DNA of 64,000 nucleotides from the NCBI GenBank assembly GCA_944325835.1, contig CALVBO010000002.1, positions 124,001 through 188,000 on the forward strand, in the 5' to 3' direction. This document shows positions 1-64,000 of this stretch, piece after piece. The stretch is from Candidatus Gastranaerophilales bacterium (GTDB lineage Bacteria; Cyanobacteriota; Vampirovibrionia; Gastranaerophilales; Gastranaerophilaceae). The position numbers and the translations under genes are program-made. Numbering within the stretch: the first letter of the stretch is position 1; each line of letters starts with the position of its first letter. Below the pieces are notes generated by a model. That model searched no databases. It had not been told where the DNA came from and was given only the letters and a program-made list of their open reading frames with translations.

Positions 1-94
1 TAACAATTATAAGCAGGATTTCAAGCGGGAACAGCACTCTTTCAATCCTGCCCCAGCCGCTTAACTCGGATTTGATAAATTCCGCGATACCCAT
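1..94 (-). CDS. pnuC: PnuC-like nicotinamide riboside transporter, N-terminal fragment
   Basis: The reading frame starts at ATG (94) and runs off the left edge, so only about 31 residues are visible. They begin MGIAEFIKSELSGWGRIERV and continue into a hydrophobic stretch. The ELSGW sequence just before the first membrane helix is typical of PnuC-family vitamin B3/B1 transporters, which is the basis of the call. There is no Shine-Dalgarno sequence. Instead TATAAT lies exactly 6 nt before the ATG, suggesting a leaderless mRNA. With so little sequence the identity is probable, not certain. Confidence 0.5.
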   Translation of the reverse strand, partial: MGIAEFIKSELSGWGRIERVLFPLEILLIIV

Positions 95-100
95 AAACCT

Positions 101-130
101 ATTATAACGGCAAAACCTGCTCTCAGGCAA
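101..130 (-). promoter_or_regulatory. Promoter of pnuC-like gene (leaderless)
   Basis: On the minus strand TTGCCT is followed after 18 bp by a consensus TATAAT (101-106). Exactly 6 nt separate it from the ATG at 94, so transcription would start at or next to the start codon. Confidence 0.55.
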
Positions 131-190
131 CAATGAAAACCAGCTTTACATTTAGCTGTGTTTGTTGTCTGCTATATGTAGGGAAAAGTA

Positions 191-1180
191 ATGCAAGTAA
201 ACAGTCTTAGTCCGAATAACCCGAATTTTACGGGAGCCTTAAACAATAAATTTCTCCTGAAAGGTCTGGAGAAGATATCCGAACACGGAATGACAGTAGG
301 TGCCGGAACATCACTTATAATGTCGCTTGGCGTAAGACCGCTTGCAATCCAAGCAACTCCTGACGTTGAAAAAGAAAATAAGCAATACGCCATTGCAAAC
401 TCTGTGTGTTCAGGGATTATAAAATTCGGTATGGTAGAAGCACTGGCGCTTCCGATAGAAAATGCGGTCAAGAAAATAGACCAAAATCCGCGCAAATATC
501 TAAAAAATTCCCCGAAAACCTTTGTGAAGTCACGCAGTTACGAGCTTGGAACCCAAATTATGAAACTCGGCACCGGACTTGTTACCGCAATTCCGAAATC
601 AATGCTTACAATCGCGCTTATCCCTGTCATTATGGATAAAATTTTCAACATCCGCCCGACTGACAAAAAAACGGAAATGCCTGCAGAGGCGCCTGCCGAT
701 AAAAACCTTTCTTTCAAGGGAAAATCCGCTATTGCCTCAGGCATAGGCAAAGTTCTGGATAACAAAAGCGTGCGCAAGCTTCTTAAAAAATACGAAAATC
801 AGGATAAAGATATTGCCAAACACCTCTCCGCCGGAACGGATATTCTTTTAACATCTTCCTTTGCGTGGCAGACAAGTAAAAGCGACAAAATCAAAGAAAA
901 CCGTAAAAAAGCACTGATTTACAACAACGTAATCGCAACCGGCATAACCCTTGCCGGCGGCTACGGGGTTGACAGCCTTGTTAAAGAAAAAAGTGCCAAA
1001 TTCGTCGAACGATTTGCAAAAGCGAACAAAGGTGATCCGAAACTTCACAAATATATTGAAGGAATAAACATCGTCCGCCCTGCGTTGATATTTGCGGCAA
1101 TTTATTATGGAATCCTTCCGATTTTCTCAACGTACATGGCAGAAAAAATCGACAAATTTATAGAAAATAAGGAGAGCTAA
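191..1180 (+). CDS. Unknown membrane-associated protein with N-terminal NFTG motif
   Basis: I do not recognise this 329-residue protein. It starts MQVNSLSPNNPNFTG, one of several unrelated proteins in the window that carry a short NF-T/G type motif in the first 30 residues. It has no classical signal peptide. Hydrophobic stretches near residues 45-60, 80-100, 120-145, 240-260 and 295-320 suggest membrane insertion, separated by Lys-rich soluble parts. An AGGGAAA stretch precedes the ATG. Its stop overlaps the start of the SGNH hydrolase gene (TAATG), so the two are translationally coupled. Function unknown. Confidence 0.8.
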   Translation: MQVNSLSPNNPNFTGALNNKFLLKGLEKISEHGMTVGAGTSLIMSLGVRPLAIQATPDVEKENKQYAIANSVCSGIIKFGMVEALALPIENAVKKIDQNPRKYLKNSPKTFVKSRSYELGTQIMKLGTGLVTAIPKSMLTIALIPVIMDKIFNIRPTDKKTEMPAEAPADKNLSFKGKSAIASGIGKVLDNKSVRKLLKKYENQDKDIAKHLSAGTDILLTSSFAWQTSKSDKIKENRKKALIYNNVIATGITLAGGYGVDSLVKEKSAKFVERFAKANKGDPKLHKYIEGINIVRPALIFAAIYYGILPIFSTYMAEKIDKFIENKES

Positions 1181-1791
1181 TGAAAAAAGTTTTATGTTTC
1201 GGGGACAGTAACACCTTCGGATTTATTCCGGGAAGCGGGAAACGCTATGATAAAAATACCCGCTGGAGCGGAATTTTAACGCAACTCGCCGCAGAAAAAT
1301 TTGAAATAATTGAAGCCGGTTGTAATAACCGCACCGCCTTCTCCGACAATCCCGCAGGATTTGAGCAAACCGGATACAAAGTTCTGCCGACACTTCTAAA
1401 TAAGGATTTAGACTGCGTCATACTTGCAATCGGTGTGAACGACCTGCAATTTTTCTACAATCCGTCATTAGAGGAAATCGAAAACGGCATGCGCCGATTA
1501 GTTGATATTGTCCGCGAGCAATGTCCGAAAGCTGAAATCATTCTGGTTTCACCGGCAAGACTGACCGATAATATTTTCAACGGCTACTTTCGCGCAATGT
1601 TCGACAAAATGTCCATTGAAAAATCCCTGTACCTGAGTGAAATCTATGAAAGCATTGCTAAAGAAAAAAACTGCCGTTTTACAGACTGGGACAAAATAGT
1701 AACGGTTTCGCCAAAAGACGGTCTGCACCTTGAGCCTGAAGCACACAAAAAAATCGCAGAGGCAATGTTTGAGTGCTTATTGTCATTATAA
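1180..1791 (+). CDS. SGNH/GDSL-family hydrolase (arylesterase-like)
   Basis: The 203-residue protein has the ordered SGNH blocks: GDSN near residues 8-11 (nucleophile Ser), a central GCNNRT turn (Asn), AIGVND near residue 85, and DGLHL near 185 supplying the catalytic Asp-His pair. It is cytoplasmic by sequence, with no signal peptide, and matches small TesA/arylesterase-type hydrolases acting on esters or acyl groups. The substrate cannot be told. It overlaps the upstream gene by one base-pair step (TAATG). A 19-bp fragment of the repeat element's 3' end lies just after the stop. Confidence 0.85.
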   Translation: MKKVLCFGDSNTFGFIPGSGKRYDKNTRWSGILTQLAAEKFEIIEAGCNNRTAFSDNPAGFEQTGYKVLPTLLNKDLDCVILAIGVNDLQFFYNPSLEEIENGMRRLVDIVREQCPKAEIILVSPARLTDNIFNGYFRAMFDKMSIEKSLYLSEIYESIAKEKNCRFTDWDKIVTVSPKDGLHLEPEAHKKIAEAMFECLLSL

Positions 1792-1792
1792 T

Positions 1793-1811
1793 GCGAGCCT
1801 TTCTCGGACAA
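1793..1811 (+). repeat. Remnant of repeat-element 3' terminus
   Basis: GCGAGCCTTTCTCGGACAA matches the last 19 bp of the long repeat elements with one change (T to C). It lies 2 bp after the stop of the SGNH hydrolase gene; no other part of an element is visible. Confidence 0.6.
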
Positions 1812-1849
1812 ATAATTTTCATGATACAATTTAGTCATGAGGAGTTAGT

Positions 1850-4800
1850 ATGGCAGTAAAAACTATTTGCCCAAACGCAGGGCAGCAGGAATGTATTAAG
1901 ACTTTAAACGGCCCCGTCATGGTGCTTGCAGGCCCGGGAACAGGGAAAACCTTTACCATAATTCAGCGTATAAAATTCATGATTGAAAGCGGCATAGCAC
2001 CGGATTCCATACTTTGCCTTACATACTCCGAAGCCGCCGCGAATGAAATGAAAGCGCGGCTTGTAAAAGAAATCGGAACCGTCGCTTCCTCCGTCACCAT
2101 CCACACCTACCACGCGTTCTGCAACGAAATTATCCGCCAGAACCCTATGGAATTTGAACTGCTTGACGGCGTCGGACTGGTTGACGACATTACAAAACGC
2201 ACGCTTATGAGCGAAACTATTGACGAAGTCAAACCGAAATTTTACAAAACCAAATGGGGCGACAGCAAATATTTTATCCCCGAGCTTCTCGGAGCCGTCG
2301 ATGAGATAAAGAAAAATCAGGTCACAAAAGAAGATTACTTCAACACACTTCAAAACCACCCGCAATGGGGCGGCAAAATGAAAGAACTTGAAGAAGAATA
2401 CAAAACCCGCGAAGAAAAAGGCAAACTCGTCAAAACTTTCCTCAACTCCTACGAAAATCATAAGAAAAAACTCGGCAAAGCCCGCGAAGCATGGGAAATT
2501 TTTGAAAAATATGACATCAAACTCAAACAAAACAACTTCATTGACTTCAACGACATGATTAACCTTGTTCTTGAAACCTTTGACACAAATGAAGATTTTC
2601 TCAAACACGTGAGCGCAAAATACCGATACTTCCTTGTTGACGAATATCAGGACACAAACTATGCACAGAACAAAATCGTTTTCAAACTGGCGCAGGGCGC
2701 GGGCTGTGATAATATTTTCGTTGTCGGGGATGATGATCAGATAATCTATGAATTTCAGGGCGCCAAAACCGACACACTCGCGAAATTCCTTTCACTCTAT
2801 CCGGCAACAAAAGTTATATGCCTGAATGAAAATAACCGTTCAACCCAGAATATTCTGGATTTCAGCTACGGAGTAATCGCGCAGGACGAAACACGCCTTG
2901 AATTTAACCCTCAATTTGCCTCCTACGGAATTAATAAAAAACTCATTGCAAAAAACGAAAGCATCAACGCTAAAAATAAACTAATTCAACTGCACAGCTT
3001 TGCAGACATCAAACAGGAAAACAATTTTATCGCAGACGAAATCGAAAAGCTGTCAAAAGCCATGCCGGATAATCTTTCGCAAATCGCTATTCTAACACGC
3101 GAAAACGGCGAATTGATGAACTTTGCAGAACTTCTGGCCGCCAAAAATATTCCGTTCCAGATTAAATCAAGCAAAAGTATCTTCGGACTAAAACCTTCAA
3201 TCCTCATATATTTTTACCTGAAAGCGCTGGAAAATCACGAGCTTTACGCAGACAAACTCTTCGGGCTTTTGATTTCCAAACCGTTTGATTTTGAACTTGC
3301 CGATTACAACTTTTTGCTGGAGCAAAACAGACTTAACCACCTTGATTTTATTGCGAATTTGCGGCTAAACCGTGAACACGAATGGGTTAACAGGGAAAAA
3401 GTTGAAAACTTCCTGACAACTTTTGAATCCCTCAAAGATTATAAATCCGCCGAAACCCTCAAAAATCTTATCGTTGCGGTTATCAACAGAACCGGACTTT
3501 TAAAATATTTTGTAGAAAACGAAGTCAACCGCGTTGAGAATGTTTTTGCAATAAAACGTATCGTTGATGAAGCGCAGGCGTTTATGAATCTGCACGAAAG
3601 CGCATCGCTTACAGACTTCATAGCTCACCTTGATATGGCTTTTGAAAGCGGAATACCTATTACAATCGACAAAGACGAATACACCCAGAACGCAATCCAG
3701 CTTGTGACTCTTCACAGCGCAAAAGGCCGTGAATTTGAATACGTTTTTATGCCAAACCTCATTGCAAAAAAATGGGAAGGCAAACGGGTTATAAATTCAA
3801 CTTCTCTGCCAATTTCACACGAAGAAATTGATGAGGACGCCCGCCGGAAATCCGAACAGCTGCGCCTTCTTTTTGTCGGAATTACAAGGGCAAAACATTC
3901 ACTTACTCTGTCGTTTTCAAACACAATAGACGGCAAGCCGCAGGAATTGACCTCTTACCTTTCACGCGTAATCCAAAATTCCGCACCGGTGGAAGAGTTT
4001 AACCACGAACTTACACGCGAAGATTACACCTTTGAAATAATCAAAAGTCTTACGCAAAACAACTTTGATTATAAAAGCGCATTCAGGGATGAACTTTTCG
4101 CCCGTATTAAAGACTTTATTCTAAGCCCGAGCGCGCTAAACACCTATCAGGCATGCCCGCGCAATTTTCTCTATACATATATCCTGCAAATTCCAATCTA
4201 CAGCGGGGAATGGGACAGCGCAAATTATGGAAAAGCGGTGCACAAGACACTTGAAATTTCAATGCAGATTGCAAAAGAAACCGGCTCTTATCCAAATCAA
4301 GAGGAAGTTTGCGAACTTTTCAAAAAAAATCTTTCTACACAAAAATTTTCCGATGCGCAGAAACGGAGTCAGTTCAGTGAGCGCGGGGAGAAAAAACTTT
4401 CCGAATTTTACCCGAAATTTACGGAAATTCCGCCGGAAAGAGTTTTCGCAACCGAATATTTCCTGAATTTCGTTCCTGTGGAAAACTATTTTATAAAAGG
4501 TTTTATCGACAGAATTGAGCAGAATTCTGACGGAACATATTCACTCTACGACTATAAAACGGGCTCAGCCAAGCGAAAAACCCAAATAGTTGACGGCGGT
4601 GATTACGAAAACTACCTGAACCAGCTGCGCTTTTACAAATTTGCGTTTGAAATTCAAAATAAAGGCGCAAAAGTAACTGACGCCGGCTTGATTTTTGTAG
4701 AGGAACCGGCTGAAAACTTCTACACAAAGCTAACCGAAGCTGATAACGAAATCATCAAAGAAAAAATACTGGACACCTACAAAAACATCCACGAGCTTAA

Positions 4801-4876
4801 CTTTGACCCGCAGGAAGGAAACGAAAAGGTTTGCGCAAACTGTGAATATCGTCAATTATGCAAATTGGTCTTGTAA
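1850..4876 (+). CDS. UvrD/REP-family helicase fused to RecB-like nuclease
   Basis: This 1008-residue protein is a superfamily 1A DNA helicase with a C-terminal PD-(D/E)XK nuclease. Visible motifs in order are Walker A AGPGTGKT (27-34), the DExx box DEYQDTN (about 264), VGDDDQIIYEFQGA (motif III), LVTLHSAKGREFEYVF (motif V) and RLLFVGITRAKHSL (motif VI). The nuclease part has GFIDRI and DYKTGS (about 885-905), with one Cys in YQACPRNF (about 768) and CANC plus LC at the C-terminus. That Cys pattern is the AddB/RecB-type Fe-S staple. It probably acts in double-strand-break processing. GAGGAG lies 5 nt before the ATG, and TACAAT about 20 nt upstream may be its -10 box. No AddA/AddB partner is adjacent. 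Confidence 0.9.
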   Translation: MAVKTICPNAGQQECIKTLNGPVMVLAGPGTGKTFTIIQRIKFMIESGIAPDSILCLTYSEAAANEMKARLVKEIGTVASSVTIHTYHAFCNEIIRQNPMEFELLDGVGLVDDITKRTLMSETIDEVKPKFYKTKWGDSKYFIPELLGAVDEIKKNQVTKEDYFNTLQNHPQWGGKMKELEEEYKTREEKGKLVKTFLNSYENHKKKLGKAREAWEIFEKYDIKLKQNNFIDFNDMINLVLETFDTNEDFLKHVSAKYRYFLVDEYQDTNYAQNKIVFKLAQGAGCDNIFVVGDDDQIIYEFQGAKTDTLAKFLSLYPATKVICLNENNRSTQNILDFSYGVIAQDETRLEFNPQFASYGINKKLIAKNESINAKNKLIQLHSFADIKQENNFIADEIEKLSKAMPDNLSQIAILTRENGELMNFAELLAAKNIPFQIKSSKSIFGLKPSILIYFYLKALENHELYADKLFGLLISKPFDFELADYNFLLEQNRLNHLDFIANLRLNREHEWVNREKVENFLTTFESLKDYKSAETLKNLIVAVINRTGLLKYFVENEVNRVENVFAIKRIVDEAQAFMNLHESASLTDFIAHLDMAFESGIPITIDKDEYTQNAIQLVTLHSAKGREFEYVFMPNLIAKKWEGKRVINSTSLPISHEEIDEDARRKSEQLRLLFVGITRAKHSLTLSFSNTIDGKPQELTSYLSRVIQNSAPVEEFNHELTREDYTFEIIKSLTQNNFDYKSAFRDELFARIKDFILSPSALNTYQACPRNFLYTYILQIPIYSGEWDSANYGKAVHKTLEISMQIAKETGSYPNQEEVCELFKKNLSTQKFSDAQKRSQFSERGEKKLSEFYPKFTEIPPERVFATEYFLNFVPVENYFIKGFIDRIEQNSDGTYSLYDYKTGSAKRKTQIVDGGDYENYLNQLRFYKFAFEIQNKGAKVTDAGLIFVEEPAENFYTKLTEADNEIIKEKILDTYKNIHELNFDPQEGNEKVCANCEYRQLCKLVL

Positions 4877-4899
4877 ATATTTTTTCAGCATAGTAGAAT
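4871..4899 (+). promoter_or_regulatory. Ancestral promoter of tRNA-Leu array
   Basis: TTGTAA, 17 bp, TAGAAT, followed 6 nt later by the first partial copy of the tRNA-Leu 5' end (4906). The same 6-nt gap separates TATAAA from the intact tRNA start at 5185. Confidence 0.5.
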
Positions 4900-4905
4900 A
4901 TGTAT

Positions 4906-5184
4906 GTCTGGGTGGCAAAATAATCGTTGAAAATTTAATATAAATATTATGTCTGGGTGGCACTCTGCCGAGAAAAACGATTAAGTATCGTTTTTCGAGA
5001 GGGTGCGAAAGCACTTCCGCCACCGTGGATGCTAAAACAATCGTTGAAAACTTAATATAAACATTATGTCTGGGTGGCACTCTGCCGAGAAAAACGATTA
5101 AGTATCGTTTTTCGAGAGGGTGCGAAAGCACTTCCGCCACCGTGGATGCTAAAACAATCGTTGAAAACTTAATATAAACATTAT
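4906..5184 (+). repeat. tRNA-Leu 5'-end duplications carrying a hairpin module
   Basis: The first 11 nt of tRNA-Leu (GTCTGGGTGGC) occur at 4906, 4951 and 5068 before the intact gene at 5185. The 117-bp units 4951-5067 and 5068-5184 are identical. Each holds the tRNA 5' end, then the module ACTCTGCCGA-hairpin-CGAGAGG, a GTGC-GAAA-GCAC hairpin, TTCCGCCACC (reverse complement of tRNA nt 7-16) and an AT-rich promoter-like stretch ending TATAAA plus 6 nt. GGTGGC and GCCACC would close a three-way junction in RNA or extruded DNA. Confidence 0.9.
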
Positions 5185-5266
5185 GTCTGGGTGGCGGAAT
5201 TGGTAGACGCGCACGATTCAGGTTCGTGTGGAGAGATCCTTGAGGGTTCAAACCCCTTCCCGGACA
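5185..5266 (+). tRNA. tRNA-Leu (CAG)
   Basis: The 82-nt gene folds with a 7-bp acceptor stem (GTCTGGG with CCCGGAC, discriminator A), a D arm, and an anticodon arm CACGA-TTCAGGT-TCGTG giving anticodon CAG. It also has a variable arm and a T arm with TTCAAAC. CCA is not encoded. It is the only complete copy after three partial 5' copies. Its proximal promoter is TATAAA ending 6 nt before the first base. Confidence 0.93.
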
Positions 5267-5274
5267 TTTTTTAT

Positions 5275-5620
5275 GCCCGAGAAAGACTCGGCTGAGCCGT
5301 AGTCATATTTGCAACAAACGCTAACATAAGCATATAAACACAATGGAGAAACCACTCAATGCCGAGTCTTTTGAGTGGCACTCTGCCGAGCAAAACAATC
5401 CAGTGAATTGTTTTGCGAGAGGTAGACAGCACTCTGCCGAACAAACGATTGAGTATCGTTTGTGAGAGGTAAGCAGGTTGACCTGCGTTACCCCGCCTGA
5501 CAAATCAAAGATTAGAAACGGCGGTGATATTATGCTCGCCTGCTCCCCTCGTTCCCACGAGGTGACACTGCGAGCATCGGCTTACGCTTTGAGCAGGGCA
5601 AGCAGGCGACGAAGAACTGC
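5275..5620 (-). mobile_element. Long composite repeat element (class II)
   Basis: Reading the minus strand, the 346-bp element starts GCAGTTCTTCG (5620) and ends CTTTCTCGGGC (5275). It contains a CGCCTGCT/AGCAGGCG hairpin, a CCGCC/GGCGG hairpin, and two tandem ACTCTGCCGA modules at about 5380 and 5430. The 7-mer TTTTTAT occurs on both flanks (5268-5274 and 5621-5627), as expected of a target duplication. It sits between tRNA-Leu and the 3' end of the gamma-CA gene. No protein gene of its own is visible. Confidence 0.8.
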
Positions 5621-5629
5621 TTTTTATAT

Positions 5630-6289
5630 TTATACATTCATAAGGTAATAGTTTGGCGGGTAGGCCATTACAGGTGAATTATAACCGTTTGCAAGTTCAT
5701 TATTAACCTCAACGACTTCTTTATTCAGGTTTTTGTTTGCGTAATCTTTAGTAATTTCAGGGAGAGCGTCAGCCTGCTGCTGGGTTTTGATTACCTCTCC
5801 GGCCGGAACGTATCTGTTAGATGCGACTTTAACGCCGATAACTTTAGCAGCCGGCTCAATTACAACATTATCGCCGACTTCTGATTTATAAACAAAAGAC
5901 TGCATCCCGACAAAAACATTATCACCGACTTTTGCAGGCCCGTGGATTTGTGCCTGATGCGCAACGCTTGTATTTTTACCTACGTACACGGAAAATTTTG
6001 CGCCGTTATGTTCTTTAAACTTATCCTTAAGCCCGTGGAGGACAACGCCGTCTTGAATATTGGAATTTTCACCGACATAAATAGGTGAGCCTTCATCCGC
6101 TCTAATAACGGCTGTCGGCGCAACATTTACATTTTTTTCAATAATAGCGTTTCCGATAACAGAGGCCTGCGGGTCGACATACGCCCCCGGCATAATCCGC
6201 GGAACTACCCGCTGCGGTGTAAAAGTTGTAAGCGGATTTGGCTTAATATTTAAATTTCTGTCCGGCTGCATAAGCGTTACTGGCTGCAT
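5630..6289 (-). CDS. Gamma-carbonic anhydrase, CcmM N-domain-like
   Basis: The 219-residue protein is a left-handed beta-helix of the gamma-carbonic anhydrase family. The order IRADEG, NIQDGVVLHG, VAHQAQIHGPAKVGDNVFVG and RYVPAGEVIKTQQQADALP follows the N-terminal domain of cyanobacterial CcmM. His in VLHG and the two His in AHQAQIHG are the expected zinc ligands. The Rubisco-small-subunit-like repeats of full CcmM are absent. I chose the ATG at 6289, preceded by GGAG, over an upstream ATG 39 nt earlier without a ribosome site. It probably hydrates CO2 or acts as a relic scaffold protein. A repeat element begins 10 bp after its stop. Confidence 0.82.
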   Translation of the reverse strand: MQPVTLMQPDRNLNIKPNPLTTFTPQRVVPRIMPGAYVDPQASVIGNAIIEKNVNVAPTAVIRADEGSPIYVGENSNIQDGVVLHGLKDKFKEHNGAKFSVYVGKNTSVAHQAQIHGPAKVGDNVFVGMQSFVYKSEVGDNVVIEPAAKVIGVKVASNRYVPAGEVIKTQQQADALPEITKDYANKNLNKEVVEVNNELANGYNSPVMAYPPNYYLMNV

Positions 6290-6434
6290 AAAATACTCCT
6301 TATTTTTATTAATTCTTATTACATTCATAATAAAACTAAAGGAAAAAATTTTTCAACACCGCAGGAGAAAAATTTTAAATAAGCTTAACATAAAAAGTAT
6401 TTTATTATATAATTCAGATGAAAAGGAGTTAACT

Positions 6435-7319
6435 ATGGGTTTAGAATTTGCTATTGATAAGGAAAAATGTGTTCACTGCGGCAAGTGCGTAAAGGATTGT
6501 CTTGTCGGGATAATTGAATTTGACGGGGATAAAACTCCGCGTTTAACGCCTGATGCAGAGGAAAGATGTATCAACTGCCAGCACTGCCTTGCAATATGTC
6601 CGACAGGCGCGCTTTCTATCCGCGGGCGAAAACCGGAGAATTCCGAACCTGTTGACCGCCAGCAAAATCCTGAAAAACTCCTTAATCTAATCAAAAACAG
6701 AAGAAGTTTCAGGCACTATAAGCCGGAAAACCTTCCTGCCGAAACTCTGGAGAAGCTCAAAAATATGTTAAACTGGGTTCCGACCGGCTGTAACAACCAC
6801 GGTCTGCATTTTTCGTTCATTGATGATGTTGAAGTTATGAACGAATTTCGCGGCTATGTTAACTCAGAACTTTTAAAGCAGTTAAGCAAAACACCTGTCA
6901 GAGGTATTATGAACAAGTTTTCACGCTACAAAGATGCATTTCTTAAAGGTGAGGACGTAATTTTTCGCGGCGCACCGCACATGGTTGTCGCAAGCGCTCC
7001 GATTGATGCACCTTGCGCTAATGTAGACCCGATTATCGCATTAAGTTACTTTGAGCTTTACGCCCAAAGCCTCGGGGTTGCAACTCTCTGGTGCGGATTT
7101 GCCGAAGCGTGCCTGCTCTTTTTCCCTGAACTGTGCGACAAACTTGAAATCCCTGAAAACTACAAAGCCTCATACGTAATGCTTTTCGGCCCTGCGGATG
7201 TAAAATACGCACGCTCAACACAACCGGATCCCGTTGGCATATCAATAGTAAAGAAAGGTGCTGTACAAAAAATCGGATTAAAACAAAAAATTAAACGGCT
7301 TTTCTGGAATTTAAGATAA
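6435..7319 (+). CDS. Ferredoxin-nitroreductase fusion
   Basis: The 294-residue protein begins with a two-cluster ferredoxin domain: CVHCGKCVKDC near residues 12-22 and CINCQHCLAICP near 44-55. A nitroreductase-like flavin domain follows (NRRSFRHYKPENLP at about 90, then VPTGCNNHGL and a C-terminal AYxMLFGPADVKY stretch). Such fusions are FMN oxidoreductases that take electrons through the built-in Fe-S clusters, common in anaerobes. AGGAG precedes the ATG. It converges with the phosphatase gene and overlaps its 3' end by 9 bp. The physiological substrate is unknown. Confidence 0.88.
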   Translation: MGLEFAIDKEKCVHCGKCVKDCLVGIIEFDGDKTPRLTPDAEERCINCQHCLAICPTGALSIRGRKPENSEPVDRQQNPEKLLNLIKNRRSFRHYKPENLPAETLEKLKNMLNWVPTGCNNHGLHFSFIDDVEVMNEFRGYVNSELLKQLSKTPVRGIMNKFSRYKDAFLKGEDVIFRGAPHMVVASAPIDAPCANVDPIIALSYFELYAQSLGVATLWCGFAEACLLFFPELCDKLEIPENYKASYVMLFGPADVKYARSTQPDPVGISIVKKGAVQKIGLKQKIKRLFWNLR

Positions 7320-7952
7320 ACGGTACGACTGAACAAACTTTTCCTCCGGCAAAACAATCGCCGTAAGCGGCGCGTCCGGAAATTTCCCGCAGCCTGTATC
7401 AATACAGATTTTATCAGGCTGCACAAGCGGCTCCTTGAATTCTGTATGTCCGAAGATGATTTTCTGCGGCAAGTTATGTTTGTTGTTGATAAATTGCTGC
7501 CTGATATAATAAAAATCGTGTTCGTCCTGCACCTCAAACGGAACTCCCGGCCTTATCCCCGCATGGATAAATAAATATTTTTCCGTCATATAGTAAGGTT
7601 TCAGGCTGTCTAAAAATTCTCCGTGAACTTTATAAATGTTTTCGAAACTTCCGTAACTTTGCGCTGTCTGAACTCCCCCGTAAGTCCAGAAAAGATAATC
7701 ATAATATTCATCGCCCTTACGCGCTTCAAGATACGCATATTCGTGCGAGCCTTTTAGATAAATACAATTACAAACATCAGACATTGATATAATTTTATCA
7801 ATAACGCCCTTAGAATCCGGCCCGCGGTCGATATAATCACCCATAAAAACAATTGTATCTTGGGGCTTCACATCTAATTTTGCTATTAAATCATTCAACT
7901 TGCCGCTTTCGCCGTGTATATCCGTAATCGCTATTATTCTGCTACTGTTCAT
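7311..7952 (-). CDS. PPP-family metallophosphatase
   Basis: The 213-residue protein has calcineurin-type phosphoesterase motifs: TDIHGE (residues 9-14), FMGDYIDRGPDSKG, KGSHEY, FIHAGIRPG and FGHTEF. Together they hold a two-metal centre, as in bacterial Ser/Thr phosphatases and ApaH-like enzymes. The usual GNHE motif reads GSHE here, replacing the metal-ligand Asn by Ser. I place the start at ATG 7952: no Shine-Dalgarno sequence exists, but TATAAT is 6 nt upstream and TTGATG 17 bp further. A TTG 18 nt earlier lies inside the promoter and is unlikely. Confidence 0.83.
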   Translation of the reverse strand: MNSSRIIAITDIHGESGKLNDLIAKLDVKPQDTIVFMGDYIDRGPDSKGVIDKIISMSDVCNCIYLKGSHEYAYLEARKGDEYYDYLFWTYGGVQTAQSYGSFENIYKVHGEFLDSLKPYYMTEKYLFIHAGIRPGVPFEVQDEHDFYYIRQQFINNKHNLPQKIIFGHTEFKEPLVQPDKICIDTGCGKFPDAPLTAIVLPEEKFVQSYRLS

Positions 7953-7958
7953 AAAGAC

Positions 7959-7987
7959 ATTATAACGCAAAAAGAAAAAATCATCAA
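7959..7987 (-). promoter_or_regulatory. Promoter of phosphatase gene (leaderless)
   Basis: Minus strand TTGATG, 17 bp, TATAAT (7959-7964), 6 nt, ATG. Confidence 0.65.
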
Positions 7988-7994
7988 AAGGATA

Positions 7995-8067
7995 AGCCGT
8001 TGACGGGACTCGAACCCGTGACCTGCTGATTACGAATCAGCTGCTCTACCACCTGAGCCACAACGGC
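7995..8067 (-). tRNA. tRNA-Thr (CGT)
   Basis: Minus strand, 73 nt: acceptor GCCGTTG with CAACGGC, D arm GGCTCAGGTGGTAGAGC, anticodon arm GCTGA-TTCGTAA-TCAGC (anticodon CGT), T arm with TTCGAGTC. No CCA is encoded. It lies between the phosphatase gene and the divergent DegT-like gene. Confidence 0.94.
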
Positions 8068-8114
8068 ATGTACAGAGTTATTCTACCACACAAAACTTAC
8101 AACTGCAATATTGT

Positions 8115-8143
8115 TTGTCGGATAGCTTTATTTTATGTACAAT
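8115..8143 (+). promoter_or_regulatory. Promoter of DegT-like gene (leaderless)
   Basis: TTGTCG, 17 bp, TACAAT (8138-8143), then 6 nt to the ATG at 8150. Confidence 0.6.
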
Positions 8144-8149
8144 CCAAAT

Positions 8150-8956
8150 ATGGAATATTTACTGAATAATGCCAGAAACTGCCTGAGAATTTTCCTGCGG
8201 GAAGCAGATGTTAAAGAGCTGTGGGTTCCGTATGAACTTTGCAGCGTGGTTTTTAAAGCCGCACGCAGGGAAGCTGTACTGCTTAAATTTTATCATATAG
8301 ATGATAATTTCATGCCCGCGCAGGATTTTTCACCGTCGGATTACATTCTTTATCCAAATTATTTCGGGATTTGCGACAATATTGCGAACTTTCTTGCCAC
8401 AAAATACCCGAATTTAATTTATGACGCAACACAGAGCTTTTTTGCAGAACCGCTCGGCATTGCAACCATTTATTCGGCACGAAAATTCTTCCCCGTCACT
8501 GACGGCGGAATACTGTTCACGGAAATGAATTTGGAGATGAATTTTCCGAAAGAAAGTGAAGTCGAGAATTTTTCAACAGACCCTTTTAATTTTGACTATG
8601 AAAACTTTCTTAAAAACGAATTAAGGTTTAACCGCTCGGACGAAATCAAACTAATTTCCGATAAATCGCGGCTCCGGCTTTCTAAAATTAACGAGAAAGA
8701 GGAAAAAGAAAGACGCAAAGAAAATTTCGCGAAACTTCATAAATTCTTTAAAGGAATTAATCAATTAAACATCCCGACTGAAACAAACGTGCCAATGGTT
8801 TACCCGCTAAAAACTTCCCTGCCTGTCGCGGAAAAACTTGTTGAAGCAGGTGTTTTCTTAATCAAATATGATTATATGAAAGAAATCATACCAATTCCGT
8901 TAGAAATGGCGGGTAAATTACCCGCCATAACAAAATTATTTGCAAATATAATTTAA
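8150..8956 (+). CDS. Short DegT/DnrJ-like PLP-dependent aminotransferase homologue
   Basis: The 268-residue protein resembles the central part of sugar aminotransferases. YPNYFG, then YDATQSFF, then SARKFFPVTDGG corresponds to the PLP-binding Asp-x-x-Gln block and the SxxK region (Lys of SARK as Schiff base). It is shorter than the usual 370-400 residues, and the C-terminal part is poorly conserved. The role could be in cell-surface sugar or amino-sugar metabolism; that is inference. The start at 8150 is chosen because TACAAT sits 6 nt before it, and the upstream ATG (8135) overlaps the -10 box. Its 3' end overlaps pepA by 21 bp. Confidence 0.7.
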   Translation: MEYLLNNARNCLRIFLREADVKELWVPYELCSVVFKAARREAVLLKFYHIDDNFMPAQDFSPSDYILYPNYFGICDNIANFLATKYPNLIYDATQSFFAEPLGIATIYSARKFFPVTDGGILFTEMNLEMNFPKESEVENFSTDPFNFDYENFLKNELRFNRSDEIKLISDKSRLRLSKINEKEEKERRKENFAKLHKFFKGINQLNIPTETNVPMVYPLKTSLPVAEKLVEAGVFLIKYDYMKEIIPIPLEMAGKLPAITKLFANII

Positions 8957-10333
8957 CAAAGCCCTGACGCCTGCGCCGGTTGAGCCTTTGCCAAACTCGT
9001 TCAACGGGGAATCAAGGAACGCAACGCCCGCAATATCAATATGCGCCCATTTTACGTTGCTTACGAATTCTTTCAGGAATAAACCTGCAGAGGAAGCACC
9101 GCCCGAACGGCCGCCGGTATTGCGCATATCAGCGACTTCTGATTTCAGACCGTTTGCGTATTCTTCGTAGGTCGGGAGTTCCCAGTATTTTTCACCGAGT
9201 TCAAACGCAGCGTCTTTGACGTTTTTGACGAGTTCATCATTGTTGCCTAAAATTCCGGCGCATACTGCACCGAAAGCAACAGAGCAGGCACCTGTGAGTG
9301 TTGCAATGTCAATAACCTCATCAACGCCGAGTTCAGAGACGTAACAAAGAGCATCGGCAAGAGTTAAGCGACCTTCGGCATCTGTATTATCGACTTCAAT
9401 TGTCTTACCGTTTTTCGCGGTCAAAATATCACCCGGTTTATAAGCCTTTCCGCCCGGCATATTTTCACACGCCGCAATAATACCGTGGACTTCCACCTGA
9501 GGATGAATACGGCTTAAAACGCTCATAATACTTAAAACACAGGCCGCACCGGACATATCATCTTTCATTGTAAGCATAGATGCAGGCGGTTTAATATCAA
9601 GCCCCCCGCTGTCAAAACAGATACCTTTACCGATAATTGCAATACGTTTTTTAGGGTTTTCAACAGAATATTTCATGTGAATGAATTTCGGCGGATTAAT
9701 ACTTCCCTGCGCAACCGCGAGGTAAGCCCCCATCTTCATTTCGCGGATTTGAGCTTCATCATAAACCCTTGTTTCAACACCTTCAAGCCCCTGTGCTATA
9801 TCTGCGAGTTTTTGCGGTGTTGCATACGCTGCAGGTTCATTTGAAAGATCTCTTGCAAAATCCATTGCCTGTGCAATCAATTCGCCTTCTTCTATTTCTG
9901 ACGGACGAACTTTCGTAAAATACACTTCATCAACACGTTCAGATTTTTTATTTTTATACTTGTCAAAAGAGTAATTGCCGATATATGCGCCTATTGTACC
10001 GGATTTACCATAGTCAAAGCCAAAATCAACGTCAAATGCTATACGTCTTAATTTCAAGGCCGCAAGTGTTTTTACGGCTTTTGCGATAAGAATTCTTGCC
10101 TTGTTCTGGTTAAATTCAGCTCTTTTACCGCAGCCGAGAACCAGAATTTTCGGTGCCGGAAACTGTCCCAGAGTCGGGAGTAAATATGTTGTATTATATT
10201 GTCCTTCAAAATCTTTTGTTTCTACAACATGTATTTTTACGAAATCAATATGTGAGGATTCTCCTTCAAAAAGGCTGACAACAAGAGCATCAGGATTGAC
10301 CCCCGTGAAATTATCAATTGATTGAACTAACAT
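8936..10333 (-). CDS. pepA: Leucyl (cytosol) aminopeptidase, M17 family
   Basis: The 465-residue protein carries the M17 catalytic core. GKGICFDSGGLDIKP and MKDDMSGAA provide the metal-binding Lys and Asp residues, and NTDAEGRL holds the signature Asp, Glu and Arg. The length is typical. It is a cytosolic hexameric two-zinc or manganese exopeptidase that releases N-terminal amino acids. AGAGGTG lies 4 nt before the ATG. The first residues contain NFTG by chance; unlike the motif group described elsewhere, this is a housekeeping enzyme. Confidence 0.95.
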   Translation of the reverse strand: MLVQSIDNFTGVNPDALVVSLFEGESSHIDFVKIHVVETKDFEGQYNTTYLLPTLGQFPAPKILVLGCGKRAEFNQNKARILIAKAVKTLAALKLRRIAFDVDFGFDYGKSGTIGAYIGNYSFDKYKNKKSERVDEVYFTKVRPSEIEEGELIAQAMDFARDLSNEPAAYATPQKLADIAQGLEGVETRVYDEAQIREMKMGAYLAVAQGSINPPKFIHMKYSVENPKKRIAIIGKGICFDSGGLDIKPPASMLTMKDDMSGAACVLSIMSVLSRIHPQVEVHGIIAACENMPGGKAYKPGDILTAKNGKTIEVDNTDAEGRLTLADALCYVSELGVDEVIDIATLTGACSVAFGAVCAGILGNNDELVKNVKDAAFELGEKYWELPTYEEYANGLKSEVADMRNTGGRSGGASSAGLFLKEFVSNVKWAHIDIAGVAFLDSPLNEFGKGSTGAGVRALLNYICK

Positions 10334-10366
10334 ATTACACCTCTTCTTTTTTAAAGAATTTTAATA

Positions 10367-11326
10367 TTAACGATTGACGCAACGAAGATCCATCTCGGTA
10401 GTTCTATCGAGCGGTTCTCTAAGTATCAAACCTGTAGTTCCCCATAAATACCATGCGTAATCCGCTGAATAGAGGGAAGATGACCAGTAATAGCCTTCAT
10501 GCAGCCCGAGCAGTCTTGTATTAACAAACATTGCCGCAAGTTCATAATCAGTAGGCGCCCGCAGTTTTCCGCTTTGCAGCGAACATGCTTTACCTGCCGC
10601 CTCAGACTGGGTTTTTGACGGAATATCTTCATAATACGGATTCGGCCCGACAACAATACTGTCAACAGGTTTGAAAACCGTAATAAAACCAATATCTTTA
10701 CCAACAGTATTCGGAGCCTTAATTCCGTTTAAATCGTAAATCATATTTATACATACTGATGACGCCGAAAAATAATTCGGGAAGTCTTTCTGTTCAAACA
10801 CTGAACAAACAGGGTTGAAGAAAAGATTTATGCTTTCACCGTTATCGGTAAAAAATGCTACACTATCAAAATCGTCCTGATGGTATGAATAAACACTTCC
10901 GGTTTCGGCATCCTCATAAAACATATCAACAAGTTTAGGGTTTAATTCACCCCATGATTTAGGCATTCTGAAGATAGTACCGTCAGTAGCGGTAATCGTT
11001 TGCGGCAAACCACACCCGAAGAATTTATCACCGGCACAAACCATATGAACTTTTACAAGATCACGATACTGATCCAGAAAATCTTCTGCCGAATGAAAAT
11101 CCCGCAGTGTATCCAAAAGCGGCAACGCTTGCGAAACACGGGTTAACAGGACTTTTTTTCTGACCTTGAAAATAAGATCTTCAACGTTTGCCTGCAAAGT
11201 CGGCAGCGTTAACACTGTAACGACACCAATTATAGTAAGCGCTATTACAACCTCTACCAGAGTAAACGCTCTTAATTTTCTATTCAATAAATTTTTTATG
11301 TAACCAACAAAATTATTATTTATCAT
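10367..11326 (-). CDS. Prepilin-like protein with C-terminal DUF1566-like domain
   Basis: The 319-residue protein has a basic N-terminus and a type IV pilin/pseudopilin helix (FTLVEVVIALTIIGVV, residues 21-36). The Glu at position 5 of the mature form is present, but the residue before Phe is Ala, not Gly. The C-terminal part contains KAPNTVGKDIGFI and ends YYWSSSLYSADYAWYLWG...LRCVNR, like DUF1566/Lcl-type lectin-fold domains. Two shorter relatives lie at 54.9 and 60.6 kb. Unlike them it has no poly-G leader. It is probably exported through a type II/IV pilus-like system and displayed at the surface. Confidence 0.8.
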   Translation of the reverse strand: MINNNFVGYIKNLLNRKLRAFTLVEVVIALTIIGVVTVLTLPTLQANVEDLIFKVRKKVLLTRVSQALPLLDTLRDFHSAEDFLDQYRDLVKVHMVCAGDKFFGCGLPQTITATDGTIFRMPKSWGELNPKLVDMFYEDAETGSVYSYHQDDFDSVAFFTDNGESINLFFNPVCSVFEQKDFPNYFSASSVCINMIYDLNGIKAPNTVGKDIGFITVFKPVDSIVVGPNPYYEDIPSKTQSEAAGKACSLQSGKLRAPTDYELAAMFVNTRLLGLHEGYYWSSSLYSADYAWYLWGTTGLILREPLDRTTEMDLRCVNR

Positions 11327-11404
11327 TCAATCTTTTTCTTTTTAATTAACACGTACAATAACCAATGCTAGTATAAAATATTTTGAAAATTTTGTAAAGA
11401 TAAA

Positions 11405-12493
11405 TTACTCAAGAAATTCTGACAAAATAGTATTACTAACCAAAATCCCCGATTGCGTAAGACTATAGACACTATTTTTACATTCAATATGTCCGGTTAA
11501 CATATATTTACTTAAAACTTCTTTATATTTTTTCGCGAAGTCAATATTAAACTTTGCATTTATAAAATCAACATTAATGCCTGATTTTAAACGCAGCCCC
11601 AGAAAAATTTCTTCCTCTAACTTTTCCTGTTCATCAAGTTGCCGACTGAAATCTTTACGCAGAGGATTTTCCAGATAATCATCAAGGTTAATAGGGTTAG
11701 AATACCGCACACCGTTTACATATCCGTGCGCAGCAAGCCCGAAGCCGTAATATTCCTGATTTTTCCAGTAATTGTTATTGTGACGCGAAAATTTGCCACC
11801 ATGTGCAAAATTACTTATCTCGTAGTGTTCAAAACCACGCTCTTTCAGAGCGTCAATTGCACTCAGATACATTTGCGCCTGCATCTCTTCATCCGCAATA
11901 TTTTGGGGCATTTGAGAGTAGAAGAAACAACCTTCCTCTATTTTTAACCCGTAAAGCGAAATATGTTCAACACCGAGTGACGCTGCACACTTTAAATCGG
12001 AAATAAAACTTTCCTCCGTCTGATTTGGAAGCCCGTAAATAAAATCCAGACTTATATTATTAAATCCTGCACAGCGCGCCTCTTCTACAACCCTGAATAC
12101 ATCGGAACTTTTATGTCTGCGCCCGATACACCTTAAAATTTCATCATCAAAACTCTGCACCCCGATACTCAAACGGTTTACAGGAGTTCTAGCAAGGGAT
12201 TGGAAGTATTCCGCTCCAACAGTTTCAGGGTTCAATTCCAGCGTCACTTCCAGCCCGTCCTTAATAGTAAATAATTTCAAAATTCCCTCAAGCTCTTTAA
12301 CAGACAAAAGCGAAGGGGTTCCACCGCCAAAATAAAGTGTTTCCAAGGCTTCCCCGCCATATTCCGATTTAATCTGATTTTTCAAAGCATTAATATAAGC
12401 TCCTTTTCGCTCCAATACCGGAAACGAAACAAACGAACAATAATGACACTTACTTTTACAAAAAGGAATATGAATATAAGCGCTTTTTACCAT
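11405..12493 (-). CDS. hemW: Radical SAM coproporphyrinogen III oxidase-like protein (HemW family)
   Basis: The 362-residue protein starts MVKSAYIHIPFCKSKCHYCSF, with the CX3CX2C radical-SAM cluster motif, then YFGGGTPSLL, NPETV and RLSIGVQSFDDEIL, all typical of HemW/HemN-like enzymes. The C-terminus has the HemN_C-like winged region. HemW proteins bind heme and deliver it; true HemN carries out anaerobic coproporphyrinogen decarboxylation. From sequence alone HemW is more likely. The mRNA looks leaderless: TATGAT is 6 nt before the ATG and no Shine-Dalgarno site is present. Confidence 0.88.
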   Translation of the reverse strand: MVKSAYIHIPFCKSKCHYCSFVSFPVLERKGAYINALKNQIKSEYGGEALETLYFGGGTPSLLSVKELEGILKLFTIKDGLEVTLELNPETVGAEYFQSLARTPVNRLSIGVQSFDDEILRCIGRRHKSSDVFRVVEEARCAGFNNISLDFIYGLPNQTEESFISDLKCAASLGVEHISLYGLKIEEGCFFYSQMPQNIADEEMQAQMYLSAIDALKERGFEHYEISNFAHGGKFSRHNNNYWKNQEYYGFGLAAHGYVNGVRYSNPINLDDYLENPLRKDFSRQLDEQEKLEEEIFLGLRLKSGINVDFINAKFNIDFAKKYKEVLSKYMLTGHIECKNSVYSLTQSGILVSNTILSEFLE

Positions 12494-12592
12494 GACAAAA
12501 TCATATCACAAAATGTTTTCGTCAGATGACAGTATTTACATTATGCCTTGTCTTTTTTATAATTGCTGTATAAAAATCAAAAGGTGAGAAAG

Positions 12593-14581
12593 ATGAGTAA
12601 ATATTTATTAGAAATCGGTACCGAAGAGTTACCATATAAATTTATACCGAGCGCAATCGAACAATTGCAAAAAAGTTTTGAAACACTTTTAACAACAAAC
12701 AAAATTGACTATACAGACATAAAAGTTTACGCAACACCGCGCCGTCTGGCCGTAATATTAGACGGACTTTCAAAAGAAGGTAAAGACGAAGTTAAAATCG
12801 TAAAAGGCCCTATCAAAAACGTTGCCTATGACGAAAACGGCAATATTACAAAAGCGGGCGAAGGTTTTTGCAAGAAAAACGGACTTGACCCGAAAGATTT
12901 ATACGTAGAGGACAACTATGTTCACGCAAAGATTACAATCAAGGGTAAATCCGCCGTAGAAGTTTTGCAAACCGAGGTTCCGTCGCTAATCCTGAAGCTT
13001 CAGGGTTCTCACTTTATGCGCTGGGGCGCAAATGACGAAAAATTCTCCCGTCCTATCCGCTGGATTGTTTCAATCCTCGACAGCGAAGAAGTTAAAATCA
13101 AAATTATCGACAAAGAATCTTCAAACATCTCACGCGGTCACAGATTTGCACCGGAAAAATCATTTAAAATAACTCACCCTGACGAATACCTCGACCTTAT
13201 GAGAAAACACTATGTTATTGCAGATCAAAACGAACGCCGTGCCCGTATTATCGAACTGGCGAAAAAAGAAGCGGAAAAACTCGGCGCGACACCGCACTAC
13301 ACAGACGACCTGCTTGACGAAGTAACATTTATTACTGAATATCCTGTTCCGGCAGTGTGCGACTTTGACCCGAAATACTTAGAAATTCCGGAAGAAGTTA
13401 CCGTTACGGTTATGGCGGTTCACCAGCGATATTTCGCTCTTTACAAAGACGGAAAACTTATTAACAAATTCATCACTATGACAAACTACCTCGGCGATGA
13501 GTTTGAAAATATTGCAGCCGGAAACGTACGCGTAATTAAAGCAAGACTTGATGATGCCGTATTCTTCTTCAACGAAGATACAGCAAGACCGCTTGGCAGC
13601 TACGTAGAAGATCTTAAGGGCATTACCTTCCAAAAAGGTATGGGCACAATGTACGACAAAGCCCAAAGAATGGTTGCCCTAAGTAAACACTTAATGGCAG
13701 AACTCGGCGAAACTTCACCGACAATCGAGCGTACCGCACTTCTTGCAAAAGCGGATTTAACAACAAAATTAGTATTTGAATTCACAGAACTACAGGGATT
13801 TATCGGTGCGGATTATGCAAGAGTTTCCGGCGAAGATGCTCGGGTTTGTGAAGGTATCAAAGAACACTACTTCCCGCTCAACGCCGAAAGCGAAACCGCT
13901 AAAACAATCGAAGGTCAAATAGCAGGTATCGCAGATAAAATCGACAATATTTGCGCCGTATTCGTTGACGGCAAAAAGCCAACCGGCTCATCTGACCCCC
14001 TCGGCGTAAGACGTGCGGCGTTAGGTATTATCAGAACAGTTCTTGAATACGGACTAAAAATCAACATCAACGCGTTAATTGACAAAACTCTTGAACTTCT
14101 GCCAATCAAACGCGACTGCGCAGACGAAATCAGAGAATTTATCATTCAAAGATTAATAATCTTCCTGAACGACAGCTACGGCAAAACAGTTCTTGAGGCA
14201 TGTGCTGCTAATGCACTATCAAACCTTAACGATTATATTGAACGCGTCAAAGTTGTATCAACTCTTGATAACGCAGAACTTCTTGAAAGCGCCAACAGAG
14301 TCTTGAGAATTACCAGAGATGTTTCAGGCGGCGCCGTCAATCCGGCACTGTTCAAAGAAGGGGCTGAAAAAGCTCTCTGGCAGGAAATCCAAAAAATTGA
14401 CAGCAAAGTCAGCTACTCAACATATCTGGCGGAACTTATCGCAATCAATCCGTACGTTGTAAAATTCTTTGAAGATGTTCTTGTAATGGACAAAGACGAA
14501 AATGTTAAGAACAACAGACTTGCACTTCTGGCCAACCTCAAAGACAAGTACAACCACCTGACAGACTTCTCAAAACTGTAA
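12593..14581 (+). CDS. glyS: Glycyl-tRNA synthetase beta subunit
   Basis: The 662-residue protein begins MSKYLLEIGTEELPYKFIP, the standard start of GlyS. It continues with VYATPRRLAV, SRPIRWIVSIL, RGHRF and the HD-like and anticodon-binding region toward the end. The length fits the family. It needs the alpha subunit GlyQ, which is not in this window, so the two genes are unlinked. I chose the ATG at 12593 because AGGTGAG precedes it by 5 nt; an upstream TTG at 12563 lacks one. Confidence 0.97.
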   Translation: MSKYLLEIGTEELPYKFIPSAIEQLQKSFETLLTTNKIDYTDIKVYATPRRLAVILDGLSKEGKDEVKIVKGPIKNVAYDENGNITKAGEGFCKKNGLDPKDLYVEDNYVHAKITIKGKSAVEVLQTEVPSLILKLQGSHFMRWGANDEKFSRPIRWIVSILDSEEVKIKIIDKESSNISRGHRFAPEKSFKITHPDEYLDLMRKHYVIADQNERRARIIELAKKEAEKLGATPHYTDDLLDEVTFITEYPVPAVCDFDPKYLEIPEEVTVTVMAVHQRYFALYKDGKLINKFITMTNYLGDEFENIAAGNVRVIKARLDDAVFFFNEDTARPLGSYVEDLKGITFQKGMGTMYDKAQRMVALSKHLMAELGETSPTIERTALLAKADLTTKLVFEFTELQGFIGADYARVSGEDARVCEGIKEHYFPLNAESETAKTIEGQIAGIADKIDNICAVFVDGKKPTGSSDPLGVRRAALGIIRTVLEYGLKININALIDKTLELLPIKRDCADEIREFIIQRLIIFLNDSYGKTVLEACAANALSNLNDYIERVKVVSTLDNAELLESANRVLRITRDVSGGAVNPALFKEGAEKALWQEIQKIDSKVSYSTYLAELIAINPYVVKFFEDVLVMDKDENVKNNRLALLANLKDKYNHLTDFSKL

Positions 14582-14705
14582 TTCAGCCGAACGGCAGGGC
14601 GTCAAGTGTAACATTTTCTTAACAAAGTGCTTAAAAAAGGAAATATTTATATTCAGGATGCTTTACAATAGTGTGAAGAAGGTTAGAAAAACTAGGAGCA
14701 TAAAA

Positions 14706-14969
14706 ATGCTTGAGAAATCAAATAAAACGGACAAAAAAGAAATTAAGAAACAGACCGCGAAATCACCATATATGAGTGAGGTAAGCGGTATTGAGCGAAT
14801 GAGTTTCCACGATCTGGAAGCGAAACTTGAAAATCAAGTAATTGCACAGCTCAAAGAAGAATTTCCGGGCATAGAACACTCCAAATCCTTCGGACTGCTG
14901 GTAGACGCGGTAGTCAATAACATTAAAAACAAAGATTTAGCGATAAGCGAAAAACGAGAAATAAATTAA
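14706..14969 (+). CDS. Small charged protein of unknown function
   Basis: An 87-residue Lys/Glu-rich soluble protein (MLEKSNKTDKKEIKKQTAKS...), predicted mostly helical. I recognise no family. The start at 14706 has AGGAG 7 nt upstream. A TACAAT box lies about 40 nt upstream. It has its own terminator right after the stop, so it is a monocistronic unit. Confidence 0.7.
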   Translation: MLEKSNKTDKKEIKKQTAKSPYMSEVSGIERMSFHDLEAKLENQVIAQLKEEFPGIEHSKSFGLLVDAVVNNIKNKDLAISEKREIN

Positions 14970-14978
14970 TAAACAAAG

Positions 14979-14998
14979 CCCCGGCCTTCGGGGTTTTT
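14979..14998 (+). terminator. Intrinsic terminator after 87-aa gene
   Basis: CCCCG, 5-nt loop, CGGGG followed by TTTTT. It overlaps the stop of the opposing 64-aa gene. Confidence 0.85.
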
Positions 14999-15191
14999 AT
15001 TTGTCATAGAAACCTGCATTTATAAATTCTAAATATATTGAATCTGCATTATTTTTAATCGTTTCAAGAACCGGCGCAATGTTTTCAACCTCCCAAATTT
15101 CTGTATGATTTTTACAAAAACAGTTGGCGACAACAGAAATATTATAAACTTTCTGTGCCAGTATCGCAATTTTCTTTAAATCCGGTTCCAT
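14997..15191 (-). CDS. Small protein of unknown function (64 aa)
   Basis: MEPDLKKIAILAQKVYNISV..., 64 residues with two Cys (NCFCKN). GGAG lies 6 nt before the ATG, which supports it as a real gene. It converges on the 87-aa gene and shares its terminator region. No family recognised. Confidence 0.6.
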   Translation of the reverse strand: MEPDLKKIAILAQKVYNISVVANCFCKNHTEIWEVENIAPVLETIKNNADSIYLEFINAGFYDK

Positions 15192-15209
15192 ACTGCTCCT
15201 TTCAATAAA

Positions 15210-15320
15210 GCAGTTCTCCGCCGCACCGCCTCGCTGAACCGCGAGCCGTTAGCGGCTGCGCTGTCTAATACGCCACTCAAAAGACTCGCTCACGTTCCTT
15301 ATCGCGAGTCTTTCTCGGAC
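15210..15320 (+). mobile_element. Short repeat element (class I, 111 bp)
   Basis: Starts GCAGTTCTCCG and ends CTTTCTCGGAC. It carries the AGCCG-TTAG-CGGCT hairpin and the outer GACTCGC/GCGAGTC stem, but lacks the inner GAGTTGC hairpin of the 146-148 bp copies. AATAAA flanks the left and AGTAAA the right side. It lies in the 333-bp gap between the 64-aa gene and the small HTH gene. Confidence 0.8.
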
Positions 15321-15423
15321 AGTAAATTTTGTTAAACTTTTCTCCATTAATACATCATATTTATGAGTATTTATTCATAATATTAACATATATTCAAAGA
15401 TATGTCAATATAATACTGAAATG

Positions 15424-15511
15424 TCATTTCAGCCTCTTGGCCGGAAGCACACAAACGGCATAAGCGGGAATGTCATGCTGGACAGATCCTGAAACAAGTT
15501 CAGGATGACAA
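15424..15511 (+). repeat. Dispersed palindromic repeat
   Basis: Contains TCCTGAA-acaag-TTCAGGA flanked by direct ATGTCAT copies and a TGTCATGCTGGACAG block. A related repeat occurs at 55853-55939. It lies just upstream of the small HTH gene and may form its 5' UTR. The rest of 15321-15424 is AT-rich with nothing recognisable. Confidence 0.6.
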
Positions 15512-15524
15512 AATAGGAGAAAAC

Positions 15525-15734
15525 ATGGGCGTACGAGAAGATATAAAAGTTTTACTCTCAAGAGAAAATTGGACAATGACGGAATTAGCAAAAGAACTTA
15601 GCAAAAAGCTTAATAAAGACTACTCCCAATCTAATCTCTCGCATAAACTTGGGCAGAAAACACTGCGCTACGAAGAAGCAAAACTTATCGGAGATATTTT
15701 AGGCTACGACCTGACTTTTGTTAAACGAAATTAG
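15525..15734 (+). CDS. Small HTH DNA-binding protein
   Basis: 69 residues with an HTH of the Cro/phage-repressor type (WTMTELAKELSKKL, then SQSNLSHKLGQKTLRYEEAK). ATAGGAG lies 7 nt before the ATG. It resembles small LLM-type regulators that act alone. Its 3' end overlaps the convergent 211-aa gene by 4 bp. Targets are unknown. Confidence 0.75.
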   Translation: MGVREDIKVLLSRENWTMTELAKELSKKLNKDYSQSNLSHKLGQKTLRYEEAKLIGDILGYDLTFVKRN

Positions 15735-16366
15735 CAGACAAGCAGCGGTTTTTGAACACCCGTGCAGCTTTTCACATCAATAACTCTTTGCCCTCTAAAG
15801 GTGAAGAGTTGTTTGATGTTGTCAGGATTTTTGGTGTTTTCCATTGCAAGGATTGCGCCAACTATCGCTTCCAGCTGCGACATCGGCATCATATTCACAG
15901 GCAAATCAATTCCCCACTCGTTTGTCAAAACCTGCTGCAAAAATTTGCAATCAGCAGGAGTTCTTTCGCGATAGCAGGAATTCAAATGCAGGCTCTGGCG
16001 AGTCAGGTAGAGTTCAAAACGGTTTACCTCAATTCCTTCTTCAATCAGGCTGTTGAAGAAATCACAACCACGGGTTGAATATCTTTGCGTCCAGTTATCA
16101 ATATTCAGCATATGCTCATTTGTCGCAACAAGTTGGTAAGGTTTAGATAAAATCCGCCACTTGCCATTCAAAAGCGTTCTGTCCCACGGCAGGGAAACAC
16201 AAATTTTTGACTGTTTCAGAGATGAAAAATTCTCAAAAAAGAATACAACATCACTCATTTTGTACAGTTTATCAACCATAATAAGGTTGTAATCTTCATC
16301 AAGTATCGCAAGCCCCGAATCAAGCGTTGAACCCGCTGTCAGAGATAAACCTACGTAATAATTCAT
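15731..16366 (-). CDS. Conserved protein, possibly RNase H-like fold (211 aa)
   Basis: Starts MNYYVGLSLTAGSTLDSGLAI and has a later VNMMPMSQLEAIVGAIL segment. The first strand plus small-residue turn resembles RNase H-like folds such as DUF429, but no full set of acidic residues is obvious. The assignment is only a suggestion. GGGAG precedes the ATG. It is last in the apparent ebfC-recR-map transcription unit, so it may be co-expressed with DNA-repair and translation genes. Confidence 0.65.
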   Translation of the reverse strand: MNYYVGLSLTAGSTLDSGLAILDEDYNLIMVDKLYKMSDVVFFFENFSSLKQSKICVSLPWDRTLLNGKWRILSKPYQLVATNEHMLNIDNWTQRYSTRGCDFFNSLIEEGIEVNRFELYLTRQSLHLNSCYRERTPADCKFLQQVLTNEWGIDLPVNMMPMSQLEAIVGAILAMENTKNPDNIKQLFTFRGQRVIDVKSCTGVQKPLLVC

Positions 16367-16392
16367 AAAACTCCCTTTAAATTTGTGCCGTT

Positions 16393-17145
16393 CTACACGA
16401 GAAGTTTCGTTGTAATAATCGGCTCATTATCCGTTACCACAACGGTATGTTCAAAGTGTGCGGAAGGCTTTTTATCAATTGTGCTGACAGTCCATTCATC
16501 GTCAGCAACTTCGACTTCGTCTACTCCGAGATTAAACATCGGTTCAATCGCAATAGCCATACCGGTTTTGAGTAAAGTTTTGTCCCCTACGGAATAATTA
16601 AACAGGAAAGGCTCTTCGTGCATATTGCGTCCTACCCCGTGACCGCCGTATTGACGAACAATTCCAAGTTTTTCACGGTTAGCAACTGCCTCAATTGCCG
16701 AGGAAACATCATCCAGAACGTTGCCTTCGTGCATTTTGGAAATTCCTGCAAAAAGTCCTTCCTCTGTTGCTTTTAAAAGTCTTGCGACCTCATCGCTGAT
16801 TTTGCCGACAGGATAAGTCCAGGCGCTGTCACCGACAAAGCCGTGATACGTTGCGCCGACATCAATGCTTATAATATCGCCTTCTTTAAGGATTACATCG
16901 TCATGCGGGATTCCGTGGACAACCTGCTCGTTAACAGACGCGCAAATACTCCCCGGAAAGCCATGGTAGCCCAGAAACGTCGGGATTGCACGATTTTCTT
17001 TTATAATATTATATGCAATATTATCAAGTTCTTTGGTAGAAATCCCCGGTTCAATCACTCTTTTCATTTCCTGATGCACAAGTGCCACAATGTGCCCTGC
17101 GTGACGCATTAATTTGATATCTTCTCTTGATTTTCTGTTAATCAT
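16393..17145 (-). CDS. map: Methionine aminopeptidase, type I
   Basis: The 250-residue protein has the five metal ligands of the pita-bread fold: Asp in IDVGA, Asp in VGDSAW, His in GGHGVG, Glu in IEPMF and Glu in FEHTVVV. The substrate-site His of YHGFPGS is also present. It removes the initiator Met from nascent proteins. Length is standard for a class without N-terminal extension. It lies 17 bp downstream of recR in the same direction. Confidence 0.97.
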   Translation of the reverse strand: MINRKSREDIKLMRHAGHIVALVHQEMKRVIEPGISTKELDNIAYNIIKENRAIPTFLGYHGFPGSICASVNEQVVHGIPHDDVILKEGDIISIDVGATYHGFVGDSAWTYPVGKISDEVARLLKATEEGLFAGISKMHEGNVLDDVSSAIEAVANREKLGIVRQYGGHGVGRNMHEEPFLFNYSVGDKTLLKTGMAIAIEPMFNLGVDEVEVADDEWTVSTIDKKPSAHFEHTVVVTDNEPIITTKLLV

Positions 17146-17162
17146 ACTTCTTTTGTCCTATA

Positions 17163-17759
17163 TTATATTTCCCGCCGTCCTTCGATTGCTCTTGCAAGCG
17201 TAATCTCATCCGCGTACTCCAAATCCGAACCTATCGGAAGCCCGAAGGCAATGCGCGATACTTTTATATTGAACGGTTTTATCAATTTTGTCAAATATAA
17301 GCTTGTAGCCTCGCCCTCAACAGACGGACTAAGTGCAAGAATAACCTCTTTTACGTCCTCATTAACAAGCCTGTTCAAAAGTTCTTTTATTCTGATATCG
17401 TCCGCGCCGATGCTGTCCATAGGCGAAATAAGCCCCTGCAAAACATGATAAAGCCCTTTATACTCATTGGTTTTTTCAATTGCGATTAAGTCTTTGGTTT
17501 CTGCAACAACGCAGATTGTCGAACGGTCGCGCGTCGGTGAAGAACAGATTTCACAAGGCGTTGTGGTTGAAATATTAAAACAGATTTCGCAGTTTTTAAT
17601 ATTAGTCTTAGCGTCCAGCATCGCCTGTGAAAACTTTTCTACCTCGGTAATCGGCATTCTGAGCAGATAAAACGCCATTCTCTGCGCGGATTTAGGCCCG
17701 ATTGACGGAAACTTTTGAAAATACTCTATTAAAGTTGCAATGGACTTAGGGTATATCAT
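17163..17759 (-). CDS. recR: Recombination mediator protein RecR
   Basis: The 198-residue protein has the N-terminal HhH region (FPSIGPKSAQRMAFYLL), the four-Cys zinc motif (CEICFN...CEIC, residues about 57-72), and a Toprim domain starting ICVVAETKDL. It acts with RecF/RecO to load RecA on gapped DNA. Its start codon overlaps the stop of ebfC (ATGA at 17756-17759), so translation is coupled. Confidence 0.97.
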   Translation of the reverse strand: MIYPKSIATLIEYFQKFPSIGPKSAQRMAFYLLRMPITEVEKFSQAMLDAKTNIKNCEICFNISTTTPCEICSSPTRDRSTICVVAETKDLIAIEKTNEYKGLYHVLQGLISPMDSIGADDIRIKELLNRLVNEDVKEVILALSPSVEGEATSLYLTKLIKPFNIKVSRIAFGLPIGSDLEYADEITLARAIEGRREI

Positions 17760-18094
17760 GAAAATAAGCCTTGTAACCCCGGAATATTTAAACCGCCTGT
17801 AACAGCAGTCATTCTTGTTTCCATTTCCTTGTTAGCCTTGTCGCCAGCCTGCTTAATAGCCGCTGAAACCACATCTTCCAACATTTCTAAAGTATCTTTA
17901 TCAACTGCTGACGGGTTTTCCGGATTAACAGCTTCGGCTGAAATCTTTATTGATTTGAATTTGCCCTGACCGTCACAAACAACTTTAACGCCGCCTGCTT
18001 CGCCGACAACTTCAAGGTTCGCAAGTTCAGCCTGTGTATCTTTTAATCTTTTTTGCAAGCCCTGAGCTTGTTTCATCATCTGCATAATATTCAT
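17756..18094 (-). CDS. ebfC: YbaB/EbfC nucleoid-associated protein
   Basis: The 112-residue protein starts MNIMQMMKQAQGLQKRLK, a typical YbaB start, and has the conserved VCDGQGKFKSIKI and Pro/Asp core. YbaB dimers bind DNA like tweezers. In many bacteria the gene sits between dnaX and recR; here dnaX is absent and the operon begins with ebfC. AGGAGG precedes the ATG. Confidence 0.93.
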   Translation of the reverse strand: MNIMQMMKQAQGLQKRLKDTQAELANLEVVGEAGGVKVVCDGQGKFKSIKISAEAVNPENPSAVDKDTLEMLEDVVSAAIKQAGDKANKEMETRMTAVTGGLNIPGLQGLFS

Positions 18095-18151
18095 TTATAC
18101 ATATCCTCCTAATGTCTTCCCTAATACCTAATCTTATTATATAATAAAAAT

Positions 18152-18949
18152 ATGGAAAATGGAACAACATATCTTTCTGAATCTTTAAAAAGCGGCCGGC
18201 TAATGCGCTGGACATTTATGCCGTTGAAGGTTTATATTGCTCCGATGAAATTTTATTCCAAACAGGGGGAAGATTACAAGTACCGCGCAATGGTAAAACA
18301 GGCGCTTGAAACATGGCAAAAAGCCTCGGACGGACGGATTTCGTTTAAAATTGTATCAACGCTGCTTGAATCCAACGTAAATATTGAGTGGAAACGCGTT
18401 GACAGACAGGCTCTCGGGTACTGTGCGTTTCAGTATGATTCGCGCAACAGACTTTATAGTGCCGAGGTTCAAATCGGGCTGACAGAAGGACTTGTTCACG
18501 CTCAATATATGGATGAAGATGAGGTTTACCACACAATTTTGCACGAAATCGGTCACGCACTGGGCTTAGGTCACAGCCCTTATAAAACCGATATTATGTA
18601 CACCCCGCACCAAAAAGGGGTGAAAACACTTTCCAAAAATGATAAACTTACACTAAAATGGCTTTATATCCTGCCGCAGGGTGCAACACCGGCCGAAATC
18701 GCAAGCAAATACGGTGCAAGCGGCTCGGATATTGATGAAGTTGTGAGAAAAATTATAAACAAGCAAAACAAATCCGGATTTGAAGAAGTGAAACAAAGTA
18801 TTAAACAAAAACCCGAACGGGATTTAGAGGAAGAGCAGGAAAGAATAGCGCTCATGCGCAAACACCACATGGCGCTTCAACACGTAACGATATCACAGGA
18901 TGTAAAAAACTACCTGCTCAACCACAAAAACCGGCCTAAAGAGTTTTAA
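18152..18949 (+). CDS. Matrixin-like zinc metalloprotease (M10)
   Basis: The 265-residue protein carries HEIGHALGLGH (residues 130-140), the HExxHxxGxxH zinc motif, followed by DIMYTP with the Met-turn. Upstream is a matrixin-like beta-sheet domain. No signal peptide is visible, which is unusual for a secreted protease. The C-terminal 90 residues are charged and may be a separate helix. The mRNA appears leaderless: TATAAT ends 6 nt before the ATG. It is divergent from ebfC. Substrate unknown. Confidence 0.85.
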   Translation: MENGTTYLSESLKSGRLMRWTFMPLKVYIAPMKFYSKQGEDYKYRAMVKQALETWQKASDGRISFKIVSTLLESNVNIEWKRVDRQALGYCAFQYDSRNRLYSAEVQIGLTEGLVHAQYMDEDEVYHTILHEIGHALGLGHSPYKTDIMYTPHQKGVKTLSKNDKLTLKWLYILPQGATPAEIASKYGASGSDIDEVVRKIINKQNKSGFEEVKQSIKQKPERDLEEEQERIALMRKHHMALQHVTISQDVKNYLLNHKNRPKEF

Positions 18950-18957
18950 AGGAGCGC

Positions 18958-19030
18958 GGCAATAAGACTCTTTTTTTCCATTTGGTCATAACGACTCATT
19001 GCCTTATTCTCTTATTGTCTTATTGACTTC
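18958..19030 (+). repeat. Copy of the GGCAATAAG repeat
   Basis: GGCAATAAGACT, a T-rich stretch, TTGGTCATAACGACT, CATTGCCTTATTCTC. Related copies lie at 56071-56140 and 61779-61830, upstream of the two poly-G prepilin-like genes. Here it fills the gap between two convergent genes. Confidence 0.65.
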
Positions 19031-19039
19031 TACATTTCT

Positions 19040-19882
19040 TTACACTTTGTAATTCCTTATACATTCGGGGTTTGTGAGGTACATTTGCCCTGAATCTTCT
19101 GCATAGCGCCCGTCAATTTTTACAGGACAAAAAATTTTTTGCTTTTCTAAAACAGCCTTTGCCTCAGTTTCGGATAACCCCTCATCAAGCAAATTTTTTA
19201 GTCTTAAATAATAACGTTTTTCCATAAAAGTTAAATCAGTTATTCTGGAAGGTGAAAGAGAAAATCCCATTTTGTGATAGAACATTCCAGGCTCAAATTT
19301 TGTACCGCCAAGCCGTCCGGCATATAATGATATTCTGTCATCGCAGCCGGAATCATTCGCAATTTTTAAAAGTTCTTTCATTGCCATTGTACCGAATTTC
19401 TTATCACGCGGAATTAGCTGCTTCTTACCCAGCCTGTCATTCATACTAAATTCATTAATCCGCATAAAGGATTTCAACAGACCCATTTCATAAAATGAAG
19501 GCCCCGGGTTATCCCAAAACCAGTTTGAAGGATAGTTAGCACCAACGCCATCCCTATCACTAACTATATCATAATGAACGTATCCCACTTTTTTAGAGCC
19601 GTGAAAGATATCATAACCGCTTTCATTAAGCCCCATAAATTTAGAGTGCTTGAAAGTCACAAAATTATCATTACAAACTTCCTCCGGCTGCTTTTTAAAT
19701 AACTTATTCCATAAATTCCGGAAGAAATTACCCACACATTGCATACCCACAGGTTGAGTTCGTACAGCCTCAAACCCGTTTTTCACTGGCGGCACATATC
19801 TTAACGTCATCTCCGGTCGATAAGCAATATGCGGACGTAAAAAGGTTCCTACAGAATATCGGGTTGTATTAAATTTTATCAT
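19040..19882 (-). CDS. GNAT-like protein, paralogue 1
   Basis: The 280-residue protein has a C-terminal GNAT-like core: INEFSMNDRLGK, then KKFGTMAMKELLKIA (acetyl-CoA loop region), then GMFYHKMGFSLSP, the usual FYxKxGF strand. The first 75 residues are unlike GNATs and start MIKFNTTRYSVG. The neighbour at 19938-20645 is clearly a paralogue. An acyltransferase role is inference; the donor-loop Q/RxxGxG/A is only approximately present (RDKKFGTM). No strong Shine-Dalgarno site is seen. Confidence 0.72.
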   Translation of the reverse strand: MIKFNTTRYSVGTFLRPHIAYRPEMTLRYVPPVKNGFEAVRTQPVGMQCVGNFFRNLWNKLFKKQPEEVCNDNFVTFKHSKFMGLNESGYDIFHGSKKVGYVHYDIVSDRDGVGANYPSNWFWDNPGPSFYEMGLLKSFMRINEFSMNDRLGKKQLIPRDKKFGTMAMKELLKIANDSGCDDRISLYAGRLGGTKFEPGMFYHKMGFSLSPSRITDLTFMEKRYYLRLKNLLDEGLSETEAKAVLEKQKIFCPVKIDGRYAEDSGQMYLTNPECIRNYKV

Positions 19883-19937
19883 TAAATTTTCCTTTTGTAC
19901 CCAACATAAGTAACAGAAAAAATATATTTTGCTAGTG

Positions 19938-20645
19938 CTATACTAAATAATCAATAATACATTCAGGATTAGTAAGATTAAACCTGCCGGTTTCTGCAAC
20001 AAAACGCCCGCCGATTTTTTCGGGCTTGAATATCCCGTTAAAACCCAGAAGCTCTTCTATTTCCTCCTCGCTAAGCCCCTTAATTTTTAATTCTTCAAAC
20101 ATATCAAGATATCTATCCTCAGCTTTTTGCATTGAATATTGTTCTGCCGGAGTGAGTGAAAACCCCATTTTATTATAAAATCTTCCGGGTTTAAAACCGG
20201 TATCCGGCAACACATCAGCCAAAAGCGCAATGCGACTGTCACAACCCTCTTTCTGTGCAATTTTTAACAATTCCTTCATTGTCATTGCGCCGTATTTTTT
20301 GTCGCGTTTTACCAAATATGGTTTGCCGAATCTATCGTTCATACGCAATTCATTTATCCACATAAACGGCTTTAAAAGATGATTTCCACCCTTATCCCGC
20401 GGCGCCTCTTTCACAAACCAGTCGGTCGGAAAATCTGCTTCCGTTGCATAATGTTTTGTTTTAATCTCATAGTTAACAAACCCGACCTTTTTAGAACCGT
20501 ATTTTATATTATTTGCATACTTAATCCCCAGAAAACGTTTGGGCGTCAGACGAACAGAATGTTCCAGCGGCTCAGAAGATTTTAAATGAAATCTCTGTAA
20601 TAAGTTTCCGCTATAATCCGTCAGTGATCTGATAAATTTTCCCAT
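19938..20645 (-). CDS. GNAT-like protein, paralogue 2
   Basis: The 235-residue protein shares with the 19040-19882 gene the segments GSKKVGFVNYEI, INELRMNDRFGK, KKYGAMTMKELLKIAQ and GRFYNKMGFSLTP, plus a C-terminal LTNPECI. It lacks the long N-terminal part of its paralogue. AGGA lies 7 nt before the ATG. The pair probably arose by tandem duplication and is transcribed after aroA. Likely an acyltransferase; target unknown. Confidence 0.74.
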   Translation of the reverse strand: MGKFIRSLTDYSGNLLQRFHLKSSEPLEHSVRLTPKRFLGIKYANNIKYGSKKVGFVNYEIKTKHYATEADFPTDWFVKEAPRDKGGNHLLKPFMWINELRMNDRFGKPYLVKRDKKYGAMTMKELLKIAQKEGCDSRIALLADVLPDTGFKPGRFYNKMGFSLTPAEQYSMQKAEDRYLDMFEELKIKGLSEEEIEELLGFNGIFKPEKIGGRFVAETGRFNLTNPECIIDYLV

Positions 20646-20693
20646 ACAACAATCCTGTTACGGATAATTAAAGTACACACAAGATTAAAATTG

Positions 20694-21977
20694 CTAACGC
20701 CCTGTCAAAATATTAAATAAGTTTAAAAACTCGGGGAACGAAATATCCACCCACTGAAAATCTTTTATCAAAATTTCTTTTCGTGCAACAAGACCTGCAA
20801 CATAAAGACTCATTGCAAGGCGGTGATCATGATAAGTTTCAACTTCTGCGCCGCCTTCAAGCAAAGTTTTACCGTTAATAATAAACCCGTCCGGAGTTTC
20901 CTCTATTTGCGCGCCGATTTTCTTCAATTCGCGGACAATCGCTGCAATCCGGTCAGACTCTTTGTTGCGCAAATCTCCGGCATCTTTAACAATGGTCTGC
21001 CCCTGCGCCTGCGTTGCAAGAACCGCAATAACAGGAAGTTCATCAATAAGCCGCGGAATAATTTCGCCGCTGATTTCACACGCCTTGAGAACTGAATATC
21101 TAATGCGCAAATCACCTGAGATTTCTCCTGCGGCTTCGCGTTTATCAAGGATTTCAATATTTCCGCCCATATCGCGCACAACATCCAAAATTCCGGTACG
21201 CGTCGGGTTTAAACCGACATTCTTAAGAATTATATCTGACTCAGGAACAATCAACCCCGCAACAATAAAAAACGCCGCAGACGAAATATCCCCGCAAATA
21301 TCTATTTCTTTCGCTTCGAGCTTTGACCCGCGCACAGAAACCTTTTTCCCCTCAACGGTTAAATCTGCCCCGAGGTATTTAAGCATCAATTCCGTATGAT
21401 TTCTTGAAATATAAGGTTCTGTAACACTTGTAATCCCGTCAGCGAAAAGTCCCGCAAGCAAAACGCAGGATTTAACCTGCGCAGATGCTATTTTGGAAAC
21501 ATAATCAATTCCATGAAGCGGGCGGCCGACGATTTTTAACGGTGCATGCCCGTCAACAGATTGAATTTCACCGCCCATTAAGCTAATCGGCTCTATAACC
21601 CTGCGCATAGGACGCTTCGAAAGGCTTTCATCCCCGATAAGAACACTGTCAAAATTTTGTCCGGCAAGAATTCCGCTCATCAAACGCATCGTAGTACCTG
21701 AATTGCCGCAATCAAGCTCGCCCGACGGCGCCTTTAATGCTCCGTCAGAAACAATCTCAAGAGTTTTTTCATCAATAAAATTATGTTTAATTCCGAGTTT
21801 CGAAAAAACATCAAGCGTCGAATGCGGATCCGCTCCGGAGGAAAAATTTTTAATCAGCGAGCGCCCTTTGGCAAGAGATGAAAACATCATAGCCCTGTGT
21901 GAAATAGATTTATCCGCCGGAATTTCAACCGTTCCGCGCAAACCTTCTAAAATTTTTGAAATCCGTATATCTGTCAT
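20694..21977 (-). CDS. aroA: 3-phosphoshikimate 1-carboxyvinyltransferase (EPSP synthase)
   Basis: The 427-residue protein has all hallmark motifs: DKSISHRA (residues 21-28), NSGTTMRLMSGIL, PTRTGILDVV, DLRNKESDRIAAI and YHDHRLAMSLYVAG. It adds enolpyruvate from PEP to shikimate 3-phosphate in chorismate synthesis. The length is standard. No other shikimate gene is adjacent. AAGG lies 9 nt before the ATG. Confidence 0.97.
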   Translation of the reverse strand: MTDIRISKILEGLRGTVEIPADKSISHRAMMFSSLAKGRSLIKNFSSGADPHSTLDVFSKLGIKHNFIDEKTLEIVSDGALKAPSGELDCGNSGTTMRLMSGILAGQNFDSVLIGDESLSKRPMRRVIEPISLMGGEIQSVDGHAPLKIVGRPLHGIDYVSKIASAQVKSCVLLAGLFADGITSVTEPYISRNHTELMLKYLGADLTVEGKKVSVRGSKLEAKEIDICGDISSAAFFIVAGLIVPESDIILKNVGLNPTRTGILDVVRDMGGNIEILDKREAAGEISGDLRIRYSVLKACEISGEIIPRLIDELPVIAVLATQAQGQTIVKDAGDLRNKESDRIAAIVRELKKIGAQIEETPDGFIINGKTLLEGGAEVETYHDHRLAMSLYVAGLVARKEILIKDFQWVDISFPEFLNLFNILTGR

Positions 21978-22160
21978 ATAATAACCTTATCAAAAAATTT
22001 GCAGAATAGCAAAATTTATTTTCAGGAGTTTGTATTACGCGCGGAAGGTTTAACGTAAGACAGGAACTTGCCAGAAACCCAGAACAGCTTATATAAAGAA
22101 CGCAGCCGAACAGATTGACTCTAAAAAATTTTTAGGCTAGAATAAAGAAAAATTAAATAA

Positions 22161-22247
22161 AGAGAGGTGTCCGAGCGGTTTAAGGTGCAATCTTGGAAAG
22201 GTTGTGTGGGAGCAATTCCACCGTGGGTTCGAATCCCATCCTCTCTG
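22161..22247 (+). tRNA. tRNA-Ser (GGA)
   Basis: 87 nt with acceptor AGAGAGG/CCTCTCT, discriminator G, anticodon arm CAATC-TTGGAAA-GGTTG (anticodon GGA), a long variable arm TGTGGGAGC.AATTCCACC and T loop TTCGAAT. No CCA is encoded. Confidence 0.94.
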
Positions 22248-22308
22248 AATAAAAGACAGTTCGGCGTCTGACTGAACTGTCTTTTAAATAAGGGGAAGTT
22301 ACAACTAT

Positions 22309-22473
22309 ATGCTTGCGGGCAGCCAAGATTTTAATATTGAAGGCTTCACATTTTATGTGATAAATGATAGGGATAATGAAAATCCTCCCGAACATCATTT
22401 CCCATATCATTACGGAATAGGGGTTAGCCCCGACTTCACCCAAATTATATATTATTATGATTGTCCGGATTAA
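22309..22473 (+). CDS. Possible small protein (54 aa)
   Basis: An ORF just after tRNA-Ser encodes 54 residues (MLAGSQDFNIEGFTFYVIND..., ending IIYYYDCPD), rich in aromatic residues and His. A GGGGA stretch lies 13 nt before the ATG, which is far for a ribosome site. It could be a fragment of a larger protein or a spurious ORF. The rest of 22474-22583 is AT-rich without other features. Confidence 0.35.
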   Translation: MLAGSQDFNIEGFTFYVINDRDNENPPEHHFPYHYGIGVSPDFTQIIYYYDCPD

Positions 22474-22583
22474 TTGTTTATATATTAATGAACGGTCTTT
22501 TTTTATTGTTTATTTCTATTTTAGTAGCAAAAAATTTTTTTCATAGTTGTTAACTACATACACCAAAAATGGAGGTTAACAAT

Positions 22584-23111
22584 ATGATATCAATTACGCC
22601 TTATAACATTAATCAAAACTCATCACTATCACTCAATTTTAATGGCAGAAGGAAAAAAATTGTGGAGGAAGTCGCTGTTAATATAACAAATGTTGACTCT
22701 CCTGATATTTATTTAAAAACAAAAAAATTAATAAACAACGCGACTGATTTAATCAATGAAACCTGGAACAAAATCAAAAAAAACAAATCTCACAAAAGTT
22801 TTCCGGAATTTATAAAAAAAGATTCTAACGGTTCCACTATAACCCTAAAGCCGGTCTACAATAATGAAAACCTGCTGTTATTTGAAGTGGATAAAGGAAA
22901 AGTTATAGACAGAATTTTTGTTAACCAGACAAATCCGACATATTTTAAGTATGAACAAGCCGTAAAAACTGATTTCGGAACCGCTACAACAAAAACTTAC
23001 AACAGCAAAATACAAAAAAATAATCCGCTACTGGTAGAACGCGTTAATGAAACTTTGCAAACCTACCTTCCGAAATTTTTAAATGATAAGAAAAAAGTAT
23101 CCGGAATTTAA
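22584..23111 (+). CDS. Unknown protein with N-terminal LNFNG motif (175 aa)
   Basis: Starts MISITPYNINQNSSLSLNFNG, then a Lys/Asn-rich soluble region. I chose the ATG at 22584 because GGAGG lies 8 nt upstream; an ATG at 22569 overlaps that site. It belongs to the group of proteins here that begin with a short polar leader and an NF-G type motif without a signal peptide. Its 3' end nearly meets the convergent kinase-like gene. Function unknown. Confidence 0.72.
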   Translation: MISITPYNINQNSSLSLNFNGRRKKIVEEVAVNITNVDSPDIYLKTKKLINNATDLINETWNKIKKNKSHKSFPEFIKKDSNGSTITLKPVYNNENLLLFEVDKGKVIDRIFVNQTNPTYFKYEQAVKTDFGTATTKTYNSKIQKNNPLLVERVNETLQTYLPKFLNDKKKVSGI

Positions 23112-23117
23112 CATATC

Positions 23118-24824
23118 TTATATCTTATATATAAATTTCCGCATATTATTGTAACCTTTTACGATAATATTTCTTGCATTGTCTGATTGAAGCCCTGTAA
23201 AGATTGATCGGAAAAGTTCCTCTGAAAAGTTCACAGAATCCTCCAGTAAGGAACTTAATGTTCTATTCGCAATGTATGACGAGAAATTATGTTTAACATA
23301 TCCTCTAAATTCTCTAATCTTCAACACTGCGACTTCCGAGGCATTAAGTGTGTCTAAAAGTTTTTCATCATTCGCGGTTGTTCTTAACTTTTTGAATAAG
23401 CCTTTTAATTTTTCAATATGATGAAGAGATTTTGAATCTGCCAGTGAGGAATCCAAATTCCGGATAGAATCAGTGTACATATTTGAAACTTTAGCACCCA
23501 TTAAATACGGAGCGTCCAAGCCGGAAGCATATACCGGCCTGTAACCCTCTCCCATACCCTCTAACAATTCAAGATTAGGGGTAAATATTCTTGGATTTCT
23601 GTCATTTATATAAAATTTATGCTGGGTTTCGCCTCTATTTTTACGTTTGCTGGTCATTCTCATTATGTAATCATAAGTATCTTCAGTATATGAGGTTAAA
23701 TTGTTATACCAGTAGTCCCCGTAACCTGCCATTGATTTTAAATAATCTGTTTTTGCCTTAGTTCCGGCAGAGCGTAACTGCAGGGCAATCTCCTTTCTAT
23801 AGTCCTGAACAGAACTTATTGAACAGAGATACGAAGAAGGTGAAGCTATAATATTTCTGTCAGGAAGATTTGGATCCACATGTGAATAGGCATCACGGTA
23901 GTCTGATAGAAACTGAATTTTCTTCATTTCTATTCGTAAAACATCTCTATCCGGATTTTTGTAAACTTCTGCCTTGGCCTTTTCTGCATTTAAAGCTTCG
24001 GCTATCTGTTTTCGTTCGGATGGATACGGCCAGTTTTTCGTAATTTTTTTGATATATTCATAACGTTTTTCGTGATAGTTTGATTTAACCTTAAGATATG
24101 ATTTCAAGAATGTTTCTTTTTCCGCTGGAGTGTCAAAGCTATCCATATACCACGGCATTGATGCCATTTCAAACATCTGGGCATTTTCCGGGAATTCTGA
24201 AAGCGGCATTAAAATCTTTTTACTTTTTTGATTATCAAAAAAGTTTATCTCCGGTATTTGTTCCGTCCATTGATAGTCTATGAAATTTACCGTGCCATTA
24301 GGACTGAGCAGAATATTTTTACCGTTCAAATCCCCGTGATAAATTCCGATTTTATCAAGCTCAAACATTTTATTAAACAGGTTTTTCAAATGTTCTTCCG
24401 TATAACGGTTATCTCTTGAAACGGTTTTCCCGGGAACCAGTGTTGAAAGAAGGTAATATTCGCCTCTATCATACGCTCTGGCTACAGCTTCCTGACCACC
24501 GATAAGATTAGTCGGGATTGAGGCCAGATTTTTATATTCTTTCTCATAATCCTCACTATAACCGGCTTTATTTTTCTTTATAACGATATGAGCCAGTTTC
24601 GGATGATTAAATTTGAAGGTTTCACCGCCAATTCCTTCTCCCAGCTTTGTAACGTTGCTGCCGGTTGAAATAAATTCATCCGTTTCCCGTTTTAATAGTG
24701 ATTTCAACGGGTTGAATTTGTGATTAAAATCTTCAAAATATGACTTAAAACTTATTTGTGAGGCCTGACTGTTTTTAAGCGGCCGGTTTTGTATTTGTTG
24801 AGTTAATATTGGTGCGACTTCCAT
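23118..24824 (-). CDS. Protein-kinase-like protein with N-terminal ISFKS motif
   Basis: The 568-residue protein has a kinase fold near residues 55-190. GEGIGGETFKF is the glycine loop, VIKKNK supplies the ATP-anchoring Lys, HGDLNGKNILL is the catalytic loop with Asp and Asn, and NFIDYQW replaces the DFG motif. The 370 C-terminal residues match nothing I know. Its ATG (24824) lies inside the 3' end of the HAD gene, with AGGA upstream, so the two form an operon. The N-terminus has ISFKSYFE and no signal peptide. A role as an effector or modifying kinase is inference. Confidence 0.78.
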   Translation of the reverse strand: MEVAPILTQQIQNRPLKNSQASQISFKSYFEDFNHKFNPLKSLLKRETDEFISTGSNVTKLGEGIGGETFKFNHPKLAHIVIKKNKAGYSEDYEKEYKNLASIPTNLIGGQEAVARAYDRGEYYLLSTLVPGKTVSRDNRYTEEHLKNLFNKMFELDKIGIYHGDLNGKNILLSPNGTVNFIDYQWTEQIPEINFFDNQKSKKILMPLSEFPENAQMFEMASMPWYMDSFDTPAEKETFLKSYLKVKSNYHEKRYEYIKKITKNWPYPSERKQIAEALNAEKAKAEVYKNPDRDVLRIEMKKIQFLSDYRDAYSHVDPNLPDRNIIASPSSYLCSISSVQDYRKEIALQLRSAGTKAKTDYLKSMAGYGDYWYNNLTSYTEDTYDYIMRMTSKRKNRGETQHKFYINDRNPRIFTPNLELLEGMGEGYRPVYASGLDAPYLMGAKVSNMYTDSIRNLDSSLADSKSLHHIEKLKGLFKKLRTTANDEKLLDTLNASEVAVLKIREFRGYVKHNFSSYIANRTLSSLLEDSVNFSEELFRSIFTGLQSDNARNIIVKGYNNMRKFIYKI

Positions 24825-26310
24825 TTTTTCTGTCCTTTATATATTTATATCCTGCATATCCCAGTAATCCGGCAAATAGAATTCCTGCGGCAATTTTTAT
24901 CCCTATTTTAGGCGAGCTTTTTTTAGAGTTCTTTTGTTGTTCAGCAGATTTTTTTTTTGCCCCTGATATAAGGGACTGAAAACCTGATGACATTGCATCT
25001 CTGAACATTTTATTTTTTTCAGAGTAATTCTTTATTGCTTTTTTAATGCCATCATCAATCCGGCCGGTTTCCACTTCTATAACTTTACCGATTCGACCAA
25101 ATGTATCAATCAGCGGTTGTAATTTTGAGTGTTCTTTTTTAATAACAATACTATATAACGGCAGTTCTTCCAGTTTGCGAAGGAAGCCGTTTTGCGTCAA
25201 CTCCTGCCGCAAAGCTTTTATATAGCTGCTGTTATCGCCGTTATAAATTTTTTGCAAATCCTCCAATTTGCCCTGCATATCTTTTTGATAGAAGGTCTTA
25301 TTTTTAGAATTTTTCTCACATTCTGTGAGAAAGTCTTTATCCAGATATCTTAGAGGGTTAAGCATATCAAAATCATTGGAACCGTCGCCCGCGGTTATAA
25401 CGACATCATCATTTTTCAACGCTTTTTTTACGGCTTCTTTTGTATCATAGAGTTTTGTTAAAGGGCCGTTTTCAAATTGCGGAGTAATTGAGCAGCTTAT
25501 GCGAAATTTATTATATTGCTCCGGCCCTTCCCACTCCATATTATAATGAATGTTTTTGGAACTCATATAAGCCCTTAAGTCATCCATAAAATTATCATAT
25601 ATCCAGTTTCTTTCAGGGCAATAGCCGTAATCCGGCGGGAATACCAGATAAAATTTCAAGTTTCCGTCGTTTCTTGAGCCTAATACATATTCAGCGACCG
25701 GCGTTTGGTGTTCTAAGATATGTCCGTCCCGTGAAGGCAGGTTTCTCCAATCTTCGGGGTTAAGTTTTCCTTCACTGAATAGAGATCTGTCACCGTAATC
25801 AAAAACAGAATTTTGAGAATCTGCTTCTACCAGCCGGATTTTATATTTATCAACAAGGCGTTTTAATTCATCATGAATACCCGCCCCGTCCCAGTTTGTC
25901 ATTGATTTTATATGCTCTTCTTTTTCTTTCAAGGTTCTGCCATACGAGAACGGGAAAACACCGCGCTCATAAAAGTCGCTATCACTGCCGTTTCTTATTA
26001 ATCTGTCGCTTCCGTCTTTGGTAATCAGGGTTTCCGGAAACGGCAGCCTGAAATTTCTCATCCTTAAAAGCCACGAAATACATTCGTATTCACCGTAGGT
26101 TCGGCCTGTTGTAATATTAAAATGCAAATCGCCTTCTGTGGATTTAAGAAATTTGTCAATCCTGTCACAATATTCCGGCATAAATCCGTCCGAATTGACA
26201 TCGTGCAAGGATGAATGTCTTGCAGGACAATACGTTCCGTCAAAGTCAGAAAATACCTCAACCTTGCCGGCAGTAAAATTAATTTTATCTTTCACCCCTG
26301 TTATACGCAC
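24775..26310 (-). CDS. HAD-superfamily phosphatase with C-terminal membrane helix
   Basis: The 511-residue protein has FSDFDGT (nucleophile Asp, residues 20-26), NITTGR (motif II) and ITAGDGSNDFDML (motif IV), as in Cof/sucrose-phosphatase-type HAD enzymes. A long helical C-terminal part ends in one membrane helix (GIKIAAGILFAGLLGYAGY) and a basic, Asn-rich tail. The N-terminus MRITGVKDKINFTAGK carries the NFT motif. It starts at GTG with GAGG 7 nt upstream. It overlaps the kinase-like gene by 50 bp. The substrate is unknown. Confidence 0.8.
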   Translation of the reverse strand: MRITGVKDKINFTAGKVEVFSDFDGTYCPARHSSLHDVNSDGFMPEYCDRIDKFLKSTEGDLHFNITTGRTYGEYECISWLLRMRNFRLPFPETLITKDGSDRLIRNGSDSDFYERGVFPFSYGRTLKEKEEHIKSMTNWDGAGIHDELKRLVDKYKIRLVEADSQNSVFDYGDRSLFSEGKLNPEDWRNLPSRDGHILEHQTPVAEYVLGSRNDGNLKFYLVFPPDYGYCPERNWIYDNFMDDLRAYMSSKNIHYNMEWEGPEQYNKFRISCSITPQFENGPLTKLYDTKEAVKKALKNDDVVITAGDGSNDFDMLNPLRYLDKDFLTECEKNSKNKTFYQKDMQGKLEDLQKIYNGDNSSYIKALRQELTQNGFLRKLEELPLYSIVIKKEHSKLQPLIDTFGRIGKVIEVETGRIDDGIKKAIKNYSEKNKMFRDAMSSGFQSLISGAKKKSAEQQKNSKKSSPKIGIKIAAGILFAGLLGYAGYKYIKDRKNGSRTNINSTNTKPAA

Positions 26311-26336
26311 ATTAAGACCTCGAAAACTTTAATAAA

Positions 26337-26484
26337 GCAGTTCTCCGCCACTTCCGCCCCGCTGAACCGCGGGTCGCGCGTGGCTACGCTGTCTAATACG
26401 CCACTCAAAAGTTTCGCTTGCGTGAGCGGGAGTTGCTACGCAACTCATTCACGCCACGTTCCTTATCGCGAAACTTTCTCGGAC
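26337..26484 (+). mobile_element. Repeat element (class I, 148 bp) with compensatory stem changes
   Basis: Starts GCAGTTCTCCG and ends CTTTCTCGGAC. The outer stem reads GTTTCGC/GCGAAAC where other copies read GACTCGC/GCGAGTC, so both arms changed together. The inner arms GCGTGA/TCACGC and GAGTTGC/GCAACTC are intact. Flanks are AATAAA and AATTAAA. It lies just upstream of the GTG start of the HAD gene, on the opposite strand. Confidence 0.82.
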
Positions 26485-26563
26485 AATTAAAACAATATAA
26501 AATCAAACAAACACCATTGTCAATTAAATTTTTACGATTAGTGTAACATTTTATTAACACCTC

Positions 26564-26594
26564 TTGACTGAGAGTAACTCTCATCATTTATCAT
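26564..26594 (+). promoter_or_regulatory. MerR-type promoter/operator of flavodoxin gene
   Basis: TTGACT and TATCAT are separated by 19 bp, and the spacer contains the perfect dyad GAGAGT-A-ACTCTC. A long spacer with a dyad inside it is the signature of promoters activated by MerR-family regulators such as NmlR/AdhR. No merR gene is in the window. Confidence 0.7.
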
Positions 26595-26613
26595 GAAACT
26601 GGAGGAAGCTTGA

Positions 26614-27192
26614 ATGGCAAAAAAATTATTGTTACTTATACCGTTATTGCTGGTTATTGCAGGGATTGCCTTTGCAGTGCCGGCGAATATAACAAAAGTA
26701 AATAATGGAGGTCTTATGGATAAAAAAGTTTTAGTTGCATATTTTTCGTGGAGCGGTAATACTAAATCCATTGCAGAAAAAATTCATAAAAGAGTTGGCG
26801 GAGATATTTTTTCGATAGAGCCGGTAACGCCTTATGAGGGTGATTATAATGAAGTTACTTATGGTATTGCAAGAGAACAGGTAACAAAGGGAATTCATCC
26901 GGGAATAACTAATACTGATATAAGTTCTTACGACGTGATTTTTGTCGGAACGCCTGTCTGGTGGTACAAAATGACACCGCCTGTGGCAACGTTTTTAGCT
27001 GAAAACAATTTTGAAGGTAAAATAGTTGTTCCGTTTGTAACCCATGGCGGCGGGGGCGGCTACAGCATTGATAAAGATATGGCACAGCTTGCAAAAGGTG
27101 CCAATGTTCTTTCATCGTTTGTTGTTTACGGGAAAGGAAATTTCTCGACAGATAAAGAGCTTGCAGAGTGGCTTAACGGATTGGAATTTTAA
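26614..27192 (+). CDS. Flavodoxin-like protein with N-terminal membrane/signal segment
   Basis: The 192-residue protein starts with a hydrophobic export or anchor segment (MAKKLLLLIPLLLVIAGIAF). The flavodoxin domain then begins at Met35 with VLVAYFSWSGNTKSIAEKI, the FMN phosphate loop. TPVWWYKMTPPV and a Gly-rich THGGGGG loop complete the FMN site. Both Met1 (GGAGG 8 nt upstream) and Met35 at 26716 (GGAGG 4 nt upstream) have good ribosome sites, so exported and cytosolic forms may both be made. It precedes the Tat-type oxidoreductase gene and is likely part of its redox unit. Confidence 0.85.
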   Translation: MAKKLLLLIPLLLVIAGIAFAVPANITKVNNGGLMDKKVLVAYFSWSGNTKSIAEKIHKRVGGDIFSIEPVTPYEGDYNEVTYGIAREQVTKGIHPGITNTDISSYDVIFVGTPVWWYKMTPPVATFLAENNFEGKIVVPFVTHGGGGGYSIDKDMAQLAKGANVLSSFVVYGKGNFSTDKELAEWLNGLEF

Positions 27193-27241
27193 AATTTTGT
27201 CTTGCACAGAATAACTATAATGATGTATTATAGGAGGAATA

Positions 27242-28587
27242 ATGAAACGACGCGAATTTATTATAAACTCTGCGCTTGCAATAGGCGGTACCGCCCTATT
27301 AACCGGCTGCGGGGAGAAAAAAATTATTTTATCCGAAAAACCAGATTGCAAAACGCAAATATAAAGATATAGAAGTTCCGTTGCTGGGGCTTGGCTGTAT
27401 GCGGCTTCCGATGAAAGGTGATGAAGTCGATATGCAGGAACTCGAAAGAATGGTCGAATACTGCATGCAGCACGGTGCAAACTACTTTGATACCGCATAT
27501 ATGTACGTTGACGGGAAATCCGAAACCGCTGTCGGCAAAGTGTTAAAAAATTATAACAGAAAAGACCTTATCATTGCGGATAAAAGCCCTGCGATGTATA
27601 TAAAATCAAAAGATGATGTCAGAAGAATTTTTGAAGAGCAGCTGAATAAAGCAGTTCTCCGCCGCACCGCCTCGCTGAACCGCGAGCCGTTAGCGGCTGC
27701 GCTGTCTAATACGCCACTCAAAAGACTCGCTTGCGTGAGCGGGAGTTGCTTCGCAACTCATTCACGCCACGTTCCTTATCGCGAGTCTTTCTCGGACAAA
27801 AAAATGCCAGACAGATTATTTTGACTTCTATATGGTTCATAATATTAATAAAAATACAATAGATAACTATCGTAATTATGATATGTTTAATCAGTTAATG
27901 GAGTTTAAAAAAGAAGGCCGCGTCAAATATGTAGGATTTTCGTTCCACGGAACACCTGATATGCTTAAAGAAGTTGCCCCTGAACACCCGTGGGATTTTG
28001 CCCAGCTCCAGATTAACTATCTTGACTGGGATGTTGTTAAGGCAAAAGAACAGTATGATATCGTTCAATCACACAATATTCCTGTAACGGTTATGGAACC
28101 GCTGCGCGGCGGCGGGCTGGTTAATTTGAGTGAAAAAGCGCTCGCGAAATTAAAAGAATACTATCCTGACACCACCCCTGCGGCTTTCGGCTTAAGGTGG
28201 GCTGCCAGCAGGAAAAATGTTATCACAGTATTAAGCGGAATGAGCAATCTGCAGCAGGTTAAAGAAAACATCCAGACTTTTATCAACTATAAAGATATGG
28301 ATGAAAAAGAAAATCTTGCAGCAAAAGAAGTTGCAAAAGTTATCCAATCACAGGGTGAAATCAATTGTACAGCATGCAAATACTGTATGGAAGTTTGTCC
28401 GAGAGGTATAAATATTCCGGCGATATTTTCCTTGTATAATCAATATAAGACCACAGGGAATAAAATGCTTTTCTCCATTTACTACAACACGCTGGATGAA
28501 AGAGAAAGAGCTGATAAGTGTATAGCCTGCAATTTGTGTAATACGAACTGCCCGCAGGCGCTGCGGCATTCTGGGCATTTAAAAAAA
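27242..28587 (+). pseudogene. Tat-exported aldo/keto reductase with Fe-S domain, disrupted
   Basis: The gene starts MKRREFIINSALAIGG (twin-arginine signal, then LTGC lipobox) behind AGGAGG. It then shifts frame near an A7 tract (27317-27323); removing one A restores KRKYKDIEVPLLGLGCMRLP. The reductase continues to EEQLNK, where a 147-bp repeat element is inserted at 27651. It resumes as CQTDYFDFYMVHNINKN and ends with two Cys clusters (CTACKYCMEVCP and CIACNLCNTNCP). A second element follows directly at 28588. With both lesions no full-length enzyme can be made. The parent family are periplasmic NAD(P)H-type oxidoreductases with ferredoxin tails. Confidence 0.85.
27651..27797 (+). mobile_element. 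Repeat element (class I, 147 bp) inserted in aldo/keto reductase gene
   Basis: GCAGTTCTCCG...CTTTCTCGGAC, with all stems seen in the 26337 and 59247 copies. The interrupted codons are recognisable on both sides: AATAAA before, and AAAAAAA-TGCCAGACAGAT after. The reading frame stays open through the element for 49 codons, then is shifted by one on exit. Confidence 0.9.
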
Positions 28588-28913
28588 GCAGTTCTCCGTC
28601 GCCTGCTTGCCCTGCTCAAAGCGTAAGCCGATGCTCGCAGTGTCACCTCGTGGGAACGAGGGGAGCAGGCGAGCATAATATCACCGCCGTTTCTAATCTT
28701 TGATTTGTCAGGCGGGGTAACGCAGGTCAACCTGCTTACCTCTCACAAACGATACTCAATCGTTTGTTCGGCAGAGTGCTGTCTACCTCTCGCAAAACAA
28801 TTCACTGGATTGTTTTGCTCGGCAGAGTGCCACTCAAAAGACTCGCTTGCGTAAGCGGGAGTTGCTCCGTAACTCATTCACGACACGTTCCTTATTGCGA
28901 GTCTTTCTCGTAC
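28588..28913 (+). mobile_element. Composite repeat element (class II, 326 bp) between two broken genes
   Basis: Starts GCAGTTCTCCG, has the CGCCTGCT/AGCAGGCG and CCGCC/GGCGG hairpins, and two inverted modules (TCGGCAGAGT at about 28768 and 28820). It then carries the GAGTTGC-type 3' half and ends CTTTCTCGTAC. Runs of 7 and 6 A flank it. The left half is like the 5275 and 43247 copies and the right half like the class I copies. Confidence 0.85.
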
Positions 28914-29741
28914 AAAAAAGCGAAAAAAGATTTTAACAAAGAAAGTATTTTACCGACAATCGCGTTGACTTCATTTGTCTTTGCGCTGCAGATGATTAAT
29001 TTTTCCGTTCCAACAACCGCCTCAAGCGGCCATATCGTCGGCGGGCTTTTACTTGCGGCACTGCTCGGACCTTATGCCGGCTTACTTGCAATCTGTTCAA
29101 TCTTGCTGGTTCAGGCCGTATTCTTCGCAGACGGCGGCTTAATGGCTCTGGGATGCAACATTTTTAATATGGGCTTCCTTGCCTGCTTTGTTGCGTATCC
29201 TTTAGTCTATAAACCCCTTGCTGAAAACAGACGCAGCGCATTCGGTGCGATATTAGCATCAATTGTTGCGCTCCAGCTCGGCTCAATTGCCGTTGTAGCA
29301 GAATCCGCACTGTCAGGTTCTACAAGTGCTAATATCGGATTATTCGCAAGTTTAATGCAAAGTATTCACCTTGCAATCGGTATTGTTGAAGGTGTATTCA
29401 CTGCCGCAGTTATCCTGATTGCGCAAAGAACACAGCTTTCAAAAGAGTTCTCTTATACAATTTCTGCGTTGTCATTGATTCTTGCAGGAGTAATCTCACA
29501 GTTTGCATCTCCAAAACCGGACGGGCTGGAATGGTCACTGATTAATATGTCCGACTCCTTTGTTGCGCAAACTCAAGGTTACATATATTCGATATCCGAA
29601 TTAATTCAATCCAAAGCCGCAATCCTGACACAAATTCCGTCAGTTTTGGCGAACATAGGCGGACTGGTACTTCTCGCAGTACTCATGTTTGCTCTTTGTA
29701 AACTTTTAACGGCAAAAAAAGTACCTGCTTATGAAAAATAA
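28914..29741 (+). pseudogene. CbiMN/LarMN-type metal ECF permease, N-terminus lost
   Basis: From KKAKKDFNKESILPT the protein follows CbiM (MINFSVPTTASSGHIVGGLL, FFADGGLMALGCNIFNMGF). It ends with a CbiN/PDGLE part (PKPDGLEWSL), so it is a fused nickel or cobalt energy-coupling-factor permease. The usual start with MHIPDG-type residues that bind the metal is missing; the repeat element stands in its place. An ORF from TTG 28764 reads through the element into the gene, but no ribosome site supports it. It overlaps larE by 11 bp, which suggests nickel supply for LarE's cofactor. Confidence 0.8.
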
Positions 29742-30516
29742 TAAATTCGAAAAACTTAATAAATACCTGCATACACTGGGAAAGCAAGGCATCTGCCTTG
29801 CTTTTTCCGGCGGAATAGACAGTGCCCTGCTGCTTGTATTATGCAAAGACCTGAACATAACCGCTGTGACTTTCTCCTCGCCGCTTCAAACAGAGGATGA
29901 AATTAATTTTACGGCCGAATTCTGTAAAAAATACAATGTCAACCAGAAAATAATTACCCTGAACCCTCTTGAAGATGAAAAAATCGTCCTCAATCCCAAA
30001 GAAAGATGCTATTATTGCAAAAGCTTATTTTTCCAAAAAATTAAAGAATTTGCGCAAGAAAAACACCTTGCAAATATCATTGACGGAACAAATTTTGATG
30101 ATTTAAAGGCATACAGACCGGGGTTGAAAGCTTTGAAAGAACTCGGTATCCTCTCCCCATTTGCTCTCTTTAAAATTACAAAAGAAGAAATAAGAACTTA
30201 TGCTAAAAACTTAGAACTTGAAATATACAACAAACCCTCAACCCCTTGCCTTGCAACGCGTTTCCCATACAATACCCGTCTGGATATTGTGGCAATTGAG
30301 CGCGTCAAAAACGGTGAAAAGTATTTAAAATCGCTCGGTTTTACAGAAAACAGAGTCAGAAATCACGCAAATACGGCACGCATTGAAATTCCGCAGGGAA
30401 ATTTTACAAAATTTATACACAACGCTAAAGAAATCGCAACAGAATTTAAACGGCTCGGATTTTCCTATGTTACGCTCGATATGGAAGGCTTGCGCAGCGG
30501 CAGCATGGACTTATGA
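29731..30516 (+). CDS. larE: ATP-dependent sacrificial sulfur transferase LarE
   Basis: The 261-residue protein has a PP-loop ATPase motif SGGIDSALL (residues 26-34), IDGTNFDDL and KPSTPCLATRFP. The Cys of this last motif corresponds to the sulfur-donating residue in LarE of Lactobacillus. RCYYCK adds two Cys that could help bind a [4Fe-4S] cluster, as in cluster-type LarE. LarE makes the nickel-pincer nucleotide cofactor together with LarB and LarC, which are not in the window. It overlaps the broken LarMN-like permease gene. Confidence 0.92.
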   Translation: MKNNKFEKLNKYLHTLGKQGICLAFSGGIDSALLLVLCKDLNITAVTFSSPLQTEDEINFTAEFCKKYNVNQKIITLNPLEDEKIVLNPKERCYYCKSLFFQKIKEFAQEKHLANIIDGTNFDDLKAYRPGLKALKELGILSPFALFKITKEEIRTYAKNLELEIYNKPSTPCLATRFPYNTRLDIVAIERVKNGEKYLKSLGFTENRVRNHANTARIEIPQGNFTKFIHNAKEIATEFKRLGFSYVTLDMEGLRSGSMDL

Positions 30517-30595
30517 TTATTTTAGCCACCTTTACTATATAAAACTGCATAACCGGTTAATATAAATTTTGCTTTGAGATTCTAATATTAATTGT

Positions 30596-33205
30596 ATGTT
30601 AAAAAATACAATAATATTGATTAGCATTATATCTTTCCTTTACGGCTGCGCGGTTAGTGCACAAAATATTAATGTAGATAATTTTGATGAACTTATAACA
30701 TCAACTCCGGCAAGCGGCGATACTATAACTTTTACCAGAAACCTTGATGCCGATTCCACAATTGGCAACCTCTTTGCTAATTTAGACATTAACTTTGAGG
30801 GAAATAACTATTCCATATTAGGCAATGACCAATTTGGCGGCTTTGTGCTAAATCAGGATACCAATTTCCACCAGGTCGGCATACGAAACTGTCAGGGACA
30901 ATCTTACGGGAGTTCAAAATTTGCCGGTGCGATTTACAACAACGGCGGCCAAACGGATATTCAGGATTCCATTTTCAGCGAAAATTTTACGGATGCAGGC
31001 GGATTTAATTTTAGTGTAGGCGGGGCTATTTACAATCTAAATGACGGTTCTATTGATATAAATAACAGCCAATTTATCAATAATTATACCTATGGCGGTT
31101 CTTCCTACGGCGGCGCGATTGCAAACGGCTACAATTCCGGTACCGAAACCATTATGCACATAAATAATTCTGTATTCAACGATAATCATTCCTATGGCAG
31201 CGTCACACCTTATGGCGGCGCAATCTATAACAATAGTCAAATATTTATAAGTAACAGCTCTTTAGAAGGTAATTATGCAGAAGGTGAGGACGGTATTTTT
31301 GGCTATGGTGGGGCACTTTATAATCTTGATTATATGAATATTTCAAATTCAACAATAAAAGATAATTACGCAAAAGGTGGTGAAAACGCTCTGACCTTTG
31401 GCGGCGCAATATTTAATGACAAAACCCTTATCATAGATAATTCCCAAATAAGCGGCAACCATACTGATACACCGTTTTTTGCAGCCGGCGGCGCTATATT
31501 TAATTCCGCAAATGCGACCGCTGAAATAAAAAATTCCACGATTGAAAACAACTATATTTCAACTTCTGCGCAGAACGGAAACGGAGGTGCAATCTATAAT
31601 GCAGGCGTTTTAACCGTTGAAAATACAACTTTCAAAAATAATACCGACCACACCGGCGAATTAAACGATATTTATAACGATACAACCGGAACAATAAATT
31701 TTGACGGAAACGGTACAACCACTATTTTAAGCGGTATTGCAGGCCGCGGGAATATCACTAAAGACGGAAACGGAAGTTTAAATCTCGGCGGGAAAAACGA
31801 AAATTTTACCGGTAACTTTACACTCGCTAAGGGGAACTTAAACCTGCTTGCCGGTGGAAGCTACTTTAACGCACAAAATACAAGATTCGATAACGGCGTA
31901 AATTTTAACATGCAAAACGGTGAAATTAACAGTGTTAATTTTGGCAATATGACATTATCGGGGAGAAGTAATATTCTTGCAGATGTTGATTTGAACAACA
32001 ATACAATGGATAGAATTAATGCTAACTCTGTTTCCGGCTCAGGCGAACTCCACGTAAGCAGCCTGCGATTTCATGGTGAAGAGTTGAATGGCAATAATGT
32101 TTCTATACCGTTTGCGGATTCTGTGTTGAAAAATTATGTCAGCTATACTCCGCAAGAAGTTGAAACACCAATCTTCAATTACAGTTCAAGCTACGATTCC
32201 GGCAACGGACATTTTAATTTTACACGTGGCGGCTTAAATTCCTCAACCTTTGTTCCGGGCGTTGCAGCGCAGCTTGCCGGATATCTTACACAAATCGACA
32301 CATATAAAAATGTATTCGCAAACCTTGATATGGTAATGATTACCCCGCCGGATTATGCCAAAAGTTATCATAATAACAACAGAATTGCAAACGCGTCATC
32401 CCAATTTTCTTTTTCACCGCTGACGATGCCGGAAAACCGAAACGGTATCTGGCTCAAACCTTATTCAACTTTTGAACGTGTCGGGCTAAAAAACGGGCCA
32501 AGTGTATCAAATGTATCTTACGGAAGTATGTTTGGCGGAGAAAGCGGAATCACACCGCTTAAACACGGCTGGTCAACGATTTATGGGGCATATCTTTCTT
32601 ATAACGGTTCACACCAAGCCTTTCAGGGAAACAGTATTTATAACAACGGCGGACTTGTAGGCGCAGATGCGGTTTTTTATAAAGGGAATTTCTTTACAGC
32701 CTGGACAGCGAATGTTGGTGCTAATTCGGCAGAAGCATCGACAAGATTCGGACGCGATAATTTTGCAATGTTAAATACCGGTATCGCAGAGAAAACAGGA
32801 TACAATTTTGAACTTCTTGAAAGAAAATTAATTGTACAGCCAAGCCTTTTAATGTCTTACAGCTTTATAAATACCTTCAACTACACGACCCAATCCGGAG
32901 TGCACATGGACGCGGATCCGCTGCATGCTATTCATATTGAACCGGAAATAAAATTAATCGGGAATTTTAAAAACTATTTTCAGCCGTATATAAGTGTTTC
33001 AATGGTCTGGAACATTATGGATCAAACGCATTTCAAAGCAAATGACGTTTATTTGCCGGATTTATCGGTTAAACCGTTTGTGCAGTATGGTGCGGGTATT
33101 CAAAAGCGCTGGGGCGAAAGAGTAACCGGATTTTTAGAAGGAATGATACGTAATGGCGGCAGAAACGGTATTGCTTTAATGTTCGGATTGCGAATAAGTC
33201 TTTAA
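30596..33205 (+). CDS. Autotransporter adhesin-like outer-membrane protein
   Basis: The 869-residue protein begins with a signal peptide (hydrophobic to about residue 22, ending VSAQ). It then has a parallel beta-helix passenger made of GGAIYN / GGAIFN repeats (residues about 100-340). The C-terminal region from about residue 590 is an autotransporter beta-barrel, closing with a hydrophobic end (ALMFGLRISL). It would secrete its passenger by the type Va route and implies an outer membrane. TAATAT is 7 nt before the ATG with no Shine-Dalgarno site. Confidence 0.9.
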   Translation: MLKNTIILISIISFLYGCAVSAQNINVDNFDELITSTPASGDTITFTRNLDADSTIGNLFANLDINFEGNNYSILGNDQFGGFVLNQDTNFHQVGIRNCQGQSYGSSKFAGAIYNNGGQTDIQDSIFSENFTDAGGFNFSVGGAIYNLNDGSIDINNSQFINNYTYGGSSYGGAIANGYNSGTETIMHINNSVFNDNHSYGSVTPYGGAIYNNSQIFISNSSLEGNYAEGEDGIFGYGGALYNLDYMNISNSTIKDNYAKGGENALTFGGAIFNDKTLIIDNSQISGNHTDTPFFAAGGAIFNSANATAEIKNSTIENNYISTSAQNGNGGAIYNAGVLTVENTTFKNNTDHTGELNDIYNDTTGTINFDGNGTTTILSGIAGRGNITKDGNGSLNLGGKNENFTGNFTLAKGNLNLLAGGSYFNAQNTRFDNGVNFNMQNGEINSVNFGNMTLSGRSNILADVDLNNNTMDRINANSVSGSGELHVSSLRFHGEELNGNNVSIPFADSVLKNYVSYTPQEVETPIFNYSSSYDSGNGHFNFTRGGLNSSTFVPGVAAQLAGYLTQIDTYKNVFANLDMVMITPPDYAKSYHNNNRIANASSQFSFSPLTMPENRNGIWLKPYSTFERVGLKNGPSVSNVSYGSMFGGESGITPLKHGWSTIYGAYLSYNGSHQAFQGNSIYNNGGLVGADAVFYKGNFFTAWTANVGANSAEASTRFGRDNFAMLNTGIAEKTGYNFELLERKLIVQPSLLMSYSFINTFNYTTQSGVHMDADPLHAIHIEPEIKLIGNFKNYFQPYISVSMVWNIMDQTHFKANDVYLPDLSVKPFVQYGAGIQKRWGERVTGFLEGMIRNGGRNGIALMFGLRISL

Positions 33206-33264
33206 AATACCTATTGATTTTTTTTAGATTTTTGATGTAGAATAGAAGTATAAATAAAATTTAT

Positions 33265-33378
33265 CGGAATGTAGCACTCTGCCGACGAGAACGATTAAGT
33301 ATCGTTCGAGGAGAGGTGGGAGCGCTCTGCGAAGCAGGCGCTACCAAGCTGCAAATAACAATTGAATATAAAATTTAT
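33265..33378 (+). repeat. tRNA-Pro 5'-end duplication carrying the hairpin module
   Basis: The first 11 nt of tRNA-Pro (CGGAATGTAGC, 33265-33275) run straight into ACTCTGCCGA, the hairpin GAACGAT/ATCGTTC and GAGAGG. A second hairpin CTGC-GAA-GCAG follows, then GCGCTACCAAGCTGC, the reverse complement of nt 11-25 of the same tRNA. A promoter-like TATAAA plus 6 nt then leads into the intact tRNA. GTAGC and GCTAC would close the structure. Confidence 0.88.
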
Positions 33379-33452
33379 CGGAATGTAGCGCAGCTTGGTA
33401 GCGCACCGTGTTCGGGTCGCGGGGGTCGCAGGTTCGAATCCTGTCATTCCGA
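33379..33452 (+). tRNA. tRNA-Pro (CGG)
   Basis: 74 nt: acceptor CGGAATG/CATTCCG, discriminator A, D arm GCGCAGCTTGGTAGCGC, anticodon arm CCGTG-TTCGGGT-CGCGG (anticodon CGG), T arm CAGG-TTCGAAT-CCTG. No CCA is encoded. TATAAA (33367-33372) ends 6 nt before the first base. Confidence 0.94.
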
Positions 33453-33458
33453 TTTTTT

Positions 33459-33468
33459 GTCCGAGAAA
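33459..33468 (-). repeat. Remnant of repeat-element 3' terminus
   Basis: Minus strand TTTCTCGGAC lies directly after the stop of the histidine kinase gene, the same placement as the remnant at 1793. Confidence 0.4.
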
Positions 33469-33469
33469 T

Positions 33470-34840
33470 TTACCCGACAGGAAGGATTATCGAAAACGTT
33501 GTACCCTTATTTATTTCACTTTTAACCTCAACGGTTCCGTTGTGCAGGATTGCAATATTTTTAACAATAGCCAGCCCGAGTCCGGTTCCGCCGGTCGCGC
33601 GGCTTCTGGCTTTATCAACACGGTAGAAACGCTCAAAAATTCTATCAAGATGTTCCGGTGCTATCCCGATTCCGTAGTCAGTAACGTCAATACGGATATT
33701 GTTATCCGTTTTCGTCAATTTCACATCAATGACATCGCTATGTGAATATTTAATCGCATTAACAATTAAATTCGTGACGGCCTGTTCTATCAACTGCTCG
33801 TTACCGTAAAAGTTAATCTCTTCTTCAGAAATAAAATTTACTCTGGCCGCTTCAATATTTAAATGATGAATTGCATTGCTGATTAATTCATTCAGATTGA
33901 ATTTACAGAAATGTTTTTCGTCGTTTGTCTGCCTGTCCTCGATTTGTGCAAGAGCCAAAATATCATTAATAAGATTGTTCAAACGTTTTGCCTGAAAGGC
34001 CAGGATATTAAGACAGTCAACATCCTGTTTTTCAGCATAATCATTTTTGGTTTCTAAAAGTTCGACGGCAGAGGTTATAGCTGTCAGAGGGGTTTTAACT
34101 TCGTGTGAAACATTTGCAATAAAGTCTTTTCTGAATTCTTCAAGCTGACGGAGCCTTATTATTTGATTTTTCAACTTATGCGCCATAACGCTCACCGCTC
34201 CGGCAAGTTCGTGTAAAATACGGCTTTCCGGAAGTTCAATTTCCGTATCCAGTTCACCTTTGGCAATTTTTACGACCTGTCTTTGCAAAGTATTAAAAGG
34301 TATCTGGATTTTCAAGATAATAAATATTGTACAAAGCAGCAGAAATATAAAGCAGGATATGAAAAATATAATAATATTCCACTGCGCTTCAACGAGAATT
34401 TTAACAACCGGTGCTTCAGAGAGTATCAATTCAATATAATACTTTGTATTATCCGCAATGACATAACCGGAATACGTCATATTATTTTCTTTAGGAAGCA
34501 GCGAATGAAAATGTGATGAAGCATCTTCCGGAAGTTTCTCTGCGGGTTTGGAATCCGCTATGAGAAACTTCTTCTCACCATCTAAAACCCTGACACGAAA
34601 ATCCGGATCATTCTCAAAATCTTTACAATAACTCCTGACCATTTCAAAATTTTTATTGGCAAGATATGGCTTTAGCGCCCATTCCACCTGTTTATAGAAA
34701 ATTCTTAACTCCGAATGCTCTTCTTTCATATAAGAGCTATTGAAATCAATCAAATGGTTCAATGCCATTAATACAGAGATTAAAACAAACACAGCACCGT
34801 ATAACGGTAAGGAGATTAAGAATTTATCGCGTTTTTTCAT
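33470..34840 (-). CDS. Membrane sensor histidine kinase
   Basis: The 456-residue protein has two membrane helices (residues about 10-30 and 150-172) around a periplasmic sensor loop, and a HAMP linker. A HisKA helix follows with NVSHEVKTPL (phospho-accepting His, about residue 244), then the HATPase boxes NLIVNAIKYS, DYGIGIAPEHLDRIFERF and GGTGLGLAIV. This is PhoR-type domain order. It is transcribed 6 bp after its response regulator. The signal sensed is unknown. Confidence 0.93.
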   Translation of the reverse strand: MKKRDKFLISLPLYGAVFVLISVLMALNHLIDFNSSYMKEEHSELRIFYKQVEWALKPYLANKNFEMVRSYCKDFENDPDFRVRVLDGEKKFLIADSKPAEKLPEDASSHFHSLLPKENNMTYSGYVIADNTKYYIELILSEAPVVKILVEAQWNIIIFFISCFIFLLLCTIFIILKIQIPFNTLQRQVVKIAKGELDTEIELPESRILHELAGAVSVMAHKLKNQIIRLRQLEEFRKDFIANVSHEVKTPLTAITSAVELLETKNDYAEKQDVDCLNILAFQAKRLNNLINDILALAQIEDRQTNDEKHFCKFNLNELISNAIHHLNIEAARVNFISEEEINFYGNEQLIEQAVTNLIVNAIKYSHSDVIDVKLTKTDNNIRIDVTDYGIGIAPEHLDRIFERFYRVDKARSRATGGTGLGLAIVKNIAILHNGTVEVKSEINKGTTFSIILPVG

Positions 34841-34846
34841 TCAACA

Positions 34847-35542
34847 TTAACTTTCTTCTTTTAATTTATACCCCACACCGCGTACTGTCAAAATATTTGC
34901 GCCAAAATCCCCCAATTTTTTACGAAGGTTAACAATCTGAACATCAATTGCTCTTTCTGCAATGTCAAAACCGTCATCCCCGCGCAAAACATTCAACAAT
35001 TGGGAACGCGAATACACCCTGCCGGGGTTTTGGACAAAAAGCTTCATTATTTCAAATTCGCTGTATGTAAGATTTATTTCCCTGTCGTTAAGTTTTGCGA
35101 CCTGAGTGTCGGAATTTATCGAAAATTCTTTATAAAACATTGTGTTATTAAGGTTTTCAGACAACCCGTTCGAAAGCTGTGCGCGGATTCTGGCAAGCAA
35201 AACCTTGTTGCTGAAAGGTTTTGTAATATAATCAATTGCGCCGTTCTCAAAACCCTGTAAAACATCTTCCTCAAGACGTCTTGCCGTCAACATAATAACC
35301 TTAACAGAATTAAATCTCGGATTGTTCTTAATATGTTTGCACAGGGTCAACCCGTCCATTCCGGGAAGCATAACGTCCAAAAGCACAATATCCGGCAGCC
35401 ACTGCTCTACCATATTAAAAGCATTTACGCCGTCACTTGCAAATTTAACATTATTAAAGCCACCGGAACTTAATACCATACCAATTAACTGGCTGATACT
35501 TTCTTCATCTTCCACTACTAAAATTTTACTATTCTCTATCAT
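34847..35542 (-). CDS. OmpR/PhoB-family response regulator
   Basis: The 231-residue protein has a receiver domain with VVEDEES (acidic pocket), VLLDVMLPG (phospho-acceptor Asp) and KPFSN (Lys switch). A winged-helix DNA-binding domain follows, with YSRSQLLNVLRG and RAIDVQIVNLRKKLG. It is the partner of the adjacent histidine kinase. The promoter region faces the ferritin gene; target genes cannot be predicted from the window. Confidence 0.93.
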   Translation of the reverse strand: MIENSKILVVEDEESISQLIGMVLSSGGFNNVKFASDGVNAFNMVEQWLPDIVLLDVMLPGMDGLTLCKHIKNNPRFNSVKVIMLTARRLEEDVLQGFENGAIDYITKPFSNKVLLARIRAQLSNGLSENLNNTMFYKEFSINSDTQVAKLNDREINLTYSEFEIMKLFVQNPGRVYSRSQLLNVLRGDDGFDIAERAIDVQIVNLRKKLGDFGANILTVRGVGYKLKEES

Positions 35543-35664
35543 AATATTAATAATATATTACAATATTATTAGCATTTTGTTAATAGCCGAAAGAATTCGC
35601 CCTGCGGTGAATAATAAAAAAACGTATTTCCGCCAAAATATCTGCAAAAGAAAGGCGGTAAAAA

Positions 35665-36174
35665 ATGATTAGTCAACGACTTGAAAAAGCTTTAAACGAA
35701 CAGCTTAACTACGAACTCTATTCGGCATATCTTTATTTTTCAATGAAAGCATATTTTTCAAAAAGTGCCTGGTGCGGCTTCCGTCAATGGATGTGTGTTC
35801 AGGCTCATGAAGAAATGGAACATGCAATGGGCATTTTCCATTACTTAATCGAACGCTGCGGAACGGTGGAACTTGAACCGATTGCAAAGCCCGAACACGA
35901 ATGGCCAGACGCACTTGCGGTTTTTGAAGCAGCTTACAACCACGAAAAAACGGTTACGGCAAAGATTAACGAACTGTTTGACATTATGGAAGAAGAAAAA
36001 GACCGTGCGGCTCTATCATTCCTCGATTGGTATTTAAAAGAACAGGTTGAAGAAGAACGCAATGCAAGAGTAATTTTAGAAAAATTAAAATTCATCGGTG
36101 AGGACAAAACCGCACTCATGATGCTTAATGAAGATTTGATGAAAAGAGAAATTCACCAGCACGATATTAAATAA
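35665..36174 (+). CDS. ftnA: Ferritin
   Basis: The 169-residue protein is a non-heme bacterial ferritin. NYELYSAYLYFSM with the first Glu, and QAHEEMEHAM carrying Glu-x-x-His, form the ferroxidase centre. LKEQVEEERNAR gives the second half. It oxidises Fe(II) and stores ferric iron. GAAAGGCGG precedes the ATG. It is monocistronic and ends in a strong terminator. Confidence 0.94.
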   Translation: MISQRLEKALNEQLNYELYSAYLYFSMKAYFSKSAWCGFRQWMCVQAHEEMEHAMGIFHYLIERCGTVELEPIAKPEHEWPDALAVFEAAYNHEKTVTAKINELFDIMEEEKDRAALSFLDWYLKEQVEEERNARVILEKLKFIGEDKTALMMLNEDLMKREIHQHDIK

Positions 36175-36196
36175 GGTGCTGAAGCCTTATAATAAG

Positions 36197-36218
36197 GGCG
36201 GAGCCAATAGGCTCCGCC
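36197..36218. terminator. Bidirectional hairpin between ftnA and fabG
   Basis: GGCGGAGCC-aata-GGCTCCGCC, a perfect 9-bp stem in the gap between convergent genes. The plus side is followed by a T-rich stretch. Confidence 0.75.
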
Positions 36219-36250
36219 ATCTCTTTCTTATATTTTTATCAATTTGGTTA

Positions 36251-36976
36251 TTATATTATAAGCCCGCCGTCGACTTCCAGAACCTGACCGGTCACATATT
36301 GAGCGTCTACCGCAAGGAACTTAACCGCTTTTGCAATATCTTCCGGCTCGCCGAGTCTTTTGAGCGGAATAAAGTCGGTGAATTTAGATGTATCCAAATC
36401 CTTTGTCATATCCGTGTTGATAAATCCGGGAGCCACAGCATTAACTCTAATACCGCGGGAACCAAGTTCTTTTGCAAGTGTTTTGGTTAAACCGATAAGC
36501 CCTGCTTTTGCCGCTGAATAGTTCGCCTGACCTGCGTTTCCGGAAACACCGACTACACTTGCCATATTAACAATAGCACCGCTTCTTTGTTTCATCATAA
36601 CCTTAACTACAGGCTGTGAAACATAAAACGCACTTGATAAATTTGTGTTAATAACAGCGTTCCAGTTTTCTTCGCTCATCCGCATGAATAATCCGTCGCG
36701 TGTAATTCCGGCATTGTTGACAAGGATATCAATTCTTCCGTATTTTTCAATAATTTCTGCGATACTTACGTTCACTTCTTCCGGATTAGAAACATCAAAT
36801 TTATAAGCAGCTGAATCAACACCGAGAGCCTTAATTTCTTCTACCGTTTTGTTTGCAGCGTCAACGTTACCGGCATAGTTAATGATAACATCATATCCTG
36901 CTTTTGCAAGTTCAATAGCACAAGCCTTACCAATTCCGCGGGAAGCACCTGTAACTAATGCTAATTTTTCAGACAT
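36251..36976 (-). CDS. fabG: 3-oxoacyl-ACP reductase
   Basis: The 241-residue short-chain dehydrogenase has the NADPH loop TGASRGIGKA, NNAG, the catalytic Ser...Tyr-x-x-x-Lys in YSAAKAG, and a C-terminal VTGQVLEVDGG. It reduces 3-oxoacyl-ACP in fatty-acid elongation. I chose the ATG at 36976, which has GAGG 7 nt upstream, over a TTG/ATG 27 nt earlier. It ends the lipid operon; no acpP follows. Confidence 0.96.
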   Translation of the reverse strand: MSEKLALVTGASRGIGKACAIELAKAGYDVIINYAGNVDAANKTVEEIKALGVDSAAYKFDVSNPEEVNVSIAEIIEKYGRIDILVNNAGITRDGLFMRMSEENWNAVINTNLSSAFYVSQPVVKVMMKQRSGAIVNMASVVGVSGNAGQANYSAAKAGLIGLTKTLAKELGSRGIRVNAVAPGFINTDMTKDLDTSKFTDFIPLKRLGEPEDIAKAVKFLAVDAQYVTGQVLEVDGGLII

Positions 36977-36992
36977 TTTTTCCTCTTTCATT

Positions 36993-37955
36993 TTAAACTT
37001 CACACATTAATTCTGATTTCAAAGCTTCAACAGTCGCTTCCAGTGAAGCCATGTCAGAAACGTTATAAACTTTCGCTTCGGGCGCGATTTTTTTGTTCAA
37101 TCCGGCAAGAACTTTACCAGGGCCGATTTCAACAAAGTATTCAACGCCGTTTTCAACCATTTTTTGAATTGTTTGAGTCCAGTAGACAGATGAGCAAATT
37201 TGCTTTGGCATTTTCGCTCTAAAATCTTCTCTGTTAGTTGTTGCTTGCGCATCAACATTTGTAATTACAGGGATAGACGCATTGTTAAGTTCCAGAGTGG
37301 AAGCAAATTCTGCAAAACCTTCGGATGCTTTTTCCATAAATTTAGAGTGGAAAGCACCTGATACTGCAAGCGGAACAACTCTTCTTACGCCGTTTGCAAG
37401 TAAATATTCACCCGCTTTTGCAACTGCGCTGCTGTCGCCTGTGATAACGACCTGTGCCGGTGAATTATAATTTGCAACATCAATGTAACCGACTTTAGAA
37501 CCTTCTTCCAGTGCCGCTTTCAACTGTTCTTCCGATGCATTTAAAACAGCAGCCATTGCTCCGTTGCCGCCGCTTTGCAGCGCAGATTCATTCATCAAAT
37601 CAGCACGTTTTTGAATAGCTTTGAATGTTGTTTCTAAACTCATAACGCCTGCAGCGTACATTGCGCAATATTCACCAAGAGAGTGACCCGCAACAAAGCT
37701 AGGCTCAACATTCAATTGAGATTTCAACGCTTCAAGCGCCGCAATCGACATCGTTACAATGCAAGGCTGGGTGTTAACTGTTTGTTTAAGATTTTCTTCC
37801 GGCCCTTCAAAGCACAGAGTTGAAACACTTTTACCTAAAGTCTTATCAGCGCAGTCAAAAACATTCTTTGCGCTTTCAAAATTATCATAAAAATCTTTTC
37901 CCATGCCAACAGCCTGAGAGCCTTGTCCCGGGAATAAAAATGCAACTTTTTTCAT
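36993..37955 (-). CDS. fabD: Malonyl-CoA:ACP transacylase
   Basis: The 320-residue protein begins KKVAFLFPGQGSQAVGMGKD and has the nucleophile elbow GHSLGEY (Ser about residue 93), the Arg of QKRADLM and the His of SGAFHS. It loads malonyl groups onto ACP. Its start follows fabH by about 40 bp, and it lies directly upstream of fabG in the same operon. Confidence 0.97.
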   Translation of the reverse strand: MKKVAFLFPGQGSQAVGMGKDFYDNFESAKNVFDCADKTLGKSVSTLCFEGPEENLKQTVNTQPCIVTMSIAALEALKSQLNVEPSFVAGHSLGEYCAMYAAGVMSLETTFKAIQKRADLMNESALQSGGNGAMAAVLNASEEQLKAALEEGSKVGYIDVANYNSPAQVVITGDSSAVAKAGEYLLANGVRRVVPLAVSGAFHSKFMEKASEGFAEFASTLELNNASIPVITNVDAQATTNREDFRAKMPKQICSSVYWTQTIQKMVENGVEYFVEIGPGKVLAGLNKKIAPEAKVYNVSDMASLEATVEALKSELMCEV

Positions 37956-37996
37956 ATAATACTCCTTATTTTAGTGACCAACGGCAGGGTTATTCC

Positions 37997-39007
37997 CTAG
38001 CAAATTCCTTCGCGGAGTCTGACGATTGCAGCGCCCCATGTCATCCCTGCGCCGAAACCGCACAGAATTGCCGTTGTTCCGAGTTTGATATTGCCCTTTT
38101 CAACACCTTCTGCCAGAGCAATAGGAACTGATGCCGCAGAGGTATTGCCGTAATATTTAATATTTGAAATAACTTTTTCATCCGGATATTGAAGTCTTTG
38201 TTGCATTGCTTCAATAATTCTCTGATTTGCCTGGTGAGGAATTAAGTAATCAACATCTTCCGGTGTCATTCCGGCTTCTTCCAGACATTTATCAATATAT
38301 TGCGGCAGAACTTTTACAACAAATTTATAAACTTCTTTACCATTCATTTTAATATGGCAGTCTTTTGGTGTATTAGGTTTAACGAGCGGACAGGTTTTAC
38401 CCGGCATATCCATATAAATATATTCACCGATTGAACCGTCTGCGCGGATATCTAAAGATAAAATATCATCAATGCCGTCCTCTGCTTCTGTCACGACCAT
38501 CGCACCTGCGCCGTCGCCAAAAAGAATAGAAACGCTTCTGTCAGCCCAGTCAACCAGTCTTGAGTTATTATCGGTCGCAACGATTAAAATATTTTTGTAA
38601 AGTCCTGAACCGATAAACCCTCTTGCAATTTGCAAGCCGTAGATTAAGCCGGAGCATGCCGCAGTGATATCAAAAGCCGGTGCATAGTTTGGAATGTTAA
38701 GCGCTGACTGAATATGGCAGGCAATTGCCGGATACAACTGAGGTGGTGCCGAAGATGCCGCGATGACAAGATCAATATCTTCCGCTTTAAATCCCGATTT
38801 TTCCAGAGCATGCTTTGCAGCTGCAATACCAAGATCAATAGCGGTTTCATCTCCTGAAACAAGGCGTCTTTCCTTAATACCTGTTCTGGTGTAAATCCAT
38901 TCGTCAGATGTTTCATACAATTGAGTCAAATCATCGTTAGTTACAACAGACTCAGGTAAAGAGTAACCAACACCCGCAATTCTTAACGGTTTCATTTTTT
39001 CTGTCAT
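37997..39007 (-). CDS. fabH: 3-oxoacyl-ACP synthase III
   Basis: The 336-residue protein has the Cys-His-Asn triad of KAS III: ITAACSGLIYGL (Cys), PHQANQRI (His) and YGNTSAASVP (Asn). It condenses acetyl-CoA (or a branched primer) with malonyl-ACP. The ATG has GAGGAAT upstream and lies 5 bp after the plsX stop, so the two are coupled. Confidence 0.97.
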   Translation of the reverse strand: MTEKMKPLRIAGVGYSLPESVVTNDDLTQLYETSDEWIYTRTGIKERRLVSGDETAIDLGIAAAKHALEKSGFKAEDIDLVIAASSAPPQLYPAIACHIQSALNIPNYAPAFDITAACSGLIYGLQIARGFIGSGLYKNILIVATDNNSRLVDWADRSVSILFGDGAGAMVVTEAEDGIDDILSLDIRADGSIGEYIYMDMPGKTCPLVKPNTPKDCHIKMNGKEVYKFVVKVLPQYIDKCLEEAGMTPEDVDYLIPHQANQRIIEAMQQRLQYPDEKVISNIKYYGNTSAASVPIALAEGVEKGNIKLGTTAILCGFGAGMTWGAAIVRLREGIC

Positions 39008-39012
39008 CTCAG

Positions 39013-40068
39013 TTATTCCTCATAAAATTTAGCTATTTTTTCGTTAATTCCAGTTTCAACGGCTTCTTTTGCCACACGGACAGCATTTTTAATCGCATAA
39101 GCCTTGCTTCTTCCGTGTGAAATAATCGTAATGCCTTTAACGCCTAATAATAAAGCACCGCCGAATTCTTCATAGTTAGTTCTTGCATATATTCTTCTAA
39201 AGAAAGGTTTAGCAAGCCAGCCCAAAATCATACCGATAAAATCACTTTTAAATTCGTGCTTAATCATCTTGAATAGAACAGCTCCTGTACCTTCAGTAAC
39301 TTTCAAGGCAACGTTACCGACAAATCCATCACAAACAACAACATCACAAATATTTGCGAATAATTCTTTACCTTCAACATTACCAACAAAATTAATTCTA
39401 TCTTTGCACTCTTCTAAAAGTTTAAAAGTACTTTTAGCAAGTTCATTCCCTTTTCCGGCTTCTTCACCGATGTTTAAAACTGCAACTCTTGGATTTTCTA
39501 CTCCGATAACGTGTTTGGAAAAAGTTGCGCCCATAACAGCAAACTGATGAAGCATTTCCGGTGTTGAATTGCTGTTTGCGCCTGCATCAATTACAACAAT
39601 CGGTTTACCCATAGTAGGCAAGGTCGCTGCAATAGCAGGTCTGTCAATTCCCGGAAGCCTTCCCAGACCGAACAAACTTGATGCCATAGCAGCCCCCGTA
39701 GAACCTGCCGCAACAACAGCATCAGAACTTCCGGTTGCAACAGCTTCAACCGATTTCACGATAGAAGAATCTTTTTTCTTACGAATAGCCTGACCAACAG
39801 CTTCTCCCATTTCAATGACTTCTGTTGCAGGAGTAATTTTAATATCAAGTTCTTTGTAGTCAATTTTAATGCGATGATTTCGACCGGCTCTGCCTTTATC
39901 AGTTAAAAAGCCTTTATTTTTGACTTCATCCAGAACGTTTTGAATTTCATCAGGTTTGCCGACCAATTCCAGAGCAACTCCATATTCTTTTGCCGCCCAA
40001 ACTGCACCTGCAACAATCTCATAAGGAGCGTGATCCCCGCCCATTGCATCAACTGCTATTCTTGTCAT
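39013..40068 (-). CDS. plsX: Phosphate acyltransferase PlsX
   Basis: The 351-residue protein starts MTRIAVDAMGGDHAPYEIV, the family signature, and has GSTGAAMASSLFGLGRLPGI and DGFVGNVALK. It converts acyl-ACP to acyl-phosphate for phospholipid synthesis. The rpmF-plsX-fabH order is the classical arrangement. A 10-bp stem hairpin (40097-40120) lies between rpmF and this gene and may tune the expression ratio. Confidence 0.97.
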   Translation of the reverse strand: MTRIAVDAMGGDHAPYEIVAGAVWAAKEYGVALELVGKPDEIQNVLDEVKNKGFLTDKGRAGRNHRIKIDYKELDIKITPATEVIEMGEAVGQAIRKKKDSSIVKSVEAVATGSSDAVVAAGSTGAAMASSLFGLGRLPGIDRPAIAATLPTMGKPIVVIDAGANSNSTPEMLHQFAVMGATFSKHVIGVENPRVAVLNIGEEAGKGNELAKSTFKLLEECKDRINFVGNVEGKELFANICDVVVCDGFVGNVALKVTEGTGAVLFKMIKHEFKSDFIGMILGWLAKPFFRRIYARTNYEEFGGALLLGVKGITIISHGRSKAYAIKNAVRVAKEAVETGINEKIAKFYEE

Positions 40069-40129
40069 CTTTCCCTCTCAACAACTTTTAATTTTTCGCA
40101 AAGGGATTTCTCCCTTTGCGACTATACAA

Positions 40130-40408
40130 TTATTCTTCAGTTTTTTCTTCTGATTTTTCTTCAACAGCTTTAACTTCTTCTTTAACTTCAGCTTTAGCTT
40201 CCGGCTTAGTTTCTACAGCTTTTGGAGCTTCAACGCCTTTTTTGCTTACCGGTTTACCTTTGTAAGAGCCGCAGCTTGTGCAAACTGTATGAGTTAAAAC
40301 CGTAGCACCGCAAGTCGGGCAAACTGTTGTAGCAGGTTTAGTTGCTTTCCAGTTTGATCTTCTTTTCCCCTGTGCGGAATGTCCTGTTCTTTTCTTTGGT
40401 ACTGCCAT
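40130..40408 (-). CDS. rpmF: Ribosomal protein bL32 with acidic C-terminal tail
   Basis: The first 60 residues are a normal bL32 (MAVPKKRTGHSAQGKRRSNW) with the four-Cys zinc ribbon CPTC...CTSC. About 32 further residues form a repetitive Glu/Lys/Ala/Val tail (EAKAEVKEEVKAVEEKSEEK) not present in standard bL32. The reading frame and stop are clear, so the tail is real in this sequence. Its role is unknown. Confidence 0.95.
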   Translation of the reverse strand: MAVPKKRTGHSAQGKRRSNWKATKPATTVCPTCGATVLTHTVCTSCGSYKGKPVSKKGVEAPKAVETKPEAKAEVKEEVKAVEEKSEEKTEE

Positions 40409-40437
40409 TTTTCTTTTTCCTTTTTTATTATTACTAC

Positions 40438-40926
40438 TTATTTCGGGTTAATCTTGATGTTTTTAAACACATCTAAACGCGGATCTTCCAATTCATCTTC
40501 AGATTGGAAACTATCCCTATTACAATTTATACCACAAACTTTTTGATTTGGAATATTTAATATTACAGATTGATACAATAAGTCACAAATATCAATCTCA
40601 TCACTGCCGAACAAATCCGTTACAAACTGTCCGTTTTTGAGTTCAATTTCCTCGCCGTAACTGTCAGAGAGCGCGTTTTTGGCGAATGTTTCATCTATAT
40701 CAAAATCGAGTTTGTACTCAAATTCTTTCAGACAAAAGTCGCAAACTAACTTTACAATTCCCTTAACATTTCCGCGGACTTCTATAAATTCCCCCAGAGA
40801 ATTTACTTCCAAATCTGCCTGTAAGGGTTCCACAAGTTCAAGCCCTTCGATATAATCGTTGAACTTTATTCTCATAGATTTGTCTTTTGTATTTTCTAAC
40901 TCTTGTATACTTATAATATTAGACAT
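40438..40926 (-). CDS. yceD: YceD/DUF177 family protein
   Basis: The 162-residue protein has the DUF177 core: VRGNVKGIVKLVCDFCLKEFEY and the acidic DIDETFAKN. It lies directly before rpmF, the standard position for this family, whose members are linked to 23S rRNA or ribosome maturation. The start overlaps the preceding gene by 8 bp. Confidence 0.88.
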   Translation of the reverse strand: MSNIISIQELENTKDKSMRIKFNDYIEGLELVEPLQADLEVNSLGEFIEVRGNVKGIVKLVCDFCLKEFEYKLDFDIDETFAKNALSDSYGEEIELKNGQFVTDLFGSDEIDICDLLYQSVILNIPNQKVCGINCNRDSFQSEDELEDPRLDVFKNIKINPK

Positions 40927-41167
40927 ACTGTTCTTCTTGCAAAGCTAATGCCGCAATCTGGTTTGAATAAAAACAAACTTTTTTCAACGGCCCTGTTGTT
41001 TCTTTTTCCACTAAAACGACCTGATTGGTTCTTAATAATTGATTCAGTTCATCATAAAGCGCCGGTGTATCATCAGAATACAACACCAGCGGAGCGGTTG
41101 AACCTTTTATAAAAACTAATAATGAAAGTCTTTTTTTGATGTTTTGCGGATTAAATTGTTGTGCCAT
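40919..41167 (-). CDS. Small conserved protein in the lipid operon (82 aa)
   Basis: Starts MAQQFNPQNIKKRLSLLVFI. It has a basic start and a compact alpha/beta pattern, without membrane helix or known motif. It overlaps yceD by 8 bp and follows tpiA, so it is cotranscribed. AAGGAAA precedes the ATG. I do not recognise its family. Confidence 0.75.
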   Translation of the reverse strand: MAQQFNPQNIKKRLSLLVFIKGSTAPLVLYSDDTPALYDELNQLLRTNQVVLVEKETTGPLKKVCFYSNQIAALALQEEQYV

Positions 41168-41187
41168 AAAATTTCCTTTTCATAACG

Positions 41188-41210
41188 GGCCGCCAAAATA
41201 TTTGGCGGCC
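41188..41210. other. Hairpin between tpiA and the 82-aa gene
   Basis: GGCCGCCAAA-ata-TTTGGCGGCC, a perfect 10-bp stem in the 59-bp gap. On the minus strand no T-run follows, so it is more likely an attenuator or RNA-processing site than a full terminator. The plus side does run into TTATTTT. Confidence 0.6.
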
Positions 41211-41226
41211 TTATTTTACTAAACTA

Positions 41227-42024
41227 CTACTTAACCATAACGGTCATAGTATTTTCAATAATCTGGTTGAAGCTTTCAGCTTTCAAGCTTGCACCGCCTA
41301 CAAGTGCGCCGTCAATGTCAGATTTAGACATTTGTTCAGCGATTGTAGAAGGTTTTACGGAACCGCCGTAAAGAATTCTTATAGAATCAGCAGCAGAAGC
41401 GCCTGCAACTTCTTTAACAACGTTTCTAATCATTGCGATAACTCTGTTTGCTTCATCAGAATCACATGTTTTACCTGTACCGATAGCCCAGATTGGTTCG
41501 TAAGCAATAACAGATTTAGCAACATCTTCGGAAGAAATTCCTTCCAGAGCAGCTTTTATTTGGCCTGCAATCCAGCTGTCTGTAACGCCGGCTTCTCTTT
41601 GTTCAAGAGTTTCGCCGCAGCAGATAATCGGAATTAAACCTTTTGCAAGGATAGCTTTAGCTTTTTTGTTAATCATTTCATCAGTTTCAGAGAAGTATTG
41701 TCTTCTTTCTGAGTGACCGATGATAACATAAGAACATCCTGCATCAGCAAGCATTTCAACAGAAATTTCACCTGTGAAAGCGCCTGAAGATTCCCAGTGG
41801 CAGTTTTGGCCTGCAACAGAAATTTTTGTACCGCCGCAGCCGCAGTCACATTTAACTGAGTTTACAACTGATAAAGATGTAAAAGTAGGTGCTATAACGA
41901 TAGTCGGTAATACAGTTGCAGATTTGTCGGCGCAGAATGCTTTAATGCCTTCAAATAAAGCTTTAGCGTCTGATTGCAACAAATTCATTTTCCAGTTACC
42001 TGCAATAATAGGTTTTCTTGACAT
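41227..42024 (-). CDS. tpiA: Triosephosphate isomerase
   Basis: The 265-residue TIM barrel has AGNWKMN (Lys), IIGHSERR (His electrophile), AYEPIWAIGTG (catalytic Glu) and the phosphate loop YGGSVKPS. It interconverts DHAP and glyceraldehyde 3-phosphate. A Cys-Gly-rich CDCGCGG insert near residue 60 is slightly unusual. AAGGAG precedes the ATG. It heads the operon with the lipid and ribosomal genes. Confidence 0.97.
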   Translation of the reverse strand: MSRKPIIAGNWKMNLLQSDAKALFEGIKAFCADKSATVLPTIVIAPTFTSLSVVNSVKCDCGCGGTKISVAGQNCHWESSGAFTGEISVEMLADAGCSYVIIGHSERRQYFSETDEMINKKAKAILAKGLIPIICCGETLEQREAGVTDSWIAGQIKAALEGISSEDVAKSVIAYEPIWAIGTGKTCDSDEANRVIAMIRNVVKEVAGASAADSIRILYGGSVKPSTIAEQMSKSDIDGALVGGASLKAESFNQIIENTMTVMVK

Positions 42025-42098
42025 AATATTTTCTCCTTATTTAAGTATACATTCAGATGAGAATATTATATAAAGAAAACGAATTTATTGCAAATTGT

Positions 42099-42248
42099 TT
42101 ATTCAAGCTTGTCACGCAAACAGACAAGCGTCTTAATCTTATCCAAAGAACGCATAATCTGAACCGCTCCATGCATTAAATCTTCTAAATCACACCCGAT
42201 ATTTTCAAATAAATCTTCAATCTTCTTGTTGTAATCTTCTTTGTCCAT
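42099..42248 (-). CDS. Small acidic protein (49 aa) divergent from XRE regulator
   Basis: Encodes MDKEDYNKKIEDLFENIG... to ...VCLRDKLE, 49 residues, predicted helical, with two Cys. AGAG lies 6 nt before the ATG and a TATACT box about 14 nt upstream. It is divergent from the 73-aa XRE regulator across a perfect palindrome, so it is probably under that regulator's control. No family recognised. Confidence 0.6.
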   Translation of the reverse strand: MDKEDYNKKIEDLFENIGCDLEDLMHGAVQIMRSLDKIKTLVCLRDKLE

Positions 42249-42270
42249 AATTTCTCTTTTTAGTATAGAC

Positions 42271-42290
42271 TTCTATATTATAATATAGAA
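42271..42290. promoter_or_regulatory. Perfect 20-bp palindromic operator
   Basis: TTCTATATTATAATATAGAA is identical to its reverse complement. It sits in the 84-bp gap between the 49-aa gene and the divergent XRE gene. It overlaps the -35 area of the former and lies just upstream of the -35 of the latter. It is the likely binding site of the XRE protein. Confidence 0.65.
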
Positions 42291-42297
42291 TAGCATA

Positions 42298-42326
42298 TTG
42301 ATGAATATTTGTCAATACGATATTAT
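42298..42326 (+). promoter_or_regulatory. Promoter of XRE regulator (leaderless)
   Basis: TTGATG, 17 bp, TATTAT (42321-42326), 6 nt, ATG at 42333. Confidence 0.65.
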
Positions 42327-42332
42327 AGAGTA

Positions 42333-42554
42333 ATGGATAAAGATGAACTTTTATTAAAACTCGGACACATTATCAAGTATGCCCGCGACAAAAAGGGACT
42401 TACCCAAGAACAACTTGCTGAAGTATCTGATGTAAGTAAAGCAACAATTGCAACATTGGAGTGCGGAAAAGTCAACCTGACATTTACAAGCCTATACAAA
42501 CTGGCCAAAGCGCTGGACATAGACCTTGGTGCATTAAATAATTTTCAACTATGA
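42333..42554 (+). CDS. XRE-family transcriptional regulator (73 aa)
   Basis: A single Cro/C1-type HTH: IIKYARDKKGLTQEQLAEVSDVSKATIATLECGK. The start at 42333 is chosen because TATTAT ends 6 nt before it; a TTG 24 nt earlier overlaps the promoter. It probably represses itself and the divergent 49-aa gene through the palindrome between them. A bidirectional terminator separates it from higA. Confidence 0.85.
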   Translation: MDKDELLLKLGHIIKYARDKKGLTQEQLAEVSDVSKATIATLECGKVNLTFTSLYKLAKALDIDLGALNNFQL

Positions 42555-42580
42555 AAAAGGCGGTCATCAGACCGCCTTTT
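42554..42580. terminator. Bidirectional terminator between XRE gene and higA
   Basis: AAAAA-GGCGGTC-atca-GACCGCC-TTTT. A-run and T-run flank a perfect 7-bp GC stem, serving both convergent genes. Confidence 0.9.
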
Positions 42581-42884
42581 AAGCTATTTTAAGGGTTAAC
42601 CCCAGCTCTTTCAAAATCTTTGCGAGTGTCGTAATTTTGGGTTCTTTCTTGCCTTTGACAATATTATAAAGTCCCATTTTGCTCAAATCGACCTTCTTTG
42701 CAAAACCCTGCATAGTACCGCGGGCCTTAATGACAAGTTCCAGCGAACGGTAAAATACGTTAAAATTGCCGTCCTCTAAGTATTCCTCAAAGGCGTACGC
42801 CAGATATTCTTTGAGCTTTTCTTCCGTGTCAAATATCTCACAAAAGCCATCTTCAAAAGATATTGAATTTTTATATTCACTCAT
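42579..42884 (-). CDS. higA: HigA-type antitoxin
   Basis: The 101-residue protein has an HTH near residues 57-90 (GTMQGFAKKVDLSKMGLYNIV, KKEPKITTLAKILKEL). The N-terminal EYLAYAFEEYLEDGN is typical of addiction-module antidotes paired with HigB/Gp49 toxins. It follows the toxin gene with an 8-bp overlap, the usual higBA order. It would neutralise the toxin and repress the operon. Confidence 0.85.
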   Translation of the reverse strand: MSEYKNSISFEDGFCEIFDTEEKLKEYLAYAFEEYLEDGNFNVFYRSLELVIKARGTMQGFAKKVDLSKMGLYNIVKGKKEPKITTLAKILKELGLTLKIA

Positions 42885-43200
42885 TATTTTGCCTCCAAAT
42901 TTCTAAGTATTCTCTTGCCTTTTCTATATCTCTGCCTTGCAGTTTTTTATCCCCGGCATTTAGTAATAATACAATAACATCACCGACTTCTGAATAATAA
43001 ATTCTATAACCGCTTCCGAAATTAAAACGTAATTCTGAAATTTTATCATCTAATTTCTTGAAGTCACCGAAATTATCATCCTCGGCAATTCGTGTAAGCC
43101 TGCCATTAATCCTTCTGCTAATAGAAACATCCAGACCTTTTAACCATTCAATTACGGGAGCTTTACCATTTACGTGTTTATAATATTTCAGTTCCTTCAT
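42877..43200 (-). CDS. higB: HigB/RelE-type toxin (Gp49-like)
   Basis: The 107-residue protein has KYYKHVNGKAPVIEWLKGL at the start, then KKLDDKISELRFNFGSGYRIYY and GDKKLQGRDIEKAREYLE at the end. These are the core of phage-derived Gp49-like/HigB RNase toxins. I start it at ATG 43200, since TATCAT is 6 nt upstream with a perfect TTGACA 17 bp further. A longer frame upstream runs through the repeat element and is spurious. The element lies 46 bp upstream. Confidence 0.87.
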   Translation of the reverse strand: MKELKYYKHVNGKAPVIEWLKGLDVSISRRINGRLTRIAEDDNFGDFKKLDDKISELRFNFGSGYRIYYSEVGDVIVLLLNAGDKKLQGRDIEKAREYLEIWRQNNE

Positions 43201-43206
43201 ATCAGC

Positions 43207-43235
43207 ATGATAAACTAAAGTGTACCTTTTGTCAA
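43207..43235 (-). promoter_or_regulatory. Promoter of higBA (leaderless)
   Basis: Minus strand TTGACA (consensus), 17 bp, TATCAT (43207-43212), 6 nt, ATG. The -35 box lies 12 bp from the edge of the repeat element. Confidence 0.8.
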
Positions 43236-43246
43236 GGCGATATAAA

Positions 43247-43564
43247 GCAGTTCTCCGTCGCCTGCTTGCCCTGCTCAAAGCGTAAGCCGATGCTCGCGGT
43301 GTCACCTCGTGGGAACGAGGGGAGCAGGCGAGCATAATATCTCCGCCGTTTCTAATCTTTGATTTGTCAGGCGGGATAACGCAGGTCAACCCGCTTTCCT
43401 CTCACAAAACAGTTCACTGGACTGTTTTTCTCGGCAGAGTGCTGCCTAATACGCCACTCAAAAGACTCGGCCACTGAGTGGCTACCCCATTTGGTTCATA
43501 CGCTTTAGGTAGCGATTGACACAATTATGGCTCCGGCTCAGCCGGGCGCGAGTCTTTCTCGGAC
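43247..43564 (+). mobile_element. Long repeat element (class II, 318 bp) with 7-bp target duplication
   Basis: Starts GCAGTTCTCCG and ends CTTTCTCGGAC, bounded by ATATAAA on both sides (43240-43246 and 43565-43571). It carries the CGCCTGCT/AGCAGGCG hairpin, one inverted module (TCGGCAGAGT) and a middle part unlike other copies (ACTCGGCCACTGAGTGG and CGGCTCAGCCG). It fills most of the gap between higB and sepF. No coding gene inside. Confidence 0.87.
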
Positions 43565-43574
43565 ATATAAAAAT

Positions 43575-43591
43575 GGCGGTCTGTGACCGCC
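43575..43591 (-). terminator. Terminator after sepF
   Basis: Minus strand GGCGGTC-aca-GACCGCC followed by ATTTTTAT. The gap 43592-43676 holds nothing else recognisable. Confidence 0.75.
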
Positions 43592-43676
43592 TTTAAAATT
43601 CCAAAATCTCTCTTCCTTATTAAATGACCCAATATGGAGTCCCGCCAATATCCAAATATGGAACCGGTTCAACCGG

Positions 43677-44183
43677 CTATTGGAGAGGTGCTCGCCACAA
43701 TGAGTCGTTAAATTTTGCATCAATTTGCTGCGCTTCAAACGACAGGGTAACGTTGCTAGGGGTAAATACAAATACCAGATCGCCCACTTTTTGCGGTTTT
43801 CCGCTCAGTGCGTGCGCTGCGCCGCATACGAAATCAATCGTTCTTTGTGATTGTTCTTTATCTAACAGGTGGAGGTTCAGTACAACTGTTTTTCTTTCCA
43901 TTAAATGTTGAACAACCTGTGCTGAATCTTTGAATGAACGTGGTTCCATAATCATTACTTCGTGAGATTTATAACCTGAATGCGGAACTACTTTTAAGTT
44001 TTCATTTCTGTCATTTTTTTCTCTGTAAGAATAATTTGGTTCCAACGCCAAATTGTTTTGAGTCGGGTATTCAACGTAATCATCTACGTCATTGCCCATT
44101 TCTTCAAACACATTTTCTCTTTGGTCAAATCCTCTGACAAGTATGTCAACCATGGATTTGATTTTCTCAGTTACTGCTACCAC
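43677..44183 (-). CDS. sepF: Cell division protein SepF
   Basis: The 168-residue protein has an N-terminal amphipathic helix and a variable linker. The SepF core is EVMIMEPRSFKDSAQVVQHL, KTVVLNLHLLD, RTIDFVCGAAHAL and VFVFTPSNVTL. SepF tethers FtsZ to the membrane in Firmicutes, Actinobacteria and Cyanobacteria. It starts at GTG with GGAGG 7 nt upstream. It follows yggS, as in many cyanobacteria and Gram-positives. Confidence 0.93.
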   Translation of the reverse strand: MVAVTEKIKSMVDILVRGFDQRENVFEEMGNDVDDYVEYPTQNNLALEPNYSYREKNDRNENLKVVPHSGYKSHEVMIMEPRSFKDSAQVVQHLMERKTVVLNLHLLDKEQSQRTIDFVCGAAHALSGKPQKVGDLVFVFTPSNVTLSFEAQQIDAKFNDSLWRAPLQ

Positions 44184-44213
44184 CTTTTTTCCTCCGTTAT
44201 CTTTTATGTAATT

Positions 44214-44876
44214 TTAAGTAAATAATTTTCTGCCTATTCGTAATTTTGTGGCACCGCATTTAACGGCGACTAAATAATCCTGACTCATACCCATTGAAGT
44301 ATCGGGCATTTGCAAACCGTATTGTTTTTCAAGATCTTCCTGAACTCTTTTTACCTCACTGAACAAATTGAACAAAAAGTTTTCCTCCGCGCCGAGCGGC
44401 GACATACTCATTAACCCCTGAATGCTCAGGTTCGGGAGTTTTATAAGCTCTTTAAACTCTCTTTCCAGCCCGTCTTTTGAAAATCCGAATTTCTGCTCTT
44501 CATTTGCGAAGTTGACCTCAAGAAAAATCTTTTGGACTTTGCCTGTTTTCAGAGCTTCCTGAGAAATTTTTTGAGCAAGGTGCAGACTGTCGACCGAATG
44601 AATAAAGTCAAAGTATTTTATAACTTTTGCGACCTTATTTGTTTGAAGATGCCCGATAAAGTGGAAAGTTGAATTTTTCCTGACTTCTTCCGGCAGCGCC
44701 TCGATTTTCGGTATTGCATCGTTAACTCTTGCTTCCGCGAAATCTCTCAATCCGGCTTCATACGCACAGATTATTGCCTTTTCGTCGAAATATTTTGTTA
44801 CAGCAATGATATTTGGTTTACAAGGTGCTATCTCTTCTTGTATTTGTAAAAGGTTTTTTCTGACGATATTTTCCAC
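44214..44876 (-). CDS. yggS: YggS/PLPBP family PLP homeostasis protein
   Basis: The 220-residue protein is an alanine-racemase-fold PLP carrier: IIAVTKYF (Lys binds PLP), FHFIGHLQTNKV, SVDSLHLA, EVNFANEEQKFGF, GLMSMSP and SMGMSQDYLVAVKCGATKLRIG. It maintains vitamin B6 and amino-acid balance. It starts at GTG (44876). It is upstream of sepF in one unit. Confidence 0.95.
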   Translation of the reverse strand: MENIVRKNLLQIQEEIAPCKPNIIAVTKYFDEKAIICAYEAGLRDFAEARVNDAIPKIEALPEEVRKNSTFHFIGHLQTNKVAKVIKYFDFIHSVDSLHLAQKISQEALKTGKVQKIFLEVNFANEEQKFGFSKDGLEREFKELIKLPNLSIQGLMSMSPLGAEENFLFNLFSEVKRVQEDLEKQYGLQMPDTSMGMSQDYLVAVKCGATKLRIGRKLFT

Positions 44877-44992
44877 GATTTATATCTCTTACTCTTACAA
44901 GGCATGAACTACATTAATTAAATTGTAACTTAACAAAATTAAGAGTACAACTTTTAATTTTTACGGCTGTTTTTGCCCTGTTTTGGGTACCC

Positions 44993-45018
44993 GGAAACCA
45001 TGTCATGACATGGTTTCC
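44993..45018. repeat. Perfect 26-bp palindrome
   Basis: GGAAACCATGTCA followed directly by its reverse complement TGACATGGTTTCC. It lies in the 343-bp gap between yggS and the 123-aa gene. GGGTACCC and GGGCATGCCC palindromes lie nearby (about 44984 and 45074). The rest of the gap is AT-rich without genes. It could be an operator or a replication/segregation site. Confidence 0.7.
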
Positions 45019-45219
45019 GCCCGATTTAACATTTCTTAAAAATTTGTTAGATTTTTGTTAAATTTTCTGTCCCGGGCATGCCCGCGTCCGGCAAGAACTT
45101 ACCTACCTTTTTATACTACTCCTTTTTAGTGTCAAATTTATCCTTTAAACGGATGAGATTTTTAAAGGCAATTTTTATTTGAAATAAAACTTTATATATA
45201 AGTAAAGGGTTAATGTACT

Positions 45220-45591
45220 ATGTCACAAAATTGGGTAGCAAATATAGATTTACTGGCGTCAGCCGGTGTAATTGATTACGACGGAGCCGCTTTTTTGAGA
45301 AATACTCCTCCAAGATACATTGGCAGTCCTGAATTCAGGACTAACCCGCAGCCGCTGCCGCCGACAGGTGTTTCAGCTAAAGCTCCGCTGGGAAGCGATA
45401 CATTCAGCACATCTGCAAGCAAACCGCTCATGGATAATCCCGGGTGGAAAAAATTGCTTTTCACATTCCTTGCAGGCGGCCTGCTGATGTATGGCGGAGT
45501 CCGGTTCAAAGGTTCTAAGCCGATGAAGTGGATAGGGCAAAAGTTTTCAAACAGCTTTAACCGGATTAAAAAAACATTTTCTAAAAAATAA
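45220..45591 (+). CDS. Unknown protein with one membrane helix (123 aa)
   Basis: Starts MSQNWVANIDLLASAGVIDY. It has a Pro-rich middle, a single hydrophobic helix (LLFTFLAGGLLMYGGV, about residues 86-102) and a basic C-terminal tail ending TFSKK. No family recognised. It looks like a membrane-anchored protein of the lineage-specific type. Upstream bases show AAAGGG about 11 nt before the ATG. Confidence 0.7.
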   Translation: MSQNWVANIDLLASAGVIDYDGAAFLRNTPPRYIGSPEFRTNPQPLPPTGVSAKAPLGSDTFSTSASKPLMDNPGWKKLLFTFLAGGLLMYGGVRFKGSKPMKWIGQKFSNSFNRIKKTFSKK

Positions 45592-45644
45592 CGACAGACA
45601 ACTTTCTTATGCAAGCACAGGAATTTTTATGCTAATATTTGCTT

Positions 45645-47087
45645 ATGCATACTAAAGAACTCAAATGGACAATATTTTTAATAACCGTTGTCGGGAATTT
45701 TCTCGGAATGTTTGATTCTACAACGGTTAACCTCGCACTTTACGCAATGTCCACGGATTTGGGCGTAAGTTTATCGCAAATCCAGTGGGTCGTAATTGCT
45801 TACATGCTGATTTTGACCGTTTTATTACCGTTTTTCGGGAAACTCGGGGATATTCTGCCGAAAAATAAACTTTATGCAACAGGATTTTCACTCTTTGCCC
45901 TCGGTTCATTTTTGAATTTCACGGCACAGAATTTTTATTTATTGGTTTTCTACAGATGTATTGAAGCGCTGGGCGCGTCAATTATGATTTCAAACGCACC
46001 GGCAATAATTGCTTCAATCTTTAAAAGCGAACGCCGCGGCAAGGCGCTCGGGCTAAACGGCTGCGTTGTTGCAATAGGCGGATTAAGCGGGCCGGCTCTG
46101 AGCGGCATTATTATAAACTTTTTCGGCTGGCACGCAATATTTTTACCAAGTATTCCGATAGCTCTTGCAGGTGCGTATTACGCATATAAACTCCTGCCGT
46201 CACACGTTCAGCACAAAGGGACTTTCAAATTTGACTATCTTGGCTTCGCCTACTTTACAGTCGGAATTTTTGCCTTGCTACTAGCGATTTCGGAAGGTCA
46301 TGTCTGGGGCTGGACATCTTTAAAAATAATATTCTTAGGGTTTATAACGCTGGTTTTCGGGACACTCTTTTATCTTCGCGATCACCATATAAATTATCCT
46401 ATGATAAATTTCAAACTCTTTGAGATAAGAGAATTTACGTTCGGGAACCTTGCGATTATGACGTCTTATATGGCAATGTTCACAAACAGCGTACTGCTGC
46501 CGTTTTATTTGCAGGAAATTTTATTATACAGTCCGATGAAAACCGGCCTTGTTGTTTTATCGTATGCTTTAGTACTTTCAATGACAGCACCGTTCGCAGG
46601 CAGATATGCCGGCAGGCACGGAAGTAAAAATATTACACTTTTCGGGGCCGCTATTTATGTATTGTCGCTTTTAATGTTTATAACATTTAATGAAGAAACC
46701 TCAACCCTGTTAATCGTACTGGTTTCCGGATTTATGGGAATAGGAAACGGCTTATTCCAGTCACCTTCCAACAACGCTATTCTGTCAAACGTACCTAAAC
46801 CCGAACTCGGTGTTGCAAGCGGGATTTTAGCACTTTCCAGAAATGTCGGGAATATTCTTGGCGTTGCGATAACGATAACACTTTTTGCAAGCTTCAAATC
46901 ACACTTTTTACAGGCGAACCTTCTTTACAATGAGGCGTTTCTAAAATCATTCCACTACACAATGGGAGTCGGCGTTTTATTTGCGGCTGCGTGTTTTACT
47001 CTTGCATTCCTCGCGTATAAAAACGAAAAAGTATTGCCACGCAAACAAAAAAGCCAAAACGCAGCGGCGCGGTCTAAAAAGCACTAG
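45645..47087 (+). CDS. MFS drug transporter, DHA2 (14-TM, EmrB/QacA) family
   Basis: The 480-residue protein starts MHTKELKWTIFLITVVGNFLG. It has the D1 motif DSTTVNLALYAMSTDL, GKLGDILPKNKLY (motif A) and a GxxxGPxxGG-like motif C (IGGLSGPALSG). About 14 membrane helices are visible. It exports drugs or other small molecules by proton antiport. TAATAT ends 6 nt before the chosen ATG, which supports a leaderless start. Confidence 0.9.
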   Translation: MHTKELKWTIFLITVVGNFLGMFDSTTVNLALYAMSTDLGVSLSQIQWVVIAYMLILTVLLPFFGKLGDILPKNKLYATGFSLFALGSFLNFTAQNFYLLVFYRCIEALGASIMISNAPAIIASIFKSERRGKALGLNGCVVAIGGLSGPALSGIIINFFGWHAIFLPSIPIALAGAYYAYKLLPSHVQHKGTFKFDYLGFAYFTVGIFALLLAISEGHVWGWTSLKIIFLGFITLVFGTLFYLRDHHINYPMINFKLFEIREFTFGNLAIMTSYMAMFTNSVLLPFYLQEILLYSPMKTGLVVLSYALVLSMTAPFAGRYAGRHGSKNITLFGAAIYVLSLLMFITFNEETSTLLIVLVSGFMGIGNGLFQSPSNNAILSNVPKPELGVASGILALSRNVGNILGVAITITLFASFKSHFLQANLLYNEAFLKSFHYTMGVGVLFAAACFTLAFLAYKNEKVLPRKQKSQNAAARSKKH

Positions 47088-47122
47088 ACATAACCTAATA
47101 TTTGTATTATAAATTTGAGTAT

Positions 47123-48889
47123 ATGAGTAAGAAGAAGATTGATAAAATTAATGATTTAATAGCAGAAGAAAATTTTGAAGAAGCAAAAGCCGAACTTTTA
47201 ACCGTAATTAAAAACGATGAAAAGGATTATGAAAATCTTAAACTTCTCGGGCTTTGCTACGTAAACCTCGGAGAATTTGAAGAAGGCAGAAAAGCTTTTG
47301 AAACCGTCATCAAATATAAACAGGATGACGCTACAAGCTGGTTTTACCTTGCCAACTGCTATGATAATCTGGGCGATTTTATCAGTGCCGAAAATGCGTA
47401 TCTGGAAGTAATAAAACTTCGCGAAAACTACCTTGACGCTTACAAAAATCTTGCAATACTATATATTAAAAATAAAAAAGAAGATAAAGCCGTTGAGTTA
47501 ATGAAAAAAGCACTTGCGTTTGAAGAAAATGACTATTCAATCTACTATATACTCGGAACTTCCTGCATGTCGCTAAAACGGTATGAAGAAAGTATAAAAT
47601 ATTTTGAGAAAGCAATTGAACTAAACCCTGAACACTCACAGCTTTACAACAATGTCGGAACCTGTTACACCGCATTAAATGACTTTGAACACGCACTTGA
47701 ATATTTTGAAAAAGCGGTCGAAATTGATCCGGACGAGTCAATTTCCTACTTTAACCTTGCCTCACTTCTTCAAAGCGAAAACCGCCACGAAGAAGCCGCA
47801 AAATTTCTGGAAAAAGCTTACGCAATTGAGCCGAAAGATAATTATCTCGTTGCGCTGGCACTTTCAATGGTAAAATTAGAGGATTGGGAAAAAGCAATAA
47901 AATACTATAAAATTCTTATTACTCACAATCCGGCAGTTACGACCTATCAATATAATATTGCCTGCTGTTTTGAAAAAGTCAGAATGTATGACCATGCGAT
48001 TTCAATCCTTGCACACCTCGCAGTTTTAAATCCAAAATCGGTCAATATTTTGCAAAAACTTGCACAAATGTATGCAAAAATTTGCCAGTTCGGAAACGCT
48101 AAGCTGGTTTATGAAAAATTGATTTTACAGGGTAATATTTCAGCCGACATCTATTTTGAATACGCACAGGTTTGCGCAAATGTTAACGACCTTGATAACG
48201 CCGAAAAATATTTGAGAAAAGTCGTCACAATTGATCCTGAATACGCTGCAGCCTACAAAGATTTAGGCATAATCTATATGTCACGCAAACAGTTTGACTA
48301 CGCGGAAATTGAGTTTAAAAATGCATTGAAATACAAACCGGATGACCTTTCAATTGTCTTTGAATATGCAAACTTTTTACACGCGACAACACACTTTGAA
48401 GAAGCTGATGAAATGTATGAAAAAGCGCTTTCTCTGAACCCTGAGGATCACCAGGCGCTCGCATTCTCAGCTCTAAATAAAATTTTACTGAAAGATTTTG
48501 ATACTGCATCACAACGTATTACAAAAGCAATCGAGAAACAGCCGAATTCCGCGTTTTATCTCTACATTGCCGCAAAAATAAAATACAATGCAAAAGATTA
48601 TGAAGAAGCAAAAAGATACCTTGTAAGCGCCTACGAAAAAAATCCTACGCTTGAAATCGAAAACCTGCTTGCTCTCACCTACTTTGAACTCGGCAACTGG
48701 GAAATCGCGGCAAACCTTTTCAATAAAATCATTAACGAAAACGGCGACAATTTAAACCTGCTTTTATATCTTGCCCAATGCTACGAAAAACTCGGAGAAA
48801 TCGACAAAGCACTTGAAAAATTATATGTTATAACAGATCTCTTCCCTGACTGCGAATCTGCTCAGGAAATGATTAGACGAATTTCATAA
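47123..48889 (+). CDS. TPR-repeat protein
   Basis: The 588-residue protein is almost entirely tetratricopeptide repeats (for example YKNLAILYIKNKKEDKAVELMKKAL; AYNNVGT-type; YKDLGIIYMSRKQFDYAEIEFKNAL), about 15 units. No enzymatic domain or signal peptide is seen. It is a scaffold for protein interactions. The start at 47123 has only a weak GAG upstream; TATTAT is 12 nt before it. Confidence 0.87.
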   Translation: MSKKKIDKINDLIAEENFEEAKAELLTVIKNDEKDYENLKLLGLCYVNLGEFEEGRKAFETVIKYKQDDATSWFYLANCYDNLGDFISAENAYLEVIKLRENYLDAYKNLAILYIKNKKEDKAVELMKKALAFEENDYSIYYILGTSCMSLKRYEESIKYFEKAIELNPEHSQLYNNVGTCYTALNDFEHALEYFEKAVEIDPDESISYFNLASLLQSENRHEEAAKFLEKAYAIEPKDNYLVALALSMVKLEDWEKAIKYYKILITHNPAVTTYQYNIACCFEKVRMYDHAISILAHLAVLNPKSVNILQKLAQMYAKICQFGNAKLVYEKLILQGNISADIYFEYAQVCANVNDLDNAEKYLRKVVTIDPEYAAAYKDLGIIYMSRKQFDYAEIEFKNALKYKPDDLSIVFEYANFLHATTHFEEADEMYEKALSLNPEDHQALAFSALNKILLKDFDTASQRITKAIEKQPNSAFYLYIAAKIKYNAKDYEEAKRYLVSAYEKNPTLEIENLLALTYFELGNWEIAANLFNKIINENGDNLNLLLYLAQCYEKLGEIDKALEKLYVITDLFPDCESAQEMIRRIS

Positions 48890-48987
48890 TATTTACCCGC
48901 TGCAACATTGCCCGCATGGCTAATTGACTTGGATTTCAGATTGTTAAATTTTGTAAACATGCAAAAGCGTTCTAGCAAAATTTTTAC

Positions 48988-49016
48988 TTGACATACTTTT
49001 AGTTTTTCACTAGAAT
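48988..49016 (+). promoter_or_regulatory. Strong promoter for the 49.1-kb gene pair
   Basis: TTGACA, 17 bp, TAGAAT, giving a 5' UTR of about 85 nt before the first gene. Confidence 0.75.
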
Positions 49017-49108
49017 AGACAACAATCTATTTAAATCAATCCCAAATTATTAAAGATTAGCTCGGAAAATTAAAGATATTCAAAGACAAGTTATATAGGA
49101 GACCATCC

Positions 49109-49528
49109 ATGATTTCAGCCATTACCCCGGTAATGAATACTAACACATATTCAGTACAACAAAACCACAAACACAACAATCAACAACAAAACTTCGGTGC
49201 ACTTCAGGCTCAATTCAATCCAGGCGGCAAAATATCAAGAAGTGCAGATATTTTATTAGATAAATTCTTATATCATTTTGAGAATGTCGCAAAGAAAATA
49301 GGACTTGATACTCAAAAATTAGAACAAAAAGGATACAATTTATGCCTTGATTCCACGAAAAAAGAGGATATGGATCTTGGAATCTTAAACGGCGTATTAA
49401 AAAATAAAAACGGGGAAACCGTTAAAGGAAACGGGAAGTATATAGATTGTACGATCTTCGATTGCGCAGAGGACAAAGCTGCCAAATCATTTGCAAATAC
49501 ATTAAGCAAATTAAATTTAACTGCATAA
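49109..49528 (+). CDS. Unknown small protein with QNFGA motif, paralogue 1
   Basis: 139 residues starting MISAITPVMNTNTYSVQQNH, then a His/Asn/Gln-rich stretch ending QQQNFGALQ. The helical part contains DKFLYHFENVAKKIGLDTQKLEQKGYNL, which is matched by [28 protein letters not shown] in the next gene, so they are paralogues. Soluble, no signal peptide. ATAGGAG precedes the ATG. A consensus promoter suggests high expression. Function unknown. Confidence 0.8.
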   Translation: MISAITPVMNTNTYSVQQNHKHNNQQQNFGALQAQFNPGGKISRSADILLDKFLYHFENVAKKIGLDTQKLEQKGYNLCLDSTKKEDMDLGILNGVLKNKNGETVKGNGKYIDCTIFDCAEDKAAKSFANTLSKLNLTA

Positions 49529-49545
49529 ATATAGGAGATAAAAAC

Positions 49546-49968
49546 ATGGATCTAAGCATTACCCCGATTAGTTTTAAAAACACCACCAACTGCAAAAGAA
49601 ACAACAATCAAGCACAAAATTTTGAAGCATTACCAATAAGAGTATTCCGCCATCCGGAAGTAGGTGCAGATGTACTCAATGCTGCGGTAAAAAGAGATAA
49701 AGTTGTCGACAAATTCATGGGCAAAGTTGAAGAACTGGCTAAAAAAGTTGGCATCAATACAGACAAATTTGCAGAAGAAGGATATTCCGTTGAATTTATT
49801 CCGAAATTCCCGTTCAGTTCTAAAATGTCTGCTGCATTAAAAGATAAAGGACGCAACATTGTTAAAGTTGATGAGCAGCCTTTAATGGTAAATATCAGAA
49901 GAGGCAATGAATTTGAAGAAGCCGAAAACTTCACAAATATGCTCCAACGCTTTAACCGTGAAGGCTAA
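49546..49968 (+). CDS. Unknown small protein with ISFKN/QNFEA motifs, paralogue 2
   Basis: 140 residues starting [20 protein letters not shown] and then QAQNFEAL. The C-terminal domain matches the preceding gene: both have a conserved helix, a Gly-Tyr turn and a final NFTNML / SFANTL segment. GGAG lies 7 nt before the ATG. It lies 17 bp after its paralogue and overlaps the convergent rmlA by 4 bp. Confidence 0.8.
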
Positions 49969-50852
49969 CTGTAAGCGTACTGCGCATTATGCGAAATCAC
50001 TGAACGAATATAATTATAATATTCATTATTCTTATATTTTTCAATGCGTGCCAGCAAATCTCCTGCCGAAATAAAACCTTTTAAATACGCAATTTCCTCA
50101 AGACAGGCAATTTTTACACCCTTATTTAATTCCATAGATTGTACAAAATTACTTGCTTGCAGCATGGATTCATGTGTGCCTGTATCCAACCAGGCAAAAC
50201 CGCGGCCAAGGATTTCAACATCCAGAAGCCCTTTTTCAAGATATAACTTGTTCAAATCAGTAATCTCAAGCTCGCCTCTGGCAGACGGCTTGAGATTTTT
50301 TGCGAATTCACAAACTCTGTTATCATAAAAATATAAACCTGTTACAGCATAATTGGATTTAGGATTAGCCGGTTTTTCCTCCAGCGACAGAACCCTTTTG
50401 TTTTCGTCAAATTCAACGACCCCGAAGCGCTCCGGATCTTTAACCGTATAACCAAACACCGTTGCGCCGCGGTTGTTCTTGAGCGCGTGTTCCATAATTG
50501 TCGAAAATCCGTGCCCGTGGAAAATATTATCACCCAAAATCAGCGCGACATCATCACCGGCAACAAAATCCTCGCCGATAATAAACGCATCCGCAATCCC
50601 GCGCTGAACATACTGGATTTTATATTCTAAATTTATCCCGAACTGAGAGCCGTCGCCAAGAACTCTTCTAAAGTTGTCATAATCAGATTCATTTGTAATA
50701 ATCAAAATATCGCGAATCCCCGCAAGCATAAGAGTTGAGAGCGGATAATAAATCATAGGTTTATCAAAAATCGGCAGTAAAATTTTTGAAATCGGAAGCG
50801 ATGCCGGATATAAACGTGTTCCTGCACCACCAGCTAAAACAATACCTTTCAT
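49965..50852 (-). CDS. rmlA: Glucose-1-phosphate thymidylyltransferase
   Basis: The 295-residue protein has the nucleotidyltransferase loop [31 protein letters not shown] and [15 protein letters not shown]. It makes dTDP-glucose for dTDP-rhamnose and other surface sugars. AGGAG precedes the ATG. The other rml genes are not adjacent, so the pathway is dispersed. Confidence 0.95.
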
Positions 50853-50952
50853 TCTAAACTCCTAATTTCCTGACAACTCCCAATATATTATCATGCACAA
50901 GTCTTTTTGTAAAGAAAATGCCCGCGTTGAAAGAAAATGTTATTATAAAAGA

Positions 50953-51750
50953 ATGGAAGATTTAATAGAAAAATTGAAAGATATCGGTCTGAGCGGCAAC
51001 GAAGCCAAGGTTTATATAACGCTGGTAAAAAAATTTCCCCTGACCGGCTATGAAATAAGCAAAATGGCAAATATTCAACAGGCAAGAGCCTATGACGCTC
51101 TAAAGTCGCTTGAAGCAAAACAAATCGTTCTTCCTTCTAACACCAAACCCGTTTCCTATACCCCGATAAAACCTAAAGAATTAACCAAGCGTTATAAAAG
51201 AAAAATTAATTCGACTATTGACTATCTTGAAAAAAAGCTTCCGACAATAAAAGAGAATTCAATCGAGCCTATCGTGCCGATTTCAGGCAATGCAAACGCG
51301 CATGAAAAAATTATCGAATTAATTCAGTCTGCCCAAAAGGAACTATTTCTTCTCATTAGCTCAAGTGACCATAAGTTTTTTGAACAGCCGCTGCTGGACG
51401 CATACAATCGAGGAGTTGAGATAAAAATCCTTGGTTATGACAACTTCGGCACAGCCCTTGGACGGGTATTCACACAGTCACCGATGTCCGTGCTGGACAA
51501 TAAAAGTAACCTCAAAACTATTTTGCTTGTAATTGACAATACAGAAGGGCTTTACGGTGCACTCAAGCCGAACCCTCTTTCCGGCGACATTGAACTCATC
51601 TGGAGCCAGAACCCCGATATTGTTTATTTAATAAAATCATATATTACACACAGCATGTACCTCACAGATATAGAAGAAAAATTCCCTGAACAGTTAAAAT
51701 ACTTCTACGGCGCAGGTATGAAAAAACTGCGTGAAAAAGTCCTCAATTAG
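50953..51750 (+). CDS. TrmB-family transcriptional regulator
   Basis: The 265-residue protein has a TrmB winged helix (LSGNEAKVYITLVKKFPLTGYEISKMANI, then QARAYDALKSLEAKQIV). A PLD-like C-terminal effector domain (SAQKELFLLISSSDHKFF) follows. Such regulators, common in Archaea and some bacteria, respond to sugars. The start at 50953 has TATTAT 6 nt upstream. An ORF start 60 nt earlier would include that promoter and is unlikely. Confidence 0.85.
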   Translation: MEDLIEKLKDIGLSGNEAKVYITLVKKFPLTGYEISKMANIQQARAYDALKSLEAKQIVLPSNTKPVSYTPIKPKELTKRYKRKINSTIDYLEKKLPTIKENSIEPIVPISGNANAHEKIIELIQSAQKELFLLISSSDHKFFEQPLLDAYNRGVEIKILGYDNFGTALGRVFTQSPMSVLDNKSNLKTILLVIDNTEGLYGALKPNPLSGDIELIWSQNPDIVYLIKSYITHSMYLTDIEEKFPEQLKYFYGAGMKKLREKVLN

Positions 51751-51879
51751 ACATTCCGATTTTTCTTAATATATTGCAACAAATTAGCAAAAAAGTTCTT
51801 GATATTTTTTTAAAGTAATGTATTATTAAAGAAAGCAATTCTCTGCAACATATTGTAGCGCAGTGTAAAAGAGGTTAGA

Positions 51880-53040
51880 ATGGAAAAAGAAAAAAACTTC
51901 ACGTTGAAGAATAATTTAACACAAATTTCTATTGAAAAATTTGTGACCGAACTGCCTGAATTGAAAAATATTACGGAGTCAAAAGCTTCCGCAATCGGCA
52001 AGTGGCTAATCGGCAGAATTGACCATTTAATTGCAGAAAAAAATATTGAACCGGAACAGCTTCTGCCCTCAAAAGCAGAATTTGCATACCGGCTCGGCGT
52101 AAGTATCGGAACTATTCAAAACGCATTAAAATACGTTGAAGACAACGGCTATATTGAAGCAAAACCCTGCATCGGCACGATTATCCGCGACAAAAATAAA
52201 CCCGCTCTTTTCAGCAAAAAATCTACCTCAAAACGCGATATCATAATTTCGCAGATAAAAAATTATATTAAAGAAAATGATTTTCATGCAGGCGATAACA
52301 TATCTTCCTCAAAGCATATTGCACAGGTTCTCAACCACCCTGTAAACACCGTCCGGCTTGCATTAGAAAACCTCAGTACACAGGGGATTTTAAAACATAA
52401 TTTCAAAAATTCAGACGAACAAACCGGCTGGTTCCTAATCCATTCAAATTTTGAGGTTGAAGAGCACAAACCTGAACGCGAAACATTAGTTGAAAAAGTT
52501 ATCAAAGAACTCAAAGCTTATATCAGGCAAAACCACAGACCGGGGGACAGACTAATCTCGCACGCGGAACTCTCGCAAATGCTTAAAGCCAGTATGAGCA
52601 CAATCCATACAGCACTGAAAGCGCTGACAGATGAAGGAATTTTAATGACAAGAAGGGGTCAATACGGTACGATTATTATGAAAATGCCAGATGAAAAAAC
52701 AGATTTGAATATGCCGCGAGAAACATCAATCTTCGCGCCGGCGGCAGAGGCAGCCATTTATTATTACGAAAAAACTCAAAACCATATCAAAAAGATTATT
52801 GCACAAAACTATTCAGTAGGTGACAAACTTCCGCCGATTGCAGAGTTTGCCAGAGAGTTAAACCTCAGTCCGAACACAATAAGAAAAGCATTCACAAACC
52901 TTGCACAGGAAGGTTATCTGACCTCCTCACGCGGACGTTACGGCGGAACTTACGTCATAGATATTCCGGAAGGAGAAACTCCTAATTTCAAATGGCTTGC
53001 TGTCAACCCGAAATACGCCCGGACTTTAAGTGAAAAATAA
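51880..53040 (+). CDS. Regulator with four tandem GntR-type winged helices
   Basis: The 386-residue protein has four repeated GntR-like wHTH units at about residues 40-105, 118-180, 205-275 and 290-365. Each contains the P-S/I-x-x-E/H-A/L-A-x-x-L / T-I/V-x-x-A-L/F pattern, for example LPSKAEFAYRLGVSIGTIQNAL and LPPIAEFARELNLSPNTIRKAF. No effector-binding domain is present. AGAGG lies 4 nt before the ATG. Its 3' end nearly abuts argS. It may bind extended or multiple operator sites as one chain; that is inference. Confidence 0.85.
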   Translation: MEKEKNFTLKNNLTQISIEKFVTELPELKNITESKASAIGKWLIGRIDHLIAEKNIEPEQLLPSKAEFAYRLGVSIGTIQNALKYVEDNGYIEAKPCIGTIIRDKNKPALFSKKSTSKRDIIISQIKNYIKENDFHAGDNISSSKHIAQVLNHPVNTVRLALENLSTQGILKHNFKNSDEQTGWFLIHSNFEVEEHKPERETLVEKVIKELKAYIRQNHRPGDRLISHAELSQMLKASMSTIHTALKALTDEGILMTRRGQYGTIIMKMPDEKTDLNMPRETSIFAPAAEAAIYYYEKTQNHIKKIIAQNYSVGDKLPPIAEFARELNLSPNTIRKAFTNLAQEGYLTSSRGRYGGTYVIDIPEGETPNFKWLAVNPKYARTLSEK

Positions 53041-53098
53041 AGCAGATTATTCATGTTTATTGTATAATTTCTCCATAAGTACATTATGGAGAAATTTT

Positions 53099-54811
53099 AT
53101 GATAAAAGATTTTTTTCTGGATAAAATTGAAAACGCTGTTTTAAGCGCAATTAATAAAAACGACCTCGGTGAGATGAAAGAATACACAAAGGGCACACTC
53201 GTTATTGAACGACCGAAAAACACCGACTTTGGCGACTATGCGGTTAACGTTTCTTCTCTTGCACGTTCCGCCAGAATCGCACCGCCGAAAATTGCGGAAG
53301 CTATCGTTGCAAACCTTGATGACAGCGGCAATGAATACTCTGTTATCGGCGGGTTTATCAATTTTAAAACCGGTAAGAATTTGTTAACAGGACTCGTTGC
53401 AGAAATTTTCGACAAAAAAGAAACCTTCGGCAAACCTGAAAATGTAGAGTGTGAAAAAATTATACTGGAATATGTTTCCGCAAACCCGACCGGCCCTTTC
53501 CACATCGGTCACGGCCGCTGGGCTGCAATGGGAAGCGTTCTGGCAAATCTGCTAAAATTCTACGGTCACGAAGTTTATCAGGAATTTTATATCAATGATG
53601 CCGGCTCTCAAATTCAAAAACTAGGCAACTCTCTTGCGATAAGAATTAAACAGGAACTCGGCGAAAACGTTGATTTCCCGACCGATGAAACAGAAAGAAA
53701 AAATTACTATCCGGGTGAATACTTAATTCCGGTCGCAAAAAAATTCCTGAAAGAGCACGCGCCGACAGATGATGTTAAAGTCCTTTCAGACTATGCAAAA
53801 AAAGAAATGGAAGCGCTTCAAAAAGAACTTCTTGAACATTTTCGCGTCCATTTTGACAACTTTTATTCAGAGCTTGAACTTCATAAATCAGGAAAAGTTG
53901 AAGAATGCGTAAACAAACTTAAAGCCAGCGGAAAAATTTATCAAAAAGACGGTGCAGACTGGTTCAAATCCTCTGACTACGGGGACGATCAAGACCGTGT
54001 TATCAAAAAAGCGGACGGCTCTAACACCTATCTTACGGCAGATATTGCCTACCACATTGATAAATTGGAACGCGGCTTTGACAGAATGATTAACATCTGG
54101 GGCGCAGACCACCACGGTTATGTTGCGCGTGTAAAAGCTTCTATTGAAGCTCTGGGTTATGACCCGAACAAGCTTGAAGTTCTTCTCGGTCAGCTTGTAA
54201 ACCTTGTTATTAACGGCGAAGAAGTTCGTATGGGCAAACGCAAAAACATGGTGACACTTGAAGATTTGATTGACGAAGTCGGCGTTGATGCAACCCGTTT
54301 CTGGATGTCAATGAGAAATATTGATACAACCCTTGATTTTGATATTGAACTTGCAAAAACCAATTCGGACGAAAACCCTGTGTTCTATGTTCAATATGCG
54401 CACGCGCGAGCCTGCTCTATTATGAGAAACCTTGTAGCAGAAAAACTCAACACAGAAACAGGTGAAAAAACGCCTGCGCCATTGACCCAAGAAGAACTCG
54501 ATGAATTGATTAACAACTTTAAGCCGGAAATCGTCGAACCGACAATCGACACAGCAAAACAACTTCTGCTGAAACTGGAAGAATACAAAAATGTAATCAA
54601 AACATCAGCCGAAACCCGTCAGGTTTATACGATTTGCAGATATGTTCAGGAACTGGCAAGTGAATTCCATTCATTCTACAACTCAAACCGTGTAATCTGT
54701 GATGATAAAGAGCTTATGAAATCAAGAATTGCACTTGTCTGGGCTGTAAAAACCGTTCTCAGAAACGCAATGGAAGATATTTTAGGCGTCACTGCGCCGC
54801 AATCAATGTAG
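53099..54811 (+). CDS. argS: Arginyl-tRNA synthetase
   Basis: The 570-residue class I synthetase has ANPTGPFHIGHGRWAAMG (HIGH), WGADHHGYV, and MGKRKNMVTLEDL in the KMSK position. The C-terminal anticodon-binding helical domain is complete. The start at 53099 has GGAG 7 nt upstream and TATAAT further up; a longer frame begins inside the preceding gene's end. It ends with a strong terminator. Confidence 0.97.
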   Translation: MIKDFFLDKIENAVLSAINKNDLGEMKEYTKGTLVIERPKNTDFGDYAVNVSSLARSARIAPPKIAEAIVANLDDSGNEYSVIGGFINFKTGKNLLTGLVAEIFDKKETFGKPENVECEKIILEYVSANPTGPFHIGHGRWAAMGSVLANLLKFYGHEVYQEFYINDAGSQIQKLGNSLAIRIKQELGENVDFPTDETERKNYYPGEYLIPVAKKFLKEHAPTDDVKVLSDYAKKEMEALQKELLEHFRVHFDNFYSELELHKSGKVEECVNKLKASGKIYQKDGADWFKSSDYGDDQDRVIKKADGSNTYLTADIAYHIDKLERGFDRMINIWGADHHGYVARVKASIEALGYDPNKLEVLLGQLVNLVINGEEVRMGKRKNMVTLEDLIDEVGVDATRFWMSMRNIDTTLDFDIELAKTNSDENPVFYVQYAHARACSIMRNLVAEKLNTETGEKTPAPLTQEELDELINNFKPEIVEPTIDTAKQLLLKLEEYKNVIKTSAETRQVYTICRYVQELASEFHSFYNSNRVICDDKELMKSRIALVWAVKTVLRNAMEDILGVTAPQSM

Positions 54812-54837
54812 CCGCAGTAAACTGTACCTCATAGAAT

Positions 54838-54867
54838 TAAAAAAGAGGGGTAAGGCCCCTCTTTTTT
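54838..54867. terminator. Bidirectional terminator between argS and prepilin-like gene
   Basis: AAAGAGGGG-5 nt-CCCCTCTTT followed by TTT, and preceded by an A-run for the opposite strand. Confidence 0.9.
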
Positions 54868-56030
54868 AGCGTTTAACACATTGTGCTGATATATCACCGG
54901 TTTCATCTTTGAACACAGAACCCATTACACCTGCATTACCGTTAAGTTGTATAATTCTGTTTGCACTGCCGGGTGAGGAGCTTGTATAAAACTGCATTGT
55001 AGATATATTGGGAATAAATTTTTTGTTAACCCACAATGAAATTGCTTCCTCCTTATTTGGCAGCCTTGCATCGTCCTGTTCACGGCAAAATTTCACAGCA
55101 TCATCATAATAACCGGTTTTAGTTTGATAAACAGGCATCGGGCTGACAACATTTGAGTCAAAAGAATACAACGCCGTTATAAAACCAACATCTTTACCTA
55201 CAGTATTCGGCCCTTTAGAACCGTTAAGGTCATAGATAAAATTTGCACAAATCAAAGGCGAAACAATATATGCCGTAAGCCTTTCTTCTGCCCCGCGGCA
55301 AGAAGGATTGTAGTAGACGACCAAACTTTCGCCGTTCTGTGTTTCAAACGCAGCCGCTTTGGCATTAATCATAGAATGCGAATCTAATGACAGACCGGCA
55401 TAAGAAGCATTAATCATTTTGGAATTTAATTCTAACCAATCAAGCGGCAGGTCGACCGCAGAACCGGTTGTATTAATGCTGCTTACAATACCGCAATCCT
55501 CAAGGTGGTCACTGTCACAAATATTATTAATCTTAAGCACCTTAGCCAGACCATCTGTGATAAAAGTTTCAGCAGCAGTGTCCACTGCATCACTTGCGCC
55601 GGAGGAACTGTCTTCCGTCAGTGTTCCGTAGCCGTTAAGTGAAGGCATAAGCGCGATTGCCTGTGAAAATCTTGCATAAAGAGCTTTTCTTTGCGTGTTC
55701 CAGGTGCGCTCGTTAATGTTTCCCGTCAGTGACGGAAGCGTTATCGCCGCCACCACGCCGATTATCGTGAGGGATAATAATATTTCTGCCATGGTAAATG
55801 CTATTCGACGTCCGTGAGCCCGTAAACCAATTATGGCTCTCGACTCAGTCGGTGTCATTCCGAACTTGTTTCGGAATCTGTCCGGCGACACCGGTAGTTC
55901 GCAACACTGGTCAGATGCTGAAACGAGTTCAGCATGACATGGGGAACTTACGACCTCAACTCCTAATTGGGCGGATAAAGCCGGCCCCCCCCCCCCCCGT
56001 GCAAATTGTTACATTCCTCTGTTTTTTCAT
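54866..56030 (-). CDS. Prepilin-like protein with poly-G leader (frame OFF as sequenced)
   Basis: The body has a prepilin helix FTMAEILLSLTIIGVV, a conserved LNGSKGPNTVGKDVGFI segment and a C-terminus QCVKR, like the 60.6-kb paralogue. The only start with a ribosome site is ATG 56030 (AAAGGA 7 nt upstream); its leader MKKQRNVTICT enters a G14 tract. G13 would read straight into the prepilin frame. G14 stops after about 14 further codons at TGA. An internal GTG at 55891 opens the body but lacks a Shine-Dalgarno site. The leader also contains a dispersed palindromic repeat (55853-55939). Probably a phase-variable surface or pilus-associated protein. Confidence 0.8.
55853..55939 (-). repeat. Dispersed palindromic repeat inside prepilin leader
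   Basis: Contains CATGCTGAACTCGTTTCAGC and ATTCCGAAACAAGTTCGGAA, both self-complementary, joined by a variable centre. It reads in frame with the prepilin body (CHAELVSASD...DRFRNKFGMT). The 15424-15511 repeat is related. Confidence 0.7.
55985..55998 (-). repeat. G14 homopolymer tract
   Basis: Fourteen consecutive G on the coding strand, 32 nt after the leader ATG. Such runs mutate by slipped-strand mispairing and switch the reading frame. Confidence 0.9.
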
Positions 56031-56070
56031 CTTTCTATCCTTTCTTTATCATAAGGCAATAGGTCAATAG

Positions 56071-56140
56071 GGCAATAAGACTTTTTCCATTCGGTCATTA
56101 CGACTTATTGCCTTATTCTCTTATTGCCTTCTTCATTATG
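56071..56140 (-). repeat. 5' UTR copy of the GGCAATAAG repeat
   Basis: GGCAATAAG and CTTATTGCC form a 9-bp stem; a second CTTATTGCC follows. It lies between the promoter and the leader ATG of the prepilin-like gene and matches 61779-61830 and 18958-19030. Confidence 0.75.
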
Positions 56141-56163
56141 TACTATTTTTTTTATTTAGTCAA
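56135..56163 (-). promoter_or_regulatory. Promoter of poly-G prepilin gene (copy 1)
   Basis: Minus strand TTGACT, 17 bp, CATAAT. The same hexamers and spacing occur at 61821-61849 before the paralogue. Confidence 0.75.
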
Positions 56164-56168
56164 GAGTA

Positions 56169-56195
56169 GGGGGGCGCCCTGCGGGCGCCCCTCTT
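56169..56195 (-). terminator. Terminator after gltX
   Basis: GGGGCGCCC-tgc-GGGCGCCCC, a perfect 9-bp GC stem just after the gltX stop. It isolates gltX from the prepilin promoter. Confidence 0.75.
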
Positions 56196-56199
56196 TCAA

Positions 56200-57663
56200 C
56201 TATTTAATTGCTTTTTCAACTCTTTTAAGAACTTTATCTTTACCCAGAATTGCAAGGGTTGCTGTCATATCTGCACCGCGGGTTCTGCCTGTAACCGCTG
56301 CACGTATTGCCCACATAGTTTGTTTTGGCTTAATACCTTTTTCTTTAAACTCTCCGCGGAAAACTTCCAGTTTTTCGTGAAGGTTTTCTTCTTCAAATTC
56401 CCAATCTTTTGCCTGTTTGGCAAACTCTTTAAGAACTTCTTGCGAAACTTCCGTATCAAGGACATCTCTTTGAACTTCCGGTTCAATTTCAACCGTTTCG
56501 CCGAAGAAATAAGGAACAGCGTCAGTAATATCAGAAAGGATTACGAGCGGTTCGCGGGTAACTTCAACCATTCTTGTATACTGTGCGTCAGTAAGTTCTG
56601 ACAGGTCGTATTTTGTAAGGAACGGTTTTAATTTTTCTTTCAGAGTTTCAATATCAAGCATTTTGATATAATGGCTGTTCATCCAGTTCAATTTGTCATA
56701 TTCAAAGATTGAGTTGGAAGAGGAAACATCACCAATTCTGAAATCTTTAGCAATTTCATCAACAGTTTTAATTTCTTCACCGTCAGAAGGCGACCAGCCT
56801 AAAAGTGCAACAAAGTTAATCAAAGCTTCAGTCAGATAGCCTTTTTCAACGAATTCGCTGACAGCAGTTGCGCCGTGTCTTTTTGACAATTTGCTTCTGT
56901 CTGGCGCCAGAATCATACCAAGGTGCCCGAATTTAGGAACTTCCGCGCCCAGAGCTTCATAGATTAAAATTTGTTTAAAGGTATTGGAAATATGATCTTC
57001 ACCGCGGATGATGTGAGAAATCTTCATCAGCATATCATCAACTACAACCGCAAAGTTATAAGTCGGTGTTCCGTTAGATTTCATAATAACAAAGTCGCCG
57101 AAAAGGTCGGTATTTTGTTTTAATTCACCTTTAACCAAGTCGTTAAAAGAAAGTTCGCTTGTCGGGTGGAAAGCTTTTTGAGCTTTTGAAATATTAAATC
57201 TGATAGCCGGTTTTCTGCCTTCAGCGATTAATTTAGCTTTTTCTTCCGGGGTAAGATGTTCACATTTTTTAGAATAAACATAAGCCTGTTTATTAGCTGT
57301 AGCGACTTCTTTTTCGTGTTCAAGTTCTTCCGGAGTGCAGAAGCATTCGTAAGCGAAGCCGTTATCAAGCAGCATTTGGGCATATTTAGGATAAATATCA
57401 AATCTTTCGGATTGAGTATAAGGCCCGTATTCACCGCCAACATCCGGCCCTTCATCCCAGTTCAAACCCAGCGCTTTCAAGCTGTCGAAAATATTATCAA
57501 TATAAGCCTGAGATGTTCTTTCAGCGTCTGTATCTTCAATTCTTAAAACAAATTTACCATTATTTTTCTTTGCAAATAAGTAGTTAAAAAGTGCTGTTCT
57601 TGCAGTCCCGACGTGTAAATTCCCACTCGGTGACGGTGCTATTCTAACTCTAACTTCTGACAT
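56200..57663 (-). CDS. gltX: Glutamyl-tRNA synthetase
   Basis: The 487-residue class I synthetase has APSPSGNLHVGTARTALFN (HIGH region), GEDHISNTFKQ and the KMSKS-like KLSKRHG. Length is standard. Only one GluRS is visible, so discrimination between Glu and Gln acylation cannot be judged. The ATG at 57663 has GAAGG upstream; a longer frame starts 30 nt earlier without a site. Confidence 0.97.
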   Translation of the reverse strand: MSEVRVRIAPSPSGNLHVGTARTALFNYLFAKKNNGKFVLRIEDTDAERTSQAYIDNIFDSLKALGLNWDEGPDVGGEYGPYTQSERFDIYPKYAQMLLDNGFAYECFCTPEELEHEKEVATANKQAYVYSKKCEHLTPEEKAKLIAEGRKPAIRFNISKAQKAFHPTSELSFNDLVKGELKQNTDLFGDFVIMKSNGTPTYNFAVVVDDMLMKISHIIRGEDHISNTFKQILIYEALGAEVPKFGHLGMILAPDRSKLSKRHGATAVSEFVEKGYLTEALINFVALLGWSPSDGEEIKTVDEIAKDFRIGDVSSSNSIFEYDKLNWMNSHYIKMLDIETLKEKLKPFLTKYDLSELTDAQYTRMVEVTREPLVILSDITDAVPYFFGETVEIEPEVQRDVLDTEVSQEVLKEFAKQAKDWEFEEENLHEKLEVFRGEFKEKGIKPKQTMWAIRAAVTGRTRGADMTATLAILGKDKVLKRVEKAIK

Positions 57664-57710
57664 TTTATAACCTTCTTTCTTAAATTTCGGCAATATTAGC
57701 TCCTGACAAA

Positions 57711-57747
57711 TTCAAAACGGTTGTTATCAACAACCGTAGAATTTGAA
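57711..57747. repeat. Hairpin in gltX upstream region
   Basis: ACGGTTGTT-atc-AACAACCGT within TTCAAA...TTTGAA. The gap 57664-57962 also holds GC-rich repeats at about 57770-57825 (CCCCGCTCACGCGCGG). No gene is seen there. Confidence 0.6.
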
Positions 57748-57962
57748 ACGTCGCTATCGTAGTGTTTCGCCACCTGCTGCCCCCGCTCACGCGCGGTCAC
57801 ACTGTGGCTACACCGGCTGACGCATATAAAATACCATGAGCACAATCTTTTTTCAAGAAAAAACATTACAATTTGTAAAATTTTACCGCTAAGTAGCAAA
57901 AAAATATCTTTATCTGCATTGATATGCTATCATCAAAGTATCTTCACAAGTGGAGGCTGCAA

Positions 57963-58757
57963 GTGGTCGTATCCGGCATCAATAATTATCAAATACAAAC
58001 TTTAAATTTCGGCGCAAAAACCCGCTCTGAACGCGAAGCTGAAAAACAAAAATCATACACGCGTATGGCTACAATTATGCTGCCGGAAGCAGACATACAG
58101 CTTCTTGAAGCTGCCAAAAAGGCTGCACGGGAAAGAGAATTAAAGGAACAAGCGCGCAGGGAAGAAGAAGCGCGTTCACAAACCTCTGAAAAACAATATA
58201 AACAAGACGTTAAAGAGCTTAAAGATACACAAAAAATATTAAATGAAATAACGCAGGCAGACAAAGATAAAAACTTGCTTGCCGGCGGAACATTAAAGAA
58301 AATCGGTACAGCCGCAGATATTTTAATCACAGCAACGTTAAGCGGTATGGCGCTTCACTGGAGTACGGGCAAAGCTTTCATTATGCTGAATAAATTCTTT
58401 AAAAAGCCAAAAGTTGCCAAGGTTATAAATAACGTTAAACGCCCGTTCCAAATTATCGGCTCGTCTATAGCAGAAGGCGCGCAAACAGCATGGCATTCTA
58501 TGACACGCAAAGTTAAAGCAACCGATAGCGGTAAAAAATTCATCAACTCTAAACCGGTACAAAAAATCAATGAAGGACTTGATGAAATCAAAACTTCATA
58601 CAAAAACTTTAAAGCAGATGCAAAAGCCCTTACCACGGATGACATCAAATCCGGAATTTCAACAATATTCGGCGTAAGCGGATTTGGTGCTGCAGCAATA
58701 GAAAAGCTTGACAAAACATCATCTAAAAATACAGCAAAAGAACCAAAGGACGAATAA
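57963..58757 (+). CDS. Unknown protein with LNFGAK motif (264 aa)
   Basis: Starts at GTG (GGAGG 6 nt upstream) as MVVSGINNYQIQTLNFGAK, the NF-G type leader. A long charged helical segment (KAARERELKEQARREEEARS) suggests a coiled coil. A weakly hydrophobic region lies near residue 120 and a basic region follows. No signal peptide or known domain. Its stop overlaps the next gene's start (TAATG), so they are coupled. Confidence 0.77.
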   Translation: MVVSGINNYQIQTLNFGAKTRSEREAEKQKSYTRMATIMLPEADIQLLEAAKKAARERELKEQARREEEARSQTSEKQYKQDVKELKDTQKILNEITQADKDKNLLAGGTLKKIGTAADILITATLSGMALHWSTGKAFIMLNKFFKKPKVAKVINNVKRPFQIIGSSIAEGAQTAWHSMTRKVKATDSGKKFINSKPVQKINEGLDEIKTSYKNFKADAKALTTDDIKSGISTIFGVSGFGAAAIEKLDKTSSKNTAKEPKDE

Positions 58758-59245
58758 TGTATATTACCCCGGTCAATAACGTTATATATTTTCGTGCTAA
58801 AACTACCGATGAGGACAGGGACAAGAAAAAAGTTACACCTCAAGACGCCGCGGTAGCAACCGGTGCTGCCGGCGCAACAGGTTCTGCAATAGCGAGCAAA
58901 GGAACATTTAAATCGTTTTCACAGGCAAACAAAAAACTTAATACGACCGCTAAAAATCTTAAAACCGGACTTGAAACCGCAACAGATGTTTCAAAAAAAG
59001 CTCACGGAATACTCGGTAAATTCAAAGCCAACTGCCTGCATTTTAAAGAAAAATTTATAGATTTCGGCAAAGGCGTTTCAAACTCAAACCTTCTGAAACC
59101 AATTCTTGAAAGTAAGGCCTACAAAGGTGCCGCAACCGTTGCCGGCGGCGCAACAGCAGGCATCGTTGCGATCTCCGGAATAGGCGAAATGTTCAATACT
59201 TTCGCTAAAAAAGCCCAACAGTTTACAACAGACGCTGATGAATAA
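58757..59245 (+). CDS. Unknown protein with IYFRAK motif (162 aa)
   Basis: Starts MYITPVNNVIYFRAKTTDED, again with the short N-terminal motif. It has Ala/Gly/Thr-rich segments (ATGAAGATGSAIASKG; GAATVAGGATAGIVAISG) that may be membrane-active, between Lys-rich regions. It is translationally coupled to the 264-aa gene. A repeat element begins within 2 bp of its stop codon. Function unknown. Confidence 0.77.
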   Translation: MYITPVNNVIYFRAKTTDEDRDKKKVTPQDAAVATGAAGATGSAIASKGTFKSFSQANKKLNTTAKNLKTGLETATDVSKKAHGILGKFKANCLHFKEKFIDFGKGVSNSNLLKPILESKAYKGAATVAGGATAGIVAISGIGEMFNTFAKKAQQFTTDADE

Positions 59246-59246
59246 A

Positions 59247-59392
59247 GCAGTTCTCCGCCGCACCGCCTCGCTGAACCGCGAGCCGTAGCGGCTGCGCTGT
59301 CTAATACGCCGCTCAAAAGACTCGCTTGCGTGAACGGGTGTTGCTACGCAACTTATTCACACAACGTTCCTTATCGCGAGTCTTTCTCGGAC
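59247..59392 (+). mobile_element. Repeat element (class I, 146 bp) after 162-aa gene
   Basis: GCAGTTCTCCG...CTTTCTCGGAC with all class I stems. The inner stem changes (GCGTGA to GCGTGAA, TCACGC to TTCACAC) weaken it compared with other copies. Left flank AATAAA includes the stop codon of the 162-aa gene; right flank AATTAA. Its last bases (CGGACA) lie 17 bp before the TAAAAT box of folP. Confidence 0.85.
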
Positions 59393-59422
59393 AATTAAGA
59401 CTTTTTATGCTAAAATTCTTTT

Positions 59423-60550
59423 ATGAACGATTTTGTTATAAAAGAAATTTTGAATGCAGATTTAATAAATGAAATCCGTGCAATCGGATTTGACAAAAAC
59501 TATGCACCTTTTGTCATTGACAAATACGATTATAAAAACCTGAAAATTTACAACCTGACAGTTCCGCAGGCAAATATTCTAAAACAAACCGCGCTTTCGG
59601 TCGGGGCTGATTGTGCAACGCACAGAGAGGTTATAACAGGAAAAGTTGACCATTCCGACTGTATCTTAGGCGGAAGCGTTTCCGCCTTAAAAAAGATTGC
59701 GGCAAAACTTGAAGGACAGCCTTTTGGATTGAAATTTCTTAAAGACGCAATTTTAAAACAGCTTGAGCCAATGCCGCCGGTTCAAACAAAACTTGTCGGC
59801 ATCATTAACCTTACTCAAAACTCATTTTCTGACGGCGGGCTTTATTGGGATTTTGAAAGCGCAAAAGAAAAATTTTTATCACTAATAGCAGACGGCGCTG
59901 ACATTATTGACATCGGTGCAGAAAGCACAAAACCTTTTTCACAGCCGGTCAGTGCGAAAAGTCAGCTCGAAAAACTTATGCCGATTCTGGACTTTGCAAA
60001 ATCACACGATGTAAAAATCAGCATCGACACCCGCAGCGCAGAAGTTGCAGAAGAAGTTCTACGCAACGGAAACTATATTATCAACGATGTTTCAGGGCTT
60101 GATTATGATGAAAATATGGCAGGGGTAATCGCAAAATACAACGCTCCGGTTATTCTTCAGCATTCAAAAGGAACGCCTGAAACAATGCAGGTTTCACCGC
60201 AATACGAAAACCTTATGGATGAAATTTTCTTTTCTTTGCGAGAAAAGATTATAAAAGCCCGCACATCAGGCATTGAAAACATAATAATCGACCCCGGAAT
60301 AGGTTTTGGTAAAACCGCCGCGCACAACGTTGAAATAATAAAACGCATCGGAGAGCTTAAAAGTCTTGGCTGTCCGATAATGCTCGGAGCTTCACGCAAA
60401 TCATTCTTAGGTGTTGAAGGAAATGACAACGATTTGAAAGATTCGCTGACACTTGCATATAATGCGTTAGCAATACAGGCGGGAGTAGACTATTTAAGAG
60501 TCCACAATGTCCGCCTGCATAAAAAGTTTCTTGAAAGTTTTAACGTTTAA
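59423..60550 (+). CDS. folP: Dihydropteroate synthase with N-terminal extension
   Basis: The C-terminal 270 residues are a full DHPS: INLTQNSFSDGG, DIIDIGAESTKPF, ISIDTRSAEV, INDVSGL, IDPGIGFGK, MLGASRKSFLG and YLRVHNV. It condenses pABA with hydroxymethyl-dihydropterin diphosphate. About 110 N-terminal residues (NADLINEIRAIGFDKNYA...) are an extra domain found in some DHPS proteins. TAAAAT is 6 nt before the ATG, so the mRNA is probably leaderless. Confidence 0.93.
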   Translation: MNDFVIKEILNADLINEIRAIGFDKNYAPFVIDKYDYKNLKIYNLTVPQANILKQTALSVGADCATHREVITGKVDHSDCILGGSVSALKKIAAKLEGQPFGLKFLKDAILKQLEPMPPVQTKLVGIINLTQNSFSDGGLYWDFESAKEKFLSLIADGADIIDIGAESTKPFSQPVSAKSQLEKLMPILDFAKSHDVKISIDTRSAEVAEEVLRNGNYIINDVSGLDYDENMAGVIAKYNAPVILQHSKGTPETMQVSPQYENLMDEIFFSLREKIIKARTSGIENIIIDPGIGFGKTAAHNVEIIKRIGELKSLGCPIMLGASRKSFLGVEGNDNDLKDSLTLAYNALAIQAGVDYLRVHNVRLHKKFLESFNV

Positions 60551-60574
60551 GACCAGCCCCGTACGACAGGTGTG

Positions 60575-61640
60575 TTAACGTTTGACGCACCGCACCGCGA
60601 GGTTGTCAATAGTCATGTGGTTCATAACCCCTACTGAGAACTTGACATACCACGCTTCATCAATGGAAGATGATAAAGAAGATGACCAGTACCTATCCTG
60701 TGTCATATTACCGATTAAATTTTTATTGATGAACAAAGCCCCCAGTTCTTCTTTTGACGGCATCCGGTAGTCGCTATCCTGATTTTTACAAATACCGCTT
60801 ACATCATCCATCGCAACAGCCGTTGATGCATCATTAGGCTGTGGATACGGTGCAACTATCAAACTGTCCGTCGGATAAAATACCGTAATAACACCCATAT
60901 CTTTGCCTATTGTATTTGGGCCCTTGTTGCCATTTAAATCATAAAGGAAATTAGCACACATTTTCTTCTGCACATAGATATAATTCGGCTCGGCTAAAAG
61001 CGTTGTACAGCGCGGATTATAATAAAGTGCAATACTTTCGCCGTTTGCAGTTTCAAATGCGGCGGCTTTGGAATTAATCTGCGAATAAGAATGCATACCA
61101 CCAGAACCGGAAGTCCAAACTACAGATACCGAGGTATTCAAAGGATTTAACGCTTCAAGGTCAATCGGGAAATCCATCTGGCTGCCTGCAAGAGTCGTAA
61201 CTTTTTCCGGCAAACCGCAGTCATCGAGGTGTTCATTATCACAAATATTATTAATTTTTAAAACCTTTGATAATCCGCCGGTCAAGAAAGTTTCCGCGAC
61301 ATTATCCACACCGTCGCCGGCGCCGGGAGATGATTCCTCCTGCAGCGTACCATAACCGTTTAAAGAATCCATTAACGGTATTGCCTGTGACAAGCGGGCA
61401 TAAAGCGCTTTTCTCTGCGTGTTCCAAGTGCGTTCGTTTATGTTGCCGGTAAGTGACGGAAGCGTTATCGCTGCAACCACACCGATTATCGTGAGGGATA
61501 ATAAGATTTCTGCCATTGTGAATGCTAAATTCTTGCTCGGATTCAATTGTGGAAGTCGCTCAGCGGCCGACTCCTCAATTGTGCCTGTTAAGAGAGGCCC
61601 CCCCCCCCCCTGATAAAATCCTTACATTTCGATTTTTCAT
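60575..61640 (-). CDS. Prepilin-like protein with poly-G leader and DUF1566-like end (frame OFF)
   Basis: The body has FTMAEILLSLTIIGVV, then NINERTWNTQRKALYARLSQAI, GPNTIGKDMGVI and a DUF1566-like end RYWSSSLSSSIDEAWYVKF...VRCVKR. The start with a ribosome site is ATG 61640 (AAAGGA 8 nt upstream). Its leader MKNRNVRILS enters G13. G12 would continue as GGGG-PLLTGTIEESAAERLPQ into the prepilin; G13 stops at TGA seven codons after the tract. An internal TTG at 61546 lacks a ribosome site. Close paralogue of the 54.9-kb gene. Confidence 0.8.
61598..61610 (-). repeat. G13 homopolymer tract
   Basis: Thirteen consecutive G on the coding strand, 30 nt after the leader ATG, in the same position as the G14 tract of the paralogue. 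Confidence 0.9.
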
Positions 61641-61778
61641 TCTTTCCATCCTTTCTTTTTTTCTAGTTAATCAGTTAATTAGGATTATGGGAGTTTATCC
61701 GGGTTTATTCTCGTCAATTCGGTCATATTCCTTATTAACTCTTTAACCTATTAACTTATTAACTTTTATCGTCCATTC

Positions 61779-61830
61779 GACAATAATGACTCTTTGCCTT
61801 ATTCTCTTATTGCCTCTTTCATTATGTACC
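61779..61830 (-). repeat. 5' UTR copy of the GGCAATAAG repeat
   Basis: Shares GCCTTATTCTCTTATTGCC and CATTATGTACYAT with 56071-56150, but the hairpin arm is degenerate. It lies between promoter and leader ATG. Confidence 0.65.
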
Positions 61831-61849
61831 ATGTTTTCATTTTAGTCAA
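61821..61849 (-). promoter_or_regulatory. Promoter of poly-G prepilin gene (copy 2)
   Basis: Minus strand TTGACT, 17 bp, CATAAT, identical in hexamers and spacing to 56135-56163. Confidence 0.75.
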
Positions 61850-61996
61850 GAGCCTGAAGAAATTACTCCTTTTGCTAATTTATATTATTCACGCCTTGAT
61901 TTACCATACAAATAATCTATTAGCTTTACAATTACTATATTTTCATCATTCATAAATGCCGGAATAAACGCTAGAATAAGTTGGGAAGGGAATTTT

Positions 61997-62314
61997 ATGA
62001 AAAGTATTAAAGGATTACTGGGGAAAAGAATAAAAGAACTTAGACAGTCTAAACACCTGTCACAACAAGAATTAGCAGAAAAAATAGGGATTGATCAGAG
62101 AAATTTAAGCAATATTGAATGCGGAAACACTTTCCCTTCAAAATCTCTTACGCGCTTAGCCGCAGCTTTAAACATAGATTTACAGGAACTTTTTGACTTT
62201 GACCATTACAAAACCGATGAAAGCAGCATGATTGAATACATTCAGAAAAATTTAGCGAGCCTTTCACCGTCTGATTTGAGAACTGTTTACAGACTTATTA
62301 AATCTATGCATTAG
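61997..62314 (+). CDS. XRE-family transcriptional regulator (105 aa)
   Basis: The N-terminal HTH is LGKRIKELRQSKHLSQQELAEKIGIDQRNLSNIECGN. A short C-terminal helix (SPSDLRTVYRLIKSMH) may dimerise. GGGAAGGG lies before the ATG. Its 3' end overlaps the convergent MFS gene by 11 bp. It is divergent from the poly-G prepilin gene across a 356-bp gap, so it could regulate it; that is only inference. Confidence 0.85.
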   Translation: MKSIKGLLGKRIKELRQSKHLSQQELAEKIGIDQRNLSNIECGNTFPSKSLTRLAAALNIDLQELFDFDHYKTDESSMIEYIQKNLASLSPSDLRTVYRLIKSMH

Positions 62315-63680
62315 TTTTTTCGTTGATAGAATTAGTTATAAGTGCGGCTATCATTAAGCATAGTGCACCGATTAAAAACGCGTCTTCCCAGTGGTAGTTG
62401 ATAAGCCCCTGCGCATACGCAAAACCTGTTTTGGAAATCATCCACGCAACGATTGTACAAACAAAAACCTGCGGGCCGGCTATAAATATGTTAAATATTC
62501 CCATAACAGAGCCTTCAGTACCTTTTTTAATGTATTTAGAAAGCATTGCAAACGGCAGAGCGCATATACTTGCCCAGCCAATTCCGGCTACGCCCATAAA
62601 AAATGCAACTTCTACAACTTTTTTGCAGAAAAACATTCCGATATAGGCAAGAATCATTGTTATTAATGAGAAAATATGCACTTTCTTATTGCCGAATTTT
62701 TCCGACACAATTCCAATAGGAATAGCAACCAGAAAACAGATAAGATTGAATATCGCAAAGCAAATAGAAGAAAAATTCGTTCCGGCAAGGGTTTCAGCCT
62801 GATACATCATTTTTACGCCCGAAGATACTGTCGTTAAATCCGGCACATTATAAATTGTATGCACGCAATACTGGGTAAAAAATATCATCATACACATTGT
62901 ACCAATCCACGTAAAGAACTGCATTGTACAAATTTTACCAACTTCCGGCGACATACAGAAAAACTCTTTTAACGCTGTTAAAAAGGATTTTTCCTCAACT
63001 TTAACTTCTTCTTCAACTGCTTTTGCAATTTTATGTTCTTTAATTTTTATACATGTCCAGCTCATCGCGAGCAAAAACGCAAGGGCAGCCATAACGAACT
63101 GCGCTCTTATTGACATCTGGTAGCCAAACACCATTTTTAAAATCGGCGCTGCGCCGGCAGCCACAACCGATCCCAGACCGATAGCAAGGCTGATATATGA
63201 ATTTGCGATAGAATACTGTTCTTCCGGAACAACATCCGGAACAAGCGCTCTATAAGGGCCTTGCGCAACATTAACGCACGCATCAATAACCCATATCATC
63301 AACGCCGCAATCAAAAGTCCCGTCCAAATAGGAACTTCTACCCCGAATGTCCGTTGTATAAGCATTGCCAATCTGCCGGAATTCGGGAAAACCAAAAGAG
63401 CAACTGCAGCAATAACTGCCCCTGCAAGGAGATACGGCCGCCTTCTGCCAAACGGTGAAACCGTTTTGTCACTCAAAGCTCCGACTAAAGGCTGGACAAC
63501 CATTCCGGTAAACGGGCCGGCAAGCCATATCAGGCCGTAAAGAAATGGAGTAGCTCCAAGGTGTTCGGTTACGGGACCTGATAAAATTATACGCATTTGC
63601 CAGGCAAATTGTAAGCCGAAAAAACCCAGACAGAAGTTTAAAAATTGGACAGTAGAAAACTTCTTTAATTGATTCTCCAT
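62304..63680 (-). CDS. MFS transporter, SLC45/GPH-like sugar permease
   Basis: The 458-residue protein has 12 membrane helices. FGLQFAWQMRIILSGPVTEHLG and LSDKTVSPFGRRRPYLLAGA (motif A) are typical of SLC45/sucrose-type and other glycoside cation symporters. A charged middle loop (HKIAKAVEEEVKVEEKSF) separates the halves. It would import sugars. TCCCCTCT-type GGAGAG lies before the ATG. It is followed upstream by a terminator shared with rpsO. Confidence 0.88.
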   Translation of the reverse strand: MENQLKKFSTVQFLNFCLGFFGLQFAWQMRIILSGPVTEHLGATPFLYGLIWLAGPFTGMVVQPLVGALSDKTVSPFGRRRPYLLAGAVIAAVALLVFPNSGRLAMLIQRTFGVEVPIWTGLLIAALMIWVIDACVNVAQGPYRALVPDVVPEEQYSIANSYISLAIGLGSVVAAGAAPILKMVFGYQMSIRAQFVMAALAFLLAMSWTCIKIKEHKIAKAVEEEVKVEEKSFLTALKEFFCMSPEVGKICTMQFFTWIGTMCMMIFFTQYCVHTIYNVPDLTTVSSGVKMMYQAETLAGTNFSSICFAIFNLICFLVAIPIGIVSEKFGNKKVHIFSLITMILAYIGMFFCKKVVEVAFFMGVAGIGWASICALPFAMLSKYIKKGTEGSVMGIFNIFIAGPQVFVCTIVAWMISKTGFAYAQGLINYHWEDAFLIGALCLMIAALITNSINEKTNA

Positions 63681-63716
63681 TTATAAAATCTCTCCTAAAA
63701 CACATCATCTGTTTAT

Positions 63717-63748
63717 AAAAGAGGACTACCTCGAGGGCAGTCCTCTTT
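63717..63748 (-). terminator. Terminator after rpsO
   Basis: AAAGAGGACT-12 nt-AGTCCTCTTT, followed on the minus strand by TATAAA. It lies between rpsO and the MFS gene. Confidence 0.8.
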
Positions 63749-63768
63749 AAAATTTAAATAATAATGAA

Positions 63769-64000
63769 TTATCCTCTGATACCTAATTTTTTGATTAATT
63801 CGCGGTATCCTTCAAGATTAGTATCTTTCAGGTAAGAAAGCAATCTTTTTCTTTTACCTACCATCATCAAAAGACCTCTTTTTGTAGCGAAATCTTTTTT
63901 ATTGGATTTTAAGTGTTCGGTTAATTCAGTGATTTTTTTGCTCATCAAAGCGATTTGGACTGCGACAGAACCTGTATCTTTTTCGTTTGCACCAAATTCT
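63769..64000 (-). CDS. rpsO: 30S ribosomal protein uS15, 3' part
   Basis: The visible 76 residues are [20 protein letters not shown]...[15 protein letters not shown]...[19 protein letters not shown]...[12 protein letters not shown], the full core and C-terminus of uS15. The N-terminal residues lie beyond the right edge. Normal length and motif order. Confidence 0.96.

Follow-up and report, generated by a model that had tools for sequence, protein, structure and literature searches.

An intact tRNA-Leu(CAG) gene in the 64-kb window (the whole stretch of Candidatus Gastranaerophilales DNA that was analysed) is preceded by three copies of its own 5' end, GTCTGGGTGGC. Two of these copies belong to 117-bp units that are identical in sequence, and each unit continues with a module, here called M, which is followed by a GTGC-GAAA-GCAC hairpin and by TTCCGCCACC, where the beginning of the tRNA D-arm appears in reverse complement (Table 1). 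A sequence-only reading of this stretch had described this anatomy correctly, but had added a duplication of the tRNA promoter, which is not there: the locus has a single sigma-70-like promoter on the + strand, and this promoter lies outside the units. What recurs between the units is a leader containing TTGAAAACTTAATA, 12–25 nt upstream of the tRNA start, whose likeness to rRNA boxA we take to be greater than its likeness to a promoter. This boxA-like motif is enriched before tRNAs with partial upstream copies, being found at 37 of 110 such tRNAs versus 8 of 76 others. Among Leu units the second hairpin changes in sequence and keeps its pairing.

The window also holds features that the earlier reading had overlooked, namely the same architecture at a tRNA-Pro gene (33265–33352) and the modules downstream of the tRNA-Leu gene and elsewhere that are listed in Table 1, as well as a dispersal of the module throughout the genome. 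Eight full M modules were counted in the window against 0.00 expected in shuffled sequence, so the modules here are not due to chance. A large palindromic repeat, TGTCCGAGAAAGACTCGC...GGCGGAGAACTGCTTTATT, is dispersed through intergenic regions: it is found at positions 5270–5610, 28560–28960 and 43230–43600 and at about 30 other sites in the genome, often directly after terminators, and is host to up to two modules. Runs of 13–14 C were also seen at 55983–56024 and 61596–61637, in similar regions and with direct repeats nearby at 55490–55789 and 61214–61513; these runs suggest phase-variable tracts.

Table 1. Features of the tRNA-Leu(CAG) and tRNA-Pro(CGG) loci and other modules in the window
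Feature	Position	Strand	Basis or remark
Sigma-70-like promoter, TTGTAA-17-TAGAAT, the only one of the locus	4871–4899	+	Outside the units; position shared with empty relatives (L181, L187)
tRNA-Leu 5' copy 1, nt 1–11	4906–4916	+	Native start; without module; probable deletion remnant
boxA-like leader motif TTGAAAATTTAATA	4927–4940	+	Motif enriched before tRNAs with partial upstream copies
tRNA-Leu 5' copy 2, unit 1	4951–4961	+	Sequence identity to tRNA start
Module M copy 1, ACTCTGCCGA-hairpin-GAGAGG	4962–5002	+	Covariance model, 71 bits, E 1.8e-15
Second hairpin GTGC-GAAA-GCAC, unit 1	5003–5014	+	Sequence
TTCCGCCACC, antisense of tRNA D-arm start, unit 1	5015–5024	+	Reverse complement
boxA-like leader motif, unit 2	5044–5057	+	
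tRNA-Leu 5' copy 3, unit 2	5068–5078	+	Sequence identity to tRNA start
Module M copy 2	5079–5119	+	Module pattern and covariance model
Second hairpin and antisense D-arm, unit 2	5120–5141	+	
boxA-like leader before intact tRNA-Leu	5161–5174	+	
Intact tRNA-Leu(CAG)	5184–5267	+	tRNA and Rfam tRNA match
Two tandem modules in dispersed intergenic palindromic repeat	5379–5469	+	Pattern and covariance model
Two tandem modules, further copy of the dispersed repeat seen at 5379–5469	28739–28828	−	
Partial 5'-end copy of tRNA-Pro(CGG)	33265–33275	+	
Module M, tRNA-Pro unit	33276–33316	+	Pattern and covariance model
tRNA-Pro D-arm antisense GCGCTACCAAGCTGC	33338–33352	+	Sequence
Intact tRNA-Pro(CGG)	33378–33453	+	
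Module M in dispersed repeat	43398–43440	−	

The hairpin module and its distribution

Module M is about 41–48 nt long and consists of ACTCTGCCGA, a hairpin and GAGAGG, with GC-ACTCTGCCGA at its foot. In an alignment of 28 modules, each of the 11 hairpin pairs has changed on both of its sides, with 97.7% paired versus 79.6% in shuffled sequences; the CTCT/AGAG pairing is invariant in this alignment because the search pattern required it, and a variant module at tRNA-Thr has CTCC/GGAG as its foot pairing instead. Among 139 distinct stems there are 24 G-U pairs against 5 A-C, and tandem G-A pairs are common; the internal loop GCCGA/GA could be read as k-turn-like. This asymmetry, together with the G-A pairs, suggests that the module strand acts in single-stranded form, either as RNA or as DNA.

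The inverted tail of the units was considered as one side of a conserved RNA helix, the outer stem that the sequence-only reading had thought to be built from the tRNA's own sequence. When the tail is paired with the 5' copy of its own unit, it outdoes shuffled tails (z below -2) in no more than 23 of 109 units. Among cases with a diverged 5' copy, 7 have a tail that suits this copy better and 11 have one that suits the tRNA better, with 3 ties. The coevolution expected of such a helix was not found, and an outer stem of this kind is not general. We therefore regard the inverted tail as a by-product of insertion rather than as a selected helix, with reservations for the Leu units, in which the second hairpin has kept its pairing.

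The exact pattern ACTCTGCCGA occurs 48 times in the genome from which the window comes, compared to none for the reversed control pattern, and a covariance model of the module gives 49 matches there, the majority of M copies lying in non-tRNA intergenic repeats. When the model was run against 386 genomes of the phylum, 168 matched; all of these belong to the family of the window (Gastranaerophilaceae) except for one from a sister family, and none of the 386 lying outside the order matched. The possibility that the module occurs nowhere beyond this locus, which the sequence-only reading had named as a refutation, is thus not borne out. A search with the exact pattern found the module in 68 of 116 relatives, with controls at 0 and a few additional matches in two sister families. 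Public records containing the module are nearly all metagenome-assembled genomes of Candidatus Gastranaerophilales or bacterial metagenome-assembled genomes without a finer label, and one genome (G135) carries many identical M copies at different sites. A tRNA-Met unit with the module was also seen in a contig titled Muribaculaceae (L087), which is probably a mis-binned Gastranaerophilales contig.

Insertion sites, polarity and turnover

Across all collected loci, 122 modules interrupt a partial 5' copy of a tRNA upstream of the intact gene, and the tRNAs concerned are Leu, Pro, Met-type CAT, Lys, Val, Ile and Ala. The insertion point in these sense copies is nucleotide 11 or 12 in 111 modules, nucleotides 18–20 in five and nucleotide 26 in six, all of the latter at tRNA-Ile. 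In the genome of the window the same architecture also precedes tRNA-Ile and tRNA-Val, and a variant module precedes tRNA-Leu(GAG). Units are about 90–136 bp long and form tandem arrays of up to four (L039, L131). Other M sites are antisense in tRNA T-arms and in 5S rRNA, or lie in intergenic palindromic repeats.

Where an intact target could be read, it is GC^GNA, with C before the insertion point in 40 of 48 cases, G after it in 41 and A at the third position in 42. This consensus partly mirrors tRNA conservation, because most of the readable sites are tRNA D-arms, but the non-tRNA repeats of the window's own genome give the same target. The module is sometimes found between the two Gs of the D-loop instead. 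Insertion usually replaces part of the target, since the tRNA sequence resumes after about 4–7 skipped nucleotides. Such replacement can also be seen within the genome, where copies of a dispersed repeat are either empty, GAGTGGC[GTAT]TAGACAGC, or filled, GAGTGGC[M]TAGACAGC; a second site in the same repeat is likewise filled or empty.

The polarity of the insertions is consistent. The 10 nt preceding the module recur 3' of it in 132 modules, among them 106 that lie sense to a tRNA and 9 that lie antisense to one, and no convincing intact copy was found on the 5' side: the eight modules whose nearest copy is 5' adjoin other units, remnants or unrelated sequence. Nearly all nine antisense-tRNA modules lie at the tRNA 3' end, and there the tRNA terminator forms the flank that is duplicated (L122, L141, L242); antisense insertions in 5S rRNA behave in the same way (L040; L266, which is cut by a contig end). 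Sense insertions outnumber antisense ones by about 10 to 1. After the module, the sense stretch that is kept varies little from 12 nt. An inverted piece of the target between the direct copies is clear in Leu and Pro units and in units of a second module type (M2, see below), and is missing from many Val, Lys and Pro units.

We compared three tRNA genes across the seven genomes of the genus; the comparison is of species rather than strains, and insertion events were therefore not observed directly. Empty sites were found at Leu-CAG in G003, G004 and G006, at Pro-CGG in G004 and G006, and at Pro-TGG in G000, G003 and G004. The species with and without units differ from one tRNA to the next and do not form one consistent set, and at Pro-CGG the module has two different insertion points in different species. 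L193 and L194 form a clean pair of one filled and one empty locus: a native stretch of about 40 bp (-12 to +27) occurs twice in the species that has the insertion, and M lies in the outer of the two copies. In G005, the units of two tRNA-Pro genes (L202, L191) are preceded by a common leader, AAAAAGCG...GAGGTAAT...TTCC...GGAAC, which is probably structured. Dispersal of the module, polymorphism among sister species and exact local 5' copies at seven isotypes bear out the proposal of the sequence-only reading that a mobile or templated element inserts at tRNA ends and leaves the gene intact.

In order to relate duplication to insertion, we used a set of 33 tRNAs from the window's own genome, chosen regardless of M. 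Nine of these tRNAs have partial upstream copies, 11 in all, and ten of the 11 copies carry an insert in the D-arm: six have M, three the second module type and one a third type (M3), the exception being the remnant at 4906. A bare duplication does not, therefore, usually come first, and duplication and insertion look coupled. No tandem duplication free of a module was found at other tRNAs in relatives. The second type, CCCCAGCG...GAGCGTTCTCATAAT, occurs at tRNA-Lys and tRNA-Gly, and the insert at tRNA-Arg has only its 5' start in common with it; the third, AAGGACTCCGCGA...GTGGAGG, occurs at tRNA-Thr. Looked at individually, the loci of Lys-CTT (L203), Gly-TCC (L212) and Arg-ACG (L214) have a D-loop insert of the form GCTCAGTTG^CCCCAGCG...GAGCGTTCTCATAAT, unrelated to M and represented at Arg by its 5' end, within the same partial-tRNA architecture as for M. 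At Lys and Gly an antisense copy of the D-arm comes after this insert. The third type was seen as AAGGACTCC or similar at tRNA-Thr-GGT (L204) and at L041, L126 and L128.

A probable mobile hairpin and its alternatives

The observation at 4906–5267 is real, extends far more widely than its own coordinates and is unusual. Our interpretation, to which we give a probability of roughly 0.6, is that M is a small non-autonomous mobile hairpin of the Gastranaerophilaceae and close relatives that enters hairpin arms by a 5'-to-3', template-switch-like process. It enters in one orientation, whether at tRNA D-arms, antisense T-arms, 5S rRNA or intergenic palindromic repeats. In essential RNA genes its insertion goes together with a short tandem duplication of the gene's outer end and flank, in many cases also with a small inverted part of the target, which leaves a complete gene 3' of M every time. 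Most probably, a 5'-to-3' synthesis strand entering an RNA gene from outside would halt at the first hairpin arm, take in M with the M hairpin as donor and copy about 12 nt further; it may then add a short inverted copy made from the opposite strand, and would finally re-enter the template upstream and copy the whole gene. Unequal recombination could afterwards build tandem arrays such as the two tRNA-Leu units. We infer a template switch of this kind, during replication or repair, and a mobilizer that acts in trans; the switch fits the directional facts. Dispersal, target, polarity, replacement, polymorphism and coupling are shown by the sequences themselves.

Several observations sit less easily with a mobile hairpin. 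The strand asymmetry of the stem and its tandem G-A pairs would also fit selection on an RNA, the excess of sense over antisense insertions could reflect function or target bias, and the long presence of the module throughout the family could equally be due to domestication. Since M, M2 and M3 are all found at one D-arm position, M itself may be less important than the architecture. A mobilizing enzyme was not found either. A search for Y1 transposase (PF01797) gave no matches in G000, which is 99% complete, with control genomes positive, and reverse transcriptase is not co-distributed with the module, being present in 28 of 69 genomes and absent from many that are rich in modules (G011, G025, G029, G039). 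The use of one route by more than one hairpin module would imply a trans-acting system encoded by the host or by a phage. Phage as the main vehicle was rejected, as 109 viral contigs match the pattern and only one has a convincing hairpin. That one is a Mu-like phage contig (L302, IMGVR_UViG_3300011008_000426) with the module on the minus strand at 3448–3493, between structural genes; transfer between genomes by phage is therefore possible.

The main rival to the mobile hairpin, and the less favoured of the two, is a functional leader RNA. The units would be part of the tRNA transcript, and a conserved multi-branched fold would control the linked tRNA through its processing, antitermination or amount, the module serving as a conserved protein or RNA recognition motif. 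As the units lie downstream of the one native promoter and upstream of the tRNA, they should be transcribed, and the enrichment of the boxA-like motif at unit-bearing tRNAs, the RNA-like stem, the maintained pairing of the second hairpins in Leu units and the retention of units throughout the family all agree with such a role. We nevertheless consider it unlikely, because presence at a given tRNA is mosaic among sister species, most copies in the window's own genome lie in non-tRNA intergenic repeats, and there is no coevolution between the outer stem and the 5' copy of the same unit. The antisense copies at tRNA 3' ends and in 5S rRNA likewise argue against it, and against the small RNA driven from the tRNA promoter that the sequence-only reading had envisaged.

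It is somewhat less probable still that the units arose in two steps, with slippage giving partial duplications of tRNA ends and a hairpin that prefers GC^GNA then building up in the spare copy, insertions in the essential copy being lethal. The same module does occur in non-essential repeats without duplication of the flank, and the duplication separating L193 from L194 is a plain tandem copy of native sequence. However, bare partial copies should then be common, yet among the 33 tRNAs chosen regardless of M nearly all of them have an insert in the D-arm, and neither the constant sense stretch after the module nor the inverted target pieces would be accounted for. An ordinary local tandem repeat or assembly artefact without wider meaning, suggested by identical 117-bp units in a metagenome-type assembly that could be misassembled and by the many arrays at contig ends, is already refuted by the occurrence of the module in more than 100 independently assembled genomes, where its architecture recurs at many tRNAs.

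If M is a mobile hairpin, then a minimal hairpin has invaded essential RNA genes across a whole lineage and has consistently spared the gene. This would be a natural experiment in the movement of a hairpin without an enzyme of its own and in the tolerance of tRNA genes to insertions, and a possible route to a new DNA-mobilizing activity. For annotation, decoy 5' ends have to be expected upstream of tRNA genes, as they precede more than a quarter of those tested in the window's own genome.

Comparison with known systems

Several known families were set aside. A MITE of a DDE transposon would have terminal inverted repeats and a short fixed target-site duplication, while here 4–7 nt of target are replaced and the flank duplication is long and variable; the units are too short to hold the integrase gene of a tRNA-integrating genomic island; and the GTTRRRY core of an integron cassette attachment site is absent. 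Covariance models of Rfam 15 (T-box, riboswitches and others) matched nothing but tRNA, whether at gathering score or with E allowed up to 1. In the open-access literature, nothing relevant was found on repeats of Gastranaerophilales or on hairpin insertions in tRNA D-loops.

REP and REPIN elements with their RAYT (TnpA_REP) are, like M, small extragenic palindromes with a strand-asymmetric hairpin. REP/RAYT elements have a GTAG or CGTC tag at the foot of the hairpin (PMC3733652). M has neither tag, its foot being GC-ACTCTGCCGA, and its genome has no Y1 transposase, and we rejected this assignment. The mitochondrial double-hairpin elements and repetitive hairpin-forming elements are also mobile hairpins of intergenic and RNA-gene regions, with variable stems that keep their pairing, but M differs from these in its bacterial chromosomal location, its conserved foot sequence and the duplication of tRNA ends. 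The Rickettsia palindromic elements (RPE) and similar mini-elements resemble M in being short, dispersed, palindromic, non-autonomous, restricted to a lineage and located inside genes. M too is a lineage-wide dispersed palindrome within genes, RNA genes being those covered here, and its likeness to RPE is drawn from their general description; M is set apart by the duplication of the invaded gene end with the intact gene 3', by its specificity for D-arms and T-arms and by its GC^GNA target.

Those units that have a short inverted piece between two direct copies resemble the tandem inversion duplications that arise by template switching at palindromes and, like them, arise at hairpins, but in the M units a specific hairpin of a dispersed family sits in the outer copy. 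Integrative elements that target tRNA genes also enter the gene and rebuild it in complete form; M does so without integrase or cargo, in units of about 100 bp, and can use either end of the tRNA. Taken together, we tentatively suggest that M may be a new kind of mobile element, a bare hairpin without transposase or known ends that enters the first hairpin arm of a tRNA or 5S rRNA gene from either side, with a polarity that rebuilds the gene.

Follow-up and report, generated by a model that had tools for sequence, protein, structure and literature searches.

The locus under study lies in a 64,000-nt stretch of DNA (the window) from a Candidatus Gastranaerophilales bacterium, the source genome (G000) being a 1.95-Mb draft of Candidatus Gastranaerophilus. 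It carries one copy, E32, of a short, non-coding, modular repeat whose body reads AAT or TTA followed by AAAGCAG...CTCGGACA. The preliminary description had placed a copy at 26337-26484, which is indeed present, although the span given was slightly too narrow, the true ends being 26331-26485 (AAT plus 152 nt). The parts of E32 and the other copies of the window are listed in the table. In genome G002 of the same genus, which is about 95% identical to G000 over two long stretches, the E32 site is filled too, and the 152-nt body is identical.

Coordinates of the repeat and its modules in the window
Feature	Position	Strand	Remarks
E32, whole element	26331..26485	+	AAT + 152-nt body AAAGCAG...CTCGGACA
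E32 head AAAGCAGTTCTCCG	26334..26347	+	conserved, unpaired
E32 arm 1 outer stem, 5' strand CCAC	26348..26351	+	partner 26380-26383 GTGG
E32 arm 1 inner hairpin CCCGC-TGAACC-GCGGG	26358..26373	+	
E32 arm 1 outer stem, 3' strand GTGG	26380..26383	+	
E32 linker GCTGTCTAATACGCCACTC	26388..26406	+	conserved, unpaired; S-module site in longer copies
E32 arm 3, 5' strand AAAGTTTCGC	26408..26417	+	
E32 arm 3 apical module	26418..26467	+	exchangeable; here 50-nt TTGCGTGAGCGGGAGTTGC... form
E32 arm 3, 3' strand GCGAAACTTT	26468..26477	+	
E32 tail CTCGGACA	26478..26485	+	conserved; flank ATTAAAAC from 26486
E13, short form	15204..15321	+	AAT + 115 nt
E29	27645..27798	+	inside aldo/keto reductase gene
E61	28585..28914	+	long arm 1, two S modules
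E60	43244..43565	+	long arm 1, one S module, different arm-3 apical module
E24	59241..59393	+	AAT + 150 nt
E63	5274..5623	-	350 nt, two S modules; sole opposite-orientation copy in window
Standalone S module	4961..5008	+	within partial tRNA-Leu copy; second at about 5078-5125
Standalone S module	33275..33320	+	within partial tRNA-Pro copy

The order of the parts is head, arm 1, linker GCTGTCTAATACGCCACTC, arm 3 (10 bp) and tail. Arm 1 consists of an outer 4-bp stem and an inner 5-bp stem with a TGAACC or TCNC loop, and variants of the outer stem include CCGC/GCGG, TCGC/GCGA, CCAT/ATGG, CCGT/ACGG and CTAC/GTAG. Short and long interchangeable forms exist of arm 1 as well as of the apical portion of arm 3, and a small hairpin module (S) is present in up to two copies per element, within or beside the linker and in uniform orientation among the copies read. 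The two element ends (AATAAAGCAGTTCTCC and CTTTCTCGGACA) do not form an inverted pair, their sole match being a subterminal 4-base TCCG/CGGA; arm 1 begins 14 nt from one terminus and arm 3 stops 8 nt from the other. Half elements, made up of the head, arm 1 and CGCTGTCTA, were found standing alone. A palindrome in head-to-head arrangement, running from a head through a branched arm to an inverted head, was observed at another locus (L309) and resembles a REPIN-style pair.

In G000, 63 elements with lengths of 51-350 nt, sharing the head AAAGCAGTTCTCCG and the tail CTTTCTCGGACA, were collected from 233 kb (the window and loci around BLAST matches), and five more were detected in a further 400 kb, giving at least 68 copies. 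Contigs C10, C11, C16, C24, C28, C31 and C38 of G000 have ends that were cut within forms of the element. The many contig ends lying inside the element indicate that the assembly breaks there and that the copy number is underestimated. A weak covariance-model match at window positions 57756-57861 (18.6 bits, E 0.0018) is possibly a decayed copy.

Standalone S modules were seen within partial tRNA copies, in which the 5' leader and part of the D-arm are followed by the hairpin. An apparently intact tRNA gene lies directly 3' of each of these S-bearing partial copies, and the leader is repeated. The sites are found at 4909-5267 (tRNA-Leu) and 33254-33453 (tRNA-Pro) of the window, and also at L073 (tRNA-Ile-like), L106 (tRNA-Val-like) and L072 (tRNA-Leu-like), with ARAGORN confirmation applying to the window tRNAs only. 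S modules also occur just 5' of several pilin-like genes (C2:22, C4:88716, C18:27037, C27:4458). Elsewhere in the window, long poly-C tracts at 55983-56024 and 61596-61637, which are possibly phase-variable, adjoin two similar stretches about 5.6 kb apart.

For 40 elements, the two flanks were joined and looked for in six other genomes of the genus. In G002, 17 of these first 40 sites were empty, 12 were filled and 11 could not be called either way (as read from the search rows). For 22 elements, one or more empty sites in relatives could be aligned; 15 of these alignments had exactly three extra bases, and the remaining seven had other small indels. The three extra bases indicate that the element starts with AAT (or TTA) and that there is no target duplication. 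The right flank, following the tail, prefers A-T-T-A-A-A over six to seven positions.

The site of E29 is empty in genome G004, and exact removal of the element restores the frame of the aldo/keto reductase (EEQLKKCQ). Spanning empty sites were also found for E09 and E61. Many of the 18 cases scored as spanning ORFs were edge effects of a crude ORF caller, and only E29 was confirmed, through an empty site whose frame is intact. The E61 site holds a 153-nt, differently composed version in G002 and is empty in G004. The element is real, widespread and active.

With a covariance model, the element was detected in all seven genomes of the genus, in 33 of 191 genomes of the family and in 10 of 41 genera. 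The other genera carry a second type, which has the head TCTAATCYAGTGTCG but in most cases shares the tail and the arm-3 loop TCACGTTCCTTATC. When named genomes were scanned, matches were obtained in Candidatus Gastranaerophilales and Gastranaerophilus records, and true elements are present in two yak-gut records. A match in Clostridia looks like chance. Carriage by phages was likewise rejected, as 26 viral contigs match a 16-mer from the head and none has a linker or tail nearby, which points to chance. A half element was also observed in L280 (JAMPIJ010000003.1), which belongs to a MAG labelled Fusobacterium; it is likely to reflect a misbinned contig or a transfer, misbinning being the simplest. 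No account of the element was found in the open-licence literature on Gastranaerophilales or Melainabacteria repeats.

Matched changes in the stems, on which the preliminary description had based its argument, are real. In arm 3 of E32, AAAGTTTCGC pairs with GCGAAACTTT, whereas the copies at 15207, 27648, 28585 and 59244 have AAAGACTCGC/GCGAGTCTTT. In the window copies at 43244 and 5274 (minus strand), GACTCGG is paired with GCGAGTC or CCGAGTC, and arm 3 differs there because the apical part is a different module. The small-module hairpins, as had also been stated, vary yet still pair (AAAACGAT/ATCGTTTT at 4940 and 5057, CAAAACAAT/ATTGTTTTG at 5384, GAACGAT/ATCGTTC at 33275), and the 24 distinct hairpins of this kind among all stretches fetched are paired at nearly all positions.

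An alignment of 46 distinct short copies was made with MAFFT, which is blind to structure, the structure itself being assigned by the analyst from the sequences. In this alignment 95.8% of the stem cells were paired, whereas shuffles gave 83.2% and sliding of the partners 29-53%; changes on both sides were found in 16 of the 23 pairs. The values were highest for arm 3 (98.9% paired, 9 of 10 pairs doubly changed). Doubly changed cells numbered 147 against 37.2 in shuffles, none of 500 shuffles being as high, and only 3-18 remained when partners were slid by 1-3 columns.

Covariation was further assessed against a tree-aware null modelled on R-scape and implemented by us, using a G-test with APC, Fitch reconstruction and 200 simulations. 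The input comprised 76 of 115 parsed elements, the 39 dropped being mostly S-module or long-arm copies; six candidates from relatives had been removed because they were false, truncated or repeats. Arm 3 and the outer stem of arm 1 were placed by fixed offsets, while the inner arm-1 columns were picked for best pairing and are therefore biased. Across all species (61 distinct rows), E ≤ 0.05 was reached by three pairs of arm 3 and one of the arm-1 outer stem (4 of the 23 pairs), and the eight pairs with E < 1 among 3486 column pairs were all in the structure. Six pairs, five of them in arm 3 and the sixth in the arm-1 outer stem, had E ≤ 0.05 when G000 and G002 were left out (40 rows), and columns 80/117 showed up to four pair types across species (GC, AU, CG, UA). 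No significance was obtained for the inner arm-1 stem in this test, and the closing helix TCCG/CGGA had no double change and no covariation support.

Within G000 alone (19 distinct parsed copies), none of the 23 pairs reached E ≤ 0.05 under the tree-aware null. The earlier claim that paired changes show a fold that is maintained, and not only inherited, therefore holds once other species are added, but it does not follow from the window copies, since no pair is significant in G000 and a few arm haplotypes are shared there by descent or exchange. The covariation check that had been proposed with R-scape was, in the similar test used here, positive across species (4 of 23 pairs, in two stems) and negative within the source genome. 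Selection keeping the fold is supported by the cross-species evidence.

The orientation of the element followed the GC skew: on contigs C1-C4, the head-to-tail strand was GC-negative in 38 of 42 copies (p 6e-8), and orientation tracked the sign switches of the long-range skew inside C1 and C3. Gene strand predicted the orientation of only 20 of 42 copies in the same stretches, and this lack of a gene-orientation preference argues against a regulatory role by position. Agreement with local skew was found for 43 of 63 copies in G000, 35 of 52 copies of relatives, and 61 of 86 at loci of the named relatives, or 21 of 29 once G002 was left out. Opposite orientation was seen in the two copies from yak, and the bias of standalone half elements fell short of significance (10 of 15). 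On the assumption, consistent with the gene-strand excess (rho 0.46, 23 stretches), that the leading strand is the one with positive skew, the strand reading 5'-TTTTAAT then TGTCCGAG...-3' is the lagging-strand template. An orientation bias of other transposons, described by Gomez in 2014, has reportedly been linked to the sliding clamp.

Mismatches in the stems were also compared between strands. On the head-to-tail strand, A.C and G.T mismatches numbered 24 and 6 (distinct stems, three arm helices; counts that are small and non-independent), and the unpaired segments showed the opposite trend, G.T-making changes being commoner. The A.C excess fits folding of the strand opposite the head-to-tail strand, and is suggestive only. 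The closing helix TCCG/CGGA, if real, points the other way, as its G.U-type changes would favour the head-to-tail strand or RNA. The plus-strand RNA fold was more stable than shuffles.

No Y1 transposase was found in G000, G001 or G003-G006, and no RAYT gene was detected in G000 by Pfam or by alignment of 11 RAYT-like proteins. The single Y1/RAYT-like gene of the genus is located in G002 (L245 1300-1941), where a copy of the element breaks up the gene; on its flanks lies a different repeat of its own, GTAGGTTGGGC. Y1 was absent in 7 of 10 further model-positive genomes examined. Other members of the family have RAYT-like genes of about 180 aa, and 19 other loci with Y1 matches had no full element, only loose single-motif matches. 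TnpB (OrfB/TnpB) and IS110 were found in none of 13 carriers, and the control genomes matched. Draft metagenome assemblies can miss multi-copy transposases, so the absence of Y1, TnpB and IS110 is not final.

A reverse transcriptase (RT) gene is present once in G000 and at least once in each genome of the genus. The G000 gene reads as belonging to a diversity-generating retroelement, its neighbours being a bAvd gene and pilin-like targets, and RT was dropped as a mobiliser, not disproved. At L371 2874-4915 (G000:C9) and at L372, bAvd and RT adjoin pilin-like genes with a variable C-terminal domain. An autonomous form, with a gene between head and tail, was also considered. In the 80 named loci, a tail follows within 520 nt for 93 of the head motifs, and no transposase was seen in the intervals that were annotated. 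Odd head sites were contig-edge cuts, half elements ending in CGCTGTCTA, degraded tails, and degraded or chance heads.

The PATEs of Haloquadratum walsbyi are too short to code and contain small repeats (SMR-A), and are defined as non-coding elements without terminal inverted repeats or target duplication and with near-terminal palindromes (PMC3119063). The present element is similar in that terminal inverted repeats are absent, palindromes lie close to both termini, small repeats sit inside as SMR-A does in PATEs, and target duplication is lacking (15 of 22 alignments exact, seven with other small indels). In contrast to PATEs, its stems drift freely with compensation and are extended by exchangeable hairpin modules, and these genomes yielded no IS605-type relative that shares its ends. 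The palindromes of PATEs are related to the ends of an IS605-type transposon; in G000 no IS605-type gene (Y1, TnpB) was detected, and the head sites gave no recognisable autonomous form bearing these ends. IS200/IS605 elements insert into the lagging-strand template (PMC6006769). Duplication-free insertion beside an AT-rich target, subterminal hairpins and orientation to the lagging-strand template (38 of 42 by GC skew, taking positive skew to mark the leading strand) are shared with them, whereas the present element is non-coding and neither tnpA nor tnpB was found. It differs from MITEs by the absence of both terminal inverted repeats and target duplication. The small dispersed repeats of Nostoc and mitochondrial double hairpin elements are, like this element, very short nested hairpin repeats.

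Taken together, the repeat, modular and roughly 100-350 nt long, is probably a non-autonomous mobile element of Candidatus Gastranaerophilus and related genera, which travels in folded single-stranded form at the replication fork, in the manner of PATEs and IS200/IS605 ends. Orientation by replication, together with the lack of target duplication and of a gene-orientation preference, suggests that one DNA strand alone is recognised while the element moves. Recognition would occur through the folded single-stranded shape and the unpaired, conserved head, linker and tail, leaving the stem sequences free to drift while pairing persists. Insertion takes place without target duplication, most often placing an ATTAAA-like sequence after the tail. 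The other strand, which then reads TTTTAAT, followed by TGTCCGAG...CTTTATT or ...CTTTTAA, is nearly always the GC-positive strand. The fold is thus likeliest to be read by a single-strand mobilisation step at the fork, and we infer that it acts as DNA and during movement. The suggestion that it serves as a cruciform or as RNA is not favoured in view of the replication orientation, the clean insertions and the lack of gene-orientation preference. The mechanism appears to resemble that of PATEs and IS200/IS605, membership in either group being unproven.

A second possibility, to which we give clearly less weight, is a mobile element of non-HUH type, using single strands or a clamp at the fork through a new enzyme. 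The absence of Y1 from six of seven genomes of the genus, and of TnpB and IS110 from 13 carriers, would fit such an enzyme, as the insertions are nonetheless clean and duplication-free, recent and oriented by fork strand; however, the genomes are drafts, the families searched were four (Y1, RT, TnpB, IS110), and an autonomous partner could hide in unassembled repeats. Only tentatively do we extend this idea to elements across the family that are addressed almost purely by shape, with an enzyme that is neither Y1/HUH, TnpB nor IS110. Members of such a class might have two hairpins free to drift, set among unpaired segments that stay fixed, and might grow as hairpin modules are exchanged at the loops; their insertion would be duplication-free and would follow the replication strand. 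Movement, now or recently, of a REP-like element by RAYT (TnpA-REP) is improbable. REPs and REPINs follow a single-strand logic (PMC8266576) and likewise form many short intergenic hairpin copies with compensatory hairpin changes (PMC3116915), and RAYT-like genes exist in the family, one of them in G002. Yet Y1 is missing from G000 and five other genomes of the genus, many G000 insertions are absent from G002, the G002 gene is itself interrupted by the element and accompanied by a different repeat, and none of the 19 other Y1 loci shows a full element. Unlike a REPIN, moreover, the element has two unlike arms in fixed order and not an inverted REP pair, and G000 lacks a RAYT gene; a fixed GTAG is absent too, the other strand having GNAG at arm 1, with a varying base ahead of the foot, and CGAG at arm 3.

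Selection of the fold as RNA, whether regulatory or retrotransposed, is an unlikely explanation. Strong covariation of the stems, conserved unpaired segments, a stable RNA fold and wobble-type changes in the closing helix speak for a structured RNA, but position and orientation relative to genes are inconsistent (20 of 42), copies interrupt genes (E29, the G002 RAYT gene), and the window matches to Rfam at gathering thresholds are four tRNAs only. The RT, moreover, reads as part of a diversity-generating retroelement, and orientation by replication strand would need further assumptions. Least probable is that the stem changes are merely inherited haplotypes, spread by gene conversion with no present selection on the fold. 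The mosaic nature of the copies, the differing interior at the E61 site between G000 and G002, and the lack of a significant pair inside G000 are consistent with this, whereas the same pairs change repeatedly across species, with up to four types, and the unpaired segments stay fixed.

The case is a clean example of the repeats of one genome giving weak evidence of covariation and cross-species covariation giving strong evidence. The matched mutations first seen at E32 become a testable system: a repeat that is active, structure-maintained and fork-oriented, carried by uncultured gut bacteria that are non-photosynthetic and related to cyanobacteria, for which ten genera, two head types and empty sites can be compared. 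If the mobiliser is truly not a known single-strand transposase, the search for a new enzyme opens.

Follow-up and report, generated by a model that had tools for sequence, protein, structure and literature searches.

The window analyzed here is a 64,000-nucleotide stretch from the genome of a Candidatus Gastranaerophilales gut bacterium (designated G000; a 1.95 Mb assembly in 44 contigs). At positions 43247–43564 it contains the plus-strand 318-bp core of a repeat element in its long form, which begins with GCAGTTCTCCG, ends with CTTTCTCGGAC, and folds into terminal hairpins on its minus strand. The sequence-only reading had described exact ATATAAA flanks, and the copy indeed lies between 7-bp direct repeats of that sequence (43240–43246 and 43565–43571), which places it in the duplicated class discussed below. 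An internal hairpin module (CCTCTC-stem-CTCGGCAGAGTGC; 43398–43442, plus), which also occurs alone elsewhere, is followed by the right-end hairpin region (CACTC...CTCGGAC; 43455–43564, plus). The loop of this region is longer here; in other copies, the stem of the short-loop version covaries (42 short-loop forms). As also reported earlier, no gene lies within the core at 43247–43564. A TTG-started reading frame of 170 amino acids (42877–43389, minus) merely extends into it from outside. The left end of the copy adjoins a Gp49-like gene paired with an HTH antidote-type gene (42579–43206, minus), likely a toxin-antitoxin pair; the stretch with this pair is absent from the related genome G003. 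A clean empty site is lacking for this copy: the counterpart of the 43247 site in G002 is occupied, with ATATAAA repeats there too, and in G003, G004, and G006 the left flank lacks conservation. At nearly this position, G004 contains a separate copy (L288, contig C9) that likewise immediately precedes the GGCGGTC hairpin and the sepF-like gene; its AACAAAA repeats are offset by one base. The site before the GGCGGTC hairpin and sepF-like gene is a possible insertion hot spot.

Further copies are scattered through the window. Directly after a tRNA gene (5185–5266) lies a 346-bp minus-strand copy (5275–5620) that has the same 7 bp on each side, as had been noted: ATAAAAA (TTTTTAT on the complementary strand) occupies 5268–5274 and 5621–5627. 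Plus-strand copies with cores of 111 bp (15204–15321), 148 bp (26331–26485), 147 bp (27645–27798), and 146 bp (59241–59393) carry AATAAA on the left and A on the right. The plus-strand copy at 28588–28913 (326-bp core) has the right end CTCGTAC and A-tract flanks that match at 6/7 positions. Two fragments were also found: a right-end remnant, GCGAGCCTTTCTCGGACA, without a left end (1791–1810, plus) and the right-end motif TTTCTCGGACA, which adjoins a tRNA and has no visible left end (33458–33468, minus). The internal hairpin module (GGCACTCTGCCGAG-stem-CGAGAGG) is solitary at 4909–5195 and 33254–33316 of the window and near 1700–1760 of locus L147. In its solitary form it builds a 117-bp tandem repeat beside a tRNA, lies near a second tRNA, and is present in another genus (G011). 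Elsewhere in the window, two stretches that are 76% similar contain tracts of 13–14 C (55983–56024 and 61596–61637) and could be phase-variable sites; they lie near a 300-bp duplicated segment (55490–55789 and 61214–61513, 77%). Among Rfam families, only tRNAs reached the gathering thresholds in the window, and weak, chance-level matches alone were obtained around the element; a group II intron or other Rfam RNA was ruled out as its identity because it matches no described RNA family.

Our findings support the view that the element constitutes a gene-less, non-autonomous family with about 90 dispersed copies in G000. A whole-genome search located the exact left end in 88 places (0 for a reversed-pattern control) and the right end TTTCTCGGACA in 89. 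Comparison of the ends by eye agrees with the earlier description of GCAGTTCTCCG and CTTTCTCGGAC as conserved termini that are not inverted repeats. Core lengths range from 51 to 328 bp in 73 copies with strict ends, with common sizes of 110–113, 146–147, and 176 bp, and internal hairpin modules are gained or lost between copies. The copies are mainly intergenic; 17/95 are located inside predicted reading frames of 100 amino acids or more. Gastranaerophilales are non-photosynthetic relatives of cyanobacteria, and the named relatives that carry the element are Candidatus Gastranaerophilales and Ca. Gastranaerophilus. The element is present in all 7 genomes of the genus and has a match in 9/59 genomes searched. 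A match in Pseudoalteromonas, outside the lineage, was regarded as fortuitous and was not used when empty sites were compared. A covariance model of the right-end hairpin matches 13/97 family genomes in 7 genera, and the sister elements read in other genera keep this hairpin and have a different left end, which starts near TAATCTAGTGTCGC. The exact left-end pattern is absent from viral contigs, and no head-to-tail, tandem, or circle-type junction occurs in 356 loci. Several G000 contigs (C10, C15, C16, C21, C24, C28, C31, and C38) start or end inside a copy, indicating that the element breaks the assembly. In searches of the open-access journal literature on mobile or repeat elements of Gastranaerophilales and Melainabacteria, no description of it was seen.

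Analysis of the junctions revealed that most copies lack a target duplication. Copies were assigned to junction classes if AA preceded GCAG and the right end was within one mismatch. This yielded 169 copies (82 from G000 and 87 from G002, orthologous copies being counted twice), 135 of which carry the fixed hexamer AATAAA at the left flank. All 73 strict copies have a left flank ending in AAA, mostly as AATAAA, and in 72/73 the first base of the right flank is A. The similarity between left and right flanks does not exceed that of shuffled pairs, either in these 73 strict right-end copies (2 exact 7-mers, 0.46 expected) or in the 135 AATAAA copies (2 exact 7-bp repeats, 1.64 expected), and exact 7-bp repeats occur in only 11/169 copies overall. 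Alleles of G000 and G002 were then compared. The junction was spanned in 34 pairs; 18 were flagged as clean, including two artefacts (C6:2771 and its G002 counterpart, both occupied), and the other 16 have gaps near the junction or an ambiguous placement. In clean pairs, the empty allele equals the filled one minus AATAAA-core-A, without duplication and point differences aside. Clean examples are C4:46275 (100% identity over 400 bp), C36:3230 (99.75%), C4:57992 (99.5%), and C2:201012 (97.5%); at C17:13143 (100%) the placement is ambiguous because the surroundings are A-rich. The absence of AATAAA and A from empty sites explains why flanks of the strict copies match only at chance level. Permutation and empty sites together rule out target duplication for the family as a whole, and AATAAA is likewise ruled out as a pre-existing target sequence because the empty sites do not contain it. 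The sequence-only reading had taken the near-matching AATAAA-type flanks of other copies for target duplications and a clean duplication for the hallmark of the element; neither interpretation survives, since those flanks match at the shuffled level, the hexamer is missing from empty sites, and the 135/169 copies that carry it represent duplication-free insertions.

These allele pairs also bear on whether the repeat moves at all. An immobile structural repeat, disseminated through homologous recombination or retained for a terminator function, would suit copies that form hairpins, lie mainly between genes, and fall inside reading frames in the proportion given above. It is, however, extremely improbable: it is contradicted by precise presence and absence at alleles up to 100% identical, by identical ends within unrelated flanks, and by an insertion into a gene with target duplication (C20:21560, described below). 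The family is a real, recently active, gene-less mobile element.

The hexamer differs between species. G000 and G002 have AATAAA, TTAAAA predominates in G001, G003, and G006, and GTAAAA is frequent in G005. G000 has a second hexamer, GATAAA (8 copies), found partly on copies with the left end GCAGTTCTTCG. Only the AAA adjoining GCAG is nearly constant among these hexamers, and their distribution suggests that the hexamer is inherited by lineage. Inspection by eye revealed no internal change, as a candidate guide sequence, that accompanies the variation between species. The target of the 135 AATAAA copies is AT-rich on one side only; positions t1–t5 are mostly A or T, and the other side is weakly biased.

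A minority of copies does carry target duplications. Among the 34 copies without AATAAA, 9 have an exact 7-bp repeat (0.64 expected; reached in 0 of 3,000 shuffles), and these rows correspond to 7 loci because G000/G002 orthologues count twice. The loci include 43247 and 5275 of the window. Because this minority class lies far above chance, the duplication at 43247 is real as a class of which the copy is a member. One duplicated locus is confirmed by empty alleles. At C20:21560, where the element interrupts an NFACT-family gene and GGCGAAA is duplicated, the empty alleles of G004 and G006 contain GGCGAAA once and that of G002 contains a one-base variant; the joined allele can be aligned to each of these three without a gap, and alignment to the more distant G001 and G003 alleles shows small gaps. 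In the comparison of empty sites in related genomes, which had been proposed as a check on the duplication, single-copy empty alleles bear it out at this locus, and the hexamer class shows no duplication. All repeats of the duplicated class end in AAA, the letters that precede GCAG in copies, although this ending is partly built in because copy calling required AA before GCAG.

Whichever junction type is considered, exactly 7 bp are gained in addition to the core; this points to a single mechanism. It could be argued that a cut-and-paste transposase generates the 7-bp duplications while a second, unrelated process amplifies the AATAAA copies. The excess of exact duplications outside the AATAAA class and the single-copy alleles at the NFACT-family gene are what such a division would produce. 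We nevertheless consider it quite unlikely, because terminal inverted repeats are lacking and because shared core ends and 7 added bp in both classes would be an improbable coincidence.

The orientation of the copies follows GC skew rather than the direction of neighboring genes. Plus-strand copies lie at negative local GC skew in 38/42 cases and minus-strand copies at positive skew in 41/53 (Fisher p 1.9e-11), with skew calculated from fetched stretches that cover 328 kb of the 1.95 Mb and used as a proxy, the replication origin being unmapped. Gene direction has little influence: 74/170 neighbors share the orientation of the copy, logistic regression gives coefficients of -1.6 (skew) and 0.07 (genes), and the skew effect persists within each gene-strand stratum. 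The leading strand is usually G-rich. Because orientation follows GC skew, the minus strand of the element presumably corresponds to the lagging-strand template; with GC skew as proxy, insertion is biased to that template. The minus strand also folds better than its complement in 159/175 distinct copies, including all 64 short ones (DNA parameters). Terminal hairpins are present at both ends of this presumed active strand, and in the one printed example the hairpins have their feet exactly on the terminal bases of the core. In the right-end stem, 98.6% of cells are paired and 59 double changes are seen, compared with 14.7 in shuffles; no slid register approaches the true pairing score. The sequence-only reading had overlooked the existence of two junction types, the orientation relative to the replication strand, and the hairpins at the ends, all of which tell more about the mechanism than the flanks of one copy.

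The combination of hexamer class, one-sided AT-rich target, strand bias, and terminal hairpins fits single-strand transposition into the lagging-strand template. A search for Y1 transposases with PF01797 up to E = 10 found none in 5/7 genus genomes (G000, G001, G003, G005, and G006), and in G004 it returned only a sub-threshold, degraded fragment with two stops. G002 has a single RAYT-like Y1 gene, which is interrupted by a 113-bp copy of the element (L143 2300–2872, contig C23) and flanked by GTAG-type REP hairpins (GTAGGTTGGGC...). This gene was ruled out as the parent, since an element copy lies inside it and it has REPs of its own. In a set of 60 family genomes, Y1_Tnp is not more frequent where the right-end hairpin occurs (3/9) than where it does not (20/51). 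The copies read include no longer relative with a gene between both ends. The check proposed earlier, a search for a larger relative that shares both ends and encodes a transposase or reverse transcriptase, thus turned up no parent. About 90 dispersed copies, presence and absence between close relatives, and the lack of both an internal gene and a parent agree with the original description of a non-autonomous element whose mobilizing enzyme was not found. A multicopy autonomous parent may have been lost in assembly, as the genomes are drafts and several contigs end inside copies. No gene is recurrently located beside copies in the genus (1,293 reading frames), where only shared ancestral neighbors, abundant families, and element-derived frames recur; one small helix-turn-helix family is recurrently near copies in three genomes.

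Tyrosine recombinases were also considered. Tn916 and CTnDOT integrate via a coupling sequence. By analogy, a tyrosine recombinase could form a circle in which the element ends are split by a 7-bp donor spacer; insertion would exchange spacer and target, and mismatch repair would occasionally produce a full duplication. Such a scheme accounts for the 7 bp added at both junction types, for duplicated and hexamer classes in the same register, and for a species-specific hexamer inherited by lineage, as a passively carried donor flank would be. Moreover, each of 12 genomes searched has 2–10 tyrosine recombinase matches, several of about 190 amino acids. The scheme predicts a mirror product, however, with AAATAAA to the right of the core and the target to its left, and none was noticed by eye among the 34 non-canonical copies. 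It does not predict the replication-strand bias, no conserved recombinase is recurrently beside copies, and similar genes exist in G007 and G013, both of which lack an element match. We regard this route as unlikely; nothing links any of the recombinases in the 12 genomes to the element, and they were set aside as its mover.

A reverse transcriptase of about 400 amino acids is encoded in each of the 7 genus genomes. This raises the possibility of RNA-templated insertion, in which a minus-strand RNA ending in UUUAUU would be reverse-transcribed from nascent 3' ends of the lagging strand. The RNA would finish with a hairpin and a U-rich tail, and duplications that end in AAA are compatible with UUU priming. 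Several observations make this very unlikely. The reverse transcriptase adjoins a bAvd gene, as in diversity-generating retroelements; G011 has a sister element and no RVT_1 match; and core ends in the clean empty-site pairs are intact and not 5'-truncated, although intact ends were a condition of entry. The bAvd-like gene followed by the reverse transcriptase gene at L310 425–2466 (G000, contig C9), and at loci L306–L312 in relatives, looks like a diversity-generating retroelement by its gene content. In G006, an element copy lies between the two genes. The reverse transcriptase was rejected as the mover: all 7 genus genomes have it, but it is of the avd-linked retroelement type and nothing ties it to the element.

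The most probable reading, to which we assign about even chances, is that the element is mobilized at the replication fork as a folded single strand, much like IS200/IS605 elements and REPs. Against this reading stand the failure to find an intact Y1 transposase in the genus, the exact 7-bp duplications, hexamer variation unaccompanied by any internal change noticed by eye, and the lack of head-to-tail junctions in the 356 loci. IS608 and ISDra2 target the lagging-strand template, and hairpins are their recognition sites (PMC6006769). In our model, the active (minus) strand unit would be 5'-T-GTCCGAG(hairpin)...(hairpin)CTGC-TTTATT-3'. An HUH-like enzyme would cut 6 nt past the foot of one hairpin and 1 nt ahead of the foot of the other, and the single-stranded intermediate would be inserted into the lagging-strand template on the 3' side of an AT-rich hexamer (approximately TTTAAT). 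In the hexamer of the unit itself, near-constancy would be confined to the TTT adjoining CTGC, and the three letters that follow would be carried passively by lineage (AATAAA, GATAAA, TTAAAA, or GTAAAA when read on the plus strand). Because plain single-strand exchange does not predict 7-bp duplications, the duplicated class calls for a further step. Possibly, the element's TTT end anneals to AAA in the target; extension by replication would then copy the target hexamer and give rise to the 7-bp duplication.

Known systems resemble the element in part. Palindrome-associated transposable elements are non-autonomous derivatives of IS200/IS605. The element shares with such derivatives the lack of terminal inverted repeats, hairpins near both ends, orientation relative to the replication strand, precise duplication-free insertion in most copies, and a one-sided AT-rich target. 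It differs in that no intact Y1 transposase was found in its genus, its hexamer is not strictly fixed, a minority of copies has 7-bp duplications, and its hairpins are very near the presumed cut points. Membership in IS200/IS605 is not proven because no intact Y1 gene was found in the 7 genus genomes. Like REPs, BIMEs, and REPINs, the element consists of high-copy, mainly intergenic hairpins that are often paired, but it is longer (51–328 bp) and a defined unit with two different ends. Its plus-strand termini, GCAGTTCTCCG and CTTTCTCGGAC, bear no GTAG tag at either end, unlike RAYT-mobilized REPs, and the GTAG-type REPs beside the RAYT gene in G002 are separate from it. It resembles Tn916 and CTnDOT integration via coupling sequences in the few donor-derived bases at one junction and in its AT-rich targets, but it is tiny and gene-less, with a one-sided product and a replication-strand bias. 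MITEs of DDE transposons are likewise small, gene-less, and abundant, and some copies share their 7-bp target duplications; terminal inverted repeats are missing here, however, most copies are unduplicated, and there is no duplication of constant length. Integron cassettes and attC sites are linked to the lagging strand. The element has in common with them a folded single strand and an orientation relative to replication, yet no attC-like ends were noticed and its target crossover point needs no fixed base.

How small hairpin repeats spread when no transposase is known for them is an old puzzle; one example is the CGTC-tagged REPs, which are described as apparently lacking a dedicated transposase (PMC3733652). 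In having no associated transposase, the element resembles them. Tentatively, and with considerable doubt, we suggest that it may represent an undescribed transposition chemistry. A gene-less element with two hairpins would enter the lagging-strand template via a 7-bp overlap, and this overlap would either be replaced by the donor-inherited hexamer plus one base or be restored as a target duplication, by means of an enzyme that is neither a recognizable Y1 transposase nor borne by the element. As no intact, recognizable Y1 gene is present, the enzyme question is directly testable. The occurrence of two junction types in one family is a warning against calling target duplications from a single copy. 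This genus combines numerous copies, paired alleles with as much as 100% identity, and a strong strand bias, and its exact junctions allow the chemistry of insertion to be read.

Follow-up and report, generated by a model that had tools for sequence, protein, structure and literature searches.

Phase variation through G tracts has been described in a gut commensal, Bifidobacterium breve, in which the sortase-pilus genes bbr_0113 and bbr_1889 carry an intragenic G tract near the 5' end (PMC9187656). There, events of -1+3n join the two reading frames, the second ORF has no active start, and population mixtures of tract lengths have been measured. In Neisseria, the opa genes form an unlinked multigene adhesin family in which each copy has its own CTTCT repeat, is switched ON and OFF independently and exchanges sequence with other copies (PMC5953494). 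The papers consulted also included PMC5877343. Here we examined a poly-G tract in front of a prepilin-like gene of Candidatus Gastranaerophilus, an uncultured gut bacterium belonging to the non-photosynthetic relatives of cyanobacteria. As in B. breve, -1+3n events would join the frames in most copies. However, whereas the B. breve switch involves one or two loci per genome and the sortase pili of a Gram-positive, we found 71 modules on a type IV pilin-like family.

The poly-G modules of the window and the genome

The analyzed window, a stretch of 64,000 nucleotides of contig CALVBO010000002.1 (positions 124,001 to 188,000; assembly GCA_944325835.1), lies in a 1.95-Mb, 99% complete assembly of 44 contigs. 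The first-pass annotation had proposed that a G14 run 32 nt after the only start with a ribosome site splits a prepilin frame that G13 would restore, and that the gene should flip between expressed and silent. The anatomy was confirmed. The features of this copy (copy 1) and of a second copy (copy 2) in the window are as follows:

56135..56163, minus strand: copy 1, sigma-70-like promoter TTGACT-N17-CATAAT
56038..56043, minus strand: copy 1, ribosome site AAAGGA
55999..56030, minus strand: copy 1, ATG (at 56030) and 32-nt leader (MKKQRNVTICT)
55985..55998, minus strand: copy 1, G14 tract, one G too long for the open frame
55799..55984, minus strand: copy 1, linker, open only in the ON frame, holding a palindromic repeat-like stretch
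54866..55798, minus strand: copy 1, prepilin-like protein from the FTMAEIL cleavage/methylation motif to the stop
61821..61849, minus strand: copy 2, promoter TTGACT-N17-CATAAT
61649..61654, minus strand: copy 2, ribosome site AAAGGA
61611..61640, minus strand: copy 2, ATG and 30-nt leader (MKNRNVRILS)
61598..61610, minus strand: copy 2, G13 tract, one G too long
61523..61597, minus strand: copy 2, linker
60575..61522, minus strand: copy 2, prepilin-like protein with a predicted C-terminal Lcl_C / C-type-lectin-like domain

At G14 the frame of copy 1 stops 8 codons after the tract, while at G13 (also at G10 and G16) it is open for 372 codons through the leader and prepilin. Copy 2 has the same build, is likewise OFF and needs G12. 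Runs of nine or more Gs gave 11 overlapping matches in the window, i.e., two tracts, and 0 of 100 shuffles reached that number. In the 5' untranslated region of copy 1 (56031-56135, minus strand) there are repeated GGCAATAAG / CTTATTGCC units that could pair. A distant relative (41% identity) of the prepilin N-terminus was matched at 11096-11269 on the minus strand, with no tract of ten or more Gs near it.

The first-pass annotation could not see how far this arrangement extends: it is not one or two loci. The genome (designated G000) holds 94 tracts of ten or more Gs, of which 71 have a ribosome site, an ATG and an open leader of about ten codons, or about seventeen in the long-leader type. 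A TTGAC-N15-19-YANAAT promoter precedes 59 of 70 modules, in contrast to 1 of 70 control stretches. A protein search with 60 residues of copy 1 found 93 copies at 86% identity or more and several distant ones. Sixty-two of the 93 have a tract within 0.9 kb upstream. Of the other 31, about half lie at contig ends, and others start conventionally without a tract, e.g., MKNLAFTMAEIL or MKQAFTMAEIL, so that tract and tract-free versions of one gene stand in the same genome. One further tract locus (L035; loci are numbered with the prefix L) has ATA where others have the start ATG and is probably a dead copy.

In 59 relatives, the module was found in 6 of 7 genomes of the genus (own included) and in one other genus. 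In a wider sample of the family, 22 of 288 genomes and 7 of 41 genera have it. Most have one to three copies, while eight or more occur only in five members of this genus and in the genome G027. The contig titles of near relatives carrying the module read Candidatus Gastranaerophilales, Melainabacteria and Candidatus Gastranaerophilus phascolarctosicola. A public assembly titled Fusobacterium sp. (JAMPIJ01; L224, L227, and L231) carries the same module and genes, and its title looks wrong. A Planctomycetota hit (L260) was not scored and is probably due to chance. No match to the prepilin was found in phage records.

Frame states and variation between genomes

To examine the state of the modules, the reading frame was scored for 58 of the 71 in G000, the other 13 being mostly at contig ends or having linkers with a stop. 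Twelve were ON, 41 had one G too many and 5 had one too few. In the relatives, the ON/+1/-1 counts were 10/45/1 of 56 in G002, 2/16/2 of 20 in G006, 9/9/8 of 26 in G004 (where tracts interrupted by N were left out), 4/2/7 of 13 in G003, 0/2/0 of 2 in G001 and 0/1/7 of 8 in G027, altogether 37/116/30 of 183. Of the 23 further tracts in G000, eight were at contig ends or had a garbled leader, one was L035, two had an in-frame stop in the leader (L092 and L098), four were non-family tracts without matching flanking frames (L033, L086, L102, and L110) and eight were other non-family tracts counted separately. L102 and L110 are two similar G14 tracts (AAGTAGC-G14-TT) not inside long frames, perhaps promoter-spacer tracts.

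The three frames are far from equally used in G000, G002, and G006 (chi-square p 6.5e-9, 2.7e-13, and 5.5e-5, respectively), which simple free switching does not predict. Interestingly, in G000 and G002 the dominant length shifts with the leader phase (G13, G12, or G14 for leader lengths of 0, 1, or 2 mod 3), so that the +1 offset is kept, and 0 of 20000 permutations of lengths among loci reached the observed count in either genome. A pure length equilibrium is rejected for these two genomes on this ground. Leaders are, however, related by descent and gene conversion, so the loci are not independent and the permutation overstates their independence; collapsing identical leaders leaves the result but does not cure this fully. 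The same test was weak in G006 (930 of 20000) and showed nothing in G004 and G003.

As a control, nine poly-G genes outside the family in the same assembly were scored, of which 7 were ON, 1 was at +1 and 1 at -1. One of them, L077, another prepilin type, is also inside the 58; without it the family is 11/41/5. The difference is significant when calculated either way (Fisher p 0.001 and 0.004, the former with L077 left out of the family), indicating that the bias towards OFF belongs to this family and is not a general length error. Among the poly-G genes outside the family, three AlgX-like (SGNH acetyltransferase-like) genes near each other on one contig (L067:1327-1340, L067:3112-3125, and L066:1508-1520) each carry a G13-14 tract near the 5' end, two being ON and one OFF. 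They form a second, smaller poly-G family, possibly modifying surface sugars. A gene ending in a Gp53-like tail-fibre domain (L071, minus strand) carries a G11 tract and is OFF by one, and could be a phase-variable prophage tail fibre. An AAA ATPase and three genes without a clear name or with DUF2963 (L076, L051, L072, and L087) carry G11-14 tracts, all in the open frame.

The linkers between tract and prepilin in 53 G000 loci total 3937 codons with no stop in the ON frame, as opposed to 208 and 220 stops in the other two. This selection of loci favors openness, but of 55 tract loci with the prepilin motif in any frame, 53 have an open linker. The linkers of most modules, including that of copy 1, contain stretches that may resemble palindromic interspersed repeats (CHAELVSAS...RFRNKFGMT) and keep the reading frame open; the linkers reach 232 residues.

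Fourteen syntenic sites join G000 and G002, a close relative, with upstream flanks 84-98% identical and mostly over 90%. Tract length differs at 7 of the 14, and the ON/OFF state at 6 of 13 scored. The cleanest case is L064 (G14, OFF) against L292 (G13, ON), with the same leader and gene. Only five pairs share both the same (or nearly the same) leader and the same gene, and two of these differ in length. At other sites the leader or the gene itself has been replaced while the flanks stay, which points to gene conversion between copies, so part of the state differences come from replaced cassettes. The site of copy 1, after gltX, holds the module in G000 (G14), G002 (G13), G001 (G13), G006 (G14, at a contig end) and G004 (length broken by N), with different leaders, and lacks it in G003 and G005. 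In G003 and G004, most modules have the -10 only about 22 nt from the ATG.

The mature coding regions of five pairs that are OFF in both genomes showed purifying selection, with dN/dS values of 0.05 (L050), 0.04 (L049), 0.05 (L037), 0.13 (L090), and 0.12 (L063). Pairs OFF in one genome and ON in the other gave 0.03 (L044), 0.18 (L093), and 0.08 (L064), whereas pairs with different genes gave near-saturated values. The pair for copy 2 (L046/L272) has the same tract length and only four changes (1 synonymous, 3 non-synonymous, ratio 0.86), too few to show selection, and L042 matched over only 49 codons. Genes that are OFF in two assemblies are thus probably still used at times, or in some cells.

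The prepilin-like protein and its predicted fold

In 67 aligned members, the first 40 residues are almost invariant and the last third is highly variable. The N-terminal cleavage and methylation motif with a hydrophobic helix is present (FTMAEILLSLTIIGVVAAITLPSL), although the N_methyl profile PF07963 scores only below its curated cut-off (18.1 against 21.2 bits). A Pfam RxLR match at E 0.097 was taken as chance. A prepilin peptidase domain (PF06750) was found in 6 of 7 genus genomes, own included.

To get an idea of the fold, the structure of copy 2 was modeled (mean pLDDT 88), which predicted a pilin-like helix at residues 3-50 and a C-terminal domain. By both Foldseek and VIA-align, the best solved match of this domain is the C-terminal domain of Legionella pneumophila Lcl (PDB 8q4e; Z 13.8, rmsd 4.0 over 109 residues, 22% identity), followed by C-type-lectin-like proteins and intimin-type adhesins. 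At the sequence level, Pfam Lcl_C matches 38 of the 67 members at E<=0.01, but copy 2 remains below the curated cut-off (29.7 against 34.9 bits). Adhesion and filament assembly are inferred.

Explanations of the switch and comparison with known systems

By every test that sequence allows, copy 1 is a contingency locus and one of dozens. We consider phase variation by replication slippage the best explanation, with good though not full confidence; no reads were available to show switching within a population. In this view, each copy is a self-contained locus in which a constitutive-looking promoter and ribosome site drive translation from an ATG about ten codons before a G12-14 run, and gain or loss of one G during DNA replication moves the ribosome into or out of the prepilin frame. 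In frame, a pre-prepilin is made whose leader (poly-Gly plus linker) should be cut off by the prepilin peptidase before FTMAE, so the mature pilin-lectin is inferred to be the same whatever the tract length; out of frame, a short peptide ends soon after the tract. With dozens of copies differing in the C-terminal lectin-like domain, cells of one population would show different small subsets of probable adhesins, most of which appear to be OFF at any one time. Replication slippage as the cause, reversibility, cleavage and surface display are inferred. The mechanism proposed in the first-pass annotation is supported, while the genome-wide family, the strong excess of tracts one G too long, the tract-free copies and the lectin-like domain were beyond its view. 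Loss of mismatch repair as the cause of tract abundance is not supported as far as tested, as intact MutS is present in 7 of 7 genomes.

The predominance of +1 could be due to loss of a G being the commoner slip in long runs, which would make +1 the state one easy step from ON, or to leakage through RNA slippage. A possible, though tentative, reading is that selection holds the whole repertoire at exactly one G too long whatever the leader phase, as a default-silent, poised state from which the commonest slip (loss of one G in DNA, or slippage in RNA) turns single adhesins on. The genome would then work as a frame-tuned array with low or rare expression of many pilin-lectins rather than as independent coin-flip switches.

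Among the alternatives, the one that survives best, although unlikely, is programmed slippage, in which RNA polymerase or the ribosome slips on G13-14 and makes a small, steady amount of in-frame product from every copy. The +1 excess in G000, G002, and G006, its maintenance across leader phases and the conservation of genes OFF in both genomes agree with it. On the other hand, +1 does not dominate in G004, G003, or G027, true ON lengths occur in 37 of 183 modules, and the permutation carries the caution given above; a universal programmed frameshift is not upheld. It is also doubtful that the OFF copies are silent pseudogenes or donor cassettes serving only gene conversion into the tract-free copies. 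Such copies exist, and the nearly identical N-termini and exchanged leaders suggest that gene conversion is probably active. However, the OFF copies have their own promoter, ribosome site and intact frames, mostly of 320-473 codons after the tract (two shorter, 160 and 255), about a fifth of the scored tract copies are ON, and the linkers lack stops only in the ON frame, which a donor would not need.

That the extra G is an artefact of reads or assembler is largely refuted. Tracts do lie at many contig ends with odd lengths there (up to G30), G004 has NN gaps inside tracts, and G-tract lengths in databases are known to be unreliable (PMC9187656). However, the poly-G genes outside the family are mostly in frame, the dominant length depends on leader phase, which an error would not know, and +1 also dominates in the separately assembled G002 and G006. 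Finally, translation from GTG 55891, from which an open frame exists, is rejected, as no in-frame ATG, GTG, or TTG with a Shine-Dalgarno-like motif lies between tract and prepilin in copy 1, only 12 of 53 loci have any such start after the tract, the linkers are open right up to the tract, and leader and ribosome site are conserved.

The kind of switch is known, while the host, gene family, scale and frame bias are new as far as we could check; in a search limited to open-licence papers we found none on phase variation in this lineage. The set offers a concrete account of how this little-known lineage may vary its attachment proteins in the gut. In the B. breve pilus genes, the -1+3n events are enriched in mice (PMC9187656), so the resting state there lies on the same side as here. 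The Legionella Lcl, named a collagen-like adhesin by NCBIfam, carries a collagen-like region, whereas here the domain predicted to share its fold sits on a pilin helix behind a poly-G switch. Neisseria meningitidis, N. gonorrhoeae, and N. lactamica average 15-19 poly-G tracts per genome, with up to 82 phase-variable loci of all repeat types and about 4-12 opa copies in the pathogens (PMC5953494), as compared to 94 tracts of ten or more Gs in this genome.
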